DNA of 64,000 bases from an uncultured Lactobacillus sp. (lineage in GTDB: Bacteria > Bacillota > Bacilli > Lactobacillales > Lactobacillaceae). The notes beneath the pieces were generated by a model, which was given only the letters and a program-made list of their open reading frames with translations, had not been told where the DNA came from and did not search any database. Position 1 is the stretch's first letter; the number at the start of each line of letters is the position of its first letter. The DNA lies in assembly GCF_944327175.1 (NCBI RefSeq), contig NZ_CALVGT010000032.1:40638-104637 (forward strand), in the 5' to 3' direction. The position numbers and the translations under genes are program-made. Below, piece by piece: positions 1-64,000 of this stretch.

Positions 1-904
1 GCATGCGGATCCAGACACCAGGCTTGATCCCCTTCAAGTATTCGATTTCTTCCTTGTCAGAATCACGGACAAATTTCTTAAAGGAGATGGAGCCGGTATA
101 GTCAGTCATTTCCCCATTAAAAATAAAGGAACCCGACCGCAGTTCCTGCATTTCCGCCTTGAAGACATGGCCTTCGACAACCGCGCTACGCTGGTCTTCT
201 GACAAATCCTTCAACTGGGTGATTTCTGCCTTGTCACTGATGGCGCCTGGGCCAAAGCTGGTCTTCTTACCCCGCCGGCCCTGGTAGCTGGACCGGGGAG
301 CTGGCTTGGGCTTGGCCGGGGCCTGCTGGAAGGCTTCCTGCATGTTCTTTTCATGGGCTTCCACCAGCTGGGCCAGGCTTTCAAAGTCGCTTTGCCCAGC
401 CTGGTCATCAACTTCTGTCAAAAGCTTGACGTTAAAGAAGCCATAATCGCGCAGTTCTAAAGAGAAACTGTCTAAAAGCCGCTGCTCCAGCATTTTATCA
501 AAAAGCTGGCCGCTAACTGGAATAACCCAGCGGCCACTATCTTCATGAGGCGTCTGCCCAACCAGGAAACTCTGGGCCGCCGGATTGGCAGACAAGACTT
601 CTGAATTTTCAACCACGTAATGCCAGTAGTCTGGCAGGTACTGCTGCTGACCATCAGCCGTTTCAACTAACAAGCGGGTGTCGACAAAGTCATTAAATTC
701 ATGCTTGATTGCCTGGTTCAAGGCATTGTAGCTTTCAAAGCGCAGTGGAGTAGTAAAAAAAACGTGGATATCCCATCTACGTTCTTTTCTGTAGACATCC
801 ACGTTTTTTATCTCCCCTGCCTGTAAAACCGCCTCGTCAGCTGCCCCTGCCGGGAAGCCGACCTGTTTTAACAATTTAAGAAAAAGTTGGTTTTTATCAG
901 TCAC
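1..904 (-). CDS. polC: DNA polymerase III PolC, N-terminal part (gene continues past window start)
   Basis: PolC is the Gram-positive replicative DNA polymerase with a built-in 3'-5' exonuclease. Only the first 301 codons are in the window. The start is a GTG at 904-902, with an AGGA-type ribosome site overlapping the proS stop region; the encoded protein begins (V/M)TDKNQLFLKLLK. After a variable N-terminal region (about residues 1-190) and a linker rich in Pro, Lys and Gln (about 195-230), an OB-fold-like stretch starts with EGHVFKAEMQELRSGS, as expected ahead of the exonuclease domain. The exonuclease and polymerase domains are outside the window. It follows proS in the same direction, the usual Firmicutes order rseP-proS-polC. 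A long inverted repeat lies inside the coding region (755-809). Confidence 0.93.
   Translation of the reverse strand, partial: MTDKNQLFLKLLKQVGFPAGAADEAVLQAGEIKNVDVYRKERRWDIHVFFTTPLRFESYNALNQAIKHEFNDFVDTRLLVETADGQQQYLPDYWHYVVENSEVLSANPAAQSFLVGQTPHEDSGRWVIPVSGQLFDKMLEQRLLDSFSLELRDYGFFNVKLLTEVDDQAGQSDFESLAQLVEAHEKNMQEAFQQAPAKPKPAPRSSYQGRRGKKTSFGPGAISDKAEITQLKDLSEDQRSAVVEGHVFKAEMQELRSGSFIFNGEMTDYTGSISFKKFVRDSDKEEIEYLKGIKPGVWIRM
755..809. repeat. Long inverted repeat inside the 5' part of polC
   Basis: Two arms (aaaaaacgtggat and atccacgtttttt) give an outer stem of about 13-14 bp. A second 5-bp stem (tctac/gtaga) sits inside, around a gttcttttct loop. On the polC strand the structure ends in a T-run, so it resembles an intrinsic terminator or attenuator, yet it lies wholly within the open reading frame about 30-50 codons after the GTG. 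Confidence 0.7.
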
Positions 905-916
905 GAGAGTTCAATC

Positions 917-2614
917 CTAATCTAATTCGCTGGCAATAAAGTCTTCCAGGTCGGTAACGGCCAGCTTTTGTGCCTGGTCGTCGCCTGGGCGCTTGACTTC
1001 AACGATCCCGTCAGCCGCGTCGCGGCCAACAGTAATTCTGATTGGCGCGCCAACCAGGTCAGCATCGTTGAACTTGACGCCTGGACGTTCGTTACGGTCA
1101 TCGTAAAGGACGTCATACTTAGCAAACTTAGCTTCCAGGTCTTCGGCCAGCTTGCTTTGGGTTTCATCCTTCATCTTCATCTGGATGATGTGAATCCCAA
1201 ATGGCGCGATTTCCTTTGGCCAAGCAACCCCGTTTTCAGTCGCGTGCTGTTCAACAACGGCTGAAAGCAGGCGGGTAACCCCGATCCCGTATGAGCCCAT
1301 GATGACCGGTTGGGACTTGCCGTTTTGGTCCAAGAACTTGGCCCCCATGGTTTCCGTGTAGTAGGTCCCCAGCTTGAAGATGTGACCAACTTCAATTGAG
1401 GTCGTGAACTGCAGTGGTTCATGGTCAACCGGGTCAGGTTCGCCTTCATTGGCAACCCGGAGGTCAGCAAAACGGTCAGCCTTGAAGTCCCGGTCCAGGT
1501 TGGCATTGATGAATTGCGCATCGCTTTCACCAGCACCAACAACCACGTTGTAGAGGCCTTTGACAGTTTCGTCAGCCACGATTTCGTCAGCCCAGTCAGC
1601 ATTTACCGGGCCAACGCCGCCCTTACCAGCCCCGGTCAGTTCTTCCAGGTCGCTAGTTTCAGCAACCCGCAGGCTGTCGCAGTCCAAGAGGTGAGTCAGC
1701 TTGACTTCGTTGACTTCTTTGTCAGCCCGGATCAAAACCAGAACCTTCTTCTTTTCGTCAACGATGTAGAGAACGCTCTTGACAATTCTGGTTGCCGGTA
1801 CTTGCAAGAAATCAGCCAGCTTGTCAATTGAGTCGCAGCCTGGAGTAGCAACCTTTTCCATTGCCTTCAGTTCTTCAGGCTCTTGCTTGAAGGTATCAAC
1901 GCTGACGGCCATTTCCAGGTTAGCGGCGTAGGTACCAGAAGCGTTGGTGGCAATAGTGTCTTCACCGACAGCGGCAGGTGCCTGGAACTCAGTGGAGTTC
2001 TTGCCCCCCATAGTCCCAGAATCAGCGATAACTGGCCGGACTTCCACGCCCGTGCGCTTGAAGATCTTGAGGTAGGCTGCCTTTTCATCATCAAACTGCT
2101 TATCCAGCTGTTCTTGGCTGGCCGCAAAACTGTAGCCGTCCAGCATTACGAATTCTCTGCCCCGGAGAAGACCGAAACGTGGCCGGTTTTCATCCCGGAA
2201 CTTGGTTTGAATCTGGTAAAGGTGCAGGGGCATTTGTTTGTAAGACTTGAGGCTCTTAGCCACCACGTCAGTGAAGGTTTCTTCGTGGGTTGGCCCCAGC
2301 AGCATTTCCCGGCCATGCCGGTCCTTCAAACGGAACATTTCCGGACCATACTTCGGCAGACGGCCGGATTCTTCCCACATTGAAGCCGGCAGCATATGCG
2401 GCATGATCATTTCAACCACGCCAGCATTGGCCATTTCTTCTTCAATGATCTTTTCAGTCTTGCGCAAGACCTTGTAACCCAGCGGCAGGTATGAGTAGAC
2501 ACCAGCCGTAACTTGCCGGATGTAGCCGCCCCGCAGCATTACTTGGTGGCTCTTTGCAACCGCGTCGGCTGGAGTTTCCTTCAGCGTCGGCATGAAAAAG
2601 ATTGATTGACGCAT
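917..2614 (-). CDS. proS: Prolyl-tRNA synthetase (bacterial type)
   Basis: Charges tRNA-Pro with proline in the cytoplasm. The 565 residues match the bacterial-type enzyme, which carries an editing (INS) domain between catalytic motifs 2 and 3. Visible landmarks are the N-terminal MRQSIFFMPTLKETPADA, the motif 2 region FRDENRPRFGLLRGREF, the central insertion (about 225-405), and the C-terminal motif 3 GSYGIGVTRLLSAVVEQH followed by the anticodon-binding domain. The ATG at 2614 is preceded by AGGAGAA. It lies 39 bases after rseP and 12 bases before the polC start, so it is probably co-transcribed with them. Confidence 0.97.
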   Translation of the reverse strand: MRQSIFFMPTLKETPADAVAKSHQVMLRGGYIRQVTAGVYSYLPLGYKVLRKTEKIIEEEMANAGVVEMIMPHMLPASMWEESGRLPKYGPEMFRLKDRHGREMLLGPTHEETFTDVVAKSLKSYKQMPLHLYQIQTKFRDENRPRFGLLRGREFVMLDGYSFAASQEQLDKQFDDEKAAYLKIFKRTGVEVRPVIADSGTMGGKNSTEFQAPAAVGEDTIATNASGTYAANLEMAVSVDTFKQEPEELKAMEKVATPGCDSIDKLADFLQVPATRIVKSVLYIVDEKKKVLVLIRADKEVNEVKLTHLLDCDSLRVAETSDLEELTGAGKGGVGPVNADWADEIVADETVKGLYNVVVGAGESDAQFINANLDRDFKADRFADLRVANEGEPDPVDHEPLQFTTSIEVGHIFKLGTYYTETMGAKFLDQNGKSQPVIMGSYGIGVTRLLSAVVEQHATENGVAWPKEIAPFGIHIIQMKMKDETQSKLAEDLEAKFAKYDVLYDDRNERPGVKFNDADLVGAPIRITVGRDAADGIVEVKRPGDDQAQKLAVTDLEDFIASELD

Positions 2615-2653
2615 AATTAACTAAATTCTCCTAAACATTTATTATTTCAAGGA

Positions 2654-3901
2654 CTACTTGATAAAGTAGCGGTAGATGTCGTTGCCAGTTACCGCGATGA
2701 TCAAAATCAGCAAGAAGACCACCCCGATCAAGTCAACAACTGTTTCATGCTCCTCTGGAATCGGCTTGCCCCGCAGGAGTTCGATGAGTTCCAGCAAAAG
2801 CTTGCCCCCGTCCAGGCCGGGAATCGGAATCAAGTTGACGATCCCCAGGTTGATGGACAGCATGCCGACAAAGGCCAGCATATAGGTTAGGCCCATGGAA
2901 GTTGCCTTAGAGGTTTCCGAGTAGATCCCGACTGGACCAGACAATTTGTTTAAGCTGAAGTGCTTGAACAAGTTGCCCAGGGCCTGGAAGATCATCCCCG
3001 TCACCTGCCAGCTGAAATCCCAACCCCGCTTCAGCTTGGCGGAAAATGAATTGTCGGCCTGGGCAACGATGCCAACCAGGTAAGACTTGGTCTTCTTTGA
3101 GTACTTTGGCGTCAGCTTGACTGACTTTTCGCTCCCCTTCCGCTTGACCTTGACAGTCATTGTCTTGCCCTTGGAAGAAGAGATTGCCTGGCTGACCTGG
3201 TCAAAAGTGCTGATCTTCTGGCCGTTGATGGCCATGATCTGGTCACCCTTTTGCAAAAGGTGCTGGGCCGGTGAATTAGCCGCTACCTGACCGACAGTCG
3301 TCGTTGCCGGGCCAACTGAGGCAAAACTGTAGATCATCAAGACCACAAAGCCCAAAACGATATTCATGAAAGGTCCGGCAAAAGAGGTTGACAGTTTCTT
3401 CCAAGGCTTGGCCGCCGGCAGCTGCACGTCCCGGGGAGCAATCTGCAGTTCAGTGCCCGTTTCATCGATCATGGTCGCGTCATGGTCGACCTTGTAGGTC
3501 ACCAGCTGGCTCTCGTCCCCGTTTTCATATCCTTCAATCGTCAAGTCATCAACCAGGTCGGCCTTGGTCACCCGCAAAGGGCGGCCTTCAATTGGCAGGT
3601 CCGATTCTGAAGCATCGATTCGTGTAACAATTCCAGCCCCATTCAGTTCCAAGACAACAGCCGTCCCAGGGTCGATTTCACTCTGCTCGTCGGGACCAGC
3701 CAGGCGAACATAGCCGCCAAGCGGCAGCCAGCGGATCGTGTAGGTAGTCTGTCCTGGCCGCCACTGAACAAGTTTTGGCCCCATGCCGATTGAAAATTCG
3801 CGCACCAAAATACCGGCCTTTTTCGCCACGAAAAAGTGTCCAAATTCGTGGACAAAGACCACCAGGCCGAAAACTATAATGAAGGCTAGAATACTTTTCA
3901 C
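2654..3901 (-). CDS. rseP: Site-2 intramembrane zinc metalloprotease RseP/RasP
   Basis: Cleaves transmembrane segments such as anti-sigma factors and signal-peptide remnants within the membrane. The zinc motif HEFGHF is in the first transmembrane helix (about residues 18-23). A PDZ domain occupies roughly residues 200-290 (KGDQIMAINGQKI). The second metal-ligand motif NLIPIPGLDGG lies near residue 360, followed by a last membrane helix. The length of 415 residues is normal for the family. It sits 9 bases after cdsA, in the conserved frr-uppS-cdsA-rseP-proS order. Family function is well established; the substrate in this organism is not visible. Confidence 0.96.
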   Translation of the reverse strand: MKSILAFIIVFGLVVFVHEFGHFFVAKKAGILVREFSIGMGPKLVQWRPGQTTYTIRWLPLGGYVRLAGPDEQSEIDPGTAVVLELNGAGIVTRIDASESDLPIEGRPLRVTKADLVDDLTIEGYENGDESQLVTYKVDHDATMIDETGTELQIAPRDVQLPAAKPWKKLSTSFAGPFMNIVLGFVVLMIYSFASVGPATTTVGQVAANSPAQHLLQKGDQIMAINGQKISTFDQVSQAISSSKGKTMTVKVKRKGSEKSVKLTPKYSKKTKSYLVGIVAQADNSFSAKLKRGWDFSWQVTGMIFQALGNLFKHFSLNKLSGPVGIYSETSKATSMGLTYMLAFVGMLSINLGIVNLIPIPGLDGGKLLLELIELLRGKPIPEEHETVVDLIGVVFLLILIIAVTGNDIYRYFIK

Positions 3902-3910
3902 AGTGACCTC

Positions 3911-4708
3911 CTAAATCCCAAAGATCAGGGCGACGATTGGCAAAACGAAAAGCGTACTGTCAAACCGGTCCAGGATCCCGCCGTGACCCGGCAAGATCTT
4001 GCCGGAGTCTTTAACGCCGTAGAAGCGCTTGTAGGCAGATTCAACCAGGTCGCCCATCTGGCCGGCGATTGACAGGAAGAAGGAAGCAATGATCAAGCTC
4101 GTCTTGTCGCCGCCGACTGGAGCCAGGTTGACATAAATTGCCGTCACGATAACCGCGATGATCACGGCCCCGATTGACCCTTCCCAAGTCTTGTTCGGGC
4201 TGATTACTGGCCAAAGCTTGTGCTTGCCGAACTTGCGGCCAACCATGTAGGCAGCCGTATCAGTTGTCCAGACAATCACGAAGGCAAAGAGCAAGCGCCA
4301 CAAGCCATGGACTGGATCGCTGTTTCTGATCGCAGCCAGGTAGTGGAAACCAGTCCCAATATACAAACTTGACAGGACGTAAACGCCAATATCGTCAAAA
4401 GTCGTCTTGTTCTTAGACAAAACCGTCCAGGTCAAAAGCAGCATTACCAAGGCATAAAAGACGCCCCACTTGCTCCAGTGTTTTGGCAAAAAGCCGAAGA
4501 AGGAATTGGGCACGGTCCAGGTCAAGGTGGCCAGGGCAGCTAGGGTAAAGTCAACTGAGACCAGAATCTGCTTCTTCATCAAGAAGACTTCACTAATGCC
4601 GACAGCAGCCAAAAAGGCAGCCAGCCAGTCAATCCACATACCCCCGGCAACCAGGACCGGGATAAAAATCAATAAGGCAACAACTGCTGTAATTACTCTT
4701 TGTTTCAT
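3911..4708 (-). CDS. cdsA: Phosphatidate cytidylyltransferase (CDP-diacylglycerol synthase)
   Basis: Makes CDP-diacylglycerol from phosphatidic acid and CTP, the branch point to phosphatidylglycerol and cardiolipin. The protein has 265 residues and is almost entirely hydrophobic, with about seven or eight membrane segments. The family signature near the C-terminus is clear: SAYKRFYGVKDSGKILPGHG, followed by GILDRFDSTLF. It lies 5 bases after uppS and 9 bases before rseP, so it is part of a tight operon. It supplies lipid synthesis together with plsC and plsX elsewhere in the window. Confidence 0.96.
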   Translation of the reverse strand: MKQRVITAVVALLIFIPVLVAGGMWIDWLAAFLAAVGISEVFLMKKQILVSVDFTLAALATLTWTVPNSFFGFLPKHWSKWGVFYALVMLLLTWTVLSKNKTTFDDIGVYVLSSLYIGTGFHYLAAIRNSDPVHGLWRLLFAFVIVWTTDTAAYMVGRKFGKHKLWPVISPNKTWEGSIGAVIIAVIVTAIYVNLAPVGGDKTSLIIASFFLSIAGQMGDLVESAYKRFYGVKDSGKILPGHGGILDRFDSTLFVLPIVALIFGI

Positions 4709-4713
4709 ATTAC

Positions 4714-5445
4714 CTAACTATCTGTTTCATCTAATTTACCAAAGCGCCGGTCCCGGTGCTGGTAGATCTTAACCATTTCGGCCAAGTCGTTTTCGTCGAA
4801 GTCCGGCCAGGCCTTGTCCGTAAAGGCAAGCTCTGAGTAGGCAATCTGCCAGAGCAGGAAGTTGCTGATTCTCTGCTCGCCAGAGGTTCTGATCAAGAGG
4901 TCTGGATCAGAATAAGGGGCAAACTTGGCAGTCATCAGCTTGGCGGAAACCATGTCTTCAGTAATTGCCTCCGGCTCAATTTCCCCGCTAGCAGCTTTTT
5001 TAGCCAGAGCCTGCACGGCTGAAACGATTTCTTTTCTTGACCCGTAATTGAAGGCAAAATTCAATACGAGGCCGGTATTGCCAGCCGTTTCCGCCATGGC
5101 CCGCTCAACCACTTCCCTGGTTGAATCCGGCAAGGCATCCAGGTAGCCCATGATGTTGACCTTAACATTGTGGGCCTGCAGGCGGGGCATGAACTTGTCA
5201 AAAAACTTGACCGGCAGGTTCATCAAATAATTGACTTCATCCTTTGGCCGGGCCCAGTTTTCCGTTGAAAAAGCATAAAGAGTCAGGACTTTAATTCCTA
5301 ACTCATCTGCCGCGAGCGCAATCTTTTCAACGTTGTCCATCCCGGCCTTGTGGCCCATGAAGCGCGGCATGTGCCGCTTCTTCGCCCAGCGGCCATTGCC
5401 ATCCATGATGATCGCCAAATGATTCAGCTGCTTATTCTTATCCAT
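4714..5445 (-). CDS. uppS: Undecaprenyl diphosphate synthase (isoprenyl transferase)
   Basis: Condenses isopentenyl diphosphate onto farnesyl diphosphate to make the C55 carrier lipid for peptidoglycan and wall polysaccharides. The cis-prenyltransferase motif [16 protein letters not shown] is at residues 9-24. The substrate-binding arginines sit in [19 protein letters not shown], and the FTDKAWPDF segment is near the C-terminus. At 243 residues it is full length. It is 2 bases after frr and 5 before cdsA, consistent with translational coupling. Confidence 0.97.
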
Positions 5446-5447
5446 AA

Positions 5448-6005
5448 TTAACCCTGAGTGATTTCCTTGCGCTTGTTGTCAGCCATTTGGTCAATCTTCT
5501 TGGTTGATTCGTCAGTGACCTTCTGGACTTCCTTTTCCAGGCGCCGTTCTTCGTCTTCAGTGATTTCGCCGTCTTTCTCCTGCTTCTTTAAAGCCTTCAT
5601 GGCTTCCTGGCGAACGTTGCGGACAGCGATCTTGGCTTCTTCAGCCAGCTTGCCGACTTCCTTGGCAATTTCCTGCCGACGTTCCCCAGTCAGTTGCGGG
5701 ATAACCAGGCGGATAACGTTACCGTCATTGGCCGGGGTAAGCCCCAGGTCAGAAGCCAGAATGGCGTGTTCGATATCGTTTAAGGAAGTCTTGTCGTAAG
5801 GGGTAATCATCAAAACCCGTGGTTCTGGGATGGTAATCCCGGCCATTTGCACCAGCGGAGTTGGTACCCCGTAGTATTCAACCATAACCCGGTCCAAAAG
5901 GGAAGCGTTGGCAACCCCGGCCCGGACAGTCGCCAGATTGCTCTGGTAGACTTCGATGGACTTGTTCATGTTGCTCTTTGCTTTAGCAATCGTTTCGTTG
6001 TTCAT
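5448..6005 (-). CDS. frr: Ribosome recycling factor
   Basis: Splits post-termination ribosomes together with EF-G. At 185 residues it has the usual length. It begins [20 protein letters not shown] and has the conserved RVRAG-like segment ([17 protein letters not shown]) and the three-helix bundle C-terminus ending in [10 protein letters not shown]. The ATG overlaps the pyrH stop by one base (TAATG), so frr translation is probably coupled to pyrH. Confidence 0.97.
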
Positions 6006-6730
6006 TATTTGTCACCTCTGATAATGGTCCCGATGTTTTCGCCTTCAACAACCCGCTTGATGTTGCCTGGAGTGTTGACGTTGAAGACAATCAATGGAAT
6101 ATGGGTATCCATGGACAAGGAGCTGGCAGTTCTGTCCATGACTTGCAGGCCCTTGGAGATCATGTCCAGCTGGGTCAGTTCAGCAAACTTCTTGGCGCTT
6201 GGATCCAGGTTCGGGTCAGCCGTGTAGACCCCGTCAACCCCGTTCTTGGCCATCAGGATCACGTCAGCGTTAATTTCTGCTGCCCGCAAAGCAGCCGTAG
6301 TGTCAGTTGAGAAGTACGGGTTGCCAGTGCCGCCACCGAAGATAACGACCCGGTTCTTTTCCATGTGGCTGATTGCCACCCGGCGGATGTAAGGTTCAGC
6401 CACTTGTCGCATGGAGATTGAAGTTTGCAGTCTGGTTGGCACACCGGCAGTTTCCAGACCATCTTGCAGGGCCAGGCCATTCATGATCGTGGCCAGCATG
6501 CCCATGTAGTCAGCCTGAGCTCTTTCCATGCCCAGCTTGGCTCCGGTTTCACCGCGCCACATGTTGCCGCCGCCGCAAACGACGCCGATCTGCACGCCCA
6601 TGTCATGAACCAGCTTAATTTCATGTGCCAATTTCTTGATCACAGTTGGGTCAATGCCAGTTCCCTTTTCCCCGGCCAAAGCTTCGCCGGAAATTTTCAA
6701 AATGATACGATGATATTTAACTTGACTCAT
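6005..6730 (-). CDS. pyrH: Uridylate kinase (UMP kinase)
   Basis: Phosphorylates UMP to UDP, feeding pyrimidine nucleotides to RNA and wall synthesis. It belongs to the amino-acid kinase fold. Visible motifs are [10 protein letters not shown] near the N-terminus, the glycine-rich [12 protein letters not shown], and the ATP-binding region [18 protein letters not shown]. The 241-residue length is typical. The start has the ribosome site AGGAGG. It heads the pyrH-frr-uppS-cdsA-rseP-proS-polC run, with a candidate promoter just upstream. Confidence 0.97.
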
Positions 6731-6755
6731 AATGCCCTCCTAATTAGCTCTAACT

Positions 6756-6761
6756 ATTTTA
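6756..6761 (-). promoter_or_regulatory. Candidate -10 element of the pyrH operon
   Basis: TAAAAT on the minus strand, in an AT-rich stretch about 26 bases before the pyrH ATG. No good -35 is seen at 16-18 bases (only a GAGACA-like hexamer). A small ACAG/CTGT inverted repeat sits immediately upstream. Confidence 0.45.
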
Positions 6762-6835
6762 CCATAAAACAGAAAACTGTCTCTCCTATTTACGCTATTT
6801 CCCCAGCTTAAATTTGCAAAAGCAAATTTGCCGAC

Positions 6836-6865
6836 AAAAAAAGGATGGGTTCCCCCATCCTTTTT
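6836..6865 (-). terminator. Intrinsic terminator after tsf
   Basis: Minus strand: AAAAAGGATGGG, a ggaa loop, then CCCATCCTTTTTTT. The stem is perfect and followed by a T-run, 15 bases after the tsf stop. It separates the rpsB-tsf unit from pyrH. Confidence 0.92.
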
Positions 6866-6879
6866 CTTGCTAGAAGAAA

Positions 6880-7908
6880 TTAGTTCTTCATTTGTGCAGC
6901 AACTTCAGCAGCAAAGTCTTCTTGCTTCTTTTCGATGCCTTCGCCGACTTCGAAACGAACAAAGCTTACTACGGAAGCGTTGACTGATTCAAGGTATTGT
7001 TCAACAGTCTTGCTGTCGTCCATAACGTAAAGTTGGGCAAGCAAGGTGTTTTCTTGGTCAACCTTGGTGTTGTCCAGCATGAAGCGGGCCATCTTGCCTG
7101 GGATGATCTTGTCCCAGATCTTTTCTGGCTTGCCTTCAGCCTTCAATTCTGCCTTGATGTCTTCTTCAGCTTGAGCAACGACTTCGTCAGTCAATTGAGC
7201 CTTTGAACCATACTTAAGGTGTGGCAAAGCTGGCTTGTTGACCATGGCACGTGATTCGTTGTCTTGGTCAATCTTGTGGTTGAGCTGAGCCAGTTCTTCG
7301 CGAACGAAAGCTGGATCAAGTTCTTTGTATGAAAGAACCTTTGGGCTCATTGCGGCAATGTGCATTGCAATGTGCTTAGCCAAAGCTTCGTCGCCGCCTT
7401 CAAGAACAGTCAAGACGCCGATGTGACCGCCGTTGTGTTGGTAAGCGCCAAAGTGTTGGTCATCAGTCTTTTCAAGAACAGCGAAGCGGCGGAAGGAAAT
7501 CTTTTCGCCGATAGTTGCAGTAGCATTTACGTATGCTTCTTCAAGGCTTTCGCCTGAAGGCATGGTCAATGCCAAAGCTTCTTCGTTGTTGGCTGGCTTG
7601 CCCTTGGCAATAGTTTCAGCAGTTTCGTTAACCAAAGTCTTGAACTGGTCGTTTTGAGCAACGAAGTCAGTTTCAGCGTTAACTTCAACGATAGCAGCAA
7701 CGTTGCCGTCAACGTAAACGCCAGTCAAACCTTCAGCAGCAATCCGGTTAGCCTTCTTGGCAGCCTTTGCTTCACCCTTTTCGTGGATGATTTCGATAGC
7801 TCTTTGCATGTCGCCTTCGGCTTCAACCAGGGCCTTCTTGGCGTCCATGACGCCGGCACCAGTAGTTTCACGCAATTCCTTGACTTGCTTAGCAGTAATG
7901 TTTGCCAT
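6880..7908 (-). CDS. tsf: Translation elongation factor Ts
   Basis: Nucleotide exchange factor that regenerates EF-Tu-GTP. The N-terminal UBA-like part contains [23 protein letters not shown], the family hallmark (TGAGMMDCKKAL class), followed by [10 protein letters not shown]. At 342 residues it is longer than the roughly 290 residues usual in Bacillus, with extra sequence in the dimerisation/core region. This length may be characteristic of the lactobacillar lineage, but that needs comparison. It is 63 bases after rpsB and ends at a strong terminator. Confidence 0.97.
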
Positions 7909-7971
7909 TTAAAAAAGTCCTCCAGGTCAAACTAAATAACAGAATTCTTCCTAAAGATAGTTTACGACAAA

Positions 7972-8733
7972 TTATTCAGCGTCGTCTACTTCTTCAGCAG
8001 AGTTTTCTTCAGCACTTTCAGACAATTCCTTTTCAACGTCGGCGTTATCTGCACCTTGCTTGCCTTCGATTACGGCGTCAGCCATAGCACCGGCAATCAA
8101 GCGGATAGCACGGATAGCGTCGTCGTTTGAAGGGATGATTACGTCGATCGGAGTTGGGTCAGTGTTGGTGTCAACCATGGCTACAACTGGGATACCAAGC
8201 TTGTTAGCTTCGTGAACGGCGATCTTTTCCTTCTTAGGGTCAACGACGAACATTACGTCAGGAATCCGAGGCATGTCTTCGATACCGCCCAGGAACTTTT
8301 GCAGCTTGTCCAATTCCTTGGTCAGCAAAGCAACTTCCTTCTTTGGCAGTACGTCGAAGGTGCCGTCTTCAGCCATCTTCTTCAAGTCCTTCAAACGCTT
8401 AACCCGGCTTTGGATAGTAGTCCAGTTGGTCAAAGTACCACCCAACCAGCGTTGGTTGACGTAGTATTGACCTGCACGGGTAGCTTCTTCAGCGATTGCT
8501 TCTTGAGCTTGCTTCTTGGTACCAACGAACAAGAAAACACCGTCGTCTTGAGCAACAGCCTTAACGTAGTTGTAGGCGTCGTCAAGCATCTTGATGGTCT
8601 TTTGCAAGTCGATGATGTAGATCCCGTTTCTTTGAGTGAAGATGTATGGCTTCATCTTCGGGTCCCATCTTCTGGTTTGGTGACCAAAGTGTACACCAGC
8701 TTCAAGCAATTGCTTCATAGATACAACTGACAT
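7972..8733 (-). CDS. rpsB: 30S ribosomal protein S2
   Basis: Small-subunit protein S2. Recognised by [20 protein letters not shown] at the N-terminus and by [23 protein letters not shown]. The length is 253 residues with an acidic C-terminal tail. AGGAGGAA precedes the ATG. A promoter and a leader of about 115 bases with a strong 5' hairpin lie upstream. It forms the classic rpsB-tsf operon. Confidence 0.98.
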
Positions 8734-8852
8734 AAATAAATTCCTCCTAGGTTATTTCCTCTCAAGCGTTCATTTCAGCATTCAACCGTTTGTCTTTAGG
8801 CACCTGAATGCCAATCGCTCTTGATGTGTTTTCTAGCGTGCAATCGCACGCT
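8734..8852 (-). promoter_or_regulatory. Long structured 5' leader of rpsB (candidate S2 autoregulatory leader)
   Basis: With the promoter at 8858-8886, transcription should start near 8851, leaving about 115 untranslated bases. The first bases form a perfect hairpin at 8835-8852 (7-bp stem agcgtgc/gcacgct, 4-base loop). Further downstream CATTCAG and CTGAAATG segments could pair. S2 is known to repress its own operon in other bacteria; whether this leader binds S2 is inference. Confidence 0.5.
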
Positions 8853-8857
8853 TGTCT

Positions 8858-8886
8858 ATCATACTCGATTTTCCTTTTAAACGCAA
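8858..8886 (-). promoter_or_regulatory. rpsB-tsf promoter
   Basis: Minus strand: TTGCGT (8886-8881), a 17-base spacer, TATGAT (8863-8858). Position and spacing fit a housekeeping sigma factor promoter. Confidence 0.8.
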
Positions 8887-8896
8887 GCTTTTCCGC

Positions 8897-9907
8897 CTAA
8901 AAATTAACCCCCTGCTCTTTGAGGAATTTTTCCTTCCATGCCCGGTCATGGTGCTTGAACCAATATTCCCGCTGCATGGCCGTCCGCTTGTCGGCATACT
9001 CTTCATGATAGATCATTTCCACCGGCCGCCGGCTCTTGGTGTACTTGGCGCCTTTACCGGAATTATGAGCGTCCAGCCTCTTCTTTAAATCGTTGGTATA
9101 GCCGCCGTAAAAGCTGCCATCACTGCACAAGAGAACATAGAAGTAGTGCTTTTCCTCCGGCAATTTGGCCTCTAAAATTTCCTTGATTGCTGGGGTATTA
9201 CTGCCATCTGCCTCATGGACTTCGATTGCATCGCGAAGAATCAGCCCGTCACCCTTCCCGCTTCTGACCGCTTCAACGATGACCAAATTAGCATCTTGCC
9301 CTCTTCTAGAAACAAATGGCTGGACAGTCTTAACGGCCAGGTCATGTTTAAAGCCGTAATTGATGATCTCACCCAGCCGCTCTGGCCGGTGGACCATGAA
9401 CATCTTCCCCTTCATTTTCAAGAGGCCGGCTGAAACGGCGATAATTTCCTCTAAGTTGATTTCCAGTTCATGGCGGGCAATGGCTTTAGACCGGTCCGGG
9501 TTCAGCTTATGGCCGGCCGGGGCCTTGAAATAAGGCGGGTTGACCACGACGACGTCATAGCTGTCTTTTCGCAAAAAGCTGCCCGCGTCTTTGACATTGC
9601 CCTGGTGAACCGTGATCCTGTCCTGCATATCGTTTAATTCGACCGATCGCCGGGCCTTGTAAACGATGTCCTCTTGCAGTTCAACATCATCGTAATGGGC
9701 CTTGTTAAAAGCAGCCATGTAGAGGCTGGCTGCCGCGTTGCCGCTGCAGAGTTCAACCACCTTGGACCGGTTTTTGATGGCTTCTTTGGCCCAGTAAGCC
9801 AGAAGCAGGGTGTCCAGGGAAAAGGCAAAAGACTGCCCGTCCTGGATGATTTTCAGCTGCTCGCCCAGCATGTAATCGATACGTTCATTTTCCTTAAGTT
9901 CAATCAT
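8897..9907 (-). CDS. TrmN6/YabB-like methyltransferase fused to a GIY-YIG (YazA/UPF0213) domain
   Basis: Two domains that are neighbouring separate genes in Bacillus (yabB, yazA) are joined here in one 336-residue reading frame. Residues 1 to about 245 form an SAM-dependent methyltransferase of the tRNA1(Val) adenine-N6 type, with the catalytic VVVNPPYFK motif and an early VVELCSGNAAASLYM SAM-binding loop. Residues about 254-336 are a GIY-YIG domain: HYFYVLLCSDGSFYGGYTND, then RLDAHNSGKGAKYTKSRRP. In the second motif the usual YIG reads YGG. The tRNA target is assigned by family, not tested. The nuclease domain may or may not be active. Confidence 0.88.
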   Translation of the reverse strand: MIELKENERIDYMLGEQLKIIQDGQSFAFSLDTLLLAYWAKEAIKNRSKVVELCSGNAAASLYMAAFNKAHYDDVELQEDIVYKARRSVELNDMQDRITVHQGNVKDAGSFLRKDSYDVVVVNPPYFKAPAGHKLNPDRSKAIARHELEINLEEIIAVSAGLLKMKGKMFMVHRPERLGEIINYGFKHDLAVKTVQPFVSRRGQDANLVIVEAVRSGKGDGLILRDAIEVHEADGSNTPAIKEILEAKLPEEKHYFYVLLCSDGSFYGGYTNDLKKRLDAHNSGKGAKYTKSRRPVEMIYHEEYADKRTAMQREYWFKHHDRAWKEKFLKEQGVNF

Positions 9908-9940
9908 GTAATTCTGAAGCCCGTCCCTTATTCTTAGATG

Positions 9941-9949
9941 TGTTATAAT
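9941..9949 (+). promoter_or_regulatory. Extended -10 promoter of plsC
   Basis: TGTTATAAT: a consensus TATAAT at 9944-9949 preceded by a TG one base upstream (extended -10). The -35 region is weak, which is tolerated with an extended -10. It is about 29 bases before the plsC ATG. Confidence 0.75.
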
Positions 9950-9977
9950 TTATTCTACATCATTTGGAGGTTCTTTT

Positions 9978-10592
9978 ATGCTTTATCGTATTTTCAGACC
10001 GATCGCCCGCTTCATCGTCTGGGTCTTAAACGGCCACCTGCATGTCCACCACAAGGAAAGACTGCCAGAAGGTACCTATATTTTAGTTGCCCCGCACCGG
10101 AACTGGTGGGAGCCGATTCTTTTCGCCCTGGCCGCCAGCCCTACGGAATTCATGTTCATGACCAAGCAGGAGCTGTTTAAAAATCCGATCCTCCGCTGGA
10201 TCTTAAACAATGCCCACGCCTTCCCGGTCAACCGCAAGCACCCAGGTCCTTCCGTCATCAAGATACCGGTCAAAGGCCTAAAGTCTGAAGGCCTGTCTTT
10301 GATCATGTTCCCTTCCGGCACTCGGCACTCAGCCTCCCTTAAGTCCGGCGCCCTGGTTATCGCCAGAATGTCCGGCCGCCCCTTGCTTCCGGCAGTCTAC
10401 CAAGGCCCGCTGACTTTTAAGGGAGTTTTGCAAAGAAAGGGCATGGAAATCAACTTTGGCGACCCAATCGTCATCGACCGCAAGACCAAATTGACCCCGG
10501 AAACTGAAGCTGCCTACAATCAGCAGCTGGAAGACGCCTGGAAAAAGATCGACCAGGAACTGGATCCGGATTTCCACTATGAAGCTAAATAA
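9978..10592 (+). CDS. plsC: PlsC-like 1-acylglycerol-3-phosphate acyltransferase
   Basis: Likely adds the second acyl chain to lysophosphatidic acid at the membrane, acting after the PlsX/PlsY steps. The length is 204 residues. Block I reads APHRNWWEP, so the catalytic HX4D appears as HX4E. Block II is FPVNRKHPG and block III is MFPSGTRHS (usual FPEGTRS). The start is fixed by GGAGG eight bases before the ATG. It is monocistronic between an extended -10 promoter and a bidirectional terminator. The family is clear; the motif changes could mean a different acyl donor or acceptor. Confidence 0.87.
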   Translation: MLYRIFRPIARFIVWVLNGHLHVHHKERLPEGTYILVAPHRNWWEPILFALAASPTEFMFMTKQELFKNPILRWILNNAHAFPVNRKHPGPSVIKIPVKGLKSEGLSLIMFPSGTRHSASLKSGALVIARMSGRPLLPAVYQGPLTFKGVLQRKGMEINFGDPIVIDRKTKLTPETEAAYNQQLEDAWKKIDQELDPDFHYEAK

Positions 10593-10613
10593 TTAAAGAT
10601 GACAAAACAACAA

Positions 10614-10646
10614 GAAAAGGATTGAGTATGGCGCTCAATCCTTTTT
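10614..10646. terminator. Bidirectional terminator between plsC and asd
   Basis: aaaaggattgag, a tatggcg loop, then ctcaatccttttt. A-run and T-run on opposite sides let it serve plsC (plus) and asd (minus). Confidence 0.88.
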
Positions 10647-10672
10647 CTTTATGCTTTTTCTACTCTTGCTTA

Positions 10673-11659
10673 TTACTTGTTATTTTCCAGGTATTCCATA
10701 ATCTGGACAGCGTTAGTTGCCGCCCCCTTCCGGATCTGGTCACCGGTGCACCAGAGAGTAAGGCCGTTAGGGTTAGTCAAGTCCCGGCGCAGGCGGCCAA
10801 CTTGCACGATATCTTTGTTGGAGTTTTCCAATGGCGTCGGCGTGTGATCAGTAACCAGGAGGTCGCCGTCAAAAGCCGCGATGGCTTTTTCAGCAGCTTC
10901 AACTGAGACCGGTTCTTCAGTGACAACCGTCACCGCAATTGAGTGGGACCGGTAGACCGGGACCCGGACGCAGGTGCAGGTCACCAACAAGTCTGGCAAG
11001 TGCAAGATCTTTCTGCCTTCATTCTGCATCTTCATTTCTTCAGTCGTATAACCGTTTTCCAAAGGACTACCAATGTCAGCGATGACGTTAAAGGCGATCT
11101 GGGCCGGGAAGACCTTGGCTTCCACGCTCTCGCCCTTGGTCAATGCCGTTACTTCATCCTTCAGTTCGCTGATCCCGCCCATGCCAGCGCCAGAAACGGC
11201 CTGGTAAGTGCAGGCATTGATAGCCTTAATCGGGGACAACTTGGCAATCGGTGCCAGAGCCATCAAGGTAATGGCGGTTGAACAGTTGGGATTGGCAATC
11301 ACGCCGTGGTGGTCTAAGGCATCTTGGCCATTAATTTCAGGAACTACCAAAGGCACGCCGTCTTCTTGCCGGAAGGCTGAGCTGTTGTCAATGTAGACTG
11401 CCCCGCTCTTTTCGACCAGGGGCCGGTATTCCTTAGACAAGCTGTTGGAAACTGCCCCCAAAACGTAGTCCAGGCCATTCAGTCTTTCCTGGCTGACCAC
11501 TTCCAGGGTCAATTCCTGGCCAGCAAAGGGCAGTTTTTTGCCCTTGGAGCGCTCGGAAGCAAAAACGCGTAGTTCTTCAACCGGCAATTGTCTTTCTTCA
11601 ATGCATTCCAGCATCTGCCGGCCAACGGCCCCTGTAGCTCCTAAAATACCAATTTTCAT
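10673..11659 (-). CDS. asd: Aspartate-semialdehyde dehydrogenase
   Basis: Reduces aspartyl phosphate to aspartate semialdehyde, the shared precursor of lysine/diaminopimelate, threonine and methionine. It has the NADP-binding GILGATGAVGRQML at the N-terminus and the catalytic cysteine in IANPNCSTAITLMAL. The 328-residue length is slightly under the usual 340-360. The start ATG abuts the remnant lysC reading frame. The upstream step is encoded by a broken lysC in this operon, so substrate supply would require another aspartokinase elsewhere. Confidence 0.93.
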   Translation of the reverse strand: MKIGILGATGAVGRQMLECIEERQLPVEELRVFASERSKGKKLPFAGQELTLEVVSQERLNGLDYVLGAVSNSLSKEYRPLVEKSGAVYIDNSSAFRQEDGVPLVVPEINGQDALDHHGVIANPNCSTAITLMALAPIAKLSPIKAINACTYQAVSGAGMGGISELKDEVTALTKGESVEAKVFPAQIAFNVIADIGSPLENGYTTEEMKMQNEGRKILHLPDLLVTCTCVRVPVYRSHSIAVTVVTEEPVSVEAAEKAIAAFDGDLLVTDHTPTPLENSNKDIVQVGRLRRDLTNPNGLTLWCTGDQIRKGAATNAVQIMEYLENNK

Positions 11660-12361
11660 TTATCTTTCCACTCTTTCTTCACTAATAAACTGCTGATAAA
11701 TTTCCTTGATTGCCGGCACCAGGTCTTGGTTATTGACGCCAATGACGATGCTTTGCTCGTCGCAGGCCTGGCTGATGGTGCGGATGTTGATCTGCTGGTC
11801 ACCCAGAGTTGACAAAATCTTGCCCGACATACCAGGCATCTGCCGCATGGCCCGGCCAACCACGGCCTACATGGCCTGCTGGTCTTCGACCTGGACTTTT
11901 AACAATTCCTGGCACTTGTCCAGGTCAATCGAACCATCATAATGGAAACGGATCACCCGGCTGGCGTCAATGAAGTCCGCGTCCAAGTATTCAGCCAGGC
12001 AGAGACCGGTCAAGTATTCGCCACGGGAAACCGGATAGTCCAGGTTCAAATTCTGGGCCAAGTTCTGCCTGATCTTGGCAAATTCCCTGCCCAGGTCGAT
12101 TTTGAGGCCCAGGCTGCGCTTAATTTCCATGTACTTTTCTACGATAGACTGGAAAATCGATTCATAGCTGACATCGTAGGTAATGTGGGCCGCGCAGAGA
12201 TAGAGGAGGTCAGTGACTTTATGGTCCTCCTGCCCGCTCTTGCCGCAGGCGCTAGTGACCACATACTCGCGGTCCGGGTCAGCCAGAATAATCTGCTTGA
12301 CCTTCTTAAACTGTTCGCTGTTGGCGACTGAAGAGCCGCCGAATTTGACTGCTTTACTCAT
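11660..12361 (-). pseudogene. lysC: Aspartokinase pseudogene (large internal deletion plus in-frame stop)
   Basis: The N-terminal piece (12361-11870) starts MSKAVKFGGSSVANSEQFKK, the aspartokinase lysine/ATP motif, and runs to about residue 155 (YDGSIDLDKCQELLK). It then jumps into C-terminal ACT-domain sequence VQVEDQQAM. A TAG follows at 11869-11867, and the same frame continues as AVVGRAMRQMPGMSGKIL to a TAA at 11660. Intact enzymes have about 450 residues; about 232 codons remain, so roughly 220 are missing: the end of the kinase domain and the first ACT unit. The start overlaps the hom stop by 8 bases, as in a once-functional hom-lysC-asd operon. No catalysis is expected. Confidence 0.9.
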
Positions 12362-13502
12362 CTGCCACTCCCGCCAAAAAGGCTGCCGGGTCCCCGCTTT
12401 CCTTGACCAGGCTTGAAATTTCCGGCAAAGTCAGCTTTTTGGTCAGAAATGCCTTTTCGCTGATTCTTTCTGCTACTGCATCCTTGAAAAAATCCGCCCG
12501 GTCAGTCCGCAGGTAAAAGGTCTGCTCTTCCTCATCAGTCAGCTGGGTCGGCTGGCTGCTTGCAACGATTTCCTTTTTCCTTTCAGCCAAATCCAAGAGG
12601 TCCTGGACAGCAGCGTGGGCGGTTGGCAAGGGCCCCGCCCCCTGGCCGACAAAAGTTGCCGGACCCAGGGAGGCGGAATCAGTTTCCAGGGCATTGAAGT
12701 TAAGGCCTACTCCGGCTAAAAGGCTGGTCTTTTTTAGCATGACCGGCAAAACCTGCAAGGACAGCTTCTCACCTGCCTGCCGGCCCCGGCCCAGCAACTT
12801 GATGGTCCGGCCATTTGCCTTGGCCCAGGCAAAGTCTTCCTTGGTCAAATGCCGTATCCCCCACTGGTCAACCTGGCTTGGATCAGCAATTTTGCCAAAA
12901 GCAGTCAATGCTGACAAGCAGACCTTGTAGCAGACGTCCCCGCCGTCGATGTCATCGCTGGGATCTTTTTCCGCGTAGCCTAGTTCCTGGGCCTCTTTTA
13001 AACAAGCGGCAAAGTCCAGGTCCTTTTCTGCCATTTGGGAAAGGATGTAGTTGCTGGTCCCGTTAAAAATCCCCTGGAAGGCCGTAACCGGCTCCAAGCG
13101 CTGGATATGCTTGATGCTGTCGATCCAGGGGATGCCGCCGCCAACGCTGGCCTCATAGGCCAATACCAGGCCCTTCTGCCTGGCTAAATCGAAGAGCTCG
13201 CCGGCATAGACCGCCAGCATCTTCTTATTGGCCGTCACCACGTGCTTGCCGGCTTCCAGGACCCGCTTAACATAGCTGTGGGCCGGTTCTAACCCTCCGA
13301 TACACTCGCAAACCACTGAAATTTCCGGATCACTCACGATTTCCTCAAAGTCAGTCGTATGCTGGTCATCCAGGATCTGTTCATCTCTGTGCACCAGGAT
13401 TTTTTTAATTTTAATCTTCCGCAAAAGAGGAGTTTCAGCTTCTTCAACCAGCTTGACAATACCCCCGCCAACCACGCCGCGGCCTAAGATCGCAATTTGC
13501 AT
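12354..13502 (-). CDS. hom: Homoserine dehydrogenase (short form without ACT domain)
   Basis: Reduces aspartate semialdehyde to homoserine for threonine and methionine. N-terminal Rossmann motif IAILGRGVVGGGIVKL; the catalytic core contains VTANKKMLAVY and YEASVGGGIPWIDSIKHI, with FNGTSNYILSQM and the following DPSDDIDGGD segment. At 382 residues it is shorter than the 400-430 of enzymes with a C-terminal ACT regulatory domain, and no such domain is seen. It heads the hom-lysC(pseudo)-asd unit and shares a promoter region with the divergent ACT-domain gene. Confidence 0.93.
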   Translation of the reverse strand: MQIAILGRGVVGGGIVKLVEEAETPLLRKIKIKKILVHRDEQILDDQHTTDFEEIVSDPEISVVCECIGGLEPAHSYVKRVLEAGKHVVTANKKMLAVYAGELFDLARQKGLVLAYEASVGGGIPWIDSIKHIQRLEPVTAFQGIFNGTSNYILSQMAEKDLDFAACLKEAQELGYAEKDPSDDIDGGDVCYKVCLSALTAFGKIADPSQVDQWGIRHLTKEDFAWAKANGRTIKLLGRGRQAGEKLSLQVLPVMLKKTSLLAGVGLNFNALETDSASLGPATFVGQGAGPLPTAHAAVQDLLDLAERKKEIVASSQPTQLTDEEEQTFYLRTDRADFFKDAVAERISEKAFLTKKLTLPEISSLVKESGDPAAFLAGVADE

Positions 13503-13553
13503 ACCCGCCTCCGTTGTTTCTAATTTAGGGACACTTGTTTTTGAATTAAAAAC

Positions 13554-13582
13554 ATAGTATCATTATCCGCAAGGCTTGACAA
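13554..13582 (-). promoter_or_regulatory. hom promoter
   Basis: Minus strand: TTGTCA (13582-13577), a 17-base spacer, TACTAT (13559-13554). The -35 overlaps that of the divergent pheB-like gene. Confidence 0.72.
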
Positions 13583-13604
13583 GGGAAAAGTTAGTTATTA
13601 TTAA
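13576..13604 (+). promoter_or_regulatory. Promoter of the pheB-like ACT gene
   Basis: TTGACA at 13576-13581, a 17-base spacer, TATTAA at 13599-13604. Five of its six -35 bases are shared with the hom -35 on the other strand. Confidence 0.75.
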
Positions 13605-13641
13605 ACAAAAATTAAAGCAATTTGTCAAAGGAGGATTTGCC

Positions 13642-14076
13642 ATGACTGACTATTTTTACGTTCATAAAAAGATCCTGCCCGACTATCTGGAGAAGGTCCT
13701 GGAGGCCAGGGAAATGCTGGACAGCCGGGAAGCAGCCACAGTCACCGAGGCGACTGAGCGGGTCGGCATCTCCCGCAATACATACTACCGCTATAAAGAC
13801 TATGTTTTTAGAGCCAAGGACCCTTCAAGGGGCCAGCAGGCGGTCTTTTCCCTGCTTTTAGCTGACCAGCCCGGGGCCCTGTCAGCCGTTTTAACCTGTG
13901 TTACCGGCCACCAGGCCTCGGTTTTGACCATTTCCCAGGCCATTCCTTTGGCCAGCCATGCCAGTGTCTTGATGTCCCTGGATTTGAGCGGCCTTGAAGG
14001 TGACCTCAACACCCTTTTGGGCGATTTGCAGTCCCTGCCCTTTGTCAAAAATCTCCAGCTCGCTGGATTAGAATAA
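13642..14076 (+). CDS. pheB: UPF0735 ACT-domain protein (PheB/YszB family)
   Basis: A 144-residue protein with two parts. The N-terminal half holds a helix-turn-helix-like segment ([18 protein letters not shown], about residues 38-55). The C-terminal half is an ACT domain ([19 protein letters not shown] to the end), a fold that often binds amino acids. The family commonly sits beside hom or pheA genes. The start was chosen at the ATG preceded by AAAGGAGG; the frame stays open 22 codons further upstream into the promoter. Divergence from hom with overlapping -35 boxes suggests a role linked to threonine/methionine synthesis. A regulatory function is inference. Confidence 0.85.
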
Positions 14077-14077
14077 T

Positions 14078-14107
14078 AAAAGAGCGCGTCAGATGAACGC
14101 GCTCTTT
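14078..14107. terminator. Bidirectional terminator between pheB and the ABC exporter
   Basis: aaaagagcgcgt, loop, acgcgctcttt: an 11-bp GC-rich stem with A and T runs on both sides, between the convergent genes. Confidence 0.9.
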
Positions 14108-14126
14108 ATTTTGCTTTAATTCATTC

Positions 14127-15929
14127 TTAGTTTTCACGGTTTTGCTGGAGGGTGTAAAGATCATAGTAGTAGCCCTTTTGCGCCAGCAATTCCGCGTGCT
14201 TGCCATGTTCGACGATTCTCCCCTTGTCCAAAACGATGATCTGATCAGCATCAGCAATCGTCGATAGGCGGTGGGCAATGGCCAGGGTCGTGCGGCCCTG
14301 GCGCAGCTTTTTAAGACCTGCCTGAATCAGGCTCTCCGTTTCCGTGTCCACGTTGGCGGTTGCTTCATCCAAAATCAAAATCCTAGGATTGGTTACCAGG
14401 GTCCGGGCAAAGGAAATCAACTGTCTTTCCCCGCTGGAGAATTCCGACCCGCCTTCAATGACCTTGGCCTGGTATTTTCCAGGCAATTTTTCGATAAAGC
14501 GGTCTGCCTGGACGGTTTTGGCGGCTTGTTCAATCTGCTCATCAGTGATCTTGTCATTGTACAAGCGGATGTTGGAAGCCACATCCCCGTAGAACATGAA
14601 AGGTTCCTGCAAAACCAGGCCCAGCTTCTGCCGCAGTTCTGCCTTAGTAAAGTCCCGGATATCAGTCCCGTCCAATAGGATCTGGCCATCGTGGAACTCG
14701 TAAAAACGCATCATCACGTTGATGATCGAACTCTTGCCTGACCCAGTATGGCCAACAATCCCCAAGGTCTCACCTGGATTAAGGGTAAAGGATATATCGT
14801 GAAGAACGTCATGCTTGCCATCGTATGAAAACGACACGTGCTTAAACTCGATTTTCCCTTCTGTGATCTTAGCGTCAGCCAGCTCTTTTTGCTCAGGCTC
14901 GTATTCTTCCTGGTCCAAAATCTTGAAGATCCGCTTGCCGGCTACAATCCCGTCAGTAAAGAAAGTCAACGAGTTCATCATGTCCGACAAGGGATTAAAA
15001 AAGTTCTGCACGTAGTTGGCAAAAGCATAGATCATGCCGGCCGGGACAAAAGTTGCCCGGAGGGGGTAGCCGAACCAGACTAACACGCAGGTCAAGGCCA
15101 AAGAATAGAGCAGAGCCGTAAACGGCGACAAGAGCAGGCCGTTGGTTCTGATCAGCTTAAAGCGTGTCTGCATCTGCTGGCGGTTGATTTTTTCAAAATC
15201 ATCGTCTATCCGCTTTTCCTGGCGGAACTGCTGAATTACGTTTATACCGGCAATGCTTTCTTCCAGCTTGGTGTTGATCAAGGAGTTCCGGGCCCGGTAT
15301 TCGTGGTAGATTTTGGAGTTGACCCGGTTGTAAAGCCAGATTGCCCCAACGATCAGTGGCATAAAGGCCGTCACGATCCCCCCGGCCACCGGGTCAGCCA
15401 TATACATGGCGATCAAGGCGGTTACCATGGAGACGATCCCTAAAAGAAAGGCAGCGAAAACCTGCATGAAGCTGCCCAAGGTCATCGTGTCATTGGTTAC
15501 GCGGGACAAGATCGACCCGGCTGGAGTCTGGTCAAAATACCGCATCCCCAGGGTGTGAATTTTTGCATAAAGGACCCGGCGAACCTTTTCCAGGGCCTTT
15601 TCTCCGGCCAGGGCATAAAGGTATTCATAGGTAAACTGGCAGACCGACTTAAATACTACGCCAATGCCGTAGATCAAGGCAACATAATAAACCGTGCTAA
15701 AGTCAACCCGGCCGCTTTTTAGATAATGGTCCATGTAATACTGCAGCCAGGTTGGCAAGAGCATGTTAATCGCGGAAACTGCCACCATCCCTAAGACGGC
15801 AACCAGTAATTCTCCCTTGTAAAGCCAGACAAAGGTCCATAGCCGCTTTAAAATCTGCCCCTGTTCTTTGGTCGAAATCGGCTGCTGCCAGATTGACTGG
15901 AAGTCTTCATTATTCATCGTCATCTTCAC
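14127..15929 (-). CDS. Heterodimeric ABC exporter subunit, LmrD/BmrD type
   Basis: A 600-residue half-transporter: six-helix membrane domain (about 40-340) then ATPase domain. Walker A is VGHTGSGKSSIINVM. Walker B is RILILDEATANVD with the catalytic glutamate intact. The signature is FSSGERQ instead of LSGGQ. It overlaps the preceding exporter gene by 20 bases. In such pairs this subunit supplies the competent Walker B and the degenerate signature. Likely substrates are drugs or lipids, by family only; nothing in the sequence fixes the substrate. Confidence 0.9.
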   Translation of the reverse strand: MKMTMNNEDFQSIWQQPISTKEQGQILKRLWTFVWLYKGELLVAVLGMVAVSAINMLLPTWLQYYMDHYLKSGRVDFSTVYYVALIYGIGVVFKSVCQFTYEYLYALAGEKALEKVRRVLYAKIHTLGMRYFDQTPAGSILSRVTNDTMTLGSFMQVFAAFLLGIVSMVTALIAMYMADPVAGGIVTAFMPLIVGAIWLYNRVNSKIYHEYRARNSLINTKLEESIAGINVIQQFRQEKRIDDDFEKINRQQMQTRFKLIRTNGLLLSPFTALLYSLALTCVLVWFGYPLRATFVPAGMIYAFANYVQNFFNPLSDMMNSLTFFTDGIVAGKRIFKILDQEEYEPEQKELADAKITEGKIEFKHVSFSYDGKHDVLHDISFTLNPGETLGIVGHTGSGKSSIINVMMRFYEFHDGQILLDGTDIRDFTKAELRQKLGLVLQEPFMFYGDVASNIRLYNDKITDEQIEQAAKTVQADRFIEKLPGKYQAKVIEGGSEFSSGERQLISFARTLVTNPRILILDEATANVDTETESLIQAGLKKLRQGRTTLAIAHRLSTIADADQIIVLDKGRIVEHGKHAELLAQKGYYYDLYTLQQNREN

Positions 15930-17670
15930 CTACCTTCTGAGCCAGTTCCTGCCGCTGCCACATCCGGGCATACCAGCCCCCCTTGGCCAGCAATTCTTCA
16001 TGTGTCCCTTTTTCTGCCACCTGCCCGTCCTGCATTACCAAGATTATGTCAGCATCCATCACGCTGCTTAAGCGGTGAGCAGCAATGACGGTGATCTTCT
16101 TTTCCCGCTCTTTTTTCAAGTTGGTCAGGATCGCCTTCTCAGTTTTAGCGTCAACAGCTGACAAAGCATCGTCCAAGATCAAGATTTCGCTGTCATGCAG
16201 AAGTGCTCTGGCAATCGACATTCGCTGCTTTTGCCCGCCTGACAGGGAAACCCCGTTTTCTCCAATCATTGTCTCATAGCCATTTGAAAAGGCCAGGATA
16301 TCGTCGTGAAGGGCGCTCTTTTTAGCCGCGGCTTCTACCTCTTCCTGGCTGGCCTCCGGCTTGGCAAAGGCAATATTGTCTCTGACCGACATGGAGAACA
16401 GGAAGTTGTTTTGGGGAACGTAGGAAATTTCCTTCAAGTAGACGTCCAGGGGAATCTGCCGGATGTCGTGGCCGGCAAAAGTGATCCGGCCCTTGTAGTT
16501 ATCAAACTCCCGCATCAAAAGCTGGATAATGGTCGTCTTGCCTGACCCGACCCGGCCAACCAGGCCGATCGTCTGCCCGTTTTTCAAGTCAAAGTCCACT
16601 GCCCCCAAGGCATTCTTGTCTGGTTCATCCGGGTAAGCAAAACAGGTCACGTGATAGCGCAAATCCCCAGTCAGCTTCTGCTCCTTGTCCATTGAATCCG
16701 AGTCCACGATCAAAGATTTTTCATTGAGCAGGCTCATGACCCGATCGTAGCTGGCACTCCCCCGCTCAAGAACGTTAAACAGGTAGCCAATGGCAAACAT
16801 CGGCCAGACCATAGCCCCAATGTAGGAAACAAAGGAAATTAGCTGGCCCAGGCTGATCGTCTTGCTGAGAACCAGCCGGCCACCGTAAATAATGGTGATC
16901 ATATAGGTGATCCCGATGATCATGGTAATCATCGGATCGTAGAGTGAGTCGATCCGGAAGACCTTTTTATTGATATCTACTGTTTCATAGGTCATCTTGT
17001 TAAAAGCTTCCGCATCTTCTTTTCCCTGGCCAAAAGTCTTCAAGACCTTAATCCCGGACAAGGATTCTTGAGTTTTGTTGTTCAAGCGGGAAAAAGCCGC
17101 CTGCGAATCCATATAAGCATCGTGCAGGCGATCGCCCAGATAACGGGCACCAAAAGCCAAAAGGGGCAGCGGCAGCATGGCAACCAGGGTCAAGCGCCAG
17201 TCTACCAGGATCATCATGGCCAGCAAGGTGGTCCCCCCGGTAAAAATCGCGTCGATCAAGGTCAAGATCCCGTCACCGGCCACGTTCTGCACGGCCTGGA
17301 CGTCATTGGTCGCCCGGGCCATCAAGTCCCCGGTCCGGTAGCGCTGGAAGAAGGTCCGGTCCATCTGCAGAAAATGCCAGAAGAGCCGGCCGCGGAGTTC
17401 CTTTTCCAAAATTGCCGCTCCGCCGTAAATCTGCTTGCGCCAGAAATAGCGGCAAACGTACAGGGCCATAGCCGCCAGCAAAATTGCCAAAACATAGCTA
17501 AAAAACTGCTGCCAGCTGATTTTCCCCGTATCCAACTGGTCAGCCATCATGCCCAGGATCCGCGGCGGGACCAGGTTGGCTGCCGAGGTCAGGATTAAGG
17601 CCGTAATCCCTAAGGCATAACGCTTGCGGTGGGCTTTAAAGAACCAGCCCAGCTTGCTGAAAGTATCCAT
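15910..17670 (-). CDS. Heterodimeric ABC exporter subunit, LmrC/BmrC type
   Basis: A 586-residue partner of the downstream half-transporter. It has an N-terminal membrane domain (about 15-310) and an ATPase domain with Walker A VGRVGSGKTTIIQLL and a canonical LSGGQKQR signature. Walker B reads EILILDDALSAVD, so the catalytic base is Asp instead of Glu. Paired with its neighbour this gives one consensus ATP site and one degenerate site, the known design of LmrCD-type multidrug exporters. The ATG follows GGGAGG. Function by family; the cargo is unknown. Confidence 0.9.
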   Translation of the reverse strand: MDTFSKLGWFFKAHRKRYALGITALILTSAANLVPPRILGMMADQLDTGKISWQQFFSYVLAILLAAMALYVCRYFWRKQIYGGAAILEKELRGRLFWHFLQMDRTFFQRYRTGDLMARATNDVQAVQNVAGDGILTLIDAIFTGGTTLLAMMILVDWRLTLVAMLPLPLLAFGARYLGDRLHDAYMDSQAAFSRLNNKTQESLSGIKVLKTFGQGKEDAEAFNKMTYETVDINKKVFRIDSLYDPMITMIIGITYMITIIYGGRLVLSKTISLGQLISFVSYIGAMVWPMFAIGYLFNVLERGSASYDRVMSLLNEKSLIVDSDSMDKEQKLTGDLRYHVTCFAYPDEPDKNALGAVDFDLKNGQTIGLVGRVGSGKTTIIQLLMREFDNYKGRITFAGHDIRQIPLDVYLKEISYVPQNNFLFSMSVRDNIAFAKPEASQEEVEAAAKKSALHDDILAFSNGYETMIGENGVSLSGGQKQRMSIARALLHDSEILILDDALSAVDAKTEKAILTNLKKEREKKITVIAAHRLSSVMDADIILVMQDGQVAEKGTHEELLAKGGWYARMWQRQELAQKVGEDDDE

Positions 17671-17732
17671 TTTTTCCTCCCTCTTTTATTTCGGTTTTAT
17701 TTTTTTTCCTTCTTTTCTAATTCCCCTAGCCC

Positions 17733-17767
17733 GCAAAAAAAGAGCGCCAGGATTCCCCTAGTGCTCT
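17733..17767 (-). terminator. Terminator after the yneF-like gene
   Basis: Minus strand: AGAGCACTAGG, loop, CCTGGCGCTCT then seven T. One mismatch and one wobble in the stem. It lies just beyond the UPF0154 stop and before the exporter operon. Confidence 0.82.
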
Positions 17768-17780
17768 ATGGCTGACCAGC

Positions 17781-18005
17781 CTAGTTCTTGGCTGACTGGT
17801 GCTTAATCATGTTCATCACTTGGTTTACCTTCTTGGCTGAAGGCTTCTGGCCCATTTGTGACATCATGGTTTCAACCATTTCCCGGGTAATTGGGGGATT
17901 CTTCTTAAAGTAGTTCTTCATGTAAGTCCGGGCACCGTAAAAACCGGCAACCGCACCCAGAAGAGCAGCCAAAATAATCAAGAAAATCGCCAAACCTAAA
18001 TTCAT
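17781..18005 (-). CDS. yneF: UPF0154 membrane protein (YneF family)
   Basis: A 74-residue single-pass protein. The N-terminal hydrophobic helix is about residues 3-25 ([20 protein letters not shown]), followed by a basic, helical cytoplasmic part with [20 protein letters not shown], the conserved core of this family. The function is not established. It has its own terminator. It sits two genes from lexA, as in Bacillus where yneF and ynzC are close to lexA. Confidence 0.88.
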
Positions 18006-18117
18006 TATCGCTAAACCTCCATTGGTCTTTATTTGTTATCCGCCTCAGCGGAGATGCATTCGTTAGTCACACAAATACTATCTTACAAAACTTTAGACCA
18101 TTTTTAAAGGATAAATC

Positions 18118-18354
18118 TTATCTGAGACCCTTTTCCTTCTGAATTTGCTTGGCTTTCTCCGGCGTAACATCCTTGCCTTTGCCGTCAACAATCACGAGGC
18201 TGTCCAGCTGCTGCTTGAAGCCCGCCCGGAAATTGGCGATAAACTTCTTGTGCAGTTCCTTGCGTTCAGCTTCTTCAGCTTCTGTCAAGCCGCTTTCCTG
18301 CTTCTTCTTGTACAATTCATTGATTCTTTGTCTTACTTGATCTGATTCTGCCAT
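18118..18354 (-). CDS. ynzC: DUF896 protein (YnzC/UPF0291 family)
   Basis: A 78-residue, highly charged, helical protein: RINELYKKKQESGLTEAEEA at the front and the family core KFIANFRAGFKQQLDSL. No biochemical role is established. In Bacillus subtilis ynzC belongs to the SOS-induced yneA operon next to lexA. Here it is directly divergent from lexA with no yneA or yneB between, so a link to the SOS response is plausible but inferred. Confidence 0.9.
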   Translation of the reverse strand: MAESDQVRQRINELYKKKQESGLTEAEEAERKELHKKFIANFRAGFKQQLDSLVIVDGKGKDVTPEKAKQIQKEKGLR

Positions 18355-18436
18355 AAAATATAGCCGCCTTTCTTGTGATAAGAATAGTGTACTCGCTTTG
18401 TAAAAATAAAAAAAGTCTTAAGCCTAGAACGCCTGT

Positions 18437-18465
18437 TTGCAAACTTCCCGAATATTTGCTAAAAT
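18437..18465 (+). promoter_or_regulatory. lexA promoter with candidate SOS operator
   Basis: TTGCAA (18437-18442), a 17-base spacer, TAAAAT (18460-18465). The spacer contains cgaatatttgct, a poor match to the Gram-positive LexA box CGAACnnnnGTTCG (half-sites CGAAT and GCTaa). The promoter is well supported; the operator is tentative. Confidence 0.65.
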
Positions 18466-18509
18466 AAATAATAACCGACAATAAGATTTTTGACGAAGGA
18501 AAAGTAACT

Positions 18510-19130
18510 ATGGCAACTCACGACTCAAAACAATTAGAAATTCTGCAATACATCTACGACACTGTTGAAAACCGGGGCTTCCCGCCAACTGTCCGGGAAA
18601 TCTGCGCGGCTGTAGGCCTGTCCTCAACCTCTACTGTCCACGGCCACTTGACCAGACTGGAGCACAAAGGCTACCTCATCAAGGACGCTACCAAGCCCCG
18701 GGCTTTGGAAATCACCCACGCCGGCCTTGACGCCTTGGGCATCAAGCCTAAAGATATTCCGGTCATCGGGGTTGTTACCGCCGGCCAGCCGATCCTGGCT
18801 GTCCAGGACGTGGAAGACTACTTCCCGCTTCCGCCGAACCTGGCCAGTGATGCCGGTGAGCTCTTCATGCTCCGGGTACACGGCACCTCAATGATCAATG
18901 CCGGTATCTTGAACGGGGACTATGTCATCGTCCGCAAGCAGACCACGTCCCAGAACGGGGAAATCGTGGTCGCCATGACTGATGACGGCGAAGCAACGGT
19001 CAAGCGCTTCTACAAAGAAGACCTCCACTACCGCCTGCAGCCGGAAAATGATGCCATGGATCCAATTATTTTGGACCATGTGCAAATTTTGGGCAAGGTT
19101 GTTGGCCTTTACAGAACAAATATTGATTAA
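18510..19130 (+). CDS. lexA: LexA SOS repressor
   Basis: Represses DNA-damage genes and self-cleaves when RecA is activated. The 206-residue protein has the N-terminal winged helix ([20 protein letters not shown], recognition helix about residues 27-45). The self-cleavage Ala-Gly bond is in GVVTAGQPI (about residues 90-91). The catalytic serine is in [11 protein letters not shown] and the lysine in EATVKRF. All parts needed for autoproteolysis are present. It is monocistronic, with its own promoter and terminator, and divergent from ynzC. Confidence 0.97.
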
Positions 19131-19173
19131 TTCAATATTGCCGGTAAGTGACCAATATTGACTAATATTTTTC

Positions 19174-19211
19174 GAAAAAGATGCTTTGTTTTATGCAAAT
19201 CATCTTTTTCT
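19174..19211 (+). terminator. Terminator after lexA
   Basis: gaaaaagatg paired with catctttttc, with a further inner pairing tttg/caaa, followed by a T-rich tail. It is 44 bases beyond the lexA stop. Confidence 0.85.
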
Positions 19212-19214
19212 TTT

Positions 19215-19235
19215 AACCGTTTTCTGAAAACGGTT
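19215..19235 (+). promoter_or_regulatory. 21-bp near-perfect palindrome at the glcU promoter (candidate operator)
   Basis: aaccgttttc-t-gaaaacggtt: two perfect 10-base arms around one base. It ends exactly in the -35 hexamer, and a third half-site copy (cgttttct) recurs at 19249-19256 in the promoter. It resembles but does not match the CcpA cre consensus. Likely a repressor or activator site for the sugar carrier. Confidence 0.7.
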
Positions 19236-19261
19236 GACATTTTCATAGCGTTTTCTATTGC
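19234..19261 (+). promoter_or_regulatory. glcU promoter
   Basis: TTGACA at 19234-19239 (consensus), a 16-base spacer, TATTGC at 19256-19261 (weak -10). The weak -10 and overlapping palindrome suggest a regulated promoter. Confidence 0.6.
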
Positions 19262-19329
19262 TATTTTCCTAAAACTCCGTTAATCTAGTAACTATTCGAC
19301 AAATTATTAGTTAAAGGGGTTTTCAATTA

Positions 19330-20178
19330 ATGAATATCATCATTGCTTTTCTACCAGCCATTGGTTGGGGGGTTATGCCTTGGATCGTCAACAAGGTTCC
19401 TAACAGCAAGCCGGCTAACCAAATCTTAGGCGTCGGCATGGGTGCCACTATCGTCGGCATCATCGTGACTTTAAGCCAGCATCCGGCCATGTCCATGCCT
19501 GTCTTCTTCCTGTCCCTTCTCTCCGGTGCTTTATGGACCATCGGCCAAATCGGCCAGTTTATTTCCTTCACCCGGATCGGGGTCAGCAAGACCATGCCGA
19601 TCTCAACTGGCCTGCAGCTGGTCGGCAACACCATCATCGGGGCTTTGATCTTCGGTGAATGGAAAACCAGCAACGACTTTATCTTCGGGATCATTGCCCT
19701 GATCATCATCATGGCCGGCGTCATCTTGACCGCCTACACTGAAAAGGGCGACGACTTCACTCAAAAGACCACCAACAAGGATATCCTCTTCCTGGTCTTG
19801 ACCACGGTCGGCTACCTGGCCTACTCCGCCTTCCCGAAGACGATTACGGCGGATGCTGAATCAATGTTCCTGCCGCAAACCATGGGGATCCTGCTGGGGT
19901 CTGTGACCTACCTGGCCTTCAGCGGCAACAAGGCTGCCTTCAAGGAAAAGGCCAGCTATCTTGACCTCTTCGCCGGTATCAGCTTCGGTATCGCGGCTTA
20001 CACCTACATTATCTCCGCCCAAGTCAACGGAGTAACTAACGCCTTCATTTACGGGCAGCTGAGCGTGATCATCTCCACTATCGGCGGGATGACTCTGCTG
20101 GGCGAACGCAAGCAAGGCAAAGAACTGGTCGCGACGCTTGCCGGCCTTTGCCTGATCGTTGTCGGCGCTATCCTTTAA
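19330..20178 (+). CDS. glcU: GlcU/RbsU-family sugar uptake carrier
   Basis: A 282-residue, ten-helix membrane protein of the glucose/ribose porter (GRP) family within the drug/metabolite transporter superfamily. It imports sugar independently of PTS, probably glucose with protons. The N-terminus [19 protein letters not shown] and the motif [19 protein letters not shown] are typical. It is monocistronic, with a regulated-looking promoter and a strong terminator. The substrate is assigned by family; ribose cannot be excluded. Confidence 0.85.
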
Positions 20179-20230
20179 AAAGTTTAGTTAGAGATAAAAA
20201 CAAAACTACAAATATAAAATTTACGTGCTA

Positions 20231-20268
20231 GCAAAAAAGCTGGGAGCAGACGCTCCCAGCTTTTTTGC
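20231..20268. terminator. Strong bidirectional terminator between glcU and the binding protein
   Basis: A perfect 17-bp stem (gcaaaaaagctgggagc and its complement) with a 4-base loop. It serves convergent glcU and the solute-binding lipoprotein gene. Confidence 0.95.
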
Positions 20269-20289
20269 TTTCTGTTTTGTTCTGATTCA

Positions 20290-21159
20290 CTATTGAATCT
20301 TGACCTTCTGGCTTTCTGCCTGCTTAACGTCAAAGCCGGAGACCTTGCCGAACCACTTCTTGACCAGCTGGTCGTATTTGCCGCTGGTCCGCAGCTTCTT
20401 CAAGGCCTTATTAATGGCCTGGCGCATTTCAGTCTGCCCCTTTTCAACCCCAATACCGTAGGGCTCCTCTGCCAAACTGGCCTTAGTCAAGGTGAATTCC
20501 GGAGTATCAGCGATCAAACCAGCTAAAATCCCGTTGTCATCGATCATGACGTCCCCTTGCCCGGCTTTTAAAGCGTTGAAGGCTGACCCGTAGTCGTCAA
20601 ACTGCTTGACGCTGGCCTTTGGAGCCAGCTTGGCTACCTGGTTGGCCACGTCGGTCCCCTTGATGGCAATAACCACGACTCCCTTTTTATTCAAGTCAGC
20701 AATGCTTCTGATCTTACTGGACTTCTTAACGATCATGGATTCGTTGGCGTTAAAGTAAACGTCAGAGAAGTCAATCACCTTCATCCGCTCCTTGGTGATG
20801 GTCATGGTTGAAATGACCGCATCAAGGGAACCGTTGTGCAAAAGGGTGATCCGGGTCTTTTCCGTGATCGGCCGGAAGACAGCCTTGCCTTTAGGGCCAA
20901 GTATCTGCTTGGTGATGGCCGTGGCCAGGTCGATTTCAAAGCCTTCGATCTTGCCGGTCTTGATGTTGGTCAAACCGAAGAGCTTGGTATCCGGCCGGAC
21001 CCCCCAGGTAATCTGCTTGGACTGCTTGGCCCGGGCATAGCTGTTCTCCTGCTTGCTAGAACAGGCGGTCAGGCTGGTCGCTAGCAAAAGCAGCAGACCA
21101 CAGGCCAAGGCCTGGATGATTCTCTTGATTGTTTGCGGCTGTCTTTTCATGTTTTTCAT
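20290..21159 (-). CDS. Orphan amino-acid ABC transporter substrate-binding lipoprotein
   Basis: Predicted to bind a polar amino acid (glutamine/glutamate class, family 3) outside the membrane. The N-terminus is a lipoprotein signal with lipobox LTAC near residue 33. The mature part has ITWGVRPDTKLFGLTNIKTG, GFEIDLATAITKQIL and STMTITKERMKVIDFSDVYF, all diagnostic of the family. The length is 289 residues. No permease or ATPase gene is adjacent, so it must use partners encoded elsewhere. A TATAAT at 21192-21187 (minus strand) may be its -10. The ligand cannot be deduced from sequence alone. Confidence 0.87.
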   Translation of the reverse strand: MKNMKRQPQTIKRIIQALACGLLLLLATSLTACSSKQENSYARAKQSKQITWGVRPDTKLFGLTNIKTGKIEGFEIDLATAITKQILGPKGKAVFRPITEKTRITLLHNGSLDAVISTMTITKERMKVIDFSDVYFNANESMIVKKSSKIRSIADLNKKGVVVIAIKGTDVANQVAKLAPKASVKQFDDYGSAFNALKAGQGDVMIDDNGILAGLIADTPEFTLTKASLAEEPYGIGVEKGQTEMRQAINKALKKLRTSGKYDQLVKKWFGKVSGFDVKQAESQKVKIQ

Positions 21160-21345
21160 CTTTCTATCATATCGGATCTATTTAACATTATACCCGATAT
21201 TCAAGAAAGTTTCTTTTGTTTATATTAAAAGTCACTTTTTCTTATTTTATTAAGCCAGGCCTGGTAAAAATTTTGAAAAATTATGATTTCAGAAAAGTAA
21301 AGCCTTTTCCTGGAGTTTTTTCTACTGAAAAAATGCAAATTAAAA

Positions 21346-21879
21346 TCAACCGTAATCTACATTTTTCATGGCTGACCACTGCTTGCCCAGGCTTTGCCCG
21401 GCAATTTCAAAGGCTAAGAGCTGGTCCAGGTCAGCAAATTTTTTCACTTTCAACTGCCCGCCTTTTTCCAAGCGCCAGGTGAGCTGCCGGTAGACCTTTC
21501 GTTCACTGGACTGGCCCAGACTGTATTGGCGGCCGGCTAAAGAAAACTGAATATCGCAGCCGTCTTTAATCGCCTGGACAAATTCCTCCAGGCTGTCAAA
21601 CTGAACGCTCCAGACAGCTACCTCGCTCATCCGGGGCCAGCAGTCAGCCAGGGACTGCCCCGCAATCTGGCAGGTCAGAAATTCCTCAGTATTGGCAAAA
21701 AACTGCTGCTCATCCGGCAAATCGCAGTTGATCAAGGTCTTGCTGGCCGGGGTCAAGGGATTGCCGTCATCAACTAAAAGCCACTGCTGGCCGTTTAACT
21801 TAAAATGTATCTCATCGCTGTCATCAGCGGCTGTTTCTAATTCTTGAAAACTGGAAATCGGACGCTTGCTTACTGACAT
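21346..21879 (-). CDS. Hypothetical protein with an internal duplication, last gene of the TerB-helicase island
   Basis: The family is not recognised. The 177 residues split into two similar halves. Each has an EIHFKLNGQQWLL / DIQFSLAGRQYSL beta segment and ends in an IAGQSLxxxWxxM motif (IAGQSLADCWPRM near 72 and IAGQSLGKQWSAM near 160). It is acidic and soluble, with no signal peptide or membrane helix. It starts 56 bases after the helicase stop on the same strand, so it may be the fourth gene of that operon. The repeated W/Q motif may be a small binding module; that is inference. Confidence 0.65.
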   Translation of the reverse strand: MSVSKRPISSFQELETAADDSDEIHFKLNGQQWLLVDDGNPLTPASKTLINCDLPDEQQFFANTEEFLTCQIAGQSLADCWPRMSEVAVWSVQFDSLEEFVQAIKDGCDIQFSLAGRQYSLGQSSERKVYRQLTWRLEKGGQLKVKKFADLDQLLAFEIAGQSLGKQWSAMKNVDYG

Positions 21880-21935
21880 AAATGCCCTTTCTAAAAAAAC
21901 GAGATTTGATTATTAGACATTATTGTACATCTTTT

Positions 21936-24170
21936 TCAGTCCTTTTGTCTCGTAATCTCTCCGATTGCCCGCCGCATTTCGGCCAAATCCAGGACGCTAT
22001 AGGCAAATTCTTTTCTGACCAGGTCATCTGGTAGGTATTCATCATACTTGTCAAAAACCGGCACTTCCTGAGGATAAAGCAAATCCAAAGGGTCAAAATC
22101 TTTAGCAGCTTCTTCAGCCAGAATCTGGTAGAATTCGCCTTCACTGACATCCATGCTGAACTGGATGTAGTATGGCCGGACTGAGTCAAAATTCTTGAGC
22201 CCTAAGCGGCTTGCGCATTTAAGGCGCAAGAAGCGCTCTAGGGCCAGAAAAGCGTAAGAACCCGTCCAAGGGAAAAGGCAGTAGGTCTTAGCCCCCAGGT
22301 TAATCAGCTGCTTATCTGGCAGGCAGGCAGCTTGCGCCATTGCTCTCGTTTCGCTCAAGCGGGCAGCCGCGTTTTTCATCAAGTAGGGGTACTGCCTCTC
22401 TTCTGCCAGAATCGTCCTCATCTGCTGGAGAACTTTGGGATGGATATCACCAGCTACATCCCCAAAATAAGCCGGGATTCGGCCTTTAACCTGGTGGACG
22501 TAGACTTGCCGGCGGCGGCGGTCGATTTCTTCAACCACCCAGACATGGCCGGCGATGGCGATTTTTTCACCCAAAGGCGGGGGCTTAACGATCGTCCCCA
22601 GTTCTTCTGACTCAGCGTGGACGCTGTATTCCTCGTTTTCTTGGAAAACGGCGTAAAACTTGAAATTGTTGGTCACCCGCTCGCCGGCTAGGCCAACGAT
22701 CAAACCGCCATTTTCCGTCAGCTGAATCTGGTCGGTCTTGATCAAGTGGCGGAGCAAAACCTTATAGTCATCCTGGCTGACCCAGCGGAAGTAGGACAGG
22801 GTCAAAACCCGGGAGGCAAGTTCTGCCGGACTCATCTCCCCGCCGGCCATCAAAGTGCTCATGGTCTGGTGGTAAAGGAGGCTGTAAGGTAATTGGTGGT
22901 CTCTTGGCGGCTCAACCCAGCGCTCTTGTAAATACAGCTCAACCAGGGCTATCCCCTGCAGAAGCGACCAAGGGAGCAAAACTGGCAGCATGGCCCGGCT
23001 TTCAGCCTGCTCTTCGCGCATGACAAACCACATCTCTGCTGGATTGCCCCGCCGGCCAGTCCGTCCCATCCGCTGCAAAAAGCCGGAAACGGTAAAGGGG
23101 GCTTCAATTTGAAAGGCCCGCTCCAGCTGACCGACGTCAATACCCAGTTCCAAGGTAGCCGTCGCGCAGGTCGTAATATTGGCATCTTCGTCCTTCATGA
23201 TGGCCTCTGCCCCCTGCCTAAGGGCCGCGGACAGGTTGCCATGGTGGATCATGAAGCGGTCTGGTTCATGCTTATATTCGCAATATTGCCTAAGAACCTG
23301 GCAGACAGCTTCACATTCTTCCCGGCTGTTAGTAAAGACCAGGCACTTTTTCCCCCTGGTATGGTCAAAAATATAGGCCAGGCCCGGGTCAGCTAATTCT
23401 GGTGCCTGGTCGCTGGCTTGATCCAAAACGGCCTGGGCCGGCAGGGCAGAATGGTCTCCAGCCTGGTCACCGCTTTTATAAAAGTGCTCCATTGACAAGC
23501 GCCAGCGCTGGGGCTGACTTTTCACCTTAGGGATCCTGGTCTGATGGCCCGAACCCGCACCTAAAAACTGTCCAGCTGCTCCTGGATCGCCGATCGTAGC
23601 TGACAGTCCGATCCGGCGTGGTTTAACACCAGCCAGCCGGTTTAAGCGCTCTAAGAGGCAGAAGGTCTGCCCGCCCCGGTCGCTTCTTAAAAAGGAGTGC
23701 AGCTCATCGATGACAACATAGCGGAGGTCGCCAAATAAGCGGGGAATATCCGCGTGCTTGTTGATCATGAGGCTCTCTAAAGACTCCGGCGTTATCTGCA
23801 GGACCCCTTGGGGCCTTTTGAACATTTTCCGCTTTTGAGAAGCCGAAACATCCCCATGATAGCGCCAAACCGGGACATCACTGTCTTCGCAGATGTCTTT
23901 TAACCGGTCATACTGGTCATTGATCAAGGCCTTTAAAGGAGCGATATAGAGGCAGGCAATGGAGTCAGCCGGATTTTCCGCCAAATCTGTCAAGATGGGA
24001 AAAAAGGCTGCTTCGGTTTTCCCGGAAGCAGTCGAAGCCGACAAAAGCAAATTGTCGTTAGTAGCAAAAATCACCTGGGCCGCTGCCGTCTGCAAAGGCC
24101 GCAGGGTCTCCCAGCCCCGGGAATAGATATAGTCCTGGATGAAGGGAGCATAGCGGGAAAAAGTATCCAT
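21936..24170 (-). CDS. Lhr/BrxHI-like superfamily II DEAD/DEAH helicase
   Basis: A 744-residue ATP-dependent nucleic-acid translocase. Motif I is SASTASGKTEAAFFP, motif II is VVIDELHSF (DELH), motif III is LSATIGDPG, and motif VI is QRMGRTGRRGNP. The C-terminal part resembles the Lhr-type extension used by BREX helicase BrxHI. It is 21 bases after the BrxD-like ATPase gene. Neither a methyltransferase (PglX) nor an alkaline-phosphatase-like PglZ is present, so this is not a complete BREX system. It probably acts with the neighbouring ATPase and TerB protein on DNA. Confidence 0.87.
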   Translation of the reverse strand: MDTFSRYAPFIQDYIYSRGWETLRPLQTAAAQVIFATNDNLLLSASTASGKTEAAFFPILTDLAENPADSIACLYIAPLKALINDQYDRLKDICEDSDVPVWRYHGDVSASQKRKMFKRPQGVLQITPESLESLMINKHADIPRLFGDLRYVVIDELHSFLRSDRGGQTFCLLERLNRLAGVKPRRIGLSATIGDPGAAGQFLGAGSGHQTRIPKVKSQPQRWRLSMEHFYKSGDQAGDHSALPAQAVLDQASDQAPELADPGLAYIFDHTRGKKCLVFTNSREECEAVCQVLRQYCEYKHEPDRFMIHHGNLSAALRQGAEAIMKDEDANITTCATATLELGIDVGQLERAFQIEAPFTVSGFLQRMGRTGRRGNPAEMWFVMREEQAESRAMLPVLLPWSLLQGIALVELYLQERWVEPPRDHQLPYSLLYHQTMSTLMAGGEMSPAELASRVLTLSYFRWVSQDDYKVLLRHLIKTDQIQLTENGGLIVGLAGERVTNNFKFYAVFQENEEYSVHAESEELGTIVKPPPLGEKIAIAGHVWVVEEIDRRRRQVYVHQVKGRIPAYFGDVAGDIHPKVLQQMRTILAEERQYPYLMKNAAARLSETRAMAQAACLPDKQLINLGAKTYCLFPWTGSYAFLALERFLRLKCASRLGLKNFDSVRPYYIQFSMDVSEGEFYQILAEEAAKDFDPLDLLYPQEVPVFDKYDEYLPDDLVRKEFAYSVLDLAEMRRAIGEITRQKD

Positions 24171-24191
24171 AAAAAACTTCCCTAAATAAAT

Positions 24192-25514
24192 CTAAATAGT
24201 AAATTCAGCAAAGTCGCTGGCCTTTTCATCAGAGACGGCATCTGGCTCAGTGTAAGCAAAGTCCCCGTCTGTCAAAAGACTCTGCACGGTCTGACCAGGA
24301 TTTTGCAAGACAATGTCTAAGAGCTCGATAAAGTCCCGGATGATTTCTCTTGGGGTGATCATGCTGCTCGTGCCAACTCTGGCATATTCAATCTTGATAA
24401 AGTCAGCCAAGTCCTTTTCGCTGATCGTCCGCTCATAGCCATAAAGGCTGGTATGCATGTCGGCCAGTTTCTCCGTTAAAACCAGCATTTCTTCTGCCGT
24501 CAAGGGTTCCAGGCGGATCACGGGAGCATACAGGTCCCGCTGCCCTTCCTTGGCAAACTTGCCTTCGGCCAGGCGGGACCTGAGGGCTTCGTAAGAGTAA
24601 ACTCCCCGCCGCCGGTCTTCGACTGCCTGGGGCGTGGCCCCCATAATAATGCCCAGGTACTTGGCCTTGCCCTGCATGGCGTCATTGTACATGCTGAGTA
24701 GCTTTTCATAGTTGTACTGGCGGGAGATGGCGTTGGGAATCTTGTAGAGGTTGACTAATTCATCGACCATGATAAACATGCCACTATAGCCGGCCTGGCG
24801 GAAGAAAACGGCAAAAAGCTTCAGGTACTCGTACCAGTCTTCATCAGAAATAATGATGTTGACGCCTAGGTCCTGCTTGGCTTCTGTTTTCAGCCGGTAT
24901 TCCCCTCTGAACCATTTAACCACCTTACCCTTGCTGTCTTCGTCGCCAGCCAGGTAGGCATGGTAGTAGCGCTCTAAGAGCTGGGCAAAGTCATAGCCAT
25001 GCACCATTTCGCTCAAAGAAGAAATCTGGCTGACAATCTTTTGGTCAACAGCTGTCTGAAAGCCGGGGTCATCAAAAGGAATTTTGCTGGCTACTGCCGT
25101 TTGGACATTGTTGATCCAGCGGTCCAGGACTAAAGTTAAGGCTCCGCCTTCCGGCCGGGTCTTGGTGGCCAGGTTCTGGATCAGTTCCCGGTAGGTGGCC
25201 AGGCCCTGGCCCTTGCTGCCCTGCAGGCGGCGTTCCGGGGACAGGTCGGCATCTAAGACGATAAAATTTCTGTCCATCACGTAGTTGCGGATGGTCTGCA
25301 GCAAAAAACTCTTGCCTGACCCGTACCGGCCCACGACAAAGCGGAAGGAGGCCCCTCCTTCTTTGACTAAGTCAACGTCGTGTAAAAGGGCCGCGATTTC
25401 CGCCTTCCGGCCCACCGTGATATATGGCAGGCCAATCCGGGGCACTACCCCGCCTTTAAGTGAACTGATAACCGTTTGGGCAATCCGCTTGGGAATCCGT
25501 TTCTTTTGCTCCAC
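24192..25514 (-). CDS. BrxD-like P-loop ATPase (DUF2791-type)
   Basis: A 440-residue ATP-binding protein. Walker A is VGRYGSGKSFLLQTI (about residues 62-76) and Walker B is SGMFIMVDELVNLYK. The sequence around ADLSPERRLQGSKGQGLATYREL is typical of BREX-associated BrxD proteins. The start is GTG, sharing one base with the TAG of the upstream gene, with AGGAGAAATA before it. This gives tight translational coupling. Function by family: a DNA-associated ATPase in a phage-defence-like module. The exact activity is unknown. Confidence 0.82.
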   Translation of the reverse strand: MEQKKRIPKRIAQTVISSLKGGVVPRIGLPYITVGRKAEIAALLHDVDLVKEGGASFRFVVGRYGSGKSFLLQTIRNYVMDRNFIVLDADLSPERRLQGSKGQGLATYRELIQNLATKTRPEGGALTLVLDRWINNVQTAVASKIPFDDPGFQTAVDQKIVSQISSLSEMVHGYDFAQLLERYYHAYLAGDEDSKGKVVKWFRGEYRLKTEAKQDLGVNIIISDEDWYEYLKLFAVFFRQAGYSGMFIMVDELVNLYKIPNAISRQYNYEKLLSMYNDAMQGKAKYLGIIMGATPQAVEDRRRGVYSYEALRSRLAEGKFAKEGQRDLYAPVIRLEPLTAEEMLVLTEKLADMHTSLYGYERTISEKDLADFIKIEYARVGTSSMITPREIIRDFIELLDIVLQNPGQTVQSLLTDGDFAYTEPDAVSDEKASDFAEFTI

Positions 25515-27442
25515 TATTTCTCCTCAATCCCTAATAAGTCGGCAAGGTCGCTCCGGTAATCTTCCACGATTTCCGCCTTCTGGCCATCGCAGTCGATTAC
25601 GGCATCGCCGATTTCGTCAAAAATCTTCTCATTGATCTGGTCCACGACCACGCTTAAGAGCAGGTGCCGCTGGCGTAAAAAGTCCTGGTAGGGCTGGCCG
25701 GAAAAAAGAGCCAAAAGCAGCTGCTCTTCATTCTCGTCTAAGCCCAGGTCACTAGCAGCTGATTCATCGATAACCTTTGTCATCTTTTCCTCTGTAGCAG
25801 AAGACTTAGGTACTTGCTTACTTTTCTCGATAGAATTTTTCTCTATTCTTTCAGCTTCTTCGGCTTCCAGCTGCCGTTCTTCTTCAGTCAGCAGGCTTTC
25901 CTTGGTTTCAGCCGCGTCAGCCCGGATCTGGTCCAGGCTGGCCAGATTGATCTTAACCTTTGGCCGGGCCCTTTCTACCAGGATTTCCTGGTAGTCAGCA
26001 ATTCCTTGTACGATTGCCTGCTTAAAAGCGGGAGGCAGGTCTTTTTCTTTCAAGGCCCGTCCCTGCTTAAAGGCCTGCCGGCTCAAGCGGTCAAATTCAT
26101 GCATGAAATTGGCCAAAATCTGTCTCTGCCGGCTGGAAGGCCAGTAGACTTCATTACTCCACTGCCCGCCCTGGCAGCGGTAGACAAGGCCAGGAGCTAA
26201 AATGAGCTCAGCTTCTTTGACCGGATCAAGGCTGAAGAAAACTGTATCAGCAAACATTTCTACCGGCAAGGTCGTTTTTTCCCCGACCAAAAGCTTAAGC
26301 AATTGATAAGGGTTAAGGCGGACTTCCTGCCAGACCTGGGCTAAAAGTTCATAAAACTTCTCCGGTTCCTTTTTCAGCAAGGGATTGTTCTTAGGCAAAT
26401 AAGAAGACAAGCAGCAAATGGCCTGGTAGAGTTCCTGCCCGCTTGCTTCACCGGACAAGAGATGATGATAAACCTCCCCCCGCATCAGCTCGTCTGCAAA
26501 AGCCGGGCGGATTTGATCAAGGGAAAAGCCGTAATAAACCAGGTAGTTCTGCAAGATATGCTTTTGCTGCCAGCTAGTGGAAATATCCTTTTGCTCCGCG
26601 CACTTGGCAAAAAGAAGGCGGAGTTGACGGAGGCCATCAGCTTTATCCTTAACCCCAATCTGGCAGACTAATTCACTGGCCAGCAAATAGACATAGGGAG
26701 CCGGAGCTGGCTTGTACTTGCCCTGCCGGAACTTGGTCCGCCAGGAAAAATAGGACCGCAACTGGTCGACGGTCAGATCATGGTAGACTGGCCGCTGCTT
26801 GTTAATTGGGACCATTTTGGCAAAATCATCCTCGTAATTTGCCATCAGCATCCCCTGCCGGTAAAAATTGCTCTCCCGGCGGGGTACTGCCAGATAGTCG
26901 TAAGCCTCCTGCATCTGCTTGATCCCTTCCGGGACCACGGGCTTGCCCTTTTCAGCCAGCAGGCGGTCAAAGTCGCTGTCTTTGAAAAAAGCCGGCCGCT
27001 TTGGCCGTTTAGGGATCACTTCTTCTTGGAAGTCTTCTCCCTCATCATCCAGCAGGTAGATTTCATGTTCTTGGCTGCTATCTTGCCTATCTACATCTTC
27101 ATTTTTTACAACTTCCAAGGGCCGGGAGCTCTGGTAGGCAGAATCCAGGGTCTTGTAAAAGAAGCGGTCGTTTAAAGCAGGATTTGTTAAATCAACACTG
27201 ATCCAGGCCGGGTCCTGCATAAAAACCGCTGGTCCAAAAGCAGGCTGGCCAGCCAAAAACTTAGCCAGTGACCCGCATTTCAGTTCAACCGTTTCGCGGC
27301 CGTCCTTCTTAAGGAGCAGGGCAAAGCTTTCATTTGCTCCTGGGACCGTGACGGCAGCCAAGGTCTGCCCGGCCAGGTCGACGTAGCTAGCCTCAATATC
27401 ATATTTGCTTTGAATGTAGTCGGCTACTTCCGCCAAGCGCAT
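25514..27442 (-). CDS. TerB-N/TerB-C domain protein, first gene of the helicase-ATPase island
   Basis: A 642-residue soluble protein. The N-terminal part (about 1-100, with FGPAVFMQDPAWISVDL) is weakly reminiscent of MmcQ/YjbR DNA-binding folds. An acidic linker follows. A TerB-N domain is marked by SNFYRQGMLMANYEDDF and LRSYFSWRTKFRQGKYKPAP (about 215-300). The C-terminus has TerB-C features (VKINLASLDQIRADA, then an acidic helix region). It has a strong GGAGGGG ribosome site. TerB domains were first seen in tellurite-resistance genes, but this family often accompanies helicases and ATPases; no tellurite gene is present here. Confidence 0.8.
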   Translation of the reverse strand: MRLAEVADYIQSKYDIEASYVDLAGQTLAAVTVPGANESFALLLKKDGRETVELKCGSLAKFLAGQPAFGPAVFMQDPAWISVDLTNPALNDRFFYKTLDSAYQSSRPLEVVKNEDVDRQDSSQEHEIYLLDDEGEDFQEEVIPKRPKRPAFFKDSDFDRLLAEKGKPVVPEGIKQMQEAYDYLAVPRRESNFYRQGMLMANYEDDFAKMVPINKQRPVYHDLTVDQLRSYFSWRTKFRQGKYKPAPAPYVYLLASELVCQIGVKDKADGLRQLRLLFAKCAEQKDISTSWQQKHILQNYLVYYGFSLDQIRPAFADELMRGEVYHHLLSGEASGQELYQAICCLSSYLPKNNPLLKKEPEKFYELLAQVWQEVRLNPYQLLKLLVGEKTTLPVEMFADTVFFSLDPVKEAELILAPGLVYRCQGGQWSNEVYWPSSRQRQILANFMHEFDRLSRQAFKQGRALKEKDLPPAFKQAIVQGIADYQEILVERARPKVKINLASLDQIRADAAETKESLLTEEERQLEAEEAERIEKNSIEKSKQVPKSSATEEKMTKVIDESAASDLGLDENEEQLLLALFSGQPYQDFLRQRHLLLSVVVDQINEKIFDEIGDAVIDCDGQKAEIVEDYRSDLADLLGIEEK

Positions 27443-27510
27443 GCCTGCCCCTCCTTGCTGTTTTTATCATAATTATAGCACGATTTTTCGAACGTTAGTT
27501 CCAAAACGCG

Positions 27511-27547
27511 CAAAAATAAAACTGCCTTGCAAAATGCAAAGCAGTTT
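27511..27547 (-). terminator. Terminator after rplS
   Basis: Minus strand: AAACTGC and TTGCA pair with TGCAA and GCAGTTT around a 3-base loop, one mismatch, followed by TATTTTTG. Confidence 0.85.
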
Positions 27548-27564
27548 CAGATTCGTTGTCAGAA

Positions 27565-27912
27565 TTAACGACGACGTTCTGCGATACGAGCAGCCTTACC
27601 GCTACGAGTCCGCAAGTAGTAAAGCTTAGCACGACGTACGCGGCCGTGACGGGTAACTTCAACCTTGGCAACACGTGGAGTGTTAACTGGGAAAGTCCGT
27701 TCAACGCCAACGCCGGAAGCAATCTTACGAACAGTGTAAGTAGCACCGATGCCAGTACCCTTCTTCTTGATTACGACACCTTCGAAGATCTGGATACGTT
27801 CGTGAGTACCTTCAACAACACGTACGTGAACACGAACAGTGTCCCCGGCACGGAATTCAGGCATGTCGTCACGAAGTTGTTCTTTAGTCAATTCTTGAAT
27901 TAATGGATCCAT
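27565..27912 (-). CDS. rplS: 50S ribosomal protein L19
   Basis: Large-subunit protein L19 at the 30S-50S interface. The true start is the ATG at 27912, giving 115 residues ([14 protein letters not shown]...), because GAAGGAGAAACAATA precedes it. The frame remains open 10 codons further upstream but without a site. Conserved parts are [20 protein letters not shown] and [11 protein letters not shown]. It is separated from trmD by the SNF2 helicase gene, whereas rpsP-rimM-trmD-rplS are usually contiguous. Confidence 0.97.
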
Positions 27913-27993
27913 TATTGTTTCTCCTTCTACGGCATTCATCAACCTCTCTGGGCCAGCGGAACACCCCTAATCTTTATTGGTAAAATACCACGT

Positions 27994-28022
27994 CTAATAG
28001 AATACCATCTTTGGCCAGGCAA
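27994..28022 (-). promoter_or_regulatory. Candidate rplS promoter
   Basis: Minus strand: TTGCCT (28022-28017), a 17-base spacer, TATTAG (27999-27994), leaving about 75 untranslated bases. It would make rplS independent of the trmD operon. Confidence 0.5.
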
Positions 28023-28033
28023 AGCAAGCTTCT

Positions 28034-31000
28034 TTAGTCCAAAATCTTGAGCAAGTCTTCCTTTTGCAGGCTGGTGCTGGAAACAGACTCTGCCGTCAAG
28101 ATGCCTTGCGCCAGCTGGCTCTTAGCTTCCTGCAAGTCCAAAATAGCTTCTTCAACCGTGTCCTTGGCAATCAGCTTGTAGACCGTTACCTTCTTTTCCT
28201 GGCCGATCCGGTGGGCCCGGTCAGTTGCCTGGTTCTGGGCCGCCACGTTCCACCATGGGTCATAGTGAATGACGGTATCCGCCCCGGTCAAGTTGAGCCC
28301 CGTCCCCCCGGCCTTAAGGGAAATCAAGAAGACCTTAGCCGGACTGTCTTTATGGTTGAAGACGTTGACTAAAGTCAGCCGTCTGGCTTTAGGGGTCTGG
28401 CCATCGATCCGTAAAAAGCCGATTTCCTCTGCCTTCAGGCTTTCTGCTAGCAGGTCCAGCATGCTGGTAAACTGGGAGAAAAGCAGGACCTTGTGGCCCG
28501 CGTCAATCGCGCTCTTGATCAAGTCCACGCAGGCCAGGCGCTTTTCAGATTCACCCTTGTAGTCTTCATAAAGCAGGCCCGGGTCGCAGCAGATTTCCCT
28601 GATCCTGGTCAATGCTGCCAGAATCTGAATCTGCTCGCGCTTGATGCCTTCATCATCCTCAGCCATGACTTTCTTTTTCAAGCGGGCAATTTCAGCGTCA
28701 TAGAGCTTTCTCTGCTCCTTGCCCATACCGACATAGCGGACTTCCTCCAGCTTGTATGGCAGGTCCTTGAGGACGTCTTTTTTCAAGCGGCGCAGGATAA
28801 AGGGGCCAACCATCTGACTGAGCCGGGTCAGGCAGTCCTGGTCATCTTCTTTAACGATCGGGCTTTCAAAATCCTTCTTAAATTCCCGGTAGCTCTTTAA
28901 AAAGCCCGGCATGATGAAGTTAAAAATACTCCACAGTTCGCTCAAACGGTTTTCAATTGGTGTCCCGGTCAAGGCAAAGCAGTGTTTGGCCTTGACGACG
29001 GAAACGGCCTTAGCCGCGGCTGTCCGCGGATTTTTGATCATCTGCGCCTCATCGATTACTTCATAGGCAAAAGTATGCGGGGCATAGTTAGCAATATCGC
29101 GCTTAAGCAGGTCATAAGAAGTAATCACAACGTCGATATCCTTTAAATCTGCCAGCTGCTCGCTTCGCTCTTTCTTAGAGCCGGCTAAAACCAGGGTCTT
29201 CATTTTCGGGACAAACTTTTTAAACTCAGCTTCCCAGTTCAGAACCAGGGAGGCCGGAGCCACGATCAAACTTGGCTGGCCCTTTTGACTGGCCAGGAGG
29301 CTGATCACCTGCAAGGTCTTGCCCAGACCCATTTCATCCGCCAGAATCCCGCCAAAGCCATGCTGGGCCAGCCGGTTCATCCAGGCAGTCCCGGTCTTTT
29401 GGTAGGGCCGGAGAATCTTCTCCAGTCTCTTTGGCAATTCCAGTGACGCTTCTTTTTGGTCAAAATCGTCGATCAGTTGCTGGAAGTGGTCGTCGCGCTC
29501 AATTTCACCCATCTCCTGCTCTTTTAAGAGCTGGTCAACGTAAAGGGCCCGGTAGGCCGGCATTTCCAGCTGCTCTTTGCCAAAATCCTTAGCGGTTAAA
29601 TCTAAGTTTTTAGCTAAAAGGGCCAGCTTTTCCAAGTCCTGGCTGGCTGGATTAAGGAAGCTGCCGTTCTTCAAGCGGATATACTTCTTCCGGTCCTTGT
29701 ACTGGCTGAAGACCTCCGCTAATTCTTCTGGCGTCAGCTCACTTTGCAGATCCAAGCGCAAAAGCCCGTCACTTAAGGAAAGGCCAAAAGCCAGATTCAG
29801 CCTGTCTTTAAGCTTGAGCTTTTTAAAGGCTGGAGTAACTTCAACTTCATCAAAGGCGGCAAGCAATTTCGGCATCCCTTCCAAAAGCTGGTATACCGCG
29901 TCGTCATCCCCTTTATCCAAGCGGCAGTCGCCGTCTTCCAGGTCAAAATATTTCTCCAAAAGCTCAGCCAGCTTCTTTTCCTTGTACCAGTCCCGCTTAA
30001 CTGCCCTCTCCCCGCTTTCGCCCAAGCGGAGCTCTTTGCCCTGGTAAAAGACCCGGGCCTGGCCAACTACATCATCGCCCTCTACATCCAGGCGCAGCTG
30101 GCTCTTTTCCAGGCCTCCTGCCTCTTCCAAAAGCTGCTGGGCAGCCTGACTAATAGTCAAGTTGCTGTATTTTTTCAAAAGGGGCAGGACAGTGGCCTTG
30201 AATTGGCTCAGCTGGTTTATGTCAAAGGACACGTCAATATTTTCTTTATTGCCAAAAAGGGCGTACAGCATGTTGCCAAGCTTGCCGGCAATAAATGCCT
30301 CATCTGTCAGCTGATAGCTGGCCCGGATCCCCCGGAGTACCGGCGGGCAAATCCCGGTAATGCTGATCCCCCGGCTCCCGTATACGTCGATCTCAAGCTC
30401 AGCTTTCTCCAGTTCGCCCCGCTTGGCAGGAACGACCTGCTTATTGTCCAAATTTTCGACTTCGCTGCCTTCAACCGCCGCGAAAAAGCCGTCAATCCGG
30501 CCGGAAGCAATCTCAATGCTCCTTTTTGACTTCCCGTAAATTTCCGCCCCATCTGCCGCGATGGTGGCCAAAAAGCTGAACAGGCGCTGGCTGGCCGGGT
30601 CAAAAGAATCTGGTGACACCAAGACTTCTTCCTTGCCCAGGGACATTGGCCGCCAGCTTAAAACGTCGTCGACAAAATTCTGGATGTTTTTGACCACGTA
30701 AAGGCGCTTTTGGCCAACTTTAAACTTGACTGAAAGGGACCCGCCCGGCTCTTTTTCCAGCTGGGCCAAAAGCTTCACGTCCTCTAAAGCATCCCGGTCA
30801 AATTCTTCCAGCATCTCTGCCCGGGCCAAGGCGCGGCCTGCCTGGTAGTCAGTTAATTCACCCGGGTTTTCCCGCATAATCATCAAAACCAGCTTCTGCA
30901 GGAGGGCAATTTCATGCCGGCAGGGGCCGATAATTTCATCCTGCTTGCATTCGCTAAAATTGCAATTCAGCTCAATCACCTTATTAAGGCCAACTTTAAC

Positions 31001-31591
31001 GCTGACCCTGTCCCCGTTACCGCGGTTGGCGAAATGGCTGAAGCCGGTAACCGTTAAAAGGGGCTGGTCAGCATGAGCCTGGCTGTCATCCAGGTTAACA
31101 GCAACCAAGTGGGCCAGGGCCGGATTATCCCAGATCCGCTCCCAAAGGACAGGATCAAAGTCAACTGATGCAAGAATTTTACCAGGATCAAAAATATAAT
31201 TGACGTATTTTCTGCCCAGGCCGTAGACCTTTTCAATGATCTCTTCCTGCCGCTTTTTACGGTCACTTGCCGGCAAATCACTGGTCAAGGGTTCCTGGAT
31301 GGCCTGCATCCCTTCGATAAAAAGCTCCGTGGCGTATAAGCAGGCTGCCTCGTGCTTGCAGTTGTAGCCTTCAGAAGCGTATGGGCAGTCACAGTCCATC
31401 CACTTGATCTCGCTCCAGTCATCAGAGAAGTCGATTTCTACGTCATAGCTCTGCCCGGGCTTGCCGACCCGGCAGTGGATGCCAGCCGGCAAGTCGCTGT
31501 AGCTGGGCGCGTAGACCCAGTCCCTTTTCCAATAGTCCCTTCCCCGGTCCAGGATCCGGTTGGAAAAAAGCTTCCTCCATTGCAGCGTCAT
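28034..31591 (-). CDS. SNF2-family helicase with N-terminal SWIM zinc finger
   Basis: A 1185-residue ATP-dependent DNA translocase related to Bacillus YwqA. The SWIM finger (MDCDCPYASEGYNCKHEAAC, about residues 65-85) probably binds DNA or protein. The SNF2 ATPase core starts near residue 735 with LADEMGLGKTLQVISLL and EVIDEAQMIKNP. The C-terminal helicase half has LKAGGTGLNLTGADTVIHYD and QATDRAHRIGQ. The start was taken at the ATG (31591) after AGGTGA, which overlaps the trmD stop. The cellular role is not established; a repair or transcription-recycling role is plausible. It interrupts the trmD-rplS pair. Confidence 0.92.
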   Translation of the reverse strand: MTLQWRKLFSNRILDRGRDYWKRDWVYAPSYSDLPAGIHCRVGKPGQSYDVEIDFSDDWSEIKWMDCDCPYASEGYNCKHEAACLYATELFIEGMQAIQEPLTSDLPASDRKKRQEEIIEKVYGLGRKYVNYIFDPGKILASVDFDPVLWERIWDNPALAHLVAVNLDDSQAHADQPLLTVTGFSHFANRGNGDRVSVKVGLNKVIELNCNFSECKQDEIIGPCRHEIALLQKLVLMIMRENPGELTDYQAGRALARAEMLEEFDRDALEDVKLLAQLEKEPGGSLSVKFKVGQKRLYVVKNIQNFVDDVLSWRPMSLGKEEVLVSPDSFDPASQRLFSFLATIAADGAEIYGKSKRSIEIASGRIDGFFAAVEGSEVENLDNKQVVPAKRGELEKAELEIDVYGSRGISITGICPPVLRGIRASYQLTDEAFIAGKLGNMLYALFGNKENIDVSFDINQLSQFKATVLPLLKKYSNLTISQAAQQLLEEAGGLEKSQLRLDVEGDDVVGQARVFYQGKELRLGESGERAVKRDWYKEKKLAELLEKYFDLEDGDCRLDKGDDDAVYQLLEGMPKLLAAFDEVEVTPAFKKLKLKDRLNLAFGLSLSDGLLRLDLQSELTPEELAEVFSQYKDRKKYIRLKNGSFLNPASQDLEKLALLAKNLDLTAKDFGKEQLEMPAYRALYVDQLLKEQEMGEIERDDHFQQLIDDFDQKEASLELPKRLEKILRPYQKTGTAWMNRLAQHGFGGILADEMGLGKTLQVISLLASQKGQPSLIVAPASLVLNWEAEFKKFVPKMKTLVLAGSKKERSEQLADLKDIDVVITSYDLLKRDIANYAPHTFAYEVIDEAQMIKNPRTAAAKAVSVVKAKHCFALTGTPIENRLSELWSIFNFIMPGFLKSYREFKKDFESPIVKEDDQDCLTRLSQMVGPFILRRLKKDVLKDLPYKLEEVRYVGMGKEQRKLYDAEIARLKKKVMAEDDEGIKREQIQILAALTRIREICCDPGLLYEDYKGESEKRLACVDLIKSAIDAGHKVLLFSQFTSMLDLLAESLKAEEIGFLRIDGQTPKARRLTLVNVFNHKDSPAKVFLISLKAGGTGLNLTGADTVIHYDPWWNVAAQNQATDRAHRIGQEKKVTVYKLIAKDTVEEAILDLQEAKSQLAQGILTAESVSSTSLQKEDLLKILD

Positions 31592-31595
31592 CAAA

Positions 31596-32324
31596 TCACC
31601 TATTAGCCTGCTCGTCTTCTCTGATCTGCCGCAGCATTCTGACTTCTTCCGGGGTCAAGTCCCGCTTCTCCAGCAGGTCCGGCCGGTGCTCCTTGGTAGC
31701 CTTCAAGGCCTGGTAGTGCCGCCATTCATCGATCTTGCCGTGGTTGCCTGAAAGGAGGACATCTGGCACCTTTTGCCCCGCAAAATCAGCTGGCCGGGTG
31801 TATTGCGGATATTCCAACAGGCCGTCTGAGAAGGATTCTTCAACTGGTGACAAGGCATTGCCCAGAATCCCTGGCAAAAGGCGGACAGTAGCGTCGATCA
31901 TGCTCATAGTTGGCAGCTCCCCGCCAGTCAAAACGTAGTCGCCGATTGACACAGTTTCGTCAGCCAGGTCGTAAACCCGCTGGTCAAAACCTTCAAAGTG
32001 CCCGCAGATGAAGGTCAGGTTTTCTTCCTTGGACCATTCCTGAGCCATCTGTTCATTGAAAGTTTTCCCCTGGGGCGCCGTAATGATGACCTTGCCCTTC
32101 TTTTCCAGGGAATCAAGGGCCTTCTTGATCGGCATCACCTGCAGAACCATCCCGGCCCCGCCCCCATAAGGAGTGTCATCGACGGACTTGTGCGGCCGGT
32201 CAGAAAAATCGCGGAAGTTGACCAGGTTCAGCTTCCACTTGCCATCTTCCTGGCCCCGGCCAAGCAGGGAAACCTGCAAGGGGGTAAACATTTCAGGAAA
32301 CAGGGTCAATACGTTGATGTTCAC
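31596..32324 (-). CDS. trmD: tRNA (guanine37-N1)-methyltransferase
   Basis: Methylates G37 next to the anticodon to prevent frameshifting. The knotted SPOUT fold is shown by DDTPYGGGAGMVLQV and by ETVSIGDYVLTGGELPTMSM, which forms the SAM-binding trefoil knot. The length is 242 residues. It starts at the base where rimM stops, so translation is coupled. It is part of rpsP-rimM-trmD. Confidence 0.97.
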   Translation of the reverse strand: MNINVLTLFPEMFTPLQVSLLGRGQEDGKWKLNLVNFRDFSDRPHKSVDDTPYGGGAGMVLQVMPIKKALDSLEKKGKVIITAPQGKTFNEQMAQEWSKEENLTFICGHFEGFDQRVYDLADETVSIGDYVLTGGELPTMSMIDATVRLLPGILGNALSPVEESFSDGLLEYPQYTRPADFAGQKVPDVLLSGNHGKIDEWRHYQALKATKEHRPDLLEKRDLTPEEVRMLRQIREDEQANR

Positions 32325-32827
32325 TATCTCAAGCCCTCCATTAATTCAACCCGGATTTCTTTATTATCAATATCCACGCTCTTAACGACCTGCGGGATGT
32401 ATGGGAGCCAGAAGTTCTTGCCGTTTTCGTCAGTTACTTCCCAGATGTCATTGGCGCCTGGCGCTTCAATATCAGTCAATTCGCCGATTTCTTCCCCGCT
32501 TTCATCGTCGAAAACCTTGCAGCCCAAGAGGTCTCTATAGTAGTAGACCCCATCAGGTAATTCCCCTTGGTCTTCTTCGCTGATCAAGATTTCCGTCCCC
32601 TTCAGCTTTTCCGCCTGGTCGATATCGGTGATTTCCTCAAAAGTTACCAGCCAGAACTGCTTAAAGGGCCGGCCAGCGGCTACCGTCACTTCCCGGCTTC
32701 CGTCGCCCAGGTAAAGACGGGAACCAGTTCTGAAGCGGTCTTCCGGAAAGTCGGTGGTCAAAGCGACCTTGACTTCACCCTTTAAGCCATGGGTCGCGAT
32801 GATTTTGCCAACATTGTAGTAATTCAT
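32324..32827 (-). CDS. rimM: 16S rRNA processing/ribosome maturation factor
   Basis: Helps assemble the 30S head and binds S19. It has 167 residues with the N-terminal RimM barrel (YYNVGKIIATHGLKGEVKV) and a C-terminal PRC-barrel (YYYRDLLGCKVFDDESGEEIG). It lies 61 bases after rpsP and overlaps trmD, the usual order. Confidence 0.96.
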   Translation of the reverse strand: MNYYNVGKIIATHGLKGEVKVALTTDFPEDRFRTGSRLYLGDGSREVTVAAGRPFKQFWLVTFEEITDIDQAEKLKGTEILISEEDQGELPDGVYYYRDLLGCKVFDDESGEEIGELTDIEAPGANDIWEVTDENGKNFWLPYIPQVVKSVDIDNKEIRVELMEGLR

Positions 32828-32888
32828 GGTGTATGTTTTTCCTTTTCAAACAAAAAAGTTTGAAGCTAGTGCCCCAAACCTTTTCCAA

Positions 32889-33161
32889 TTATTTGTTGTA
32901 CTTTTCGTCGTGCAACTTAGCCATCAAGCCAGCGCCTGAAAGAAGTGAACGAACAGTGTCTGAAGGTTGTGCACCCTTCTTCAGCCATTCAAAGATCTTG
33001 TCTTCATCAAGCTTCAATTCCTTTGGTTGTGAAACTGGGTTGTAGTAACCAACTTCTTCGATGAAGCGGCCGTCACGCGGTGCACGTGAATCTGCTACAA
33101 CAATCCGGTAAAATGGCTTTCTCTTAGCACCCATACGGCGCATACGAATCTTAACTGACAT
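32889..33161 (-). CDS. rpsP: 30S ribosomal protein S16
   Basis: Early-assembling small-subunit protein. The 90-residue protein starts [20 protein letters not shown], the invariant S16 opening, and contains [19 protein letters not shown]. The ATG follows AGGAGG. It leads the rpsP-rimM-trmD operon from its own promoter. Confidence 0.98.
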
Positions 33162-33191
33162 TAATTAGTCCTCCTAAATTTCAATAGTTAT

Positions 33192-33220
33192 ACTATAACA
33201 TCCAAAGAGCAGCCTGTAAA
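33192..33220 (-). promoter_or_regulatory. rpsP operon promoter
   Basis: Minus strand: TTTACA (33220-33215), a 17-base spacer, TATAGT (33197-33192). The -35 lies inside the hairpin that follows ffh. Confidence 0.7.
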
Positions 33221-33244
33221 GTATTTTTACTTAACAGCCTGCCC
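33207..33244 (-). terminator. Hairpin after ffh (candidate terminator)
   Basis: 17-base arms pairing at 14 positions around a tttt loop. On the minus strand only a short T-run (CTTTGG) follows, so termination may be partial. On the plus strand a T7 run follows, but no plus-strand gene is present. Confidence 0.5.
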
Positions 33245-33255
33245 TTTTTTTAAAA

Positions 33256-34686
33256 TTATGAGTGGAAGCGCTTGATCTTCTTCATTTTCTTGGCCTTCTT
33301 CTTCTTGAAGCTCTTCCCCATCCGCCGCATGGCCATCTTAGCCATCGGGCTGTTCATGCCAGGCAATTTCTCCAAGTCCTTGAAGTTCCCCTTAGTCACC
33401 TTGGACATCATGTCCTTGGCCGTCTTGAACTCCTTGATCATTCGGTTGACTTCCACAATCGGCACGCCTGACCCGGCCGCGATCCGCCGGCGCCGGCTCG
33501 GGTTAAGCAGGCTTTCGTCTTCTCTTTCGGCTGGCGTCATGGAGTAGACGATGGCCTTGGTGTGGGCGATCTGCTTCTCATCGATTGAGAAGTTCTTTAA
33601 TTGCGGGTTATTGGCCATGCCGGGAATCATCTTCATGATTTCATCCAGCGGCCCCATCTTTTGCACCTGTTCCAGCTGGTCGATAAAGTCGTTGAAGTCA
33701 AAAGTGTTTTCCCGCATCTTCTGGGCAACTTTTTCCGCCTGCTTGGCATCGTAGTCCTGCTGGGCCTTTTCGATCAAGGTCAGCATGTCCCCCATGCCCA
33801 GGATTCTGGAAGCCATCCGGTCCGGGTGGAAGACTTCCAGGTCGGTCAGCTTTTCCCCTTGCCCAGTGAAGAGGATCGGCTTGCCGGTAATGGCTCTGAT
33901 CGACAAGGCGGCCCCGCCCCGGGTGTCACCATCCAGCTTGGTCAAGATGACCCCAGTCACGTCTAGGCGTTCATTGAAGGTCTTGGCCACATCAGCCGCG
34001 GCTTGCCCGGTCATGGCGTCAACGACCAAGAGGATATTGTCCGGGTGGCTGACCGCCTTGACTTCTTCCAGTTCCTTCATCAAAGGTTCATCAATTTCCA
34101 GCCGGCCGGCCGTGTCGATGATTACGTAATCGTTTCTGTGGACGGCTGCTTCGGCCAGGCCGTCTTCCACAATCTTGGCCACGCTCTTTTCTTCCGGGTC
34201 GCTGTAAACTGGAACATTCAAGTCCGCCCCGATTTGCTTGAGCTGGTCAATGGCCGCTGGCCGGTAGATGTCACCGGCAATCAAAAACGGCCGGGCCTTT
34301 TCTTCCTTCATCAAGCGGTAGGCCAATTTGCCGACCGTGGTAGTCTTACCTGTACCTTGCAGACCGACCATCATGATAACGGTTGGGATATGCGGGGACT
34401 TGGTTAAGCCGACCGCTTCTTCCCCCATCATCTTGGTCAGTTCTTCATTGACGATCTTGATGACCTGCTGGCCTGGAGTCAGTGATTCCTGCACTTCCTG
34501 TCCCAGGGCCCGCTTTTTGATGGTCTTGATAAAGTCCTTGACCACCTTGAAGTTGACGTCGGCTTCAAGCAAGGCCAGGCGGATTTCCCGGGAGGCGGCG
34601 TTGATGTCTTCTTCAGAAATCTTCCCCTTCCCGGTCAAGTTGCGCAGGGCCTTCTGCAAACGTTCACTTAAATTTTCAAATGCCAT
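33256..34686 (-). CDS. ffh: Signal recognition particle GTPase Ffh (SRP54)
   Basis: Binds signal sequences on nascent chains with 4.5S RNA and delivers them to FtsY. The 476-residue protein has the N domain, the G domain with MVGLQGTGKTTTVGKLAYRL and DTAGRLEIDEPLM, and the methionine-rich M domain (MGPLDEIMKMIPGM; SRRRRIAAGSGVPIVEVNRM). The C-terminus is a Lys/Met-rich tail. It lies 1 base after ylxM. Its receptor FtsY is encoded nearby. Confidence 0.98.
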   Translation of the reverse strand: MAFENLSERLQKALRNLTGKGKISEEDINAASREIRLALLEADVNFKVVKDFIKTIKKRALGQEVQESLTPGQQVIKIVNEELTKMMGEEAVGLTKSPHIPTVIMMVGLQGTGKTTTVGKLAYRLMKEEKARPFLIAGDIYRPAAIDQLKQIGADLNVPVYSDPEEKSVAKIVEDGLAEAAVHRNDYVIIDTAGRLEIDEPLMKELEEVKAVSHPDNILLVVDAMTGQAAADVAKTFNERLDVTGVILTKLDGDTRGGAALSIRAITGKPILFTGQGEKLTDLEVFHPDRMASRILGMGDMLTLIEKAQQDYDAKQAEKVAQKMRENTFDFNDFIDQLEQVQKMGPLDEIMKMIPGMANNPQLKNFSIDEKQIAHTKAIVYSMTPAEREDESLLNPSRRRRIAAGSGVPIVEVNRMIKEFKTAKDMMSKVTKGNFKDLEKLPGMNSPMAKMAMRRMGKSFKKKKAKKMKKIKRFHS

Positions 34687-34687
34687 C

Positions 34688-35029
34688 TTATTCTCCTCTA
34701 ATTATCTGCAGCAAGTCTTCCAGCTGCAATTTGGCCGTTTCCTGGTCACCGGCGGCCAGGCTGGCTAAGGCCTGACTGATGCCTTCTTCCAATTGGCTGT
34801 AACTGGCCAGCAGCTGCAGCTTGTCTTCGTATTTTTCCAAAGACTTGGTGCTGCGCCGTAAATTGTCATAGACCGCTTGTCTTGAGACATGCCGGTTGTC
34901 GGCAATTTCGCCTAAAGACAGGTCGTTATAGTAATAATCTTCAAAATAATCCTGCTGGCCCCGGGTGAGCAAGGCGCCGTACATGGCGTACAGGTCACCC
35001 AGAGCTTCATTTTTGCTCAATTCATCCAT
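34688..35029 (-). CDS. ylxM: YlxM/P13-type helix-turn-helix protein
   Basis: A 113-residue protein with a sigma-70 region 4-like HTH (YYNDLSLGEIADNRHVSRQAV). The family always sits directly upstream of ffh and is reported to modulate SRP activity. It ends 1 base before ffh. An extended -10 promoter precedes it and overlaps the pepD terminator. Confidence 0.93.
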   Translation of the reverse strand: MDELSKNEALGDLYAMYGALLTRGQQDYFEDYYYNDLSLGEIADNRHVSRQAVYDNLRRSTKSLEKYEDKLQLLASYSQLEEGISQALASLAAGDQETAKLQLEDLLQIIRGE

Positions 35030-35047
35030 CTTTTTTACCTGGTTACC

Positions 35048-35057
35048 AGTATAGCAA
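35048..35057 (-). promoter_or_regulatory. Extended -10 promoter of ylxM-ffh
   Basis: Minus strand TTGCTATACT: TG plus TATACT, starting just at the foot of the preceding terminator hairpin. No clear -35. Confidence 0.55.
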
Positions 35058-35083
35058 AAAGCACTGCAAGTGCAGTACTTTTT
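35056..35083 (-). terminator. Terminator after pepD
   Basis: Minus strand: AAAAAGTACTGCA, ct loop, TGCAGTGCTTTTT. A 13-bp stem with one wobble and a T5 tail. Its upstream arm overlaps the pepD stop codon (35084-35082). Confidence 0.85.
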
Positions 35084-36506
35084 AGAGATTTTTATCCATA
35101 TTGAAAGTCAGCTTGGACAGCTTGATGGCTTCCTTAAAGAGCTGGCCCCAGAGCTTTTCGCTTTCCTGGCGGCAGTGGGCCACTGTTTCCTGGTTGGCCT
35201 TGGTCAAAAAGGCAGTTAGTTCTTCGCCGACGAGGCCTTGGGCCTGGTCAGTCACTTCAGCCACCCGGGCGCGGAAGTAGCGGTTCAGCTCAGTCAAATA
35301 GGTCGCGTCCATTTGAACAAAGTGGGAGTAGTGGCTTTCCACCAGAGCTGCTAAAGACTTGTAGAACCACCAGGCATCTGACTGCCGGTATTCCAGGGAA
35401 GTATCGTTATAAGAAGGATCAGTGTCATTCATATTGGTAAAGAAAGGCACAAATGGAGTGAAAGTCGGTCCCCCGATGCAGAGCCACATGATCCCGGCTA
35501 AACCTTCTTCCTGGTCACTTCTAACTTCCAAGATGTGGGCGTTTTGGGTCCGGTTGAGGCCGATTGGCCGGTAGCGGTGGTGCTCTTCATCCGTCCCGCG
35601 GGTGCCAAAGGGATCAAAGACCGTGTCTTGGTAGTGTGAGCCCAGGATGTATTCGATGTCTTCTTTGCTGATCTTCTTTTCGGCCTTGCGGATAAATGGC
35701 AAGTCTGGGTCTTCAGGGTCTTGCTCAATGCTTGGGTTCAAGATCTTTTGCCCGTACCAGACCCGGGAAGTGTTGTAGTGACGGTCCTGCTCAGTATAGG
35801 TGCCGAAGATGTGGCGGAAGTTCCAGGCGTAGATGTCTGGATTTAAGTTGTGGTCAGCCACAAATTCCCGGATGCCTTCGCTCCACATGAAGTCGTCCGG
35901 CTTGTCAAAGTCGACTTCCTCAATGGAAACCCGATTAGCAGCAATTGCGTAGGCATCGTCTGGAATTCTTTGGGCCACCCAGTGGTGACCGGTTACGATT
36001 TCCATGTACCAGATTTCGTCCTTATCAGAAAAGAGCACGGAGTTGCCGGCTGGTGACCCATACTTGGCAATCAGCTTGCCCAGATACTGTACGCCATCCC
36101 GAGCTGAATCAATATAAGGCAAAACAACGTTAACGATGCAGTCTTCGTCAAGACCGTCCACCACTAATGGATCAAAGGCCAAGGTCCGCTCATTGCCGTA
36201 AGTTGATTCGGTGGCTGACATGGCCACGTTCTTTTCGTTAATCCCGCTTTCTTCATAGTAGCCGTACTTCTTGTAGTCAACGTTTGGCACGGCTGGGTAG
36301 CGGTAGGCATCTTCTGGCAGGTCCATTGCGAACTTGTTCAGCCAAGATTTGATCTTGCGGCCCTTTTGCCCGTGAACGGCAGGATTCACGACGAACTTTT
36401 GCTGGTTTAATGGAGAAAAGGTATCGTCATTTCTGGCGATCAAGTTGTTGCCATCCATGGCGGCCTTTTTGCCAACCAGGATGCTGGTACATGCATCATC
36501 TTTCAT
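35082..36506 (-). CDS. pepD: C69-family dipeptidase (PepD type)
   Basis: Hydrolyses dipeptides in the cytoplasm as an N-terminal nucleophile enzyme. The sequence begins MKDDACTSILVGKKAAMDG; Cys6 is the expected nucleophile after processing. NLIARNDD and the later WYMEIVTGHHWVAQRIPDDA match the family. The length is 474 residues. It probably completes digestion of peptides imported by the Opp system encoded further along the window. No signal peptide is seen. Confidence 0.92.
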   Translation of the reverse strand: MKDDACTSILVGKKAAMDGNNLIARNDDTFSPLNQQKFVVNPAVHGQKGRKIKSWLNKFAMDLPEDAYRYPAVPNVDYKKYGYYEESGINEKNVAMSATESTYGNERTLAFDPLVVDGLDEDCIVNVVLPYIDSARDGVQYLGKLIAKYGSPAGNSVLFSDKDEIWYMEIVTGHHWVAQRIPDDAYAIAANRVSIEEVDFDKPDDFMWSEGIREFVADHNLNPDIYAWNFRHIFGTYTEQDRHYNTSRVWYGQKILNPSIEQDPEDPDLPFIRKAEKKISKEDIEYILGSHYQDTVFDPFGTRGTDEEHHRYRPIGLNRTQNAHILEVRSDQEEGLAGIMWLCIGGPTFTPFVPFFTNMNDTDPSYNDTSLEYRQSDAWWFYKSLAALVESHYSHFVQMDATYLTELNRYFRARVAEVTDQAQGLVGEELTAFLTKANQETVAHCRQESEKLWGQLFKEAIKLSKLTFNMDKNL

Positions 36507-36572
36507 AGAAATTGAAAATCTTCTTTCTTTTATTTTTGCAAAAACTAATTCAGGTAACTTTTTGACTAATTC

Positions 36573-37874
36573 TTACAGCAGGTCGTGGAAAAGGCCGACG
36601 GCGTAGTTGGCCGCGTCAAAGTCGGCCAAGTCTTCCGCCTTTTCGCCCAGGCCAACCAATTTGACTGGCAGCTTCATTTCGTGGCGGATGGACAGAACTA
36701 CCCCACCCTTGGAAGACCCGTCCAGCTTGGTCAAAACTAAACCAGACAGCTTGGTCGTCTTGTTAAAGTCCTTGGCCTGCAGGAGGGCGTTTTGCCCAGT
36801 TGACCCGTCCAGAACCAGGAGGGTTTCAGCTGGCTGGTCTGGCAAGCGCTTCTTGATGGTCCGCTGGATTTTTTCCAACTCGTTCATCAAGTTGACCTTG
36901 TTTTGTAAACGGCCCGCCGTGTCAACCAAGAGGTAGTCTGCTTCTTCCGCAATCGCCCGCTCTAAGCCGTCGTAGACCACGGCAGCCGGGTCAGCCTTGT
37001 CCGGGCCAGTTACGACTGGAACCCCAGTCCGCTTGCCCCATTCAACCAGTTGCTCAACCGCGCCGGCTCTGAAAGTGTCGGCAGCGACTAACAGGACCTT
37101 CTTGCCCTGGTCGTGGAAACGCTTGGCCAATTTGCCGACCGTAGTGGTCTTGCCGGCCCCGTTGACGCCGACGAAGAGGTAAACATTTGGCTTGGCGTTA
37201 GGATCATAAGCCAGCTTTTCATTTTCGCTGTCGGCATTTTCGTCGTAGACTTCCACCAGCTTTTGCACGATGACCCGCTTCAAGTCATCCCGGCTCTTGG
37301 CCTTTTGCAGCTTGGCTTCTTCTCTGAGCTGGTCGGTCAGTTCCTCACTGGTTTCATAGCCAACGTCAGATTCAATCAGCAATTCTTCCAAGTCGTCAAA
37401 GAAGTCTTCGTCAACCGTTCTGAACTTGGCCAAAAAGGCGTTGAGGCGGGCGCCAAAGCCCTTGTTGGACTTCTCCAACCCTTTTTCATAGAGCTCAGTC
37501 GTTTTTTCTTCTGTACTTTCTTCTGCTGGTTCAGTTGTCTCTTCTTCTGCTTCAGTCTTTTCTTCTTCAACTGCTTCTTCTGCAGTTTCAGTTTCTTCTA
37601 CTGCTTCTTCTGCAGTTTCAGTAGTTTCTGGCTTTTCTTCCTCTACTGCTTCTTTAGCAACTTCAGTTTCTTCGGTAGATTCTTCTTCAACAGTTTCTTC
37701 TGCTTCAGCCTTTTCTGCTACTGCTTCTTCAGAAGTTTCTGTAGTTTCTGTACTTTCTTCGACTGACTCATTTTCCGCTTCTACGGCTTCTTCCTGGTCA
37801 GCCTTGACTTCTTCTGGTTTTTCTTCGTCTTTTTGGCCAAACAGGCTCTTTTTGATTCGATCAAATAATCCCAC
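36573..37874 (-). CDS. ftsY: Signal recognition particle receptor FtsY
   Basis: GTPase that docks Ffh-ribosome complexes at the membrane. Residues about 12-130 form an extremely acidic A domain made of irregular repeats (EEAVEETETAEEAVEEEK). The NG domain follows, with FVGVNGAGKTTTVGKLAKR, VAADTFRAGAVEQL, VDTAGRLQNKVNLM and VLTKLDGSSKGG. The start is GTG, two bases after smc, within a rnc-smc-ftsY operon. The acidic domain is encoded by a tandem 30-bp DNA repeat. Confidence 0.97.
   Translation of the reverse strand: MGLFDRIKKSLFGQKDEEKPEEVKADQEEAVEAENESVEESTETTETSEEAVAEKAEAEETVEEESTEETEVAKEAVEEEKPETTETAEEAVEETETAEEAVEEEKTEAEEETTEPAEESTEEKTTELYEKGLEKSNKGFGARLNAFLAKFRTVDEDFFDDLEELLIESDVGYETSEELTDQLREEAKLQKAKSRDDLKRVIVQKLVEVYDENADSENEKLAYDPNAKPNVYLFVGVNGAGKTTTVGKLAKRFHDQGKKVLLVAADTFRAGAVEQLVEWGKRTGVPVVTGPDKADPAAVVYDGLERAIAEEADYLLVDTAGRLQNKVNLMNELEKIQRTIKKRLPDQPAETLLVLDGSTGQNALLQAKDFNKTTKLSGLVLTKLDGSSKGGVVLSIRHEMKLPVKLVGLGEKAEDLADFDAANYAVGLFHDLL
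37571..37622. repeat. Tandem 30-bp repeat in the acidic domain of ftsY
   Basis: ctgcttcttctgcagtttca occurs at 37571-37590 and again at 37601-37620, in a 30-base period that keeps frame (10 residues). Degenerate copies extend on both sides. Confidence 0.75.
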
Positions 37875-37876
37875 GG

Positions 37877-40800
37877 TTATACCTCATCTTTTAAATCTTT
37901 CAAGGAGACCGACAAAATCTGGGATATCCCGGATTCCTGCATGACCACCCCGTAGAGCTGGTCAGCTTGTTCCATGGTCCCCCGCCGGTGCGTAATCACG
38001 ATAAACTGGGTCTGGCTGTCATATTGGCGCAGGAAACGGGCGAAACGGACAACATTGGCATCATCCAGGGCCGCTTCCACTTCATCCAGCACGCAGAATG
38101 GCACTGGGTTGACTTCCAGCATGGCAAAAAGTAAGGTGATCGCCGTCAGCGACCGCTCCCCGCCGGACAAAAGGCTCAAGCGCTGCAATTTTTTGCCAGG
38201 CGGCTGGGCGATGATTTCCACCCCGCTCTCCAGCAAATCGTCCGGATCCGTCAAGCTCAAGCGGGCATTGCCCCCGCCAAAAACCACCGGGAAAAGGCGG
38301 CTGAAAGAAGCCGAAATCTGCTGGAAGGTCTGGCTGAAGCGGTCCTTGACTTCCTGGTCCAGTTCATCCATCGACTGCTGCAGGTTGCTTCTTGCTTCCA
38401 GCAGGTCGTTTTGCTGCCCATTCAAGAAGTCATAGCGGTCCTTGACTTCCTTATACTCGTCAATCGCCCCCAAGTTGACCGGGCCGATATCTTCCAAAGA
38501 CATCCGGTGCAGCTTGACGCTGCGGCGCAGGTTCTGCTGGTTTTCTTCTGTATTTTCCAGCTTGGCCTGGGAAAGCGCGGCTTCATAAGTCAAGGAGTAG
38601 TCTTCTCTTAAACTGTCCAGGTGCTGCTTGAGCTCACCTTTAACCGTGGCCAGCTTGACTAAGAACCCTTCTTGCTCGCTGGCCGCGTCTTTTCTTAAGT
38701 CATAGTTTCTGGTCGCCACGGCTTCCAGCTGGTTGATCTGCCCGTTTAGCTGGCCCAAGAGTTGGCTGGCTGCATCCAGATCTGCCTGCTTGTCCTTTTG
38801 CTCAGCCAGGAGCTGGTCTTTTTCAAGGCCCAGCTCCTCTTTCTTGCTTGCTGACATTTGACTGGAACTGTCCAAAGCAGCCAGTTTTTCTTCCAGCTGC
38901 GCTATCTGCTTCTGGCTGGCTGCCTTTTGCCGGCCGCGCTCAGCTTTTCTGGCCTGCAGGTTTTCTTGCTTGTTGGCCAAAACTGCCAATTGCGGGTCAA
39001 GTTCAGCTAATTTTTCTTGCACGCCCCGGTTTAAGTCAGTGTAATTCTGAATAGTCTCTTGCAGACTGGCCAAGTCTTGTTTTTGCTGGTCGGCTAAAGC
39101 GGCCAGCTCTTCTTTCTTGGCCTTTTGGACCTTTTCTTTATCAGTCAAATCTGCCAGGTAGGCAGCTTGTTCAGCCTGCTGAGCCTGGTAGAGCTGAACG
39201 GCGCTTTCCAGCCGCTTGACTTCTTTTTCCTGGCTTTGGAAAGTCAAAACTGCCGCGCTCAAGTCCTGCTGTAGGCTCTGCAAATCCCGGCTGATTTGGT
39301 CCCGGGTCTCCTGCTTGTCTTTGACTTGCTTGTCTAAACCTGCCAGCTTTTCTTCTTTAATATGGAACTGTCCTTCTAATTCCTCTAGCATGGCCGTCGT
39401 CTTGTTGATTTCAGCCGTTGTCTGCAAGGGGGAATTATTCCGCTGGTTGCGAGCACCGCCAGTCATGGCCCCGCCGGGACTGATGACATCCCCGTCCAGG
39501 GTAACGACCCGGTAGTGGCCGATCTGCCTGGAGACAGCCAGGGCCGTGTCCATATTGTCAACGATAATGATGCTGCCCAGCAGATACTGGATAGCTTCTG
39601 AAATGTCAGTATCGCCTTTAGCCTCAACCAATTCGCTGGCCAGGCCTTGGAAGCCGGCAAAGCGTTCCAGAGCCTGCCGGGTTGAAGCTGGGATTGCCCG
39701 GTATCTTAAAGCATCCAGAGGCAAAAAAGTTGCCCGGCCCAGTCTTCTGACCTTCAGCTGCTGAATAGCATCTTTAGCCGCCATCCGGTCCTTAGCCACC
39801 AGACTTTGGACACTGCCGCCAAGGGCAGTCGTCATGGCTGCTTCCAAGTCAGCCGGGAAGGTTAAAAGCTCCCCAACTGCCCCGATAATGCCCGGGAAGC
39901 GGTCTGGCTGGTTTAAAACCTGCTTGACGCCGGCATAGTAGCCATCATGCCGCTTTTGGATATTGACCAGGGCATCCCGGCGGGCAGTCAGCCGCTGGAG
40001 GTTGGTCAAATCTGCCTGCAGCTGCTTTTGAGCGACCTGCTGGTCAGCAGCTAAATGCCCTAATTGATCGCTGGCTTCCTTTAATTCCGCCTGCAGCTGG
40101 TCATTTTCTGCCCGCAGCTTTTGTCCCTTAGACCGCAGGCCTTCCAGTTCTTCCTGGCTCTTGGCCAATTGGCTGGAGGTATCTTCATAGCGCTGGTCCT
40201 TGCTCTCTTTGGCCCGCTTAATTTCCCCTTCCAGGTAGACCAGTTGGTTGTTGGCACTGGTTTGGTCCTGCAGAGTCTGAATATATTGCGATCGCAGGTC
40301 TTCAACTTTCAATTTGAGACTGGCCGGGTCTTCTTTCAGCTGGTCAGCCAGCTTCTGCCTTTTTTCTTTCAGCTGGTCTAATTGCCCGGCATATTCAGCT
40401 TCCTGGTCAGCCAATTTGGCGATTTCCGCATCCGTAGCCGCCAGATTTTCTTTTATGTCAGCCAGTTGTCGCTGGTATTCCAGCCTGGTCGCCTGGTCAA
40501 ACTGCCGGGACTGCTGGGAAACCTGCAAGGAAGTGTTGATTTTTGAAAGCCGGTTGGTCAACTTAAGGACTTCTGCTTGCACCTGGTCCCGCTTTTGGCT
40601 TTCCAGCTGGAATTCTTCTCTTTTAGCCGCCAGCTTGGCCTGGGACTGCTTGACTTCCGCGTCCAGCCGGCTTAAAAGTTCCTGGCTCTTGGCCAGTTTA
40701 TTGGAGACTTCCCTTTCTTCCTGGTCCAAGTCAGCGATTTCAAAGGCCAGCAGGGTCTTCAAGTCCTCATCAAGGGCGGCTTTTTGAAATTGGTATTCCT

Positions 40801-41437
40801 GGGCCAAGGAGCTCTGTTCATGCAGAGGCTCCAGTCGCTTCTCCAGCTCGTTGACCAGGTCATTGATCCGGATCAAGTTGTCATTGGTTGTTTCCAGCTG
40901 CTCCTGGGCCTGCTGCTTTTGCTGCTTAAAGTGGAGCACCCCGGCTGCTTCTTCGAAAATTCCCCGTCTTTCCCGGGCCTGGGAATTGAGGATCTGGTCC
41001 ACCCGCCCCTGGGAAATGATGGCCAGGCTGTTTTGGGAAATGCCAGAGTCCAAAAAGAGGGCCCGGACGTCCCGCAGGCGAACTGGCTGCTGGTTAATCA
41101 AGTATTCATTGTCGCCGGACTTTAAAATCCGTCTGGTGATTGTGACCTGGTCAGCTGGAAGGTCCAATTCCTTATTCCGGTTGTCAAAGACCATGGTCAC
41201 TTCAGCCCGGTTTAAGGGCTTGCGGAACTGACTTCCGGCAAAAATCACGTCTTTCATGTTGCGGCCACGCAAGGACTTGGCACTGCCTTCCCCCATGACC
41301 CAGCGAATGGCTTCAGTAATGTTGCTCTTGCCTGACCCGTTAGGACCGACAATACCGGTAATCCCCTTGGTAAAGTCGATCACCGTCTTGTCCGCAAAAG
41401 ACTTGAAGCCCTCCAAAATTAAACTAGTTAAAGGCAC
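37877..41437 (-). CDS. smc: Chromosome segregation SMC ATPase
   Basis: Condensin ATPase, 1186 residues. The N-terminal head has GIVGPNGSGKSNITEAIRW. A long coiled coil follows (about 170-500), then the hinge (about 500-675, GVKQVLNQPDRFPGIIGAVG and GGAMTGGARNQRN), then the return coiled coil (about 680-1000). The C-terminal head has LLSGGERSLTAITLLFAML and FCVLDEVEAALDDANV. The start is GTG, sharing one base with the rnc stop (TAGTG). rnc-smc-ftsY is the conserved Firmicutes order. Confidence 0.98.
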   Translation of the reverse strand: MPLTSLILEGFKSFADKTVIDFTKGITGIVGPNGSGKSNITEAIRWVMGEGSAKSLRGRNMKDVIFAGSQFRKPLNRAEVTMVFDNRNKELDLPADQVTITRRILKSGDNEYLINQQPVRLRDVRALFLDSGISQNSLAIISQGRVDQILNSQARERRGIFEEAAGVLHFKQQKQQAQEQLETTNDNLIRINDLVNELEKRLEPLHEQSSLAQEYQFQKAALDEDLKTLLAFEIADLDQEEREVSNKLAKSQELLSRLDAEVKQSQAKLAAKREEFQLESQKRDQVQAEVLKLTNRLSKINTSLQVSQQSRQFDQATRLEYQRQLADIKENLAATDAEIAKLADQEAEYAGQLDQLKEKRQKLADQLKEDPASLKLKVEDLRSQYIQTLQDQTSANNQLVYLEGEIKRAKESKDQRYEDTSSQLAKSQEELEGLRSKGQKLRAENDQLQAELKEASDQLGHLAADQQVAQKQLQADLTNLQRLTARRDALVNIQKRHDGYYAGVKQVLNQPDRFPGIIGAVGELLTFPADLEAAMTTALGGSVQSLVAKDRMAAKDAIQQLKVRRLGRATFLPLDALRYRAIPASTRQALERFAGFQGLASELVEAKGDTDISEAIQYLLGSIIIVDNMDTALAVSRQIGHYRVVTLDGDVISPGGAMTGGARNQRNNSPLQTTAEINKTTAMLEELEGQFHIKEEKLAGLDKQVKDKQETRDQISRDLQSLQQDLSAAVLTFQSQEKEVKRLESAVQLYQAQQAEQAAYLADLTDKEKVQKAKKEELAALADQQKQDLASLQETIQNYTDLNRGVQEKLAELDPQLAVLANKQENLQARKAERGRQKAASQKQIAQLEEKLAALDSSSQMSASKKEELGLEKDQLLAEQKDKQADLDAASQLLGQLNGQINQLEAVATRNYDLRKDAASEQEGFLVKLATVKGELKQHLDSLREDYSLTYEAALSQAKLENTEENQQNLRRSVKLHRMSLEDIGPVNLGAIDEYKEVKDRYDFLNGQQNDLLEARSNLQQSMDELDQEVKDRFSQTFQQISASFSRLFPVVFGGGNARLSLTDPDDLLESGVEIIAQPPGKKLQRLSLLSGGERSLTAITLLFAMLEVNPVPFCVLDEVEAALDDANVVRFARFLRQYDSQTQFIVITHRRGTMEQADQLYGVVMQESGISQILSVSLKDLKDEV

Positions 41438-42132
41438 TATTTTCCTCCATTCAAGTGCTCCAAGGCATGGTTGGCCGCGTCCTGCTCAGCCTTTTTCTTG
41501 TTGCGTCCTTCCCCGTTTGCCAGCTTCTTGCCGTCGACCAGGACTTCAACTTCAAAGTGAGGCGGCTGCTGGCTCTCATTTAACACCCGGTATTCGATAT
41601 TCACGCTGCCGTTTTGCTGCAGAAGTTCCTGCAGGTCCGTCTTAAAGTCCCGCGACGGGGTAAAGTAGCCAGCCGCGATTAAAGGATAAACGGTCTGGCT
41701 GAGAAACTTTTCAACCACTTCAATTCCTTGGTCCAAAAACAAGGCGCCGTTGAAGGCTTCGAAGACGTCTTCCAAAAGGGCCTTGCGGTTGCGGCCGCCA
41801 GCTTTTTCCTCGCCGACGCCAAGGTTGATTTCCCCTTTAAAGCCGCAGTCCAGGGCCACTTTTGAGAAGCCTTCAGTGCGGACAATATTTGATCTCAGTC
41901 TGGTCAGTTCCCCTTCATGTAAGTGCTGGAAGTGGCGGTAGAGGTAGTCAGAGACCGTAAATTCCAGGACCGCGTCCCCCAGAAATTCTAACTTTTCGTA
42001 ATTCCCCAAAGTTTTGCCGGGATTTTCATTGAGATAGGAGGAATGGGTAAAGGCTTCCTCCAACAAGCGGGCATCCTTGAAGCGGATCCCGTATTTTTCA
42101 TCCAGCATTTTAATAAATTTAGTTGAGACCAT
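41437..42132 (-). CDS. rnc: Ribonuclease III
   Basis: Cuts double-stranded RNA, including rRNA precursors. The catalytic motif YEKLEFLGDAVLEFTVSDYL is near residue 42-61, with the second acidic cluster KALLEDVFEAFNGALFLDQG. The double-stranded-RNA-binding domain is about residues 155-228, ending in KKKAEQDAANHALEHL. The length is 231 residues. It starts from its own extended -10 promoter, because the usual upstream acpP is separated by the opp operon. Confidence 0.97.
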   Translation of the reverse strand: MVSTKFIKMLDEKYGIRFKDARLLEEAFTHSSYLNENPGKTLGNYEKLEFLGDAVLEFTVSDYLYRHFQHLHEGELTRLRSNIVRTEGFSKVALDCGFKGEINLGVGEEKAGGRNRKALLEDVFEAFNGALFLDQGIEVVEKFLSQTVYPLIAAGYFTPSRDFKTDLQELLQQNGSVNIEYRVLNESQQPPHFEVEVLVDGKKLANGEGRNKKKAEQDAANHALEHLNGGK

Positions 42133-42161
42133 GAACTTTACATCCTTTCATAACACTAAAA

Positions 42162-42170
42162 ATTATATCA
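42162..42170 (-). promoter_or_regulatory. Extended -10 promoter of rnc-smc-ftsY
   Basis: Minus strand TGATATAAT: a TG dinucleotide one base before a consensus TATAAT, about 30 bases before the rnc ATG. -35 poor. Confidence 0.72.
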
Positions 42171-42207
42171 AAAGCCCACTATTAGAGCGCCTTTTTTACC
42201 CAATTCC

Positions 42208-42250
42208 AAGAAAAAACTCTGCCTTGTCCGGCAAATGGACAAAACAGAGT
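42208..42250 (-). terminator. Terminator after oppA2
   Basis: Minus strand: ACTCTGTTTTGTCC pairs over all 14 positions (two wobbles) with GGACAAGGCAGAGT, then TTTTTTC. Confidence 0.9.
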
Positions 42251-42256
42251 CGCAGA

Positions 42257-44038
42257 TTATTTTTTATAACCAATTTTATACCATAATGGATGGCTGTTGT
42301 TCATTTCTGCCGGTTCATAAGAGAGGTTGACCAGCTGCTTGTTGATGGCTGTAATCTTGTAGGAACTGGTCAAAGGAATTACAAAGGCTTGCTCTTGCAT
42401 GTATCTTTGCCACTCTTTGAAGACCTTGATCCGGTAGTGGATGTTAAAGGCAGCATCGGAATCCATTTCTTCCAAAAGCTGGCTATTGGTCTTGGTAGCG
42501 AAGCGTTCCAGGTTGTACTGGGTCCCCGCCCCGTAGATACCATTTTGGGAAGGCTCATTGTTTAAAGTCCAGCCGGCAATGAACATGTCGACCTGGCTGT
42601 CATCTTGGAAGAGCAGGTTATAAAAAGTATTGAATTCCAGCAAGTGGCCAGTGGTCAGTTTGACGTTTAAGCCAATTTCTTTCCACTTCTTAATGTAGTT
42701 GCTGATGATCTTGCTTTGGCTGACGTCACCGGTCATGGCAGCCAGGTGGATCACCAGCTTATGCCCCTGCGGGTCCCGCCGGTACTTTTCCCCCGACTGG
42801 AGCTTGTAGCCTGCCTTGTCCAAAAGCTTTTTCGCCTTAGCCGGGTTATAAGGATAACCCTTGCTCTTGTCATCGTAGTAGTCGCCAAATTGCGACGGAA
42901 TCAAGCTCTTGATGCGGAAGGTCAAGCCAGATGTGTACTTACGCTGGATCTGGGTGACGTTCATTGCGTAGCCGATCGCCTGTCTGAGAGACTTGTTAGC
43001 CATCTTGGAATTCTTGTTTATCTTAACTGAGTTGGTCTTCTCGTCCCACTTCCCCAGTTTGAAGCCCAGATAGTTGTATCTCAAAGGAATCGTGGCCACG
43101 AACCTGTAGTTTTTGGTAGTCCTGATCTGCTGCCACTGAGAGTTAACAACTTCGATGATGTCGTAAGTTTTTTCTTTAATGGCCGTGGAAACTGACTTTG
43201 GCGAAATAATGGAAATAGTGATCTTGCTCAAACTCGGCGTCCCCCGCCAGTAGTATTCATTGCGGGTCCAAACCGCCTTCTGGCCCGCTTCAATGCTCTG
43301 GACCTTGTAAGGTCCAAAGTAGAGGGGCTTTTTACGGATTTCGATGCAGGTTCTCAATTTCCCGAAAGGCACATCCCTAAGGTAGTGATATGGCAGGGCA
43401 GATTCCCAGAAGTAGCCGTTGCCAGACTTCAGCATCCCCGGGTGCATTTGCTTAAAGTGGATCACGACCTTGCGGCCATTTTCCCCATCCGGCATTTCGA
43501 TCCCGCTGATCGTCTTGGCTTTGCCATCATGATATTCCTTCAGACCCACCACGTCCTGCAAAGAAGAAGTGTAGTGGGAGCTGTTAGTGGCCTTGTTGGC
43601 AATTACTTCGTAGGCATATTCCACGTCTTTTGCCACGACCTGCTTGCCATCAGACCACTTGACCCCTTTTTTAATATTGATAGTGATCTGCTTGGCCTGC
43701 CGGTCCAGGCTGAAGGTCGCCGCCCCACTATCGGTGATATTGTAGCTGTTGTCCGTGTCAAACAATGATTCAGACCCGAACTGGGCTAAGGCCGCGTCAG
43801 TTGTTGAATCTGCCAGTTCATCAGAAAAAATCCCCGTAAAAGGAGTATCAGTTTCCAGGGCTACCCGGATGCTGCCTCCTTTTTTTGTCTTGGAGAAACT
43901 GGTGGCTACGGGGAACTGCATGGCATCTTCAGCTCCGCTGTTATTGTCCTGTTTGCTTTTATTTGCCCTTTGTTGTGAACAGGCTGCTAAAGTTAAGGCA
44001 GCTAGCAGGCAAATTGCTATTTTCGTTATCTTCTTCAT
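42257..44038 (-). CDS. oppA2: Oligopeptide-binding lipoprotein OppA, second copy
   Basis: Captures peptides outside the cell for the OppBCDF importer. The 593-residue protein has a lipoprotein signal with lipobox LAAC near residue 19-20 (LLAALTLAACSQQ). The family 5 solute-binding core includes GVKWSDGKQVVAKDVEYAYE. It is clearly paralogous to the upstream oppA gene along the whole length but well diverged, so the two may differ in peptide preference. It lies downstream of a terminator that follows oppA1, so its expression probably needs readthrough or its own promoter. Confidence 0.93.
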   Translation of the reverse strand: MKKITKIAICLLAALTLAACSQQRANKSKQDNNSGAEDAMQFPVATSFSKTKKGGSIRVALETDTPFTGIFSDELADSTTDAALAQFGSESLFDTDNSYNITDSGAATFSLDRQAKQITINIKKGVKWSDGKQVVAKDVEYAYEVIANKATNSSHYTSSLQDVVGLKEYHDGKAKTISGIEMPDGENGRKVVIHFKQMHPGMLKSGNGYFWESALPYHYLRDVPFGKLRTCIEIRKKPLYFGPYKVQSIEAGQKAVWTRNEYYWRGTPSLSKITISIISPKSVSTAIKEKTYDIIEVVNSQWQQIRTTKNYRFVATIPLRYNYLGFKLGKWDEKTNSVKINKNSKMANKSLRQAIGYAMNVTQIQRKYTSGLTFRIKSLIPSQFGDYYDDKSKGYPYNPAKAKKLLDKAGYKLQSGEKYRRDPQGHKLVIHLAAMTGDVSQSKIISNYIKKWKEIGLNVKLTTGHLLEFNTFYNLLFQDDSQVDMFIAGWTLNNEPSQNGIYGAGTQYNLERFATKTNSQLLEEMDSDAAFNIHYRIKVFKEWQRYMQEQAFVIPLTSSYKITAINKQLVNLSYEPAEMNNSHPLWYKIGYKK

Positions 44039-44124
44039 CAGTCAAGAGTCCTTTTTGCTAAATCGCTACATTACTTAGTTTACCATAACAAAAGGGGCAA
44101 GACCGGGCCTAAGCCGGGAGAACA

Positions 44125-44155
44125 GAAAAAAGAGGGGGGATTTCCCCCTCTTTTT
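44125..44155 (-). terminator. Terminator between oppA1 and oppA2
   Basis: Minus strand: AAAAAGAGGGGG, loop, CCCCCTCTTTTTT. A perfect GC-rich stem with T6. Confidence 0.93.
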
Positions 44156-44178
44156 AGTAATGGCATATTAATTATTTT

Positions 44179-45945
44179 TTACTTCTTAAAGCCAGTTTCG
44201 TACCAAAGAGTAGCTGACTTAGACGGCTTGGTAGAGTAGTTGATCAGCTTGTTGTTGACCGAAGTGATCTTGTAAGCATTGTTCAAAGGAATTACAAAAG
44301 CTTCCTTTTGCATGTATTGTTGCCATTCGTGGAACTTTTGTACCCGGTAGCTGTGGTCAAAGGCCTTGGCGCCACCCATTTCCTTCAGCAGCTTGGTGTT
44401 TTCGCTGGTTGCGAAACGGGTGAAGTTATATGGCGCCTTGGCGCTGTAAAGGTCGTCTTGAGTAGGTTCACTGGACAGGGACCATGCGGCCATGAAGACA
44501 TCTACTGATGGGTCATCGTTTTGCACCTTGTCATAGAAGGAGTTGAATTCGATTAAACGGCCACTAGTCAAAGTTACGTGCAGGCCAACCTTCTTCCATT
44601 GCTGGATGTAGTTTTGCACGATTGCTTCCTGGTTTGAAGTGCTGCTCATGGCTGCCAGGTGGATGGTCAGCTTCTTGCCATTAGGATCCCGGCGGTAAGT
44701 TTCACCCTTCTTCTTCTTGTAACCGGCCTTGTCCAGCAAAGCGTTGGCCTTCTTGATGTTCAACGGGAAGCCCTTCAAGCTCTTGTCATAGAAGTCACCG
44801 AAGCCTTCTGGCACTAGAGTCTTAACTCTGAAAGACAAGCCTTGGGTGTAGTGCTGGTCTACTTCATCAACGTTCATGGCATAACCCATAGCTTGACGGA
44901 GATAGCGGTTGCTCATCTTAGAATTCTTATTCATCTTGACTGAGCCGGTCTTCTTGTCCCACTTGCCGACCTTGAAGCCCATGTATGAGTATTCCAATGG
45001 AATTTGGGCAACGAAGTTGTAGCCCTTGGTCCCCTTAACTTCCTTCCATTGGGAGTTAACAACGTCAATGACATCAAACTTCTTGGACTTGATAGACTGG
45101 GAAGCTGAGTTTGGGGAGATTACTGAGATGGTGATCTTGTCCAACTTTGCTTGACCACGGTAGTAGTAAGGATTTCTTACCCAAGTCGCGGATTGGCCCC
45201 GGACCAGCTTGGAGAGCTTGTAAGCACCAAAGAAGAGCGGGTTCTTCCGGACCTTGTCGCTAGATTGCAGCTTGCTGAACGGCACATCCTTCAAGTAGTG
45301 GTATGGAGCTGCATCTTCCCAGAAGAAGCCGTTACCTGACTGGGTCATACCCGGCTTCATTTCCTTAAAGTGCAGAACTACCTTGCGCCCGTTTTCACCG
45401 TCAGGCATTTCGATCCCGGAGATCTTCTTGGACTTGCCTTCGTGGTATTCTTCCAAGCCGACAATGTCGGCAAGTGAACTGGTGTAGCGGGATGACTGGC
45501 TGGCCTTGTTGGCGATGATTTCGTAAGAGTATTCAACGTCCTTAGCAGTTACCTGCTTGCCGTCAGACCACTTGACGCCCTTCTTGACTTCGATAGTAAC
45601 CGTCTTGGCCTTCCGGTTCATCTTGAAGGTTGCGGCACCCTTGTCGTTGATCTTGTACTGGTCATCCGTTGCAAACAGAGTTTCATTCCCAAACTGCATA
45701 AAGTCTTGGTCGTATTGGCTGTCAGAAACTTCATTCAAGAAAACACCCTTGACTGGCGTGTCAGATTCTTCACCGATAGTGATGCTGCCGCCCTTCTTGG
45801 CTACACCAGTTGCAGTAGCTTCCGGGAATTTCTTGGCATCCTTAGCCCCGCTGCTACTGTCGCTGGAGCTGCTCTTGCCGCAACCGGCCAGCAAAGCTGC
45901 CCCGGCCAGAAGCACTCCAAATGTTCCGAGCGTTCTTCTCTTCAT
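44179..45945 (-). CDS. oppA: Oligopeptide-binding lipoprotein OppA, first copy
   Basis: Peptide-binding subunit of the Opp importer. The start was placed at the ATG (45945) because GGAGG lies 11 bases upstream and because it gives a clean lipoprotein signal (MKRRTLGTFGVLLAGAALLAGCGKSS, lipobox LAGC). The mature protein has GVKWSDGKQVTAKDVEYSYE. About 588 residues. A separate promoter directly upstream suggests higher expression than the membrane and ATPase subunits, normal for binding proteins. Confidence 0.95.
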   Translation of the reverse strand: MKRRTLGTFGVLLAGAALLAGCGKSSSSDSSSGAKDAKKFPEATATGVAKKGGSITIGEESDTPVKGVFLNEVSDSQYDQDFMQFGNETLFATDDQYKINDKGAATFKMNRKAKTVTIEVKKGVKWSDGKQVTAKDVEYSYEIIANKASQSSRYTSSLADIVGLEEYHEGKSKKISGIEMPDGENGRKVVLHFKEMKPGMTQSGNGFFWEDAAPYHYLKDVPFSKLQSSDKVRKNPLFFGAYKLSKLVRGQSATWVRNPYYYRGQAKLDKITISVISPNSASQSIKSKKFDVIDVVNSQWKEVKGTKGYNFVAQIPLEYSYMGFKVGKWDKKTGSVKMNKNSKMSNRYLRQAMGYAMNVDEVDQHYTQGLSFRVKTLVPEGFGDFYDKSLKGFPLNIKKANALLDKAGYKKKKGETYRRDPNGKKLTIHLAAMSSTSNQEAIVQNYIQQWKKVGLHVTLTSGRLIEFNSFYDKVQNDDPSVDVFMAAWSLSSEPTQDDLYSAKAPYNFTRFATSENTKLLKEMGGAKAFDHSYRVQKFHEWQQYMQKEAFVIPLNNAYKITSVNNKLINYSTKPSKSATLWYETGFKK

Positions 45946-46046
45946 AATTAAATTTACCTCCACACAATATATTCAAAAGATAAAGCACACAGCATATGAA
46001 TAGTTATCGAGATAGCAATTCACAAAAATTATCTTTCATGTCTTTT

Positions 46047-46074
46047 ACTTTAACATTTTCATTTTAAAAGTCAA
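46047..46074 (-). promoter_or_regulatory. Separate oppA1 promoter
   Basis: Minus strand: TTGACT (46074-46069), a 16-base spacer, TAAAGT (46052-46047). Followed by about 100 bases of AT-rich leader. Confidence 0.75.
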
Positions 46075-46102
46075 TGAGAAATTTAATTTAATGCTAATTA
46101 AT

Positions 46103-47017
46103 TTAATTTTCTCTTTGCCGAGCGTCGCCAGCCTTTTGCAGGGCCTGGCCGACATAGTTGATGCTCAAGCAGATCACCAAAAGCAAGACAGTTGCCGGCA
46201 GCCAGAGCCACGGCCGATCAATAATGTTAACCGGGTCATTGGCAAAACCGATCAAGGTCCCCAAAGACGGAATCTTGGTTGGCAAACCATAGCCGATGAA
46301 GGACAGGACAGTTTCAATCCCGATGTTGCCAGAAACGCTCAAAACGACATCGATGATGATCATTGATGCAATATTTGGCAGAATCTCCCGGAACATGATC
46401 TTGGTATTTGAAGACCCTGAAGTCTTAGACGCCAGAACATAGTCTCTTTCTCTTTGTGACAAGATAAAGGACCGGTAGTATCTGGCTTCAACCGTCCAGC
46501 CAAACATCGAAATCAGCAGAACCAAAGTCATGGAATTATAGTTTGGCAGAACCGTTACCAAAACGATCAAAATTGGCATTTGCGGCAAAATCTGCACGAA
46601 GTCGACAATTCTCATGATGATGGAGTCAATAGTGCCGCCATAATAACCAGCTACCAGGCCGACTACCAGGCCAACCACTTCACAAAACAAAGTGACCAGA
46701 AGGCCAATCATAATCGAGTTGCGCCCGCCCATGATCAACAGATTCAAAATATCCCGACCCCCGTTGTCCGTGCCCAGCAAGTGGCCATTTTCTCCCCAGC
46801 CAGCGTAGGATTCCAAAATGTGCATTTCAGTAACTTGCTCGCTATTTAGGAACAAAGAACCGCCAAAGGTAAGGAGCAAAATAACGACAATTGTGCAAAA
46901 AGCTACAGTTGCAGCCTTGCTTTTAAAAATTTCTCTAAAAGCAATCTTCAAAGCGGATGGTGGAATTTGGGCTCTGTCATCTTGCTTCTTTTTCTTACCA
47001 ACAGTAAATAAAGCCAT
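46103..47017 (-). CDS. oppC: Oligopeptide ABC transporter permease OppC
   Basis: Second membrane subunit of the Opp importer. About 304 residues, with a cytoplasmic basic N-terminus, six membrane helices, and the EAA loop near DYVLASKTSGSSNTKIMFRE. The start was set at the second of two adjacent ATG codons, which is better spaced from AGAGGTGA. It lies about 10 bases after oppB. Confidence 0.95.
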   Translation of the reverse strand: MALFTVGKKKKQDDRAQIPPSALKIAFREIFKSKAATVAFCTIVVILLLTFGGSLFLNSEQVTEMHILESYAGWGENGHLLGTDNGGRDILNLLIMGGRNSIMIGLLVTLFCEVVGLVVGLVAGYYGGTIDSIIMRIVDFVQILPQMPILIVLVTVLPNYNSMTLVLLISMFGWTVEARYYRSFILSQRERDYVLASKTSGSSNTKIMFREILPNIASMIIIDVVLSVSGNIGIETVLSFIGYGLPTKIPSLGTLIGFANDPVNIIDRPWLWLPATVLLLVICLSINYVGQALQKAGDARQREN

Positions 47018-47027
47018 CATTTCACCT

Positions 47028-47987
47028 CTACTTCACGCGAATTCTTGGGTCAACCAGACTCATGATAATGTCAGACAAGAGGTTGCCCAGCAGAGTCAAG
47101 GTCCCGTAAATCATGATCAAAGCCGTCAAAGTGGTGTAGTCACGCTGGCTGATTGAGTCAAGGAAGAGCTTCCCCATCCCTGGGAAGGAGAAGACCGTTT
47201 CAATGATCATTGACCCACCAAGCAGACCAGTAATGGTGTTCCCCATAAAGGCAGCGATCGGCAGGAAAGAGTTCCGCAAAATGTGCTTGTTGAAGACGAC
47301 TTTTTCAGGAACCCCCTTGCTCCGGGCTGTCTTGACATAGTCTTCCACCTTATTGTCAATGATCCCGGTCCGCAAGTATTGCACCGTCCCGGTCGTCGCG
47401 ATGATCGCGTACAAAATTGCCGGCAAAATCATGTGCTGCAGGCGGCTGAAGAAAATTCCCCAGAAGCCGCTGGCATTGGCGGAAACCGTCCCGCTGATCG
47501 GGAACCAGCCCAAAGTAAAGCCAAAGAACCAAAGGCCCAGCAGGTAGAAGACAAAGCCCGGGATAGCGTATGTCACGTAGTTGAAAACTGAGATTGCCCG
47601 GTCCTGCCATTCACCTTCGTGCTTGCCGGCACTGATCCCCATTGGGATGGCAATGCCGTAAAGCAGGACTGTTGACAAAAGAGACAGCCAGAAAGTATTC
47701 TGAGCTCGGTCGGCAATCAAAGATGCTACTGGGACGTGCTGGATGTAGCTTTGCCCCAAATCACCATGCAAGAGGTTCTTAATCCAGCGTACGTATTGCA
47801 CCGGTACCGGGTCGTTCAAACCATATGCCTGCTTTAAGCGGGCAATTTCCTTAGGACTTGAGTTAGGGTTGATCAAGCCGGTAAACGGATCCCCAGGCAT
47901 CATTTTGGCCAGCATGAAGACAATAATACTAAGCAGGATCAATTGCGGGATCATGATCAAAATCCGTCTTAAGACTGTTTTCCACAT
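47028..47987 (-). CDS. oppB: Oligopeptide ABC transporter permease OppB
   Basis: First membrane subunit of the Opp importer, 319 residues. N-terminal helix ILIMIPQLILLSIIVFMLAK, then MMPGDPFTGL, typical of OppB/DppB proteins. The EAA loop is DYVKTARSKGVPEKVVFNKH. It lies 3 bases after oppF. Confidence 0.96.
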   Translation of the reverse strand: MWKTVLRRILIMIPQLILLSIIVFMLAKMMPGDPFTGLINPNSSPKEIARLKQAYGLNDPVPVQYVRWIKNLLHGDLGQSYIQHVPVASLIADRAQNTFWLSLLSTVLLYGIAIPMGISAGKHEGEWQDRAISVFNYVTYAIPGFVFYLLGLWFFGFTLGWFPISGTVSANASGFWGIFFSRLQHMILPAILYAIIATTGTVQYLRTGIIDNKVEDYVKTARSKGVPEKVVFNKHILRNSFLPIAAFMGNTITGLLGGSMIIETVFSFPGMGKLFLDSISQRDYTTLTALIMIYGTLTLLGNLLSDIIMSLVDPRIRVK

Positions 47988-47990
47988 TTG

Positions 47991-48947
47991 CTATTCTCCT
48001 CCCTTGATCTGCTCTTTAGGCAGGGCTACCTGGTGGTTGGGGCCAACCTCAGTCAACGGGTAGACCCGGCCATCTGCATCATACCAGTTTGCCTGGCCCT
48101 GCAAAAATTCACGTTCGATTTCCCGCCGTCTGGCCGCGTGTTCCGCCCGGTGTTCAACATCAACCTTCGGAATCGCGGACAAGAGGCGCTTAGTGTAAAT
48201 ATGCACCGGATTCTTGTAGATTTCTTCCTGGCTGCCCACTTCCACCAAACGGCCCCGGTGCATGATCGCCAGATTTTCGGACATGTGCTTAACCACACCC
48301 AAGTCATGGGAAATGAATAAGAAGGCGATGTTATATTGCTGCTGAATGTGTTTCATGAAGTTCAGAACCTGGGCTTGAACTGACAAGTCCAAGGCACTGG
48401 TTGGCTCGTCAGCTACAATCAACTTAGGATTCGTTGCCACGGCCCGGGCAATCCCAATTCTCTGCCGCTGACCACCGGAAAATTCATGCGGGAACTTGTA
48501 AATCGCGTCGCTCGGCATCCCGACGATGTCCAGCAATTCTTGTACTCGATCCCGTTCTTGATCTGTCGTCAAGTTTTCAAAGTTTCGGATTGGTTCAGCA
48601 ATAATATCTTCAATCCGCTTGCGGGGGTTAAGACTGGACATGGAATCCTGGAAGATCATCTGTACGTCCTTGTTGTAGTTCATCTTCCGGCGGACGGATT
48701 CCTTGGTAATGTCTTCACCCTTGTAGAGAATCTGTCCGCTGGTCACCTTCTCCACACCAACGATCGCCTTGCCAGTCGTGGACTTGCCCGAGCCTGATTC
48801 ACCGATCAAGCCATAAGTTTCCCCTTCTTTAATTGAAAAAGAAACCCCGTCAACTGCCCGGACATAATCAGTAATTCTATTCCAAAAGCCCGACCGGATT
48901 GGGTAGTGGACTTTCAGATCTTTAACTTGGATAATTTCTTCTGCCAT
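47991..48947 (-). CDS. oppF: Oligopeptide ABC transporter ATPase OppF
   Basis: One of two ATPases powering peptide import, 318 residues. Walker A is GESGSGKSTTGKAIVG, the signature FSGGQRQRIGIARA, Walker B KLIVADEPTSALD. The C-terminal oligopeptide/dipeptide ATPase extension (YTKRLLSAIPKVD) is present. It lies 9 bases after oppD. Confidence 0.96.
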   Translation of the reverse strand: MAEEIIQVKDLKVHYPIRSGFWNRITDYVRAVDGVSFSIKEGETYGLIGESGSGKSTTGKAIVGVEKVTSGQILYKGEDITKESVRRKMNYNKDVQMIFQDSMSSLNPRKRIEDIIAEPIRNFENLTTDQERDRVQELLDIVGMPSDAIYKFPHEFSGGQRQRIGIARAVATNPKLIVADEPTSALDLSVQAQVLNFMKHIQQQYNIAFLFISHDLGVVKHMSENLAIMHRGRLVEVGSQEEIYKNPVHIYTKRLLSAIPKVDVEHRAEHAARRREIEREFLQGQANWYDADGRVYPLTEVGPNHQVALPKEQIKGGE

Positions 48948-48956
48948 ACTTGCTAC

Positions 48957-49958
48957 CTATCCTTCATCTTGAAAGTGGAAAGTCTTCCAGCAGGTGCAGC
49001 GGACAAAGTGATTTGGCTCAACTTCGTGTAGCTGCGGGTCTGCTTCATGCGCTTCAGCTGGAATCCAAGGAATTCTAGCCGCGAAGCGGTCACCAGTCCG
49101 CGGCATGTTTTTCAGTGAAGGAACAGTTCCCTGGATTACATGGAGGTCATCCTTGTCATCATCTGACTGCGGCATAGAGTTTAACAGTGACCGGGTGTAA
49201 GGGTGAAGAGGATGAGTAAATAAGGTTTTCACATCAGCTTTTTCCACGATTTGCCCGGCATACATCACAGCAACTTCATCAGCCGTTTCTGCCACAACGC
49301 CCAAGTCGTGGGTAATCAAGATGATGCCTGAACCGGATTCTTCCTGGATTTTCTTAAGCAGATCCAAGATCTGGGCTTGAATGGTCACGTCCAAAGCGGT
49401 CGTTGGTTCGTCAGCAATAATGATTTCTGGCTTGCAGGCTACTGCCATCGCGATCACGACTCTTTGCCGCAAACCACCTGAAAGTTCGTGCGGATACATG
49501 TCATACATGGCTTCCGGCTTTGGCATCCCGACTTGCTTGAAAAGTTCAATCACCCGGCCGCGGCGCTGCTCTTTATTCATGTCCGTGTGGTAAAGCAAGG
49601 CTTCAGCCACCTGGTCCCCGACTTTCATCAAGGGGTTCAAGCTGGCCATCGGGTCCTGGAAAATCATGCCAATATTATTGCCGCGAACTTGGTTAAATAA
49701 ATCCTCATCCAAATTCACTAAGTTCAAGTTCTTGTAGTTGATTTCTCCTTCAACCCGGGTGTTTTTCCGGTTATACAGACCAACAATGCTGGAGGCAATC
49801 GTACTCTTGCCGCAGCCACTCTCGCCGACAATGGCCAAAACTTCGTTGCGCTTGAGAGTAAAATCGATGCCATCAGCCGCGTCATAGAACTCGCCTTGCA
49901 GACGGTAGCCGGTATGAAGCTTTTCGACGTCTAGTAAAACGTTTTGCTGATTGTCCAA
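48957..49958 (-). CDS. oppD: Oligopeptide ABC transporter ATPase OppD
   Basis: ATPase partner of OppF, 333 residues. Walker A is GESGCGKSTIASSIVG, the signature LSGGLRQRVVIAMA, Walker B EIIIADEPTTALD. The C-terminal cysteine pattern (EPNHFVRCTCWKTFHF) resembles the iron-sulfur-like motif of OppD/DppD proteins, with fewer cysteines than some. The start is TTG after AAGGAGAAAAAAG. It is the first gene of oppDFBC-A-A2, an operon important for an organism needing imported peptides. Confidence 0.95.
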   Translation of the reverse strand: MDNQQNVLLDVEKLHTGYRLQGEFYDAADGIDFTLKRNEVLAIVGESGCGKSTIASSIVGLYNRKNTRVEGEINYKNLNLVNLDEDLFNQVRGNNIGMIFQDPMASLNPLMKVGDQVAEALLYHTDMNKEQRRGRVIELFKQVGMPKPEAMYDMYPHELSGGLRQRVVIAMAVACKPEIIIADEPTTALDVTIQAQILDLLKKIQEESGSGIILITHDLGVVAETADEVAVMYAGQIVEKADVKTLFTHPLHPYTRSLLNSMPQSDDDKDDLHVIQGTVPSLKNMPRTGDRFAARIPWIPAEAHEADPQLHEVEPNHFVRCTCWKTFHFQDEG

Positions 49959-50012
49959 CTTTTTTCTCCTTCAAAATAATTATTAGTTAGAAAATAAATG
50001 TTACACTAGTAG

Positions 50013-50040
50013 ATTTTAACTTTTCTCAAATCTTTTGCAA
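50013..50040 (-). promoter_or_regulatory. opp operon promoter
   Basis: Minus strand: TTGCAA (50040-50035), a 16-base spacer, TAAAAT (50018-50013), followed by about 45 bases to the oppD TTG. The surrounding AT-rich 50041-50160 stretch shows no gene. Confidence 0.7.
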
Positions 50041-50165
50041 TAGTTTTTTAATTATTTTCTAGTGCTTTTTAGTTATTTCTTCATCATGTCCACCAATTCA
50101 TACCATAATCATTAAATCATTATTCGGTTTTTGTCATATTTTTCCCTTCTTTCTAAAAAAAGTGT

Positions 50166-50207
50166 ACAAAAAAAGCATTTGCCACAGATCTTTCTTTGGC
50201 AAATGCT
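50166..50207 (-). terminator. Terminator after acpP
   Basis: Minus strand: AGCATTTGCC, a 14-base loop, GGCAAATGCT then seven T. Confidence 0.88.
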
Positions 50208-50247
50208 AATTAAATATTAGTTGTTTTCAATTTGCTTTCAATGCACT

Positions 50248-50490
50248 TTAGCCTTGATGGCTCTTGATGTAAGCTACCGCGTCAGCGACCGTGATGATCT
50301 TAGCAGCGTCTTCATCAGGAATTTCAGCGCCAAATTCGTCTTCCAGCTGCATGATGAATTCCACCAAGTCAATGGAGTCAGCATCCAGATCCTTGGTAAA
50401 GTTAGTGTCCATGGTGATCTTGTCTTTGTCCAGCTGGAAGTTGTCCGCGATCAAAGTGGCAATCTTGTCAAAAATTTCTGCTTCAGTCAT
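50248..50490 (-). CDS. acpP: Acyl carrier protein
   Basis: Carries growing acyl chains on a phosphopantetheine arm. An 80-residue acidic protein; the attachment serine is Ser39 in DLDADSIDLVEFIMQLE (the common DSLD is DSID). It follows plsX by 61 bases, as in many Firmicutes. No fab genes are in the window. It would hand acyl chains to PlsX and PlsC. Confidence 0.95.
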   Translation of the reverse strand: MTEAEIFDKIATLIADNFQLDKDKITMDTNFTKDLDADSIDLVEFIMQLEDEFGAEIPDEDAAKIITVADAVAYIKSHQG

Positions 50491-50551
50491 TATTCTTTCT
50501 CCTATGATTTCTAACTGCCCTATTAACTAGGGTATTTTCTTTTTCTTATCC

Positions 50552-51544
50552 TTATTTGCTGAATTCTTTCTTGAAGGTATTGGTCAAGTCTTCAGCCAAA
50601 ATCTTGTCGATCTGCTTAACCGCGTAGTAGACGGCCCGGGCGTCAGACCGGCCGTGCTGCTTGACGACTGGTGAGTTCAAACCAAGCAAAACCGCCCCGC
50701 CGTATTTGGCCGTGTCAAAACGGCTGGCCACTGACTTCAAGGCATCTTTAGCTAAAAGAGCCCCAAGCTTGGCCTTGACCCCATTGTTCAGCAAGCCGTC
50801 TTTCAGCATGTGAATGATGACGCTAGCCGTTCCTTCGATACTCTTTAAGACCGCGTTACCGGTAAAGCCGTCTGTAACCACGACGTCAGCCTTCCCTTGC
50901 AATAGTTCGTGCCCTTCAATGTTGCCAGTGAAGTTCAAAGAACTGTCCTTCAAGAGTTGGTAGACTTCCTTATGCAGGTCGTCGCCCTTGTCGAATTCTG
51001 CTCCGTTGTTTAAAAGAGCTACTCTCGGCTTGGATACGCCGCGAACCTTTTCAGCATAGTAGGATGCCATTTCCGCCCATTGCAGCAAGTATTCCGGCTT
51101 GCTAGTGGCGTTAGCGCCTACGTCAATGATGTTGAAACCATCATCTGAAGATTCAACCGGCATGGTCGGCATAAGGCCTGGCCGGGCAACGCCCTTGATC
51201 CGGCCAACAATGAAGATCCCGCAGGTTAGAAGCGCCCCGGTATTGCCCAGTGACAAAAGGGCGTCTGCCTTGCCTTCCTTGACCCAGTTAGCCGCCACAA
51301 CCATGGAAGAGTCCTTCTTGGTCCGCATGGCCTTGACTGGTTCATCTTCATCCAGGATCACTTCCGTTGTAGCCACGATTTCAATCTGGTCATCGCCTGC
51401 TGGCAGCAGCTCCTTCAGCTTGCCTTCATCGCCGAAGAAGATAAACTTGTCTTCCGACAGTTCTGGCTTGGCCTTTAAAACTGCTTCTACAATCGCCTCA
51501 GGAGCGTTTTCCCCGCCCATGGCGTCAATCGCGATTTTTCTCAT
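50552..51544 (-). CDS. plsX: Phosphate acyltransferase PlsX
   Basis: Makes acyl-phosphate from acyl-ACP for PlsY, the first committed phospholipid step. About 330 residues. N-terminal KIAIDAMGGENAPEAIVEA; later LSLGNTGALLTCG and DVGANATSKPEYLLQW. The ATG at 51544 was chosen over the TTG three bases upstream. It lies 26 bases after recG and is followed by acpP. Confidence 0.96.
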   Translation of the reverse strand: MRKIAIDAMGGENAPEAIVEAVLKAKPELSEDKFIFFGDEGKLKELLPAGDDQIEIVATTEVILDEDEPVKAMRTKKDSSMVVAANWVKEGKADALLSLGNTGALLTCGIFIVGRIKGVARPGLMPTMPVESSDDGFNIIDVGANATSKPEYLLQWAEMASYYAEKVRGVSKPRVALLNNGAEFDKGDDLHKEVYQLLKDSSLNFTGNIEGHELLQGKADVVVTDGFTGNAVLKSIEGTASVIIHMLKDGLLNNGVKAKLGALLAKDALKSVASRFDTAKYGGAVLLGLNSPVVKQHGRSDARAVYYAVKQIDKILAEDLTNTFKKEFSK

Positions 51545-51569
51545 CAATAATCTCTTTTTCTATATTGGA

Positions 51570-53609
51570 CTAAGCTCTCGCTTGTACGATTTTCTTATAT
51601 TTTATCACAGCGCGGAGGTCTGCCAACTTTTCTGCTTTTAAGTCCGGATCAGCCTGGACAATCCGCTTGGCTTCATCCCTGGCTACCACCATGACCTGGT
51701 AGTCACTGACAACGCTGCCTAACCTGAATTCCGGCAGGCCTGACTGAGCCTTGCCAAAGAGGTCACCCTCGCCCCGCATCTTGAGGTCTTCTTCGGCGAG
51801 CTTAAAGCCGTCGTTAGTTTCTGCCACGATCTTCATCCGCTTTTTCCCGGCTTCAGTCTTCGGATCAGCCAAGAAGACGCAGTAGCTTTGCGTCTGCCCC
51901 CGGCCGATCCGGCCACGCAGCTGGTGGAGCTGACTTAAGCCAAAGCGGTCAGCGTCAAAGATTACCATCAAGTTGGCATTGGCTACGTCAACCCCGACTT
52001 CAATCACGCTGGTAGTAACCAGAATATTAATCTCTCCGGCCGCAAAGCGGTCCATGATCTCTTCTTTGTCAGCTGCCGCCATCTTGCCATGCAAAAGGAC
52101 AACTTCCCGATCTGGAAATTCGCCGGCCAGCCTTTCATGCAAGGCTTCAGCGTTTTCCAGGTCAATCGTTTCTGACTCAGTAATCAAGGGCGTAACCGCG
52201 TAAATCTGGAAGCCTTCCGCCAGTTGCTGCCGCATCAATGAATACACCTCATCCAGCTGACTGCTGGTCTTCCAGTAGGATTTAATCGGTTTACGGCCGG
52301 CGGGCAGGTGTCTGATTTCTGACAAAGCGGTGTCGCCATAGACAGTCAAGGCCAATGACCGGGGAATCGGGGTAGCCGTCATGGCCAGGATATCCGGCCG
52401 ATCCCCCTTGTTGATCAAGGCCAGGCGCTGGGCAACGCCAAAACGGTGCTGCTCGTCGATAATAACCAGGCCCAGCTTCTTAAAAGCCACTTGTTCTTGG
52501 ATCAAGGCATGGGTGCCGATCACCACATTGATGCTGCCATCGGCCAGTTCCTTGTAGATTTCCCGCCGCTCCATTGTTTTGGTCGATCCCGTTAAAAGGG
52601 CTACCCGGACGCCAAAGGCTTCCAGCATGGCGGAAATCTTTTGGTAGTGCTGGTTGGCCAGAATTTCAGTTGGCACCATCAAGGCCGCCTGGTAGCCAGC
52701 TGTCACTGCCCCATAGATGGCAAACACTGCCACCACAGTTTTCCCGGACCCAACGTCCCCCTGAAGTAGGCGCTGCATCTGCCGGTCAACGAACATGTCG
52801 GCAAAAATCTCATTAATCACCTTTTTCTGGTCAGGAGACAGGGCAAAAGGCAGGGACTTGGTCAGCTTGCTGATTTCTTCCAGGTCGTAGTGCTTGACAT
52901 AGCCGCTGTGGCTCTTATTCTGGCTGGACATCAAGGCCAGCTGCATTTGAAAGAGGAAGAATTCCCGGAAAACGGCGCTTCTGCGGGCCTCTTTAGCTTG
53001 AGCCAGGTCTTTAGGGTGGTGCATGGCGATGACCAGATCCCGGTCCTCCATGAGCCGGTAGTGCTTCCGCAAGTCCTCTGGCACGGCATTGCCCATCTTG
53101 TCCATACTTTCGGCAATCGCCAGGTCAATCATGGTCTGCAACTTCTTTTGCTTGATCTGCCGGTTAACCGAATAAATCGGCGCCATCCCGTCATCACTGT
53201 TTTTATTGGCTAAGAGCTTATAAGCTGACAGGCTCTGCTTTCTTAGGTCATATTTGCCATAGACAGCGATTTCCTGGCCCACGCTCAGCTGCTTGGTCAG
53301 CCATGGCTGGTTAAAAAAATTGACCATGATAATATCATGATCAATTCGCAGTTTGAAGCTGACCCGGCTCTTGTGGTAGCCAAAATAATTTTGGTAAGGG
53401 TTAGTTGCCACGATCCCCTTCAGCATGACCTTCTGTCCGTCTTCCAGCTGGTCCAGCGGCAGGTTCTCCAGTTCGTCATAGCGGTAGGGAAAGTAGAAGA
53501 GCAAGTCGTAGATGCTGTAAATGCCCAGCGACTGCAAAGCTTCTGCCGTCTTGGCCCCCACGCCCTTCAAGGCCGTTACCGGTCTGAAAATAGCTTCGTT
53601 TAAAGTCAT
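51570..53609 (-). CDS. recG: ATP-dependent DNA helicase RecG
   Basis: Rewinds stalled replication forks and branch-migrates junctions. The 679-residue protein has the N-terminal wedge/OB domain (ENLPLDQLEDGQKVMLKGI), the ATPase motifs LLQGDVGSGKTVVAVFAI and VIIDEQHRFGVAQR, and helicase C with QLRGRIGRGQTQSYC. The start ATG overlaps the fakA stop by one base (TAATG). Confidence 0.97.
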   Translation of the reverse strand: MTLNEAIFRPVTALKGVGAKTAEALQSLGIYSIYDLLFYFPYRYDELENLPLDQLEDGQKVMLKGIVATNPYQNYFGYHKSRVSFKLRIDHDIIMVNFFNQPWLTKQLSVGQEIAVYGKYDLRKQSLSAYKLLANKNSDDGMAPIYSVNRQIKQKKLQTMIDLAIAESMDKMGNAVPEDLRKHYRLMEDRDLVIAMHHPKDLAQAKEARRSAVFREFFLFQMQLALMSSQNKSHSGYVKHYDLEEISKLTKSLPFALSPDQKKVINEIFADMFVDRQMQRLLQGDVGSGKTVVAVFAIYGAVTAGYQAALMVPTEILANQHYQKISAMLEAFGVRVALLTGSTKTMERREIYKELADGSINVVIGTHALIQEQVAFKKLGLVIIDEQHRFGVAQRLALINKGDRPDILAMTATPIPRSLALTVYGDTALSEIRHLPAGRKPIKSYWKTSSQLDEVYSLMRQQLAEGFQIYAVTPLITESETIDLENAEALHERLAGEFPDREVVLLHGKMAAADKEEIMDRFAAGEINILVTTSVIEVGVDVANANLMVIFDADRFGLSQLHQLRGRIGRGQTQSYCVFLADPKTEAGKKRMKIVAETNDGFKLAEEDLKMRGEGDLFGKAQSGLPEFRLGSVVSDYQVMVVARDEAKRIVQADPDLKAEKLADLRAVIKYKKIVQARA

Positions 53610-55273
53610 TATTCTACAGAAATCAAGAAGTTGTAAACTGGCTGGCCACCGTCGTGAATTTCGAATTCGCAGTCATCATCTTCGTGAGCTGCTTCCAAGC
53701 GGTCAACAACTGCCTGGGCTTCTTCCTCAGTAGCATCGCTGCCGTACATTACGGTCACGATTTCAGAGTCTTCATCCAGCATCTTTTCTGTCATAGCGAC
53801 AGTTGCGGCAATTGGGTCAACGTCGTCAACCACAATAGTGCCATCAACGATACCAATGAAGTTGTCCTTGTGGATTTCAACGCCGTTGATTTCAGTGTCA
53901 CGGGTTGCCCGGGTTACTTCACCGGACTTGACAGAACCAAGTTCATCGGTCATGGCTTCAACGTTCGCGTCAACACTGGCTTCCGGGTTGAAGGCCAGCA
54001 TAGCAGTCAAACCTTGCTGGATAGTCTTGGAAGGCACGATGCCGACTGGGATTTCAGCAACTTCAGCTGCCTGCTTGGCAGACATGATGATGTTGCCGTT
54101 GTTTGGCAGGATGATCGCCTGCTTGGCACCAGACTTGGTGATGGCGTCCATGATGTCTTGAGTTGAAGGGTTCATGGTTTGCCCGCCGGAGATGATCCGG
54201 TTGACCCCTTCGCTTTCAAAGAGCTTGCGGACACCGTTGCCGGAAGCAACCGCGATCACTGCAAAGTCAACGCTTTCTTGTTGTTCTTGTTCGTTGTCAA
54301 CGATCGTTTCGTGTTGAATCCGCATGTTGTCGATCTTGATCTTGCCCAATTGGCCGAATTGTGACCCGTAAAGGAAGACCTTGCCTGGGTATTCAGTGTG
54401 TACGTGAACCTTGGCGATTTCGCCGTCAGAAACTGCCAAGAGGGAGTCACCCAGTTCTGACAGGTAGCTTCTGAATTCTTCCAGATCGAATGGCTTCTTA
54501 TTTGGCACGTCAGCCTTAAGGTCAACCATGATTTCGGTACAGTAGCCGTTGGCGATGTCGGAAGTTGCCAATTGCCCTTGCACTGCCTGGTGGTGAGTCG
54601 CGTTGATCAAGGAGTTCATGTCGTCAGCATCTGGCACGTACTTGTCGTCGAAGTTTTCACCCAAAAGGCCTTCCAGGAAGCCTTCGTAGATGAAGACCAA
54701 ACCTTGGCCGCCGGAGTCAACCACGCCGACTTGCTTAAGAACTGGCAGCAGGTCAGGAGTGCTCTTCAGAGCTTCCTTAGCGCCTTCAACGATCGCTTGC
54801 ATTACTTCTTCTACATCATCGGTTTCATTTGCCTTGTTAGCACCTGCTTGAGCGCCGACCCGGGCCACAGTCAAGATGGTTCCTTCAACCGGCTTCATCA
54901 CAGCCTTGTAGGCAGTAGCTACACCATTGCTAAAGGCATTTGCCAATTCCTGGGCGTTCAAAGTGGTCTTGCCTTGAGTTGCCTTGTAGAAGCCGCGGAA
55001 GAGCTGGGAAGTGATAACCCCGCTGTTGCCGCGCGCACCCATCAGCATCCCCTTGGCCAGGCTTTCAGTCAAGTCGCCGACACTGTTGCTTGCGTTTTCG
55101 GATACGGCCTTAGCACCGCTTTCCATCGTGAGATTCATATTCGTGCCAGTGTCGCCGTCAGGAACTGGGAAAACATTTAGATCATTGACGAATTGCACGT
55201 TCTTGCTCATCCGGTGAGAGGCAATCCGCACCATGTCTCTAAATTCTTTACTGCTAATTTCACTTAAAACCAA
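53609..55273 (-). CDS. fakA: Fatty acid kinase subunit FakA (DAK1/DegV-partner, YloV type)
   Basis: Phosphorylates fatty acids bound to FakB, so exogenous fatty acids can enter phospholipids through PlsX intermediates. The N-terminal DhaL nucleotide domain has FPVPDGDTGTNMNLTMESG and KGMLMGARGNSGVITSQLFRG split over residues about 35-100; a central linker and C-terminal domain follow. The start chosen is TTG at 55273, 8 bases after GGAGG; the frame is open 5 more codons to a GTG without a site. The neighbours recG, plsX and acpP link it to lipid metabolism. No fakB is in the window. Confidence 0.93.
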   Translation of the reverse strand: MVLSEISSKEFRDMVRIASHRMSKNVQFVNDLNVFPVPDGDTGTNMNLTMESGAKAVSENASNSVGDLTESLAKGMLMGARGNSGVITSQLFRGFYKATQGKTTLNAQELANAFSNGVATAYKAVMKPVEGTILTVARVGAQAGANKANETDDVEEVMQAIVEGAKEALKSTPDLLPVLKQVGVVDSGGQGLVFIYEGFLEGLLGENFDDKYVPDADDMNSLINATHHQAVQGQLATSDIANGYCTEIMVDLKADVPNKKPFDLEEFRSYLSELGDSLLAVSDGEIAKVHVHTEYPGKVFLYGSQFGQLGKIKIDNMRIQHETIVDNEQEQQESVDFAVIAVASGNGVRKLFESEGVNRIISGGQTMNPSTQDIMDAITKSGAKQAIILPNNGNIIMSAKQAAEVAEIPVGIVPSKTIQQGLTAMLAFNPEASVDANVEAMTDELGSVKSGEVTRATRDTEINGVEIHKDNFIGIVDGTIVVDDVDPIAATVAMTEKMLDEDSEIVTVMYGSDATEEEAQAVVDRLEAAHEDDDCEFEIHDGGQPVYNFLISVE

Positions 55274-55292
55274 TATTGAATCCTCCACTTAT

Positions 55293-55655
55293 CTAGTCGT
55301 CGAGAACCTTTACACCTTGAACAACGACGTTGACCGCCTTGGTGTCGATCCCCAGCTGGCTTCTTAAGTTATATTTGACACTGTCTTGTACATTACGACT
55401 TACTTCAGAAATTTTCAAGCCGTAACCAACAATAATATAGACATCAACAGTTACTTGATTTTCGTCAGACTTAACAACGACGCCGCGCTTATAGTTTGCC
55501 CGGCTTAAAATGCTGTCGACTCCGTCTCTGATGGCATTCTTGGATGCCATACCGACAACGCCATAGTTAGACGTAGCTGCACCACCAACAACAGTTGCAA
55601 TTACACCGTTTGAAATATCAATCAAACCATACTTTGTCTTGATTTTAACAGCCAT
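55293..55655 (-). CDS. Asp23/Gls24-family envelope stress protein (YloU type)
   Basis: A 120-residue protein of the alkaline-shock family. Start at the ATG preceded by GGAGGATAAAC. Core: KTKYGLIDISNGVIATVVGG, then the repeated beta segment NYKRGVVVKSDENQVTVDVYI and YGLKISEVSRNVQDSVKYNL. Paired with fakA as yloU-yloV in Bacillus. It may be linked to membrane or envelope function; the mechanism is not known. Confidence 0.92.
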   Translation of the reverse strand: MAVKIKTKYGLIDISNGVIATVVGGAATSNYGVVGMASKNAIRDGVDSILSRANYKRGVVVKSDENQVTVDVYIIVGYGLKISEVSRNVQDSVKYNLRSQLGIDTKAVNVVVQGVKVLDD

Positions 55656-55761
55656 GTTTATCCTCCGTCTTATTTCCAATATACACCCTTATTTTATCAT
55701 AACGAGATCAAAAGCTAACAGTTCCGACTTATTTTCTGGAAAATACTTTTCAAAATAATAA

Positions 55762-55790
55762 TTGAAAAAGATCAAAGTTTATGGTAAAGT
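55762..55790 (+). promoter_or_regulatory. rpmB promoter
   Basis: TTGAAA (55762-55767), a 17-base spacer, TAAAGT (55785-55790). About 40 bases before the rpmB ATG. Confidence 0.8.
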
Positions 55791-55829
55791 CTAATAGTAT
55801 GACATGACATGTAAAGGGGGTTTAGCAGC

Positions 55830-56015
55830 ATGGCAAAAGATTTCGTAACCGGTAAGAAGACCACTTTTGGTAACACGCGTTCACACGCTTTGAACTCATC
55901 ACGTCGTTCTTGGAAGCCAAACCTTCAAAAAGTTCGCATTCTTGTAAACGGCAAGCCTAAGCGCGTTTGGGTTTCAACCAAGACTTTGAAGTCTGGTAAA
56001 GTTACCCGTGTCTAG
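55830..56015 (+). CDS. rpmB: 50S ribosomal protein L28
   Basis: Large-subunit protein, 61 residues, opening [20 protein letters not shown]. It has no cysteines, so it is the zinc-independent type. Own promoter, own terminator. Divergent from the Asp23-fakA operon, the conserved yloU-rpmB arrangement. Confidence 0.97.
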
Positions 56016-56027
56016 TGACGAAACGGG

Positions 56028-56060
56028 CCCGGTAGATCAACGATCTGCCGGGTTTTATTT
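56028..56060 (+). terminator. Terminator after rpmB
   Basis: cccggtagatc, aac loop, gatctgccggg, then ttttatttt. One wobble in an 11-bp stem. Confidence 0.92.
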
Positions 56061-56086
56061 TTGGCAAAAAGTTCAAATAAACAACT

Positions 56087-56117
56087 AAAACAGGCAGCTC
56101 TGGGAGCTGCCTGTTTT
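56087..56117. terminator. Bidirectional terminator at the end of the RiPP operon
   Basis: aaaacaggcagctc, tgg loop, gagctgcctgtttt: a perfect 14-bp stem. It abuts the stop codon of the ABC exporter gene. Confidence 0.93.
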
Positions 56118-57689
56118 TTACTTTTCCGCCAAATTGACCACCCGGTCAAACATGGCTATTTCTTCGTCTGAAATCTTGTGGGCGACTTCGATTACGGTAC
56201 CAGGGAAATTCTGCAGAATTGTTTGATGAATTTGCTTTGACAAGCGAGGATCCAAAGCCGAAGTAGCTTCATCAGCCAGAAGAACCGGCCGCTTGGCCAA
56301 GAGGGCTCTGGCAATTTCTAGCCGCTGGCCCTGGCCACCGGACAGATTTTTGCCTTCTTTGCCGACTTGGTAGTCCAAGCCTTTTTCTTCAACCAGGCCG
56401 CTTAAGCCAGCTTTTTGGCAAACTGCCAGCAGATCTTCGTTGCTAACCTTTCTGCCCAAAGTAATATTGTATTCAATAGTATCGTCAAGAATATAGGGCT
56501 TCTGCTGAACAAAGGAGAAGTACTCGTGATCCTTACTCCAGTTGCCATCCGCGTCATCACCGTTGATTTCGTAATTCCCATCTGCCAGACGGATTCGGCC
56601 AACCAGAACATTAAGCAAAGTCGACTTGCCCCAGCCAGACGGTGCTTCCAACAGGACTTTTTCTCCGCTCTTAACAGTCAAATCGAGATCGTTCAAGAGC
56701 TTCCGGTCCCCTCTTTGCACGCTTGCATCGTCTAAAGAGAGTTCTTTAAACTCTTCCCGGTCAGCAGCATTTTCTTTTGCTGCGAAATCTGCCACGGCAG
56801 AAAACTTTTTCCAGATCGGGTTGCTGGTTTTAATATCATTGACAGATGAAAAGATGCCGACAATCGGATTGATGAAGTTGTTGGCCAGCTGGGAGATCAT
56901 CATAAAGGTCCCCAAAGTGATCTGCCCTTTAGTTACAAAGTAGATGCCCAGGCTGAAAGGGATAATCATGCTGCAGACATAGGCAAAGGAAGTAATAACT
57001 TCAGTCGTCACCATTTCCGTCTGCTTCATCCTGGCCAGAGCCGTCTCCATTCTCTGGCTGTAGTGGAGCATTCTGGAAAAAATGCTGTCTTCAGCATCGT
57101 AAAGTCTGGCAAAGGCAGCAAAATTGATGGTGTCCGTCATTGCCTCAGTATATTTGCTGTTCTCCCCTTCCCAGGCAGAAGAAGCAGCTTCAATTTTTGG
57201 CCCGAAAATATTCTGCAAAAGGCCAGGAGCCAGGGAGGCGACCAGGAAAATCAAGGACAGAGCCCAGGAAGACAGCATGGCTGCCGCAAATGCCGCGATA
57301 AACTGCAGGCCATTGAAAATAATGTCAAGTTCAGCTTCTACCCGGTGACTTTCCACCTGCTTCAAGTCATTGGTCATAAAGGATAGGTCAAATTTGGGAT
57401 CAGAATTATCTGAATACAATAAATATTTTGTTACCTGCTCTTTAATCTTCAAGTTGACGTCCCTAATAATATTAGCCTGCATAATTTGGTAGATTAAGGC
57501 CAGGCAGGCAAAAAGGACAATCCCGACAACCGCTTTAATGGTTAATTGTAATAAACTCCCCTTAGGATTTCCGGCAAAATTAATGAATTCCTGGAAGACA
57601 TAAGCGATAAAAACCGCCTGCATGGCCTTAGCAGCAGCAAAGACCGCAAAGACCAGCAGCTTCCACTTGCTGGCATATTTTAACGTCAT
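56118..57689 (-). CDS. ABC exporter of the putative RiPP cluster
   Basis: A 523-residue half-transporter: membrane domain (about 1-290) followed by an ATPase domain with EAPSGWGKSTLLNVLVG, signature NLSGGQGQRLEIARALL, and VLLADEATSALD with the catalytic Glu. It has no N-terminal C39 peptidase domain, so leader removal, if any, must be done elsewhere, possibly by the M16 protein. It overlaps the M16 gene by four bases (ATGA). Base composition is closer to the host than the two genes before it, so it may have been a resident exporter recruited by the cluster. Cargo inferred from context only. Confidence 0.8.
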   Translation of the reverse strand: MTLKYASKWKLLVFAVFAAAKAMQAVFIAYVFQEFINFAGNPKGSLLQLTIKAVVGIVLFACLALIYQIMQANIIRDVNLKIKEQVTKYLLYSDNSDPKFDLSFMTNDLKQVESHRVEAELDIIFNGLQFIAAFAAAMLSSWALSLIFLVASLAPGLLQNIFGPKIEAASSAWEGENSKYTEAMTDTINFAAFARLYDAEDSIFSRMLHYSQRMETALARMKQTEMVTTEVITSFAYVCSMIIPFSLGIYFVTKGQITLGTFMMISQLANNFINPIVGIFSSVNDIKTSNPIWKKFSAVADFAAKENAADREEFKELSLDDASVQRGDRKLLNDLDLTVKSGEKVLLEAPSGWGKSTLLNVLVGRIRLADGNYEINGDDADGNWSKDHEYFSFVQQKPYILDDTIEYNITLGRKVSNEDLLAVCQKAGLSGLVEEKGLDYQVGKEGKNLSGGQGQRLEIARALLAKRPVLLADEATSALDPRLSKQIHQTILQNFPGTVIEVAHKISDEEIAMFDRVVNLAEK

Positions 57690-58894
57690 TTCTCTGCTCC
57701 TCGTAAGTAATAGACTACACTACTGCAAGTCTGTCTATTCAAATAATTAACGAATTTCTCAAACTCATCAAAGATCTGATCATGATCATCAAAAGCCCCT
57801 TTATTCACATCTTCCTCTCCAAAAATCATTTTCGAGAAAGAGTCAATGCTCTTTTCAGCACCATCAAATTGAAGCATCCTATTAAATAGCACATTTTTGA
57901 TTGTATCTGCTACTTCTACTTTGGACAGATGACTTATGCTTTTAAAATATGCTGATATGTATTTGGAAACTTTTGTAACATCACTTGATGTACAAGATGT
58001 TAATATCTGCAGATAAATTCTGTTACCTCTTACAACGGGATTGGCGAAGACAAAATACAGTTTAGGTATTTTTTTATGAAGGCTCGTCAAGATTGAATTC
58101 TTCCCGTTATTCAACACAGAAAATAAGAAACTCAAGGATGCTATTTTGATTTCATCAACTTCTGATGAGCAAAGATTATAAACCAATGACACATATGCAG
58201 TTCTTGCTTTTTCCATTCTATTCAAATCGTGGTTGCCAGTATCTATCGAAAGAGAATCTTCTCTCGTTCTACTTGTAATATTAATTGAATTTTGCTTGGG
58301 AAAATCGATTTTTGAAACTGCACTCTTAATTCTTTTAAGCGCACTTTCTCTTCCTGTAGCAAAAATCACAATATTATCGGGATATAATGTTTGTTTCAGA
58401 AATTGCGACAATTCCTTCACAGAGACACTAGCAACAATATCCTCTGAACCCAAAATTGGATCCGAAAACACATCATTACTACGAAAGGATATATTTCGTG
58501 ATATAGTTGCAAATCGTTCAAGACTACTCGATAAGTATTGATTTATTTCCTGGATAACAACCTTTTTTTCGATTTCAAGATCTGCATCAACTACATTGAA
58601 ATTTATCAAGAAGTCAAAGAAAGTATCAATTGCTCCAAAATAATCCTCATCTGACATTCCTAATATATTTATCGAAATATATTTTGTATTTGTATGTCCA
58701 TCGATACTGATGTAATCCGGCATATTGCTACAATGAGTCAGCACATGCTCTAGTAAGTGAGGCAATCCTACTGAATCTTGACTAATAAAATATAATCTAA
58801 AAGAAATTCCTGTCAAATATGAATCGCTGATACTTTTCTGATAAAAAATTATGCCATTTGTTAATTTTAATCTTTGATTTGGATAATTTCCCAT
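57686..58894 (-). CDS. M16-family (pitrilysin-like) zinc metallopeptidase of the putative RiPP cluster
   Basis: A 402-residue protein with the inverted zinc motif HLLEH at residues 46-50 and a glutamate (KKVVIQEINQ, Glu116) at about the distance of the third zinc ligand. The rest matches the two-lobed M16 fold (KQTLYPDNIVIFATGRES). M16 proteins process peptides in PQQ and subtilosin-type clusters, so leader cleavage is a reasonable inference. It overlaps the ThiF gene by 28 bases and the ABC gene by 4. It is markedly AT-rich compared with core genes, suggesting transfer. Not recognised as any named enzyme. Confidence 0.78.
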   Translation of the reverse strand: MGNYPNQRLKLTNGIIFYQKSISDSYLTGISFRLYFISQDSVGLPHLLEHVLTHCSNMPDYISIDGHTNTKYISINILGMSDEDYFGAIDTFFDFLINFNVVDADLEIEKKVVIQEINQYLSSSLERFATISRNISFRSNDVFSDPILGSEDIVASVSVKELSQFLKQTLYPDNIVIFATGRESALKRIKSAVSKIDFPKQNSINITSRTREDSLSIDTGNHDLNRMEKARTAYVSLVYNLCSSEVDEIKIASLSFLFSVLNNGKNSILTSLHKKIPKLYFVFANPVVRGNRIYLQILTSCTSSDVTKVSKYISAYFKSISHLSKVEVADTIKNVLFNRMLQFDGAEKSIDSFSKMIFGEEDVNKGAFDDHDQIFDEFEKFVNYLNRQTCSSVVYYLRGAEK

Positions 58895-59985
58895 AACTTG
58901 CTACTTGAGCATTCCTTCCCACATGTCGGACACTCATTTTCTCTACCGAAACTAATAAATTTTTCTTCCTTCAGCTTGTTAAAATCGAATCTAAGAAGGG
59001 TGTTCACACAACTTGCTTTCTTAGTCAACTCATCTAGCCATCTTCTTGTAATCCAAGCAGTTTCCAACATCATGTTAGGAACAATTAACGGTGTAATGGG
59101 TAAAAAACTAGCATTTTGGAAACTGGCGATCAACTTTCTGAATTGTAGATTATCCCGATTGGTTAACAAACAATCTACACACCCGGTTTTTCCAGGATAA
59201 ACTATCATTAACTTTGCTGAGTCTCTTGATGTAAATCCATATAAACTTGGAATATTTCTAGAAAAACATGCGCGATTTACTGTTCTCTGTGCGATATATG
59301 GTGGTTCATCAATGCAACAAAAAGCCCAATCCGCATCTGATAATTCTTTTACAGCATCTGTCACTCCCTCAATTCTCCTGGTTGAAGTTGTAACGTTTAT
59401 TTTGGGATTTCGATCGCTAAGATACTTCTTTACTGCATCAACTTTTAATTTTCCGACATCTTTGGCCGAAAATAGTATCTGACGATTTAGATTCGATTCA
59501 CTTATGACATCCGGATCGACGATATGAATATTGCCTACTCCCAAATTCGCCAATTGAAGAGCAATTAAACTGCCTCCTCCACCCGCACCAAAAATTGTAA
59601 TCTTCAGACGCGCTAATTTGTTTAAAATCTCATAGCCATCTATTCCTTCACTGTAATAATAAGTGACGTCACTCTTAAATCGATTACCGGATGTCAAGCT
59701 ATCCAATTTTTTTGTCAATATGGACAATGCATGTACTTTGAACAATTTGACTATGATAGCACTTATATCATAAATCTTTAATTTTGTGTTCATTGATAGC
59801 AAATCATCCACACTGTGATTTCCATCCATGAGCTTTAGAATAGAAAAAATATCTTCACTTCCTGTGTTTAACTGTACTACATCTGTATCATCAGTTCCTA
59901 TTCTGATTGCATCTGTGCCATAGCGATAGATTAACTTATCTCTATGTACCATAGGGTAATAGCTTAATAATTCTATGTAATCCAT
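58867..59985 (-). CDS. ThiF/E1-like adenylating enzyme with RRE-like N-terminal domain
   Basis: A 372-residue protein. Residues 1 to about 95 look like a PqqD/RRE winged-helix domain (VVQLNTGSEDIFSILKLMDG, then SVDDLLS), the usual leader-binding module of RiPP enzymes. The E1 core has the nucleotide loop FGAGGGGSLIALQLANLGVG (GAGGGGS at 133-139), VDPDVISESNLNRQ, and zinc cysteines CVDC (269-272) and CPTC (352-355). It likely activates a carboxyl group of the adjacent 38-residue peptide by adenylation. It is AT-rich. Alternatives: a MccB-like or pantocin-type E1 enzyme; the peptide does not match either class. Confidence 0.82.
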   Translation of the reverse strand: MDYIELLSYYPMVHRDKLIYRYGTDAIRIGTDDTDVVQLNTGSEDIFSILKLMDGNHSVDDLLSMNTKLKIYDISAIIVKLFKVHALSILTKKLDSLTSGNRFKSDVTYYYSEGIDGYEILNKLARLKITIFGAGGGGSLIALQLANLGVGNIHIVDPDVISESNLNRQILFSAKDVGKLKVDAVKKYLSDRNPKINVTTSTRRIEGVTDAVKELSDADWAFCCIDEPPYIAQRTVNRACFSRNIPSLYGFTSRDSAKLMIVYPGKTGCVDCLLTNRDNLQFRKLIASFQNASFLPITPLIVPNMMLETAWITRRWLDELTKKASCVNTLLRFDFNKLKEEKFISFGRENECPTCGKECSSSKLWEIIQIKD

Positions 59986-60002
59986 AATAAAATATAAATA
60001 AA

Positions 60003-60031
60003 GGAGTACTAATCGGAAGATTGAGTACCCC
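60003..60031 (-). terminator. Imperfect hairpin between the peptide gene and thiF (candidate attenuator)
   Basis: Minus strand: GGGGTACTCAATC, TTCC loop, GATTAGTACTCC. The arms pair with one bulge and one wobble. A T-rich tail (TTTATTTATATTTTATT) runs up to the thiF ATG. It lies 7 bases after the peptide stop. Such a partial terminator would favour peptide over enzyme expression. Confidence 0.6.
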
Positions 60032-60038
60032 TAGTTTA

Positions 60039-60155
60039 TTAAATAAAGTACCAATTAGTAGTCTTTGTATCCCCATCGCGAACTTCAGTTACTTCAAAAG
60101 AAAATTCCTTAGACGCGCCTTCGATCATTTCTTCAAATTTTTCCATTGCTTTCAT
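60039..60155 (-). CDS. Putative RiPP precursor peptide, 38 residues
   Basis: A small gene with strong signals. The ATG at 60155 is preceded by GGAGGTG nine bases upstream, with a good promoter before that. The peptide begins MKAMEKFEEMIEGASKE, continues FSFEVTEVRDGDTK, and ends TTNWYFI. It is acidic in the leader-like first 24 residues; the C-terminal third carries D, T, N, W and Y, and there is no Cys and only two Ser. It lies 53 bases before the ThiF gene on the same strand. Position, size and neighbours fit a precursor. The core boundaries and the modification are unknown. A start at Met4 is possible. Confidence 0.78.
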   Translation of the reverse strand: MKAMEKFEEMIEGASKEFSFEVTEVRDGDTKTTNWYFI

Positions 60156-60187
60156 ATCTATTTTCACCTCCTTAGCTTATAATTAGA

Positions 60188-60215
60188 ATAATACTACAGT
60201 TCATTAAAAAGTCAA
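60188..60215 (-). promoter_or_regulatory. Promoter of the RiPP operon
   Basis: Minus strand: TTGACT (60215-60210), a 16-base spacer, TATTAT (60193-60188). It sits between the surface-protein terminator and the peptide gene and gives a leader of about 25-30 bases. Confidence 0.8.
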
Positions 60216-60225
60216 TCTAATTTTA

Positions 60226-60262
60226 ATTAAAAAACACATCGAATTTTATTCAATGTGCTTTT
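60226..60262 (-). terminator. Terminator after the LPXTG surface-protein gene
   Basis: Minus strand: CACATTGAAT, loop, ATTCGATGTG, followed by TTTTTTAATT. One mismatch in the stem. Confidence 0.82.
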
Positions 60263-60276
60263 CTTGGATAATTTAT

Positions 60277-63200
60277 TTATTTTTCGCTCTTCTTGCGCTT
60301 GCCAAAAGCGAAGAGACTTGCACTGGCCAGCAGTGCCACAATCCCTGCCAGGAAGGCGGACTTATTCTGGCTTTCACCAGTTTGCGGCAAAGCAGTACTT
60401 GATCCTGCCGGAGTCTTAGCAGCAGAAGTTGCTGGAGCAGTCTTTTGAACAGGACTGGCTGGAGTGGCTTGCTTTTTGCCAGTTGCCTTGATGTCAGTCT
60501 TGCCTGCCGAAATTACGATAGTTTCGGTTTCACCGGAGTCAGCTGGACTTTCACTTGGCTCGTCTTTCGCTGGAGTTTCAACTGGTTCGTCTTCACTCGG
60601 CGTAGTTGGAGTTTCACTCGGTTGATTATCACTTGGAGTGGTTGGAGTTTCACTCGGTTTGTTATCACTTGGAGTGGTCTGAGTTTCGCTCGGCTTATTG
60701 TCACTTGGAGTAGTCGGAGTTTCGCTCGGCTTATTGTCACTTGGAGTAGTCGGAGTTTCGCTTGGCTTGTTTGCTTCTTCCAAGGATTCCAAAATAGCCA
60801 GGTGCTTCTTGGCTTCAGTAAGCGCCAAATCAGCGGCTTCCTTGGCCTTAGCTGCGACAGCTGAATCAGCTTGCTTGCTTGCCAAGTTGGCTTGTGCTTC
60901 AGCCAAATCCTTCTTAGCTGCTTTAACTGCTTCGTTTGCGGCTTGCACTTCAGCTTGAACAGCCTGCAAGTCGGAAAGCTTCTTTTCTGCAGCAGCCTGC
61001 TTGGTTTCCGCGCTTTGTACGGCAGCGTGTGCCTTCCCTGCAGCTTGAGCAGCTTCTTCTGCAGCAGCATCAAGTTCTGCCAACTTAGCCTTTTCGCTGG
61101 CAGCATTCTTTTCTGCTTCAGCCAAAATAGCAGCCTTTTCCGCGGCCTCTTTGTTTGCGCTGGCCAGCTTGCTTTGCGCTGCCTTGTCTGCGGCAGCTGC
61201 ATCTTCTGCAGCCTTCTGTGCACTGGTAGAAGCTTCTTTGTCGGCTTCCAATGCCTTTTGGGTATCAACAGTCTTTTCCTTAGCTGACAAAAGCTTTGCC
61301 TTAGCAGCCGCGAGATCAGTTTGAGCTTGGCTAAGACTGCCATTTGCTTCATCAAGGGCTGCTTGCTTCGCCTTGGCGGTTGCTGCCAAAGGAGCCAACT
61401 TTTCATTTTCTGCAGCCAAATCAGCTTGCGCAGCAGTTAAATCAGCCTGCTTAGTTTGGTAAACTACAGCCGTCTGGGCATATGCCGTCTGGGCAGCAGT
61501 AAGGTCATCAGCTGCCTTAACAGCGGCTGCTTCAGCTGCCTTCAACTGGTCAGCACTGTTTTCCTTTTCCTTCATAGCTGCAGCAAGAGTTTCATCTGCC
61601 TTGGTTAAAGCACCTTTCTTTTCAGCTAACTTATCTTCAGCCTTTGCAAGTTCATGCTTTGCTTGATCCAACTTGCTGTTAGCAGCCTTAAGCGCGTCAA
61701 CTTTTTCATCAGCCGCCTTTTGAGCAGCGGCAGTAGCCTCCTTGGCCTTTATCAGCTTCTCTTTGACGGATGCTTCATCATATGGATTTTCCAGAGTCTT
61801 GATCCCATTGGCCTTTTCCCACGTGTTTTGGTCGCTGATCGGTCCAGACAAAATTGATGTGCTAGTATAAGTCCTTTTACCCTCAGTTCTGGCGGTCGTT
61901 GTTACTTGATCAGTAAGGTTTGGCACTACAATAAAGTGATACTGTTGAAGGTGGTAACCATCATCAACATCTGTACCATCAGCAGAAAAACCAACATAAG
62001 TTTTTAAATCCTGGTTAGTATTATTGAACCGCAATGCATCTATACCCAGCAGACTGATTGCATGCCCCATTTCGTTGCCGCCAGTATTGTCATCAAAAAG
62101 CATCCCCATAACGCCTTCGAACACATGGGATTTTGCTTCATACATCGTGATAGTATCGCTCGGACTGCTTCCAAAACTTAATCTCGTACTTAAGTTTTCA
62201 ATTGCCTGGCCTTCAGAGTCTTTTAAGGCCAGTAAGCCATATTTCTTAGCGACGATGTTAACCACAGCATTATCATGCCCCTTGTATGCACCGTTCCAGC
62301 GGTCATTGCGGTAACCAGTTGCAATTTCGCTTGCCGCTGCATTTGCACCAAGTGATCCTACTGTTTGACCTGCAAGATCAGCAGTTCCCAAGGCAGCCCG
62401 GGCTGAATTGAGCAACTGAACAAGATAAGCCCCCAATTCCTCTTGCTGCTTCTGGGTCAAGTTGTTTAAGTCAACGTCGACATTCTTATCACTATCTAAT
62501 CCATAGTAGGTGTTCAAGTTCATGCCAGCAGCCATTGCATCTGCCCAAGTATTGATGGCTTGCTTATAGGTGGCTTCATCAATTTCTTTCTTGTTGTACT
62601 GCTTTTGCGCGTTTGCAAATGCCAGCGTTGACTGCTTCAAGGCATCATTGGCCACTACCTTAGGTAAAGCCTGGTATTCCTGCTCAGCTTCGCTTTCGGC
62701 TGCCTTCTTTGCAGCTAAGTCTTTATTTGCGGCGTCGCCAGCATCCTTAGCCTCCTTATCCGCGGCAGTCAGTTCCGTAACCTGGCCGTTTACCTGGTCA
62801 ACCGCCTTTTGCGCTTCTGCTGCTTCTTGAGCTTTTGCCGCCTGGTCACTGCTTGCCTTTTCCAGCTTTTCTTTTGCAGCTTGATCTGCTGCCTTGGCAG
62901 CAGATAAATCCTTTTGAGCATTAGAATTTGTAGTCTTGGCATTTTCCAAATCTTTTGCCAATTTTGGCAAGCCCAAGTCGTCAACTACCTTTTGGGCCTG
63001 GTCAACTTTACCTTCCGCTTGGCTTACATTGCCTTCTTGCTCAGCCTTAGCCGCCTGTGCTTCATCATTAGCCGTCTTGGCTGCTTGTGCCTTTTGGCTG
63101 GCTGAGTCTGCCGTCTTTTCAGCTGCACTTGCTTCATCTTCAGCCGATTTTTCTGCCTTTTGCGCATTTTCCAAGTTTTCCTTGCTCTTTTGCGCTTGAT

Positions 63201-63789
63201 CTGCCGCGCTCTTAGCTGCTTGATCTGCTTGAGCTTTCTTGTCAGCAGAATCATTGGCTGCTTTTTGCGCTTGGCTCAAACCCACTCGGTCTAAATCCGC
63301 TTGGGCTGCCTTTTGCGCTTCTTCAGCCTGGCTAGTCAGCTGCGCTTGGTCACTGGCCGCCTTTTTTGCCGATTCTGCTGCTTGATCTGCCGTCTTGGCT
63401 TGATTGTTTGCATCGGCAAGATCTTTTTCTGCCTGGCTGACTGCCCCTTCGGCAGCTGGTTGCTCTGCTTTAGCTTGATCAGCTGCTTTTTGGGCAGCGG
63501 CTTGCTGGTTGCTTGCCTGGTCATAAGCCGTTTGGGCTTGACCAGCCGCGCTCTTAGCTGCCTCTTCCGCCTTTTGGGCGGCACTTGCTTGATCAGCCGC
63601 GCTTTGCTGTCTCTTTTCCGCCTCACTGACCGCGGTCTTGGCGTTTTCAACCGTATCCGCCTGGACCGCTGGAGTTGTCACTTCAGCCTTGACGCTGCCT
63701 TGACTGACCACACCTACACCGACCACGCCGATCCCGGCAGTCGCTACAACAGCTATTTTCCGTAAATCTTTCTTCGCTTTATTTTCCAT
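60277..63789 (-). CDS. LPXTG-anchored coiled-coil surface protein with SEC10/PgrA-like domain
   Basis: A 1170-residue wall protein. Signal peptide about 1-34 (basic KAKKDLRK, then a Val/Gly-rich helix, cut after VKA). Two long coiled-coil regions rich in Ala, Lys, Glu and Gln (about 40-375 and 680-1010) flank a globular central region (about 380-670, with GAYKGHDNAVVNIVAKKYG and MGHAISLLGI) that resembles the SEC10/PgrA surface-exclusion domain. Proline-rich 12-residue repeats (about 1030-1095) would span the wall. LPQTG near residue 1134, a hydrophobic helix and KRKKSEK follow, a sortase substrate. The start is the ATG at 63789 after TAGGTGA; an in-frame GTG lies three codons upstream. The adhesive or exclusion role is inferred. 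Confidence 0.9.
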   Translation of the reverse strand: MENKAKKDLRKIAVVATAGIGVVGVGVVSQGSVKAEVTTPAVQADTVENAKTAVSEAEKRQQSAADQASAAQKAEEAAKSAAGQAQTAYDQASNQQAAAQKAADQAKAEQPAAEGAVSQAEKDLADANNQAKTADQAAESAKKAASDQAQLTSQAEEAQKAAQADLDRVGLSQAQKAANDSADKKAQADQAAKSAADQAQKSKENLENAQKAEKSAEDEASAAEKTADSASQKAQAAKTANDEAQAAKAEQEGNVSQAEGKVDQAQKVVDDLGLPKLAKDLENAKTTNSNAQKDLSAAKAADQAAKEKLEKASSDQAAKAQEAAEAQKAVDQVNGQVTELTAADKEAKDAGDAANKDLAAKKAAESEAEQEYQALPKVVANDALKQSTLAFANAQKQYNKKEIDEATYKQAINTWADAMAAGMNLNTYYGLDSDKNVDVDLNNLTQKQQEELGAYLVQLLNSARAALGTADLAGQTVGSLGANAAASEIATGYRNDRWNGAYKGHDNAVVNIVAKKYGLLALKDSEGQAIENLSTRLSFGSSPSDTITMYEAKSHVFEGVMGMLFDDNTGGNEMGHAISLLGIDALRFNNTNQDLKTYVGFSADGTDVDDGYHLQQYHFIVVPNLTDQVTTTARTEGKRTYTSTSILSGPISDQNTWEKANGIKTLENPYDEASVKEKLIKAKEATAAAQKAADEKVDALKAANSKLDQAKHELAKAEDKLAEKKGALTKADETLAAAMKEKENSADQLKAAEAAAVKAADDLTAAQTAYAQTAVVYQTKQADLTAAQADLAAENEKLAPLAATAKAKQAALDEANGSLSQAQTDLAAAKAKLLSAKEKTVDTQKALEADKEASTSAQKAAEDAAAADKAAQSKLASANKEAAEKAAILAEAEKNAASEKAKLAELDAAAEEAAQAAGKAHAAVQSAETKQAAAEKKLSDLQAVQAEVQAANEAVKAAKKDLAEAQANLASKQADSAVAAKAKEAADLALTEAKKHLAILESLEEANKPSETPTTPSDNKPSETPTTPSDNKPSETQTTPSDNKPSETPTTPSDNQPSETPTTPSEDEPVETPAKDEPSESPADSGETETIVISAGKTDIKATGKKQATPASPVQKTAPATSAAKTPAGSSTALPQTGESQNKSAFLAGIVALLASASLFAFGKRKKSEK
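60590..60769. repeat. Five tandem 36-bp repeats encoding a Pro-rich wall-spanning segment
   Basis: Five near-identical copies of a 36-base unit encoding KPSETPTTPSDN (variants Q for P and Q for K). It is a coding repeat, prone to copy-number change. Confidence 0.85.
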
Positions 63790-64000
63790 ATGACTCACCT
63801 ATATAAATACACAATAGTTCGAGATAATATCCCTTAACTTTTATTATGTTAGAGAATATTGGGTCAGATTATGTCAAATTGTGTCATTTGATATGATTTT
63901 GCCGAGTGTCTGCTTTAACAGCTTTAATATCTAGACCGACCTTTTTCAAGCAATACCTAGCAAGTAAGTATCACAAACGCTCCCTTGATATGGTTTTCAA
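63790..64000. other. Upstream region of the surface-protein gene; no intact gene seen
   Basis: AT-rich. TTGACA lies on the minus strand about 90 bases before the ATG, without a clear -10 at standard spacing. A short minus-strand frame (about 63893-63976) could be the tail of a lost or out-of-window gene (ends GLDIKAVKADTRQNHIK), but a stop lies upstream of it within the window. Nothing else is supported. Confidence 0.4.

Follow-up and report, generated by a model that had tools for sequence, protein, structure and literature searches.

The indolylamide (ind) RiPPs, published in 2025, are the closest described class. In the available part of that report (PMC12150305, 2025), IndF of S. pneumoniae joins the indole nitrogen of a Trp to the carboxyl of the C-terminal Ile and the leader is removed by an M16 enzyme, a cleavage shown with IndP of S. 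equi; in the texts available, these two proteins make up the one enzyme set tested biochemically. The same text gives the W6-I9 bond of the modified core EDTTNWYFI by NMR, and the W6A variant was not converted. The m/z that we calculated for this cyclic core (585.7587, 2+) agrees with the published value of 585.7591. The published precursor and leader masses lie about 1 Da above the calculated ones, which may reflect a second isotope peak. A review, in the part available, describes an NWYFI group with a peptidase, a transporter and a regulator. A literature search from 2023 onwards returned no paper that joins ThiF-like enzymes, RiPPs and Lactobacillus. Wang et al. 2024 (ACS Omega) probably lists NWYFI clusters, 31 in number.

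Enterofaecin (EnfA/EnfB), microcin C7 and pantocin A were also compared. According to the accessible text of PMC12250964, enterofaecin resembles the present locus in its ThiF-like enzyme and its Trp-containing hydrophobic tail (WWIVI), and it has an RRE and an adenylated C-terminus such as are proposed here. Enterofaecin differs in core and cluster, and its exact structure is said to need more NMR. In PMC12250964 the microcin C precursor ends in Asn and the pantocin precursor has an adjacent Glu-Glu core with a follower. MccB (microcin C7) and PaaA (pantocin A) have an E1-like domain with an N-terminal RRE, the latter weakly supported in our protein, but they make other products and have no NWYFI core.

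The locus studied here lies in a 64,000 nt stretch of Lactobacillus DNA, hereafter the window, and has the following features:

60155-56118, minus strand: four-gene cluster of peptide, ThiF-like enzyme, M16 peptidase and ABC exporter
60188..60215, minus strand: promoter-like site TTGACT-16-TATTAT, 5' of the peptide gene, 10/12 consensus positions matched
60039..60155, minus strand: IndA-like gene for the 38-aa precursor, the leader running to about EVR and the core ending in NWYFI
60002..60032, minus strand: hairpin between the peptide and ThiF genes, followed by a T-rich stretch, from folding against shuffles
58867..59985, minus strand: IndF-like ThiF enzyme of 372 aa, RRE-like up to residue ~95, ThiF domain at 117-353
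57686..58894, minus strand: IndP-like two-domain M16 metallopeptidase, 402 aa, HLLEH at 46-50 and E116
56118..57689, minus strand: ABC exporter, 523 aa, membrane and ATPase domains (PF00664 and PF00005)
56087..56117, minus strand: terminator-like hairpin of 14 pairs, 3' of the ABC gene, scored on both strands

The initial annotation had described four genes with overlapping ends; all four lie on the minus strand, and the coordinates confirm overlaps of 28 bases (ThiF/M16) and 4 bases (M16/ABC). All four reading frames are open, the first three genes are AT-rich relative to the host, and the cluster is flanked by an LPXTG protein gene upstream and rpmB downstream. One promoter and one terminator had also been annotated: the terminator-like hairpin at 56117-56087 stands, while the promoter-like site is present but counts for little by itself, because the 17 promoter-like sites of the region 55500-60500 are no clear excess over the 13.5 (sd 3.9) of shuffled sequence.

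The cluster had further been said to match no familiar class, which no longer holds as it fits the ind (NWYFI) RiPPs. The proposal of a RiPP operon with ThiF-like activation, M16 leader removal and ABC export is supported. With S. pneumoniae ind, in the available part of PMC12150305, the locus has in common the NWYFI precursor end, the five tested ThiF residues, an M16 peptidase and an ABC exporter. We are highly confident that this is an ind-type operon for activation, Trp35-Ile38 closure, M16 leader removal and ABC export, a confidence that draws on the ThiF domain, on the precursor and on the set of genes. Its product is very probably a small peptide with a ring closed by the rare tryptophan-to-isoleucine bond, and the cluster is a genuine and probably functional addition to the published class.

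By analogy the Lactobacillus enzymes would catalyse the same reaction as the S. pneumoniae and S. equi proteins, and the exact cleavage site and the export are likewise inferred. The leader of the 38-residue precursor would be held by the RRE-like N-terminal part of the ThiF-like enzyme, and the ThiF domain would adenylate the Ile38 carboxyl using ATP. The indole nitrogen of Trp35 would then attack the adenylated carboxyl with release of AMP, so that one water is lost overall and a four-residue W-Y-F-I macrocycle results. Next, the leader may be cut off near EVR-DG by the zinc M16 peptidase, after which the ABC exporter would secrete a peptide of about 9 to 12 residues with a cyclic tail. The calculated [M+H]+ values are 1442.659 for cyclic DGDTKTTNWYFI, 1327.632 for cyclic GDTKTTNWYFI and 1270.610 for cyclic DTKTTNWYFI.

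The precursor reads MKAMEKFEEMIEGASKEFSFEVTEVRDGDTKTTNWYFI, is closely preceded by AAGGAGG and has DGDTKTT, which includes a lysine, as its core upstream of NWYFI. The gap from EVR to NWYFI is seven residues, compared with five after EIR in the homologous cluster G176. The pattern GAAGTNMG, gap, NWYFI-stop occurs once in the window and in none of 100 shuffles, and NW-x-F-[IV] peptides adjoin 13 of 14 ind-type ThiF genes, the single ThiF gene without one lacking its N-terminus. Judged by sequence, the peptide gene is therefore not a chance frame, as the pattern is absent from shuffles and related peptide genes adjoin related ThiF genes elsewhere. As a control, NW-x-[FYWL]-[IVL]-stop was sought at 28 loci of other ThiF-family genes, most of them covering no more than about 1.5 kb to either side; 27 had no match and L006 had one (SNWLYI), which shows that the motif does occur now and then outside ind loci. 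Variable peptide C-termini beside the same genes had been predicted; the genes do occur together, but conservation of the peptide is highest in its final five residues, whose N, W and F are invariant in 11/11 distinct peptides, with variant tails NWNFI and NWYFV among the relatives. With its conserved part at the C-terminus itself, the precursor has no follower and does not fit the pantocin type; membership of the microcin C type was likewise rejected, the precursor ending in Ile and not Asn.

The ThiF-like protein matches PF00899 at 8e-46 over residues 117-353 and is 42% identical to the G176 homologue. The latter has Q, K, Y, K and T at 167, 179, 228, 256 and 298, as numbered for IndF; its frame reads MIMI and then MEDF..., which fits an omission of MIMI by the authors of the IndF paper. 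Our protein keeps the whole set of five IndF-tested residues, as Q169, K181, Y230, K258 and T298. In a tree of 17 ThiF proteins the five ind (NWYFI-associated) ones, including that of the window, form one group with support 99/100; 16 other loci were tried and 12 used, as L006, L038, L048 and L061 gave no suitable frame. The ThiF alignment was made without G205, though full-length, and without the genes that are interrupted or cut; the tree and structure alignment omit G312 as well. By fold the window protein is nearest to MccB and PaaA, which Foldseek matched over about 350 columns at 17 to 25% identity, with modest model confidence (mean pLDDT 64.7, rmsd to MccB 16 A), and by sequence, too, its best match is MccB.

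As to the N-terminus, an RRE-like domain had been proposed, and the support for it is weak. The model predicts, with modest confidence, three strands followed by three helices, which we take to be the RRE arrangement, and among five homologous N-termini PqqD was matched in two (best 0.00098) and PaaA-like_N in one (0.056). On the other hand, the first 100 residues of the window protein gave no match to RRE families (best Csc2, 0.011), and the N-terminal profile of five searched against PDB ranked PaaA (E 0.35) and PqqC/D (E 0.56) below unrelated proteins. When the five ind ThiF proteins are combined in one profile, its alignment with PaaA starts at profile position 38, inside the PaaA RRE, given as residues 1-98 in the available part of PMC12250964.

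The M16 protein scores 26.1 bits against a cut-off of 23 for PF05193, while PF00675 was not reported at E up to 1. H46, E49, H50 and E116 (HxxEH and the downstream Glu) are invariant in 7/7 aligned sequences (left out were G312, G137 and G133, all three part of the ThiF alignment, and G205, G196 and G057, which are short or broken), and the predicted model has the two-domain M16 fold over its full length. Identity is about 20% to the streptococcal ind M16 proteins and about 22% between the window exporter and the streptococcal ind exporter. No peptidase domain was matched in the window ABC protein. As this ABC is of a Lactobacillus family whose members often occur where there is no ind ThiF, its link to the pathway rests on the gene overlap and on the same ABC neighbour being present at two of three other Lactobacillus loci (G023 and G057, not G036).

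The gene order differs between groups, the exporter being last in the window and first in the streptococcal ind loci seen. The ind-like cluster of L. bombicola (G023, L021, L028) has the same order peptide-ThiF-M16-ABC, a ThiF/M16 overlap of 25 bases, and ThiF and ABC proteins each about 52% identical to ours, but two tandem precursor genes with the core NDSTHHNWYFI and M16 and ABC genes without overlap. No regulator gene was found among the immediate neighbours on both sides of the window cluster, unlike the four other loci tested, all with Rgg-type genes (L022, L023, L049, L055); relative to the NWYFI group of the review, as far as available, peptidase and transporter are thus present and the adjacent regulator absent. 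An ind-type cluster also occurs in Roseburia. The ind descriptions, in the parts available, mention neither this clostridial member nor the NWNFI and NWYFV tails, nor the ~22%-identical exporter and the hairpin between peptide and ThiF genes. A DNA pattern scan of genome contigs (GAAG, Val before Arg, 5 to 7 residues between, exact NWYFI) gave at least four stretches, a lower bound because the pattern misses EIR, NWNFI and NWYFV peptides; a back-translated scan of the contigs with the ThiF protein confirmed nothing. Among plasmids 391 records match the ThiF protein, all below 60% identity (at most 32.7% in the best 40 of 391), and the peptide has no match. Among phages 19 records match, all below 60% identity and none with a stretch over 80% of the query (8 of the 19 matches listed), and viral contigs hold no match to the peptide pattern.

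We considered whether the ThiF protein could serve an ordinary thiamin or molybdopterin pathway beside a short frame arising by chance. PF00899 does cover ThiF and MoeB too, but the scores are far below both cut-offs (105 bits against 275 for ThiF, 67 against 377 for MoeB), the best PDB match is MccB and related precursor genes adjoin the homologues, hence we reject this reading as exceedingly improbable. The observations named beforehand as contrary to a RiPP cluster, a missing peptide gene or a thiamin/molybdopterin affinity, were not made, apart from the one ThiF gene of 14. It is very unlikely, too, that the same cluster uses its activated carboxyl otherwise, with a lysine or the N-terminus as nucleophile, through C-terminal amidation or in a microcin C-like nucleotide adduct. 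ThiF-like RiPP enzymes vary in product, and the differing core before NWYFI offers a lysine; however, every IndF-tested residue is kept, the K and Y close to the Trp among them, and the tail has its conserved N, W and F.

That the cluster is a remnant, silent or in decay and without a product, seems unlikely; this would be compatible with the ind reading of what the genes encode. Among the 14 ind-type ThiF genes five are interrupted, one lacks the N-terminus and one is cut by a contig end, and the missing Rgg-type neighbour and the AT-rich first three genes point the same way, but against this stand the four open frames, the retained IndF-tested residues and M16 motif, and the hairpin in place.

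Taking the locus as an ind operon, the Lactobacillus set provides another system for finding the ind product and its role, antimicrobial or signal. Since its core is fixed while exporter and peptidase have diverged, the set hints at the pathway parts that are tied to the product, and the Roseburia cluster with the NWNFI and NWYFV tails widens the range and supplies natural variants for probing substrate acceptance of IndF-type enzymes. Further, we speculate, though we hold it to be rather doubtful, that the NWYFI macrocycle might be a conserved peptide signal or effector of Lactobacillus, Streptococcus and at least one clostridium, with NWNFI and NWYFV as separate groups. On this reading the precursor tail and IndF would be retained as a maturation pair, with divergence or exchange of the peptidase, exporter and regulator around them, which would point to a fixed receptor or target.

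Seven peptide-to-ThiF spacers and one peptide-to-peptide spacer were folded, leaving out the spacers of six other peptide-bearing clusters. A hairpin was present in all seven of the former; that of the window has -14.5 kcal/mol against a shuffle mean of -5.8 (z -4.4), and it may be a putative attenuator favouring the peptide over the enzymes.

The peptide, which ends in NWYFI, and the ThiF enzyme link the cluster in the window to the indolylamide (ind) system of S. pneumoniae, which according to Rajput et al. 2025 (PMC12150305) comprises IndA, IndF, the M16 peptidase IndP and a transporter. In that account IndF joins the Trp indole nitrogen to the C-terminal Ile, and leader cleavage by IndP from S. 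equi yields modified EDTTNWYFI as the core. As reference we used the streptococcal genome G176, whose ThiF is 42% identical to that of the window and has Q, K, Y, K and T at residues 167, 179, 228, 256 and 298, matching the IndF residues mutated in PMC12150305. By alignment all five are kept in the window (Q169, K181, Y230, K258 and T298) and in four other ThiF proteins, those of L. bombicola, Roseburia and two further genomes (G312 and G370). The five ind-type members of a 17-protein ThiF tree form a single group with support 99/100. The closest solved structures to the window ThiF by sequence were MccB and, next, thiamin ThiF; by fold its model aligns along some 350 columns with MccB and PaaA, and the rmsd of 16 A probably reflects loose placement of its two domains.

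The G176 frame has MIMI, then MEDFNILELEFEEIREEDTTNWYFI, and the cyclic core mass calculated from this genome is 585.7587 against the published 585.7591 (PMC12150305). Its calculated precursor and leader masses lie about 1 Da under the published values, an offset that would be accounted for by a second isotope peak. We therefore only infer that IndA and IndF themselves are encoded by G176.

The four genes in the window are consecutive on the minus strand of a Lactobacillus contig:

60155-60039, minus strand, 38-residue peptide
59985-58867, minus strand, ThiF-family protein
58894-57686, minus strand, M16 peptidase
57689-56118, minus strand, ABC exporter

All four frames are open, and these coordinates bear out the 28- and 4-base overlaps reported in the initial annotation. 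The cluster is flanked by a plus-strand gene (55830-56015), which from its sequence we take to be rpmB, and, immediately upstream, by the gene (60277-63798) of an LPXTG-anchored surface protein that is large, rich in alanine and lysine and carries SETPTTPSDNKP-like repeats. GC content is 32 to 36% in the peptide, ThiF and M16 genes, 46% in the ABC gene and 49% in the whole window; the low values of the first three relative to the window suggest a foreign origin of at least these genes.

The initial annotation expected variable peptide C-termini, but the opposite was found: all 11 distinct peptides share the N, W and F of the tail, which closes with I in 10 and with V in one and has Y (nine peptides) or N (two) at the third position from its end. 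Upstream of the tail an E/D-[VI]-R stretch is common to the peptides and the remainder varies. The constant tail is compatible either with a fixed target or with the demands of the enzyme alone. Two streptococcal ind-type precursors end in NWNFI, not NWYFI (L052, 6304-6384; L055, 4235-4318), and one in NWYFV (L053, 4224-4316). L. bombicola has a tandem pair of precursor genes (L021, 4788-5064) with identical last 15 residues and different leaders. At locus L006, where a ThiF-family gene has 31% identity to that of the window, a nearby 15-codon frame ends in SNWLYI; this is perhaps another ThiF-linked precursor, perhaps a chance frame.

The ThiF N-terminus had also been called RRE-like. It is predicted, at modest confidence (10-residue means 28 to 72, residues 1-100), to form three strands and then three helices, which is the RRE arrangement, and a profile built from five ind ThiF proteins aligns PaaA from profile position 38, inside the RRE of PaaA. 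Scanned alone, five ind ThiF N-termini gave a PqqD match in two cases (best 0.00098) and a PaaA-like_N match in one (0.056), whereas the window N-terminus matched neither, and the N-terminal profile alone reached PaaA only at E 0.35, below unrelated proteins. The earlier proposal is thus weakly supported, by predicted topology and by homologues and not by the window's own sequence; short of proof, we consider an RRE likely. By analogy with published homologue work, and from residue conservation, the leader would be bound by this RRE-like domain, Ile38 would be adenylated by the ThiF domain and the ring would be closed by the Trp35 indole nitrogen. The M16 peptidase may cut near EVR-DG, and the ABC protein would presumably export the product.

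The ind-type set was defined as 14 ThiF genes, four in Lactobacillus (4/75 genomes, E 1e-40), nine in Streptococcus (9/284 genomes) and one in Roseburia hominis An869. At 1e-20, 22 Streptococcus genomes match, the best matches of the 13 other than ind-type being 26 to 34% identical. Apart from the window and Roseburia (38%), the best matching pieces of the remaining 12 are 42 to 57% identical to the window ThiF. Among 398 genomes drawn from the window's class there were three matches at 1e-60, every one counted before. A peptide ending NW-x-F-[IV] adjoins 13 of the 14 genes; the exception is G036, where ThiF lacks its N-terminus and no exporter follows the M16 gene. Seven genes are full length, five are interrupted (G057, G071, G137, G196 and G133), and the other two are that of G036 and one reaching a contig end (G340). 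Assembly errors may account for some of the interruptions; G057 matches a metagenome assembly. Two genomes have a ThiF frame split near the boundary between the N-terminal domain and the ThiF domain (L023, 5328-6430; L024, 5448-6595), with a 4-base overlap of the two frames in one of them; error, decay or a genuinely split enzyme could each explain this. G205 and G196 have a short M16 frame of 169 aa, in keeping with the SpIndP remarked on as atypical and single-domain in PMC12150305.

Compared with their G176 counterparts, the window proteins are 42% (ThiF), 21% (M16) and 22% (ABC) identical. In the streptococcal ind-type loci seen the ABC gene stands ahead of the peptide gene, whereas it is last in the window. 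A search of 61 genomes found the family of the Lactobacillus ABC in 31 at E 1e-120 or better, and only three of these 31 carry an ind ThiF (G000, G036 and the L. bombicola genome G023). The exporter was therefore probably recruited within lactobacilli, once or repeatedly. Each of the four loci examined (L022, L023, L049 and L055) has an Rgg-type gene close to its cluster, the one at L023 scoring above the Pfam and under the NCBIfam cut-off; none adjoins the window cluster.

A hairpin between the peptide and ThiF genes was found in all seven spacers folded, the window included (z -2.6 to -6.1); the 32 bases that separate the L. bombicola pair of peptide genes gave none. We suggest it as a putative attenuator, which would give more peptide than enzyme.

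A review (PMC12250964) describes an NWYFI group with peptidase, transporter and regulator, terms it exclusive to "Lactobacilli" and gives 31 instances, citing its reference 22, taken here to be Wang et al. 2024 (cited in PMC13361665). The available parts of PMC12150305 and PMC12250964 make no mention of a clostridial member. Queried with the Roseburia ThiF at 1e-30, 2 of 299 genomes of that genome's family matched, itself and one at 30%. The Roseburia cluster (L060, 7685-7777 and 6479-7603; also L027) has the order peptide, ThiF, M16, ABC as in the window; its peptide ends INWYFI, an RNPP-like regulator lies upstream and a subtilase-type gene comes next downstream.
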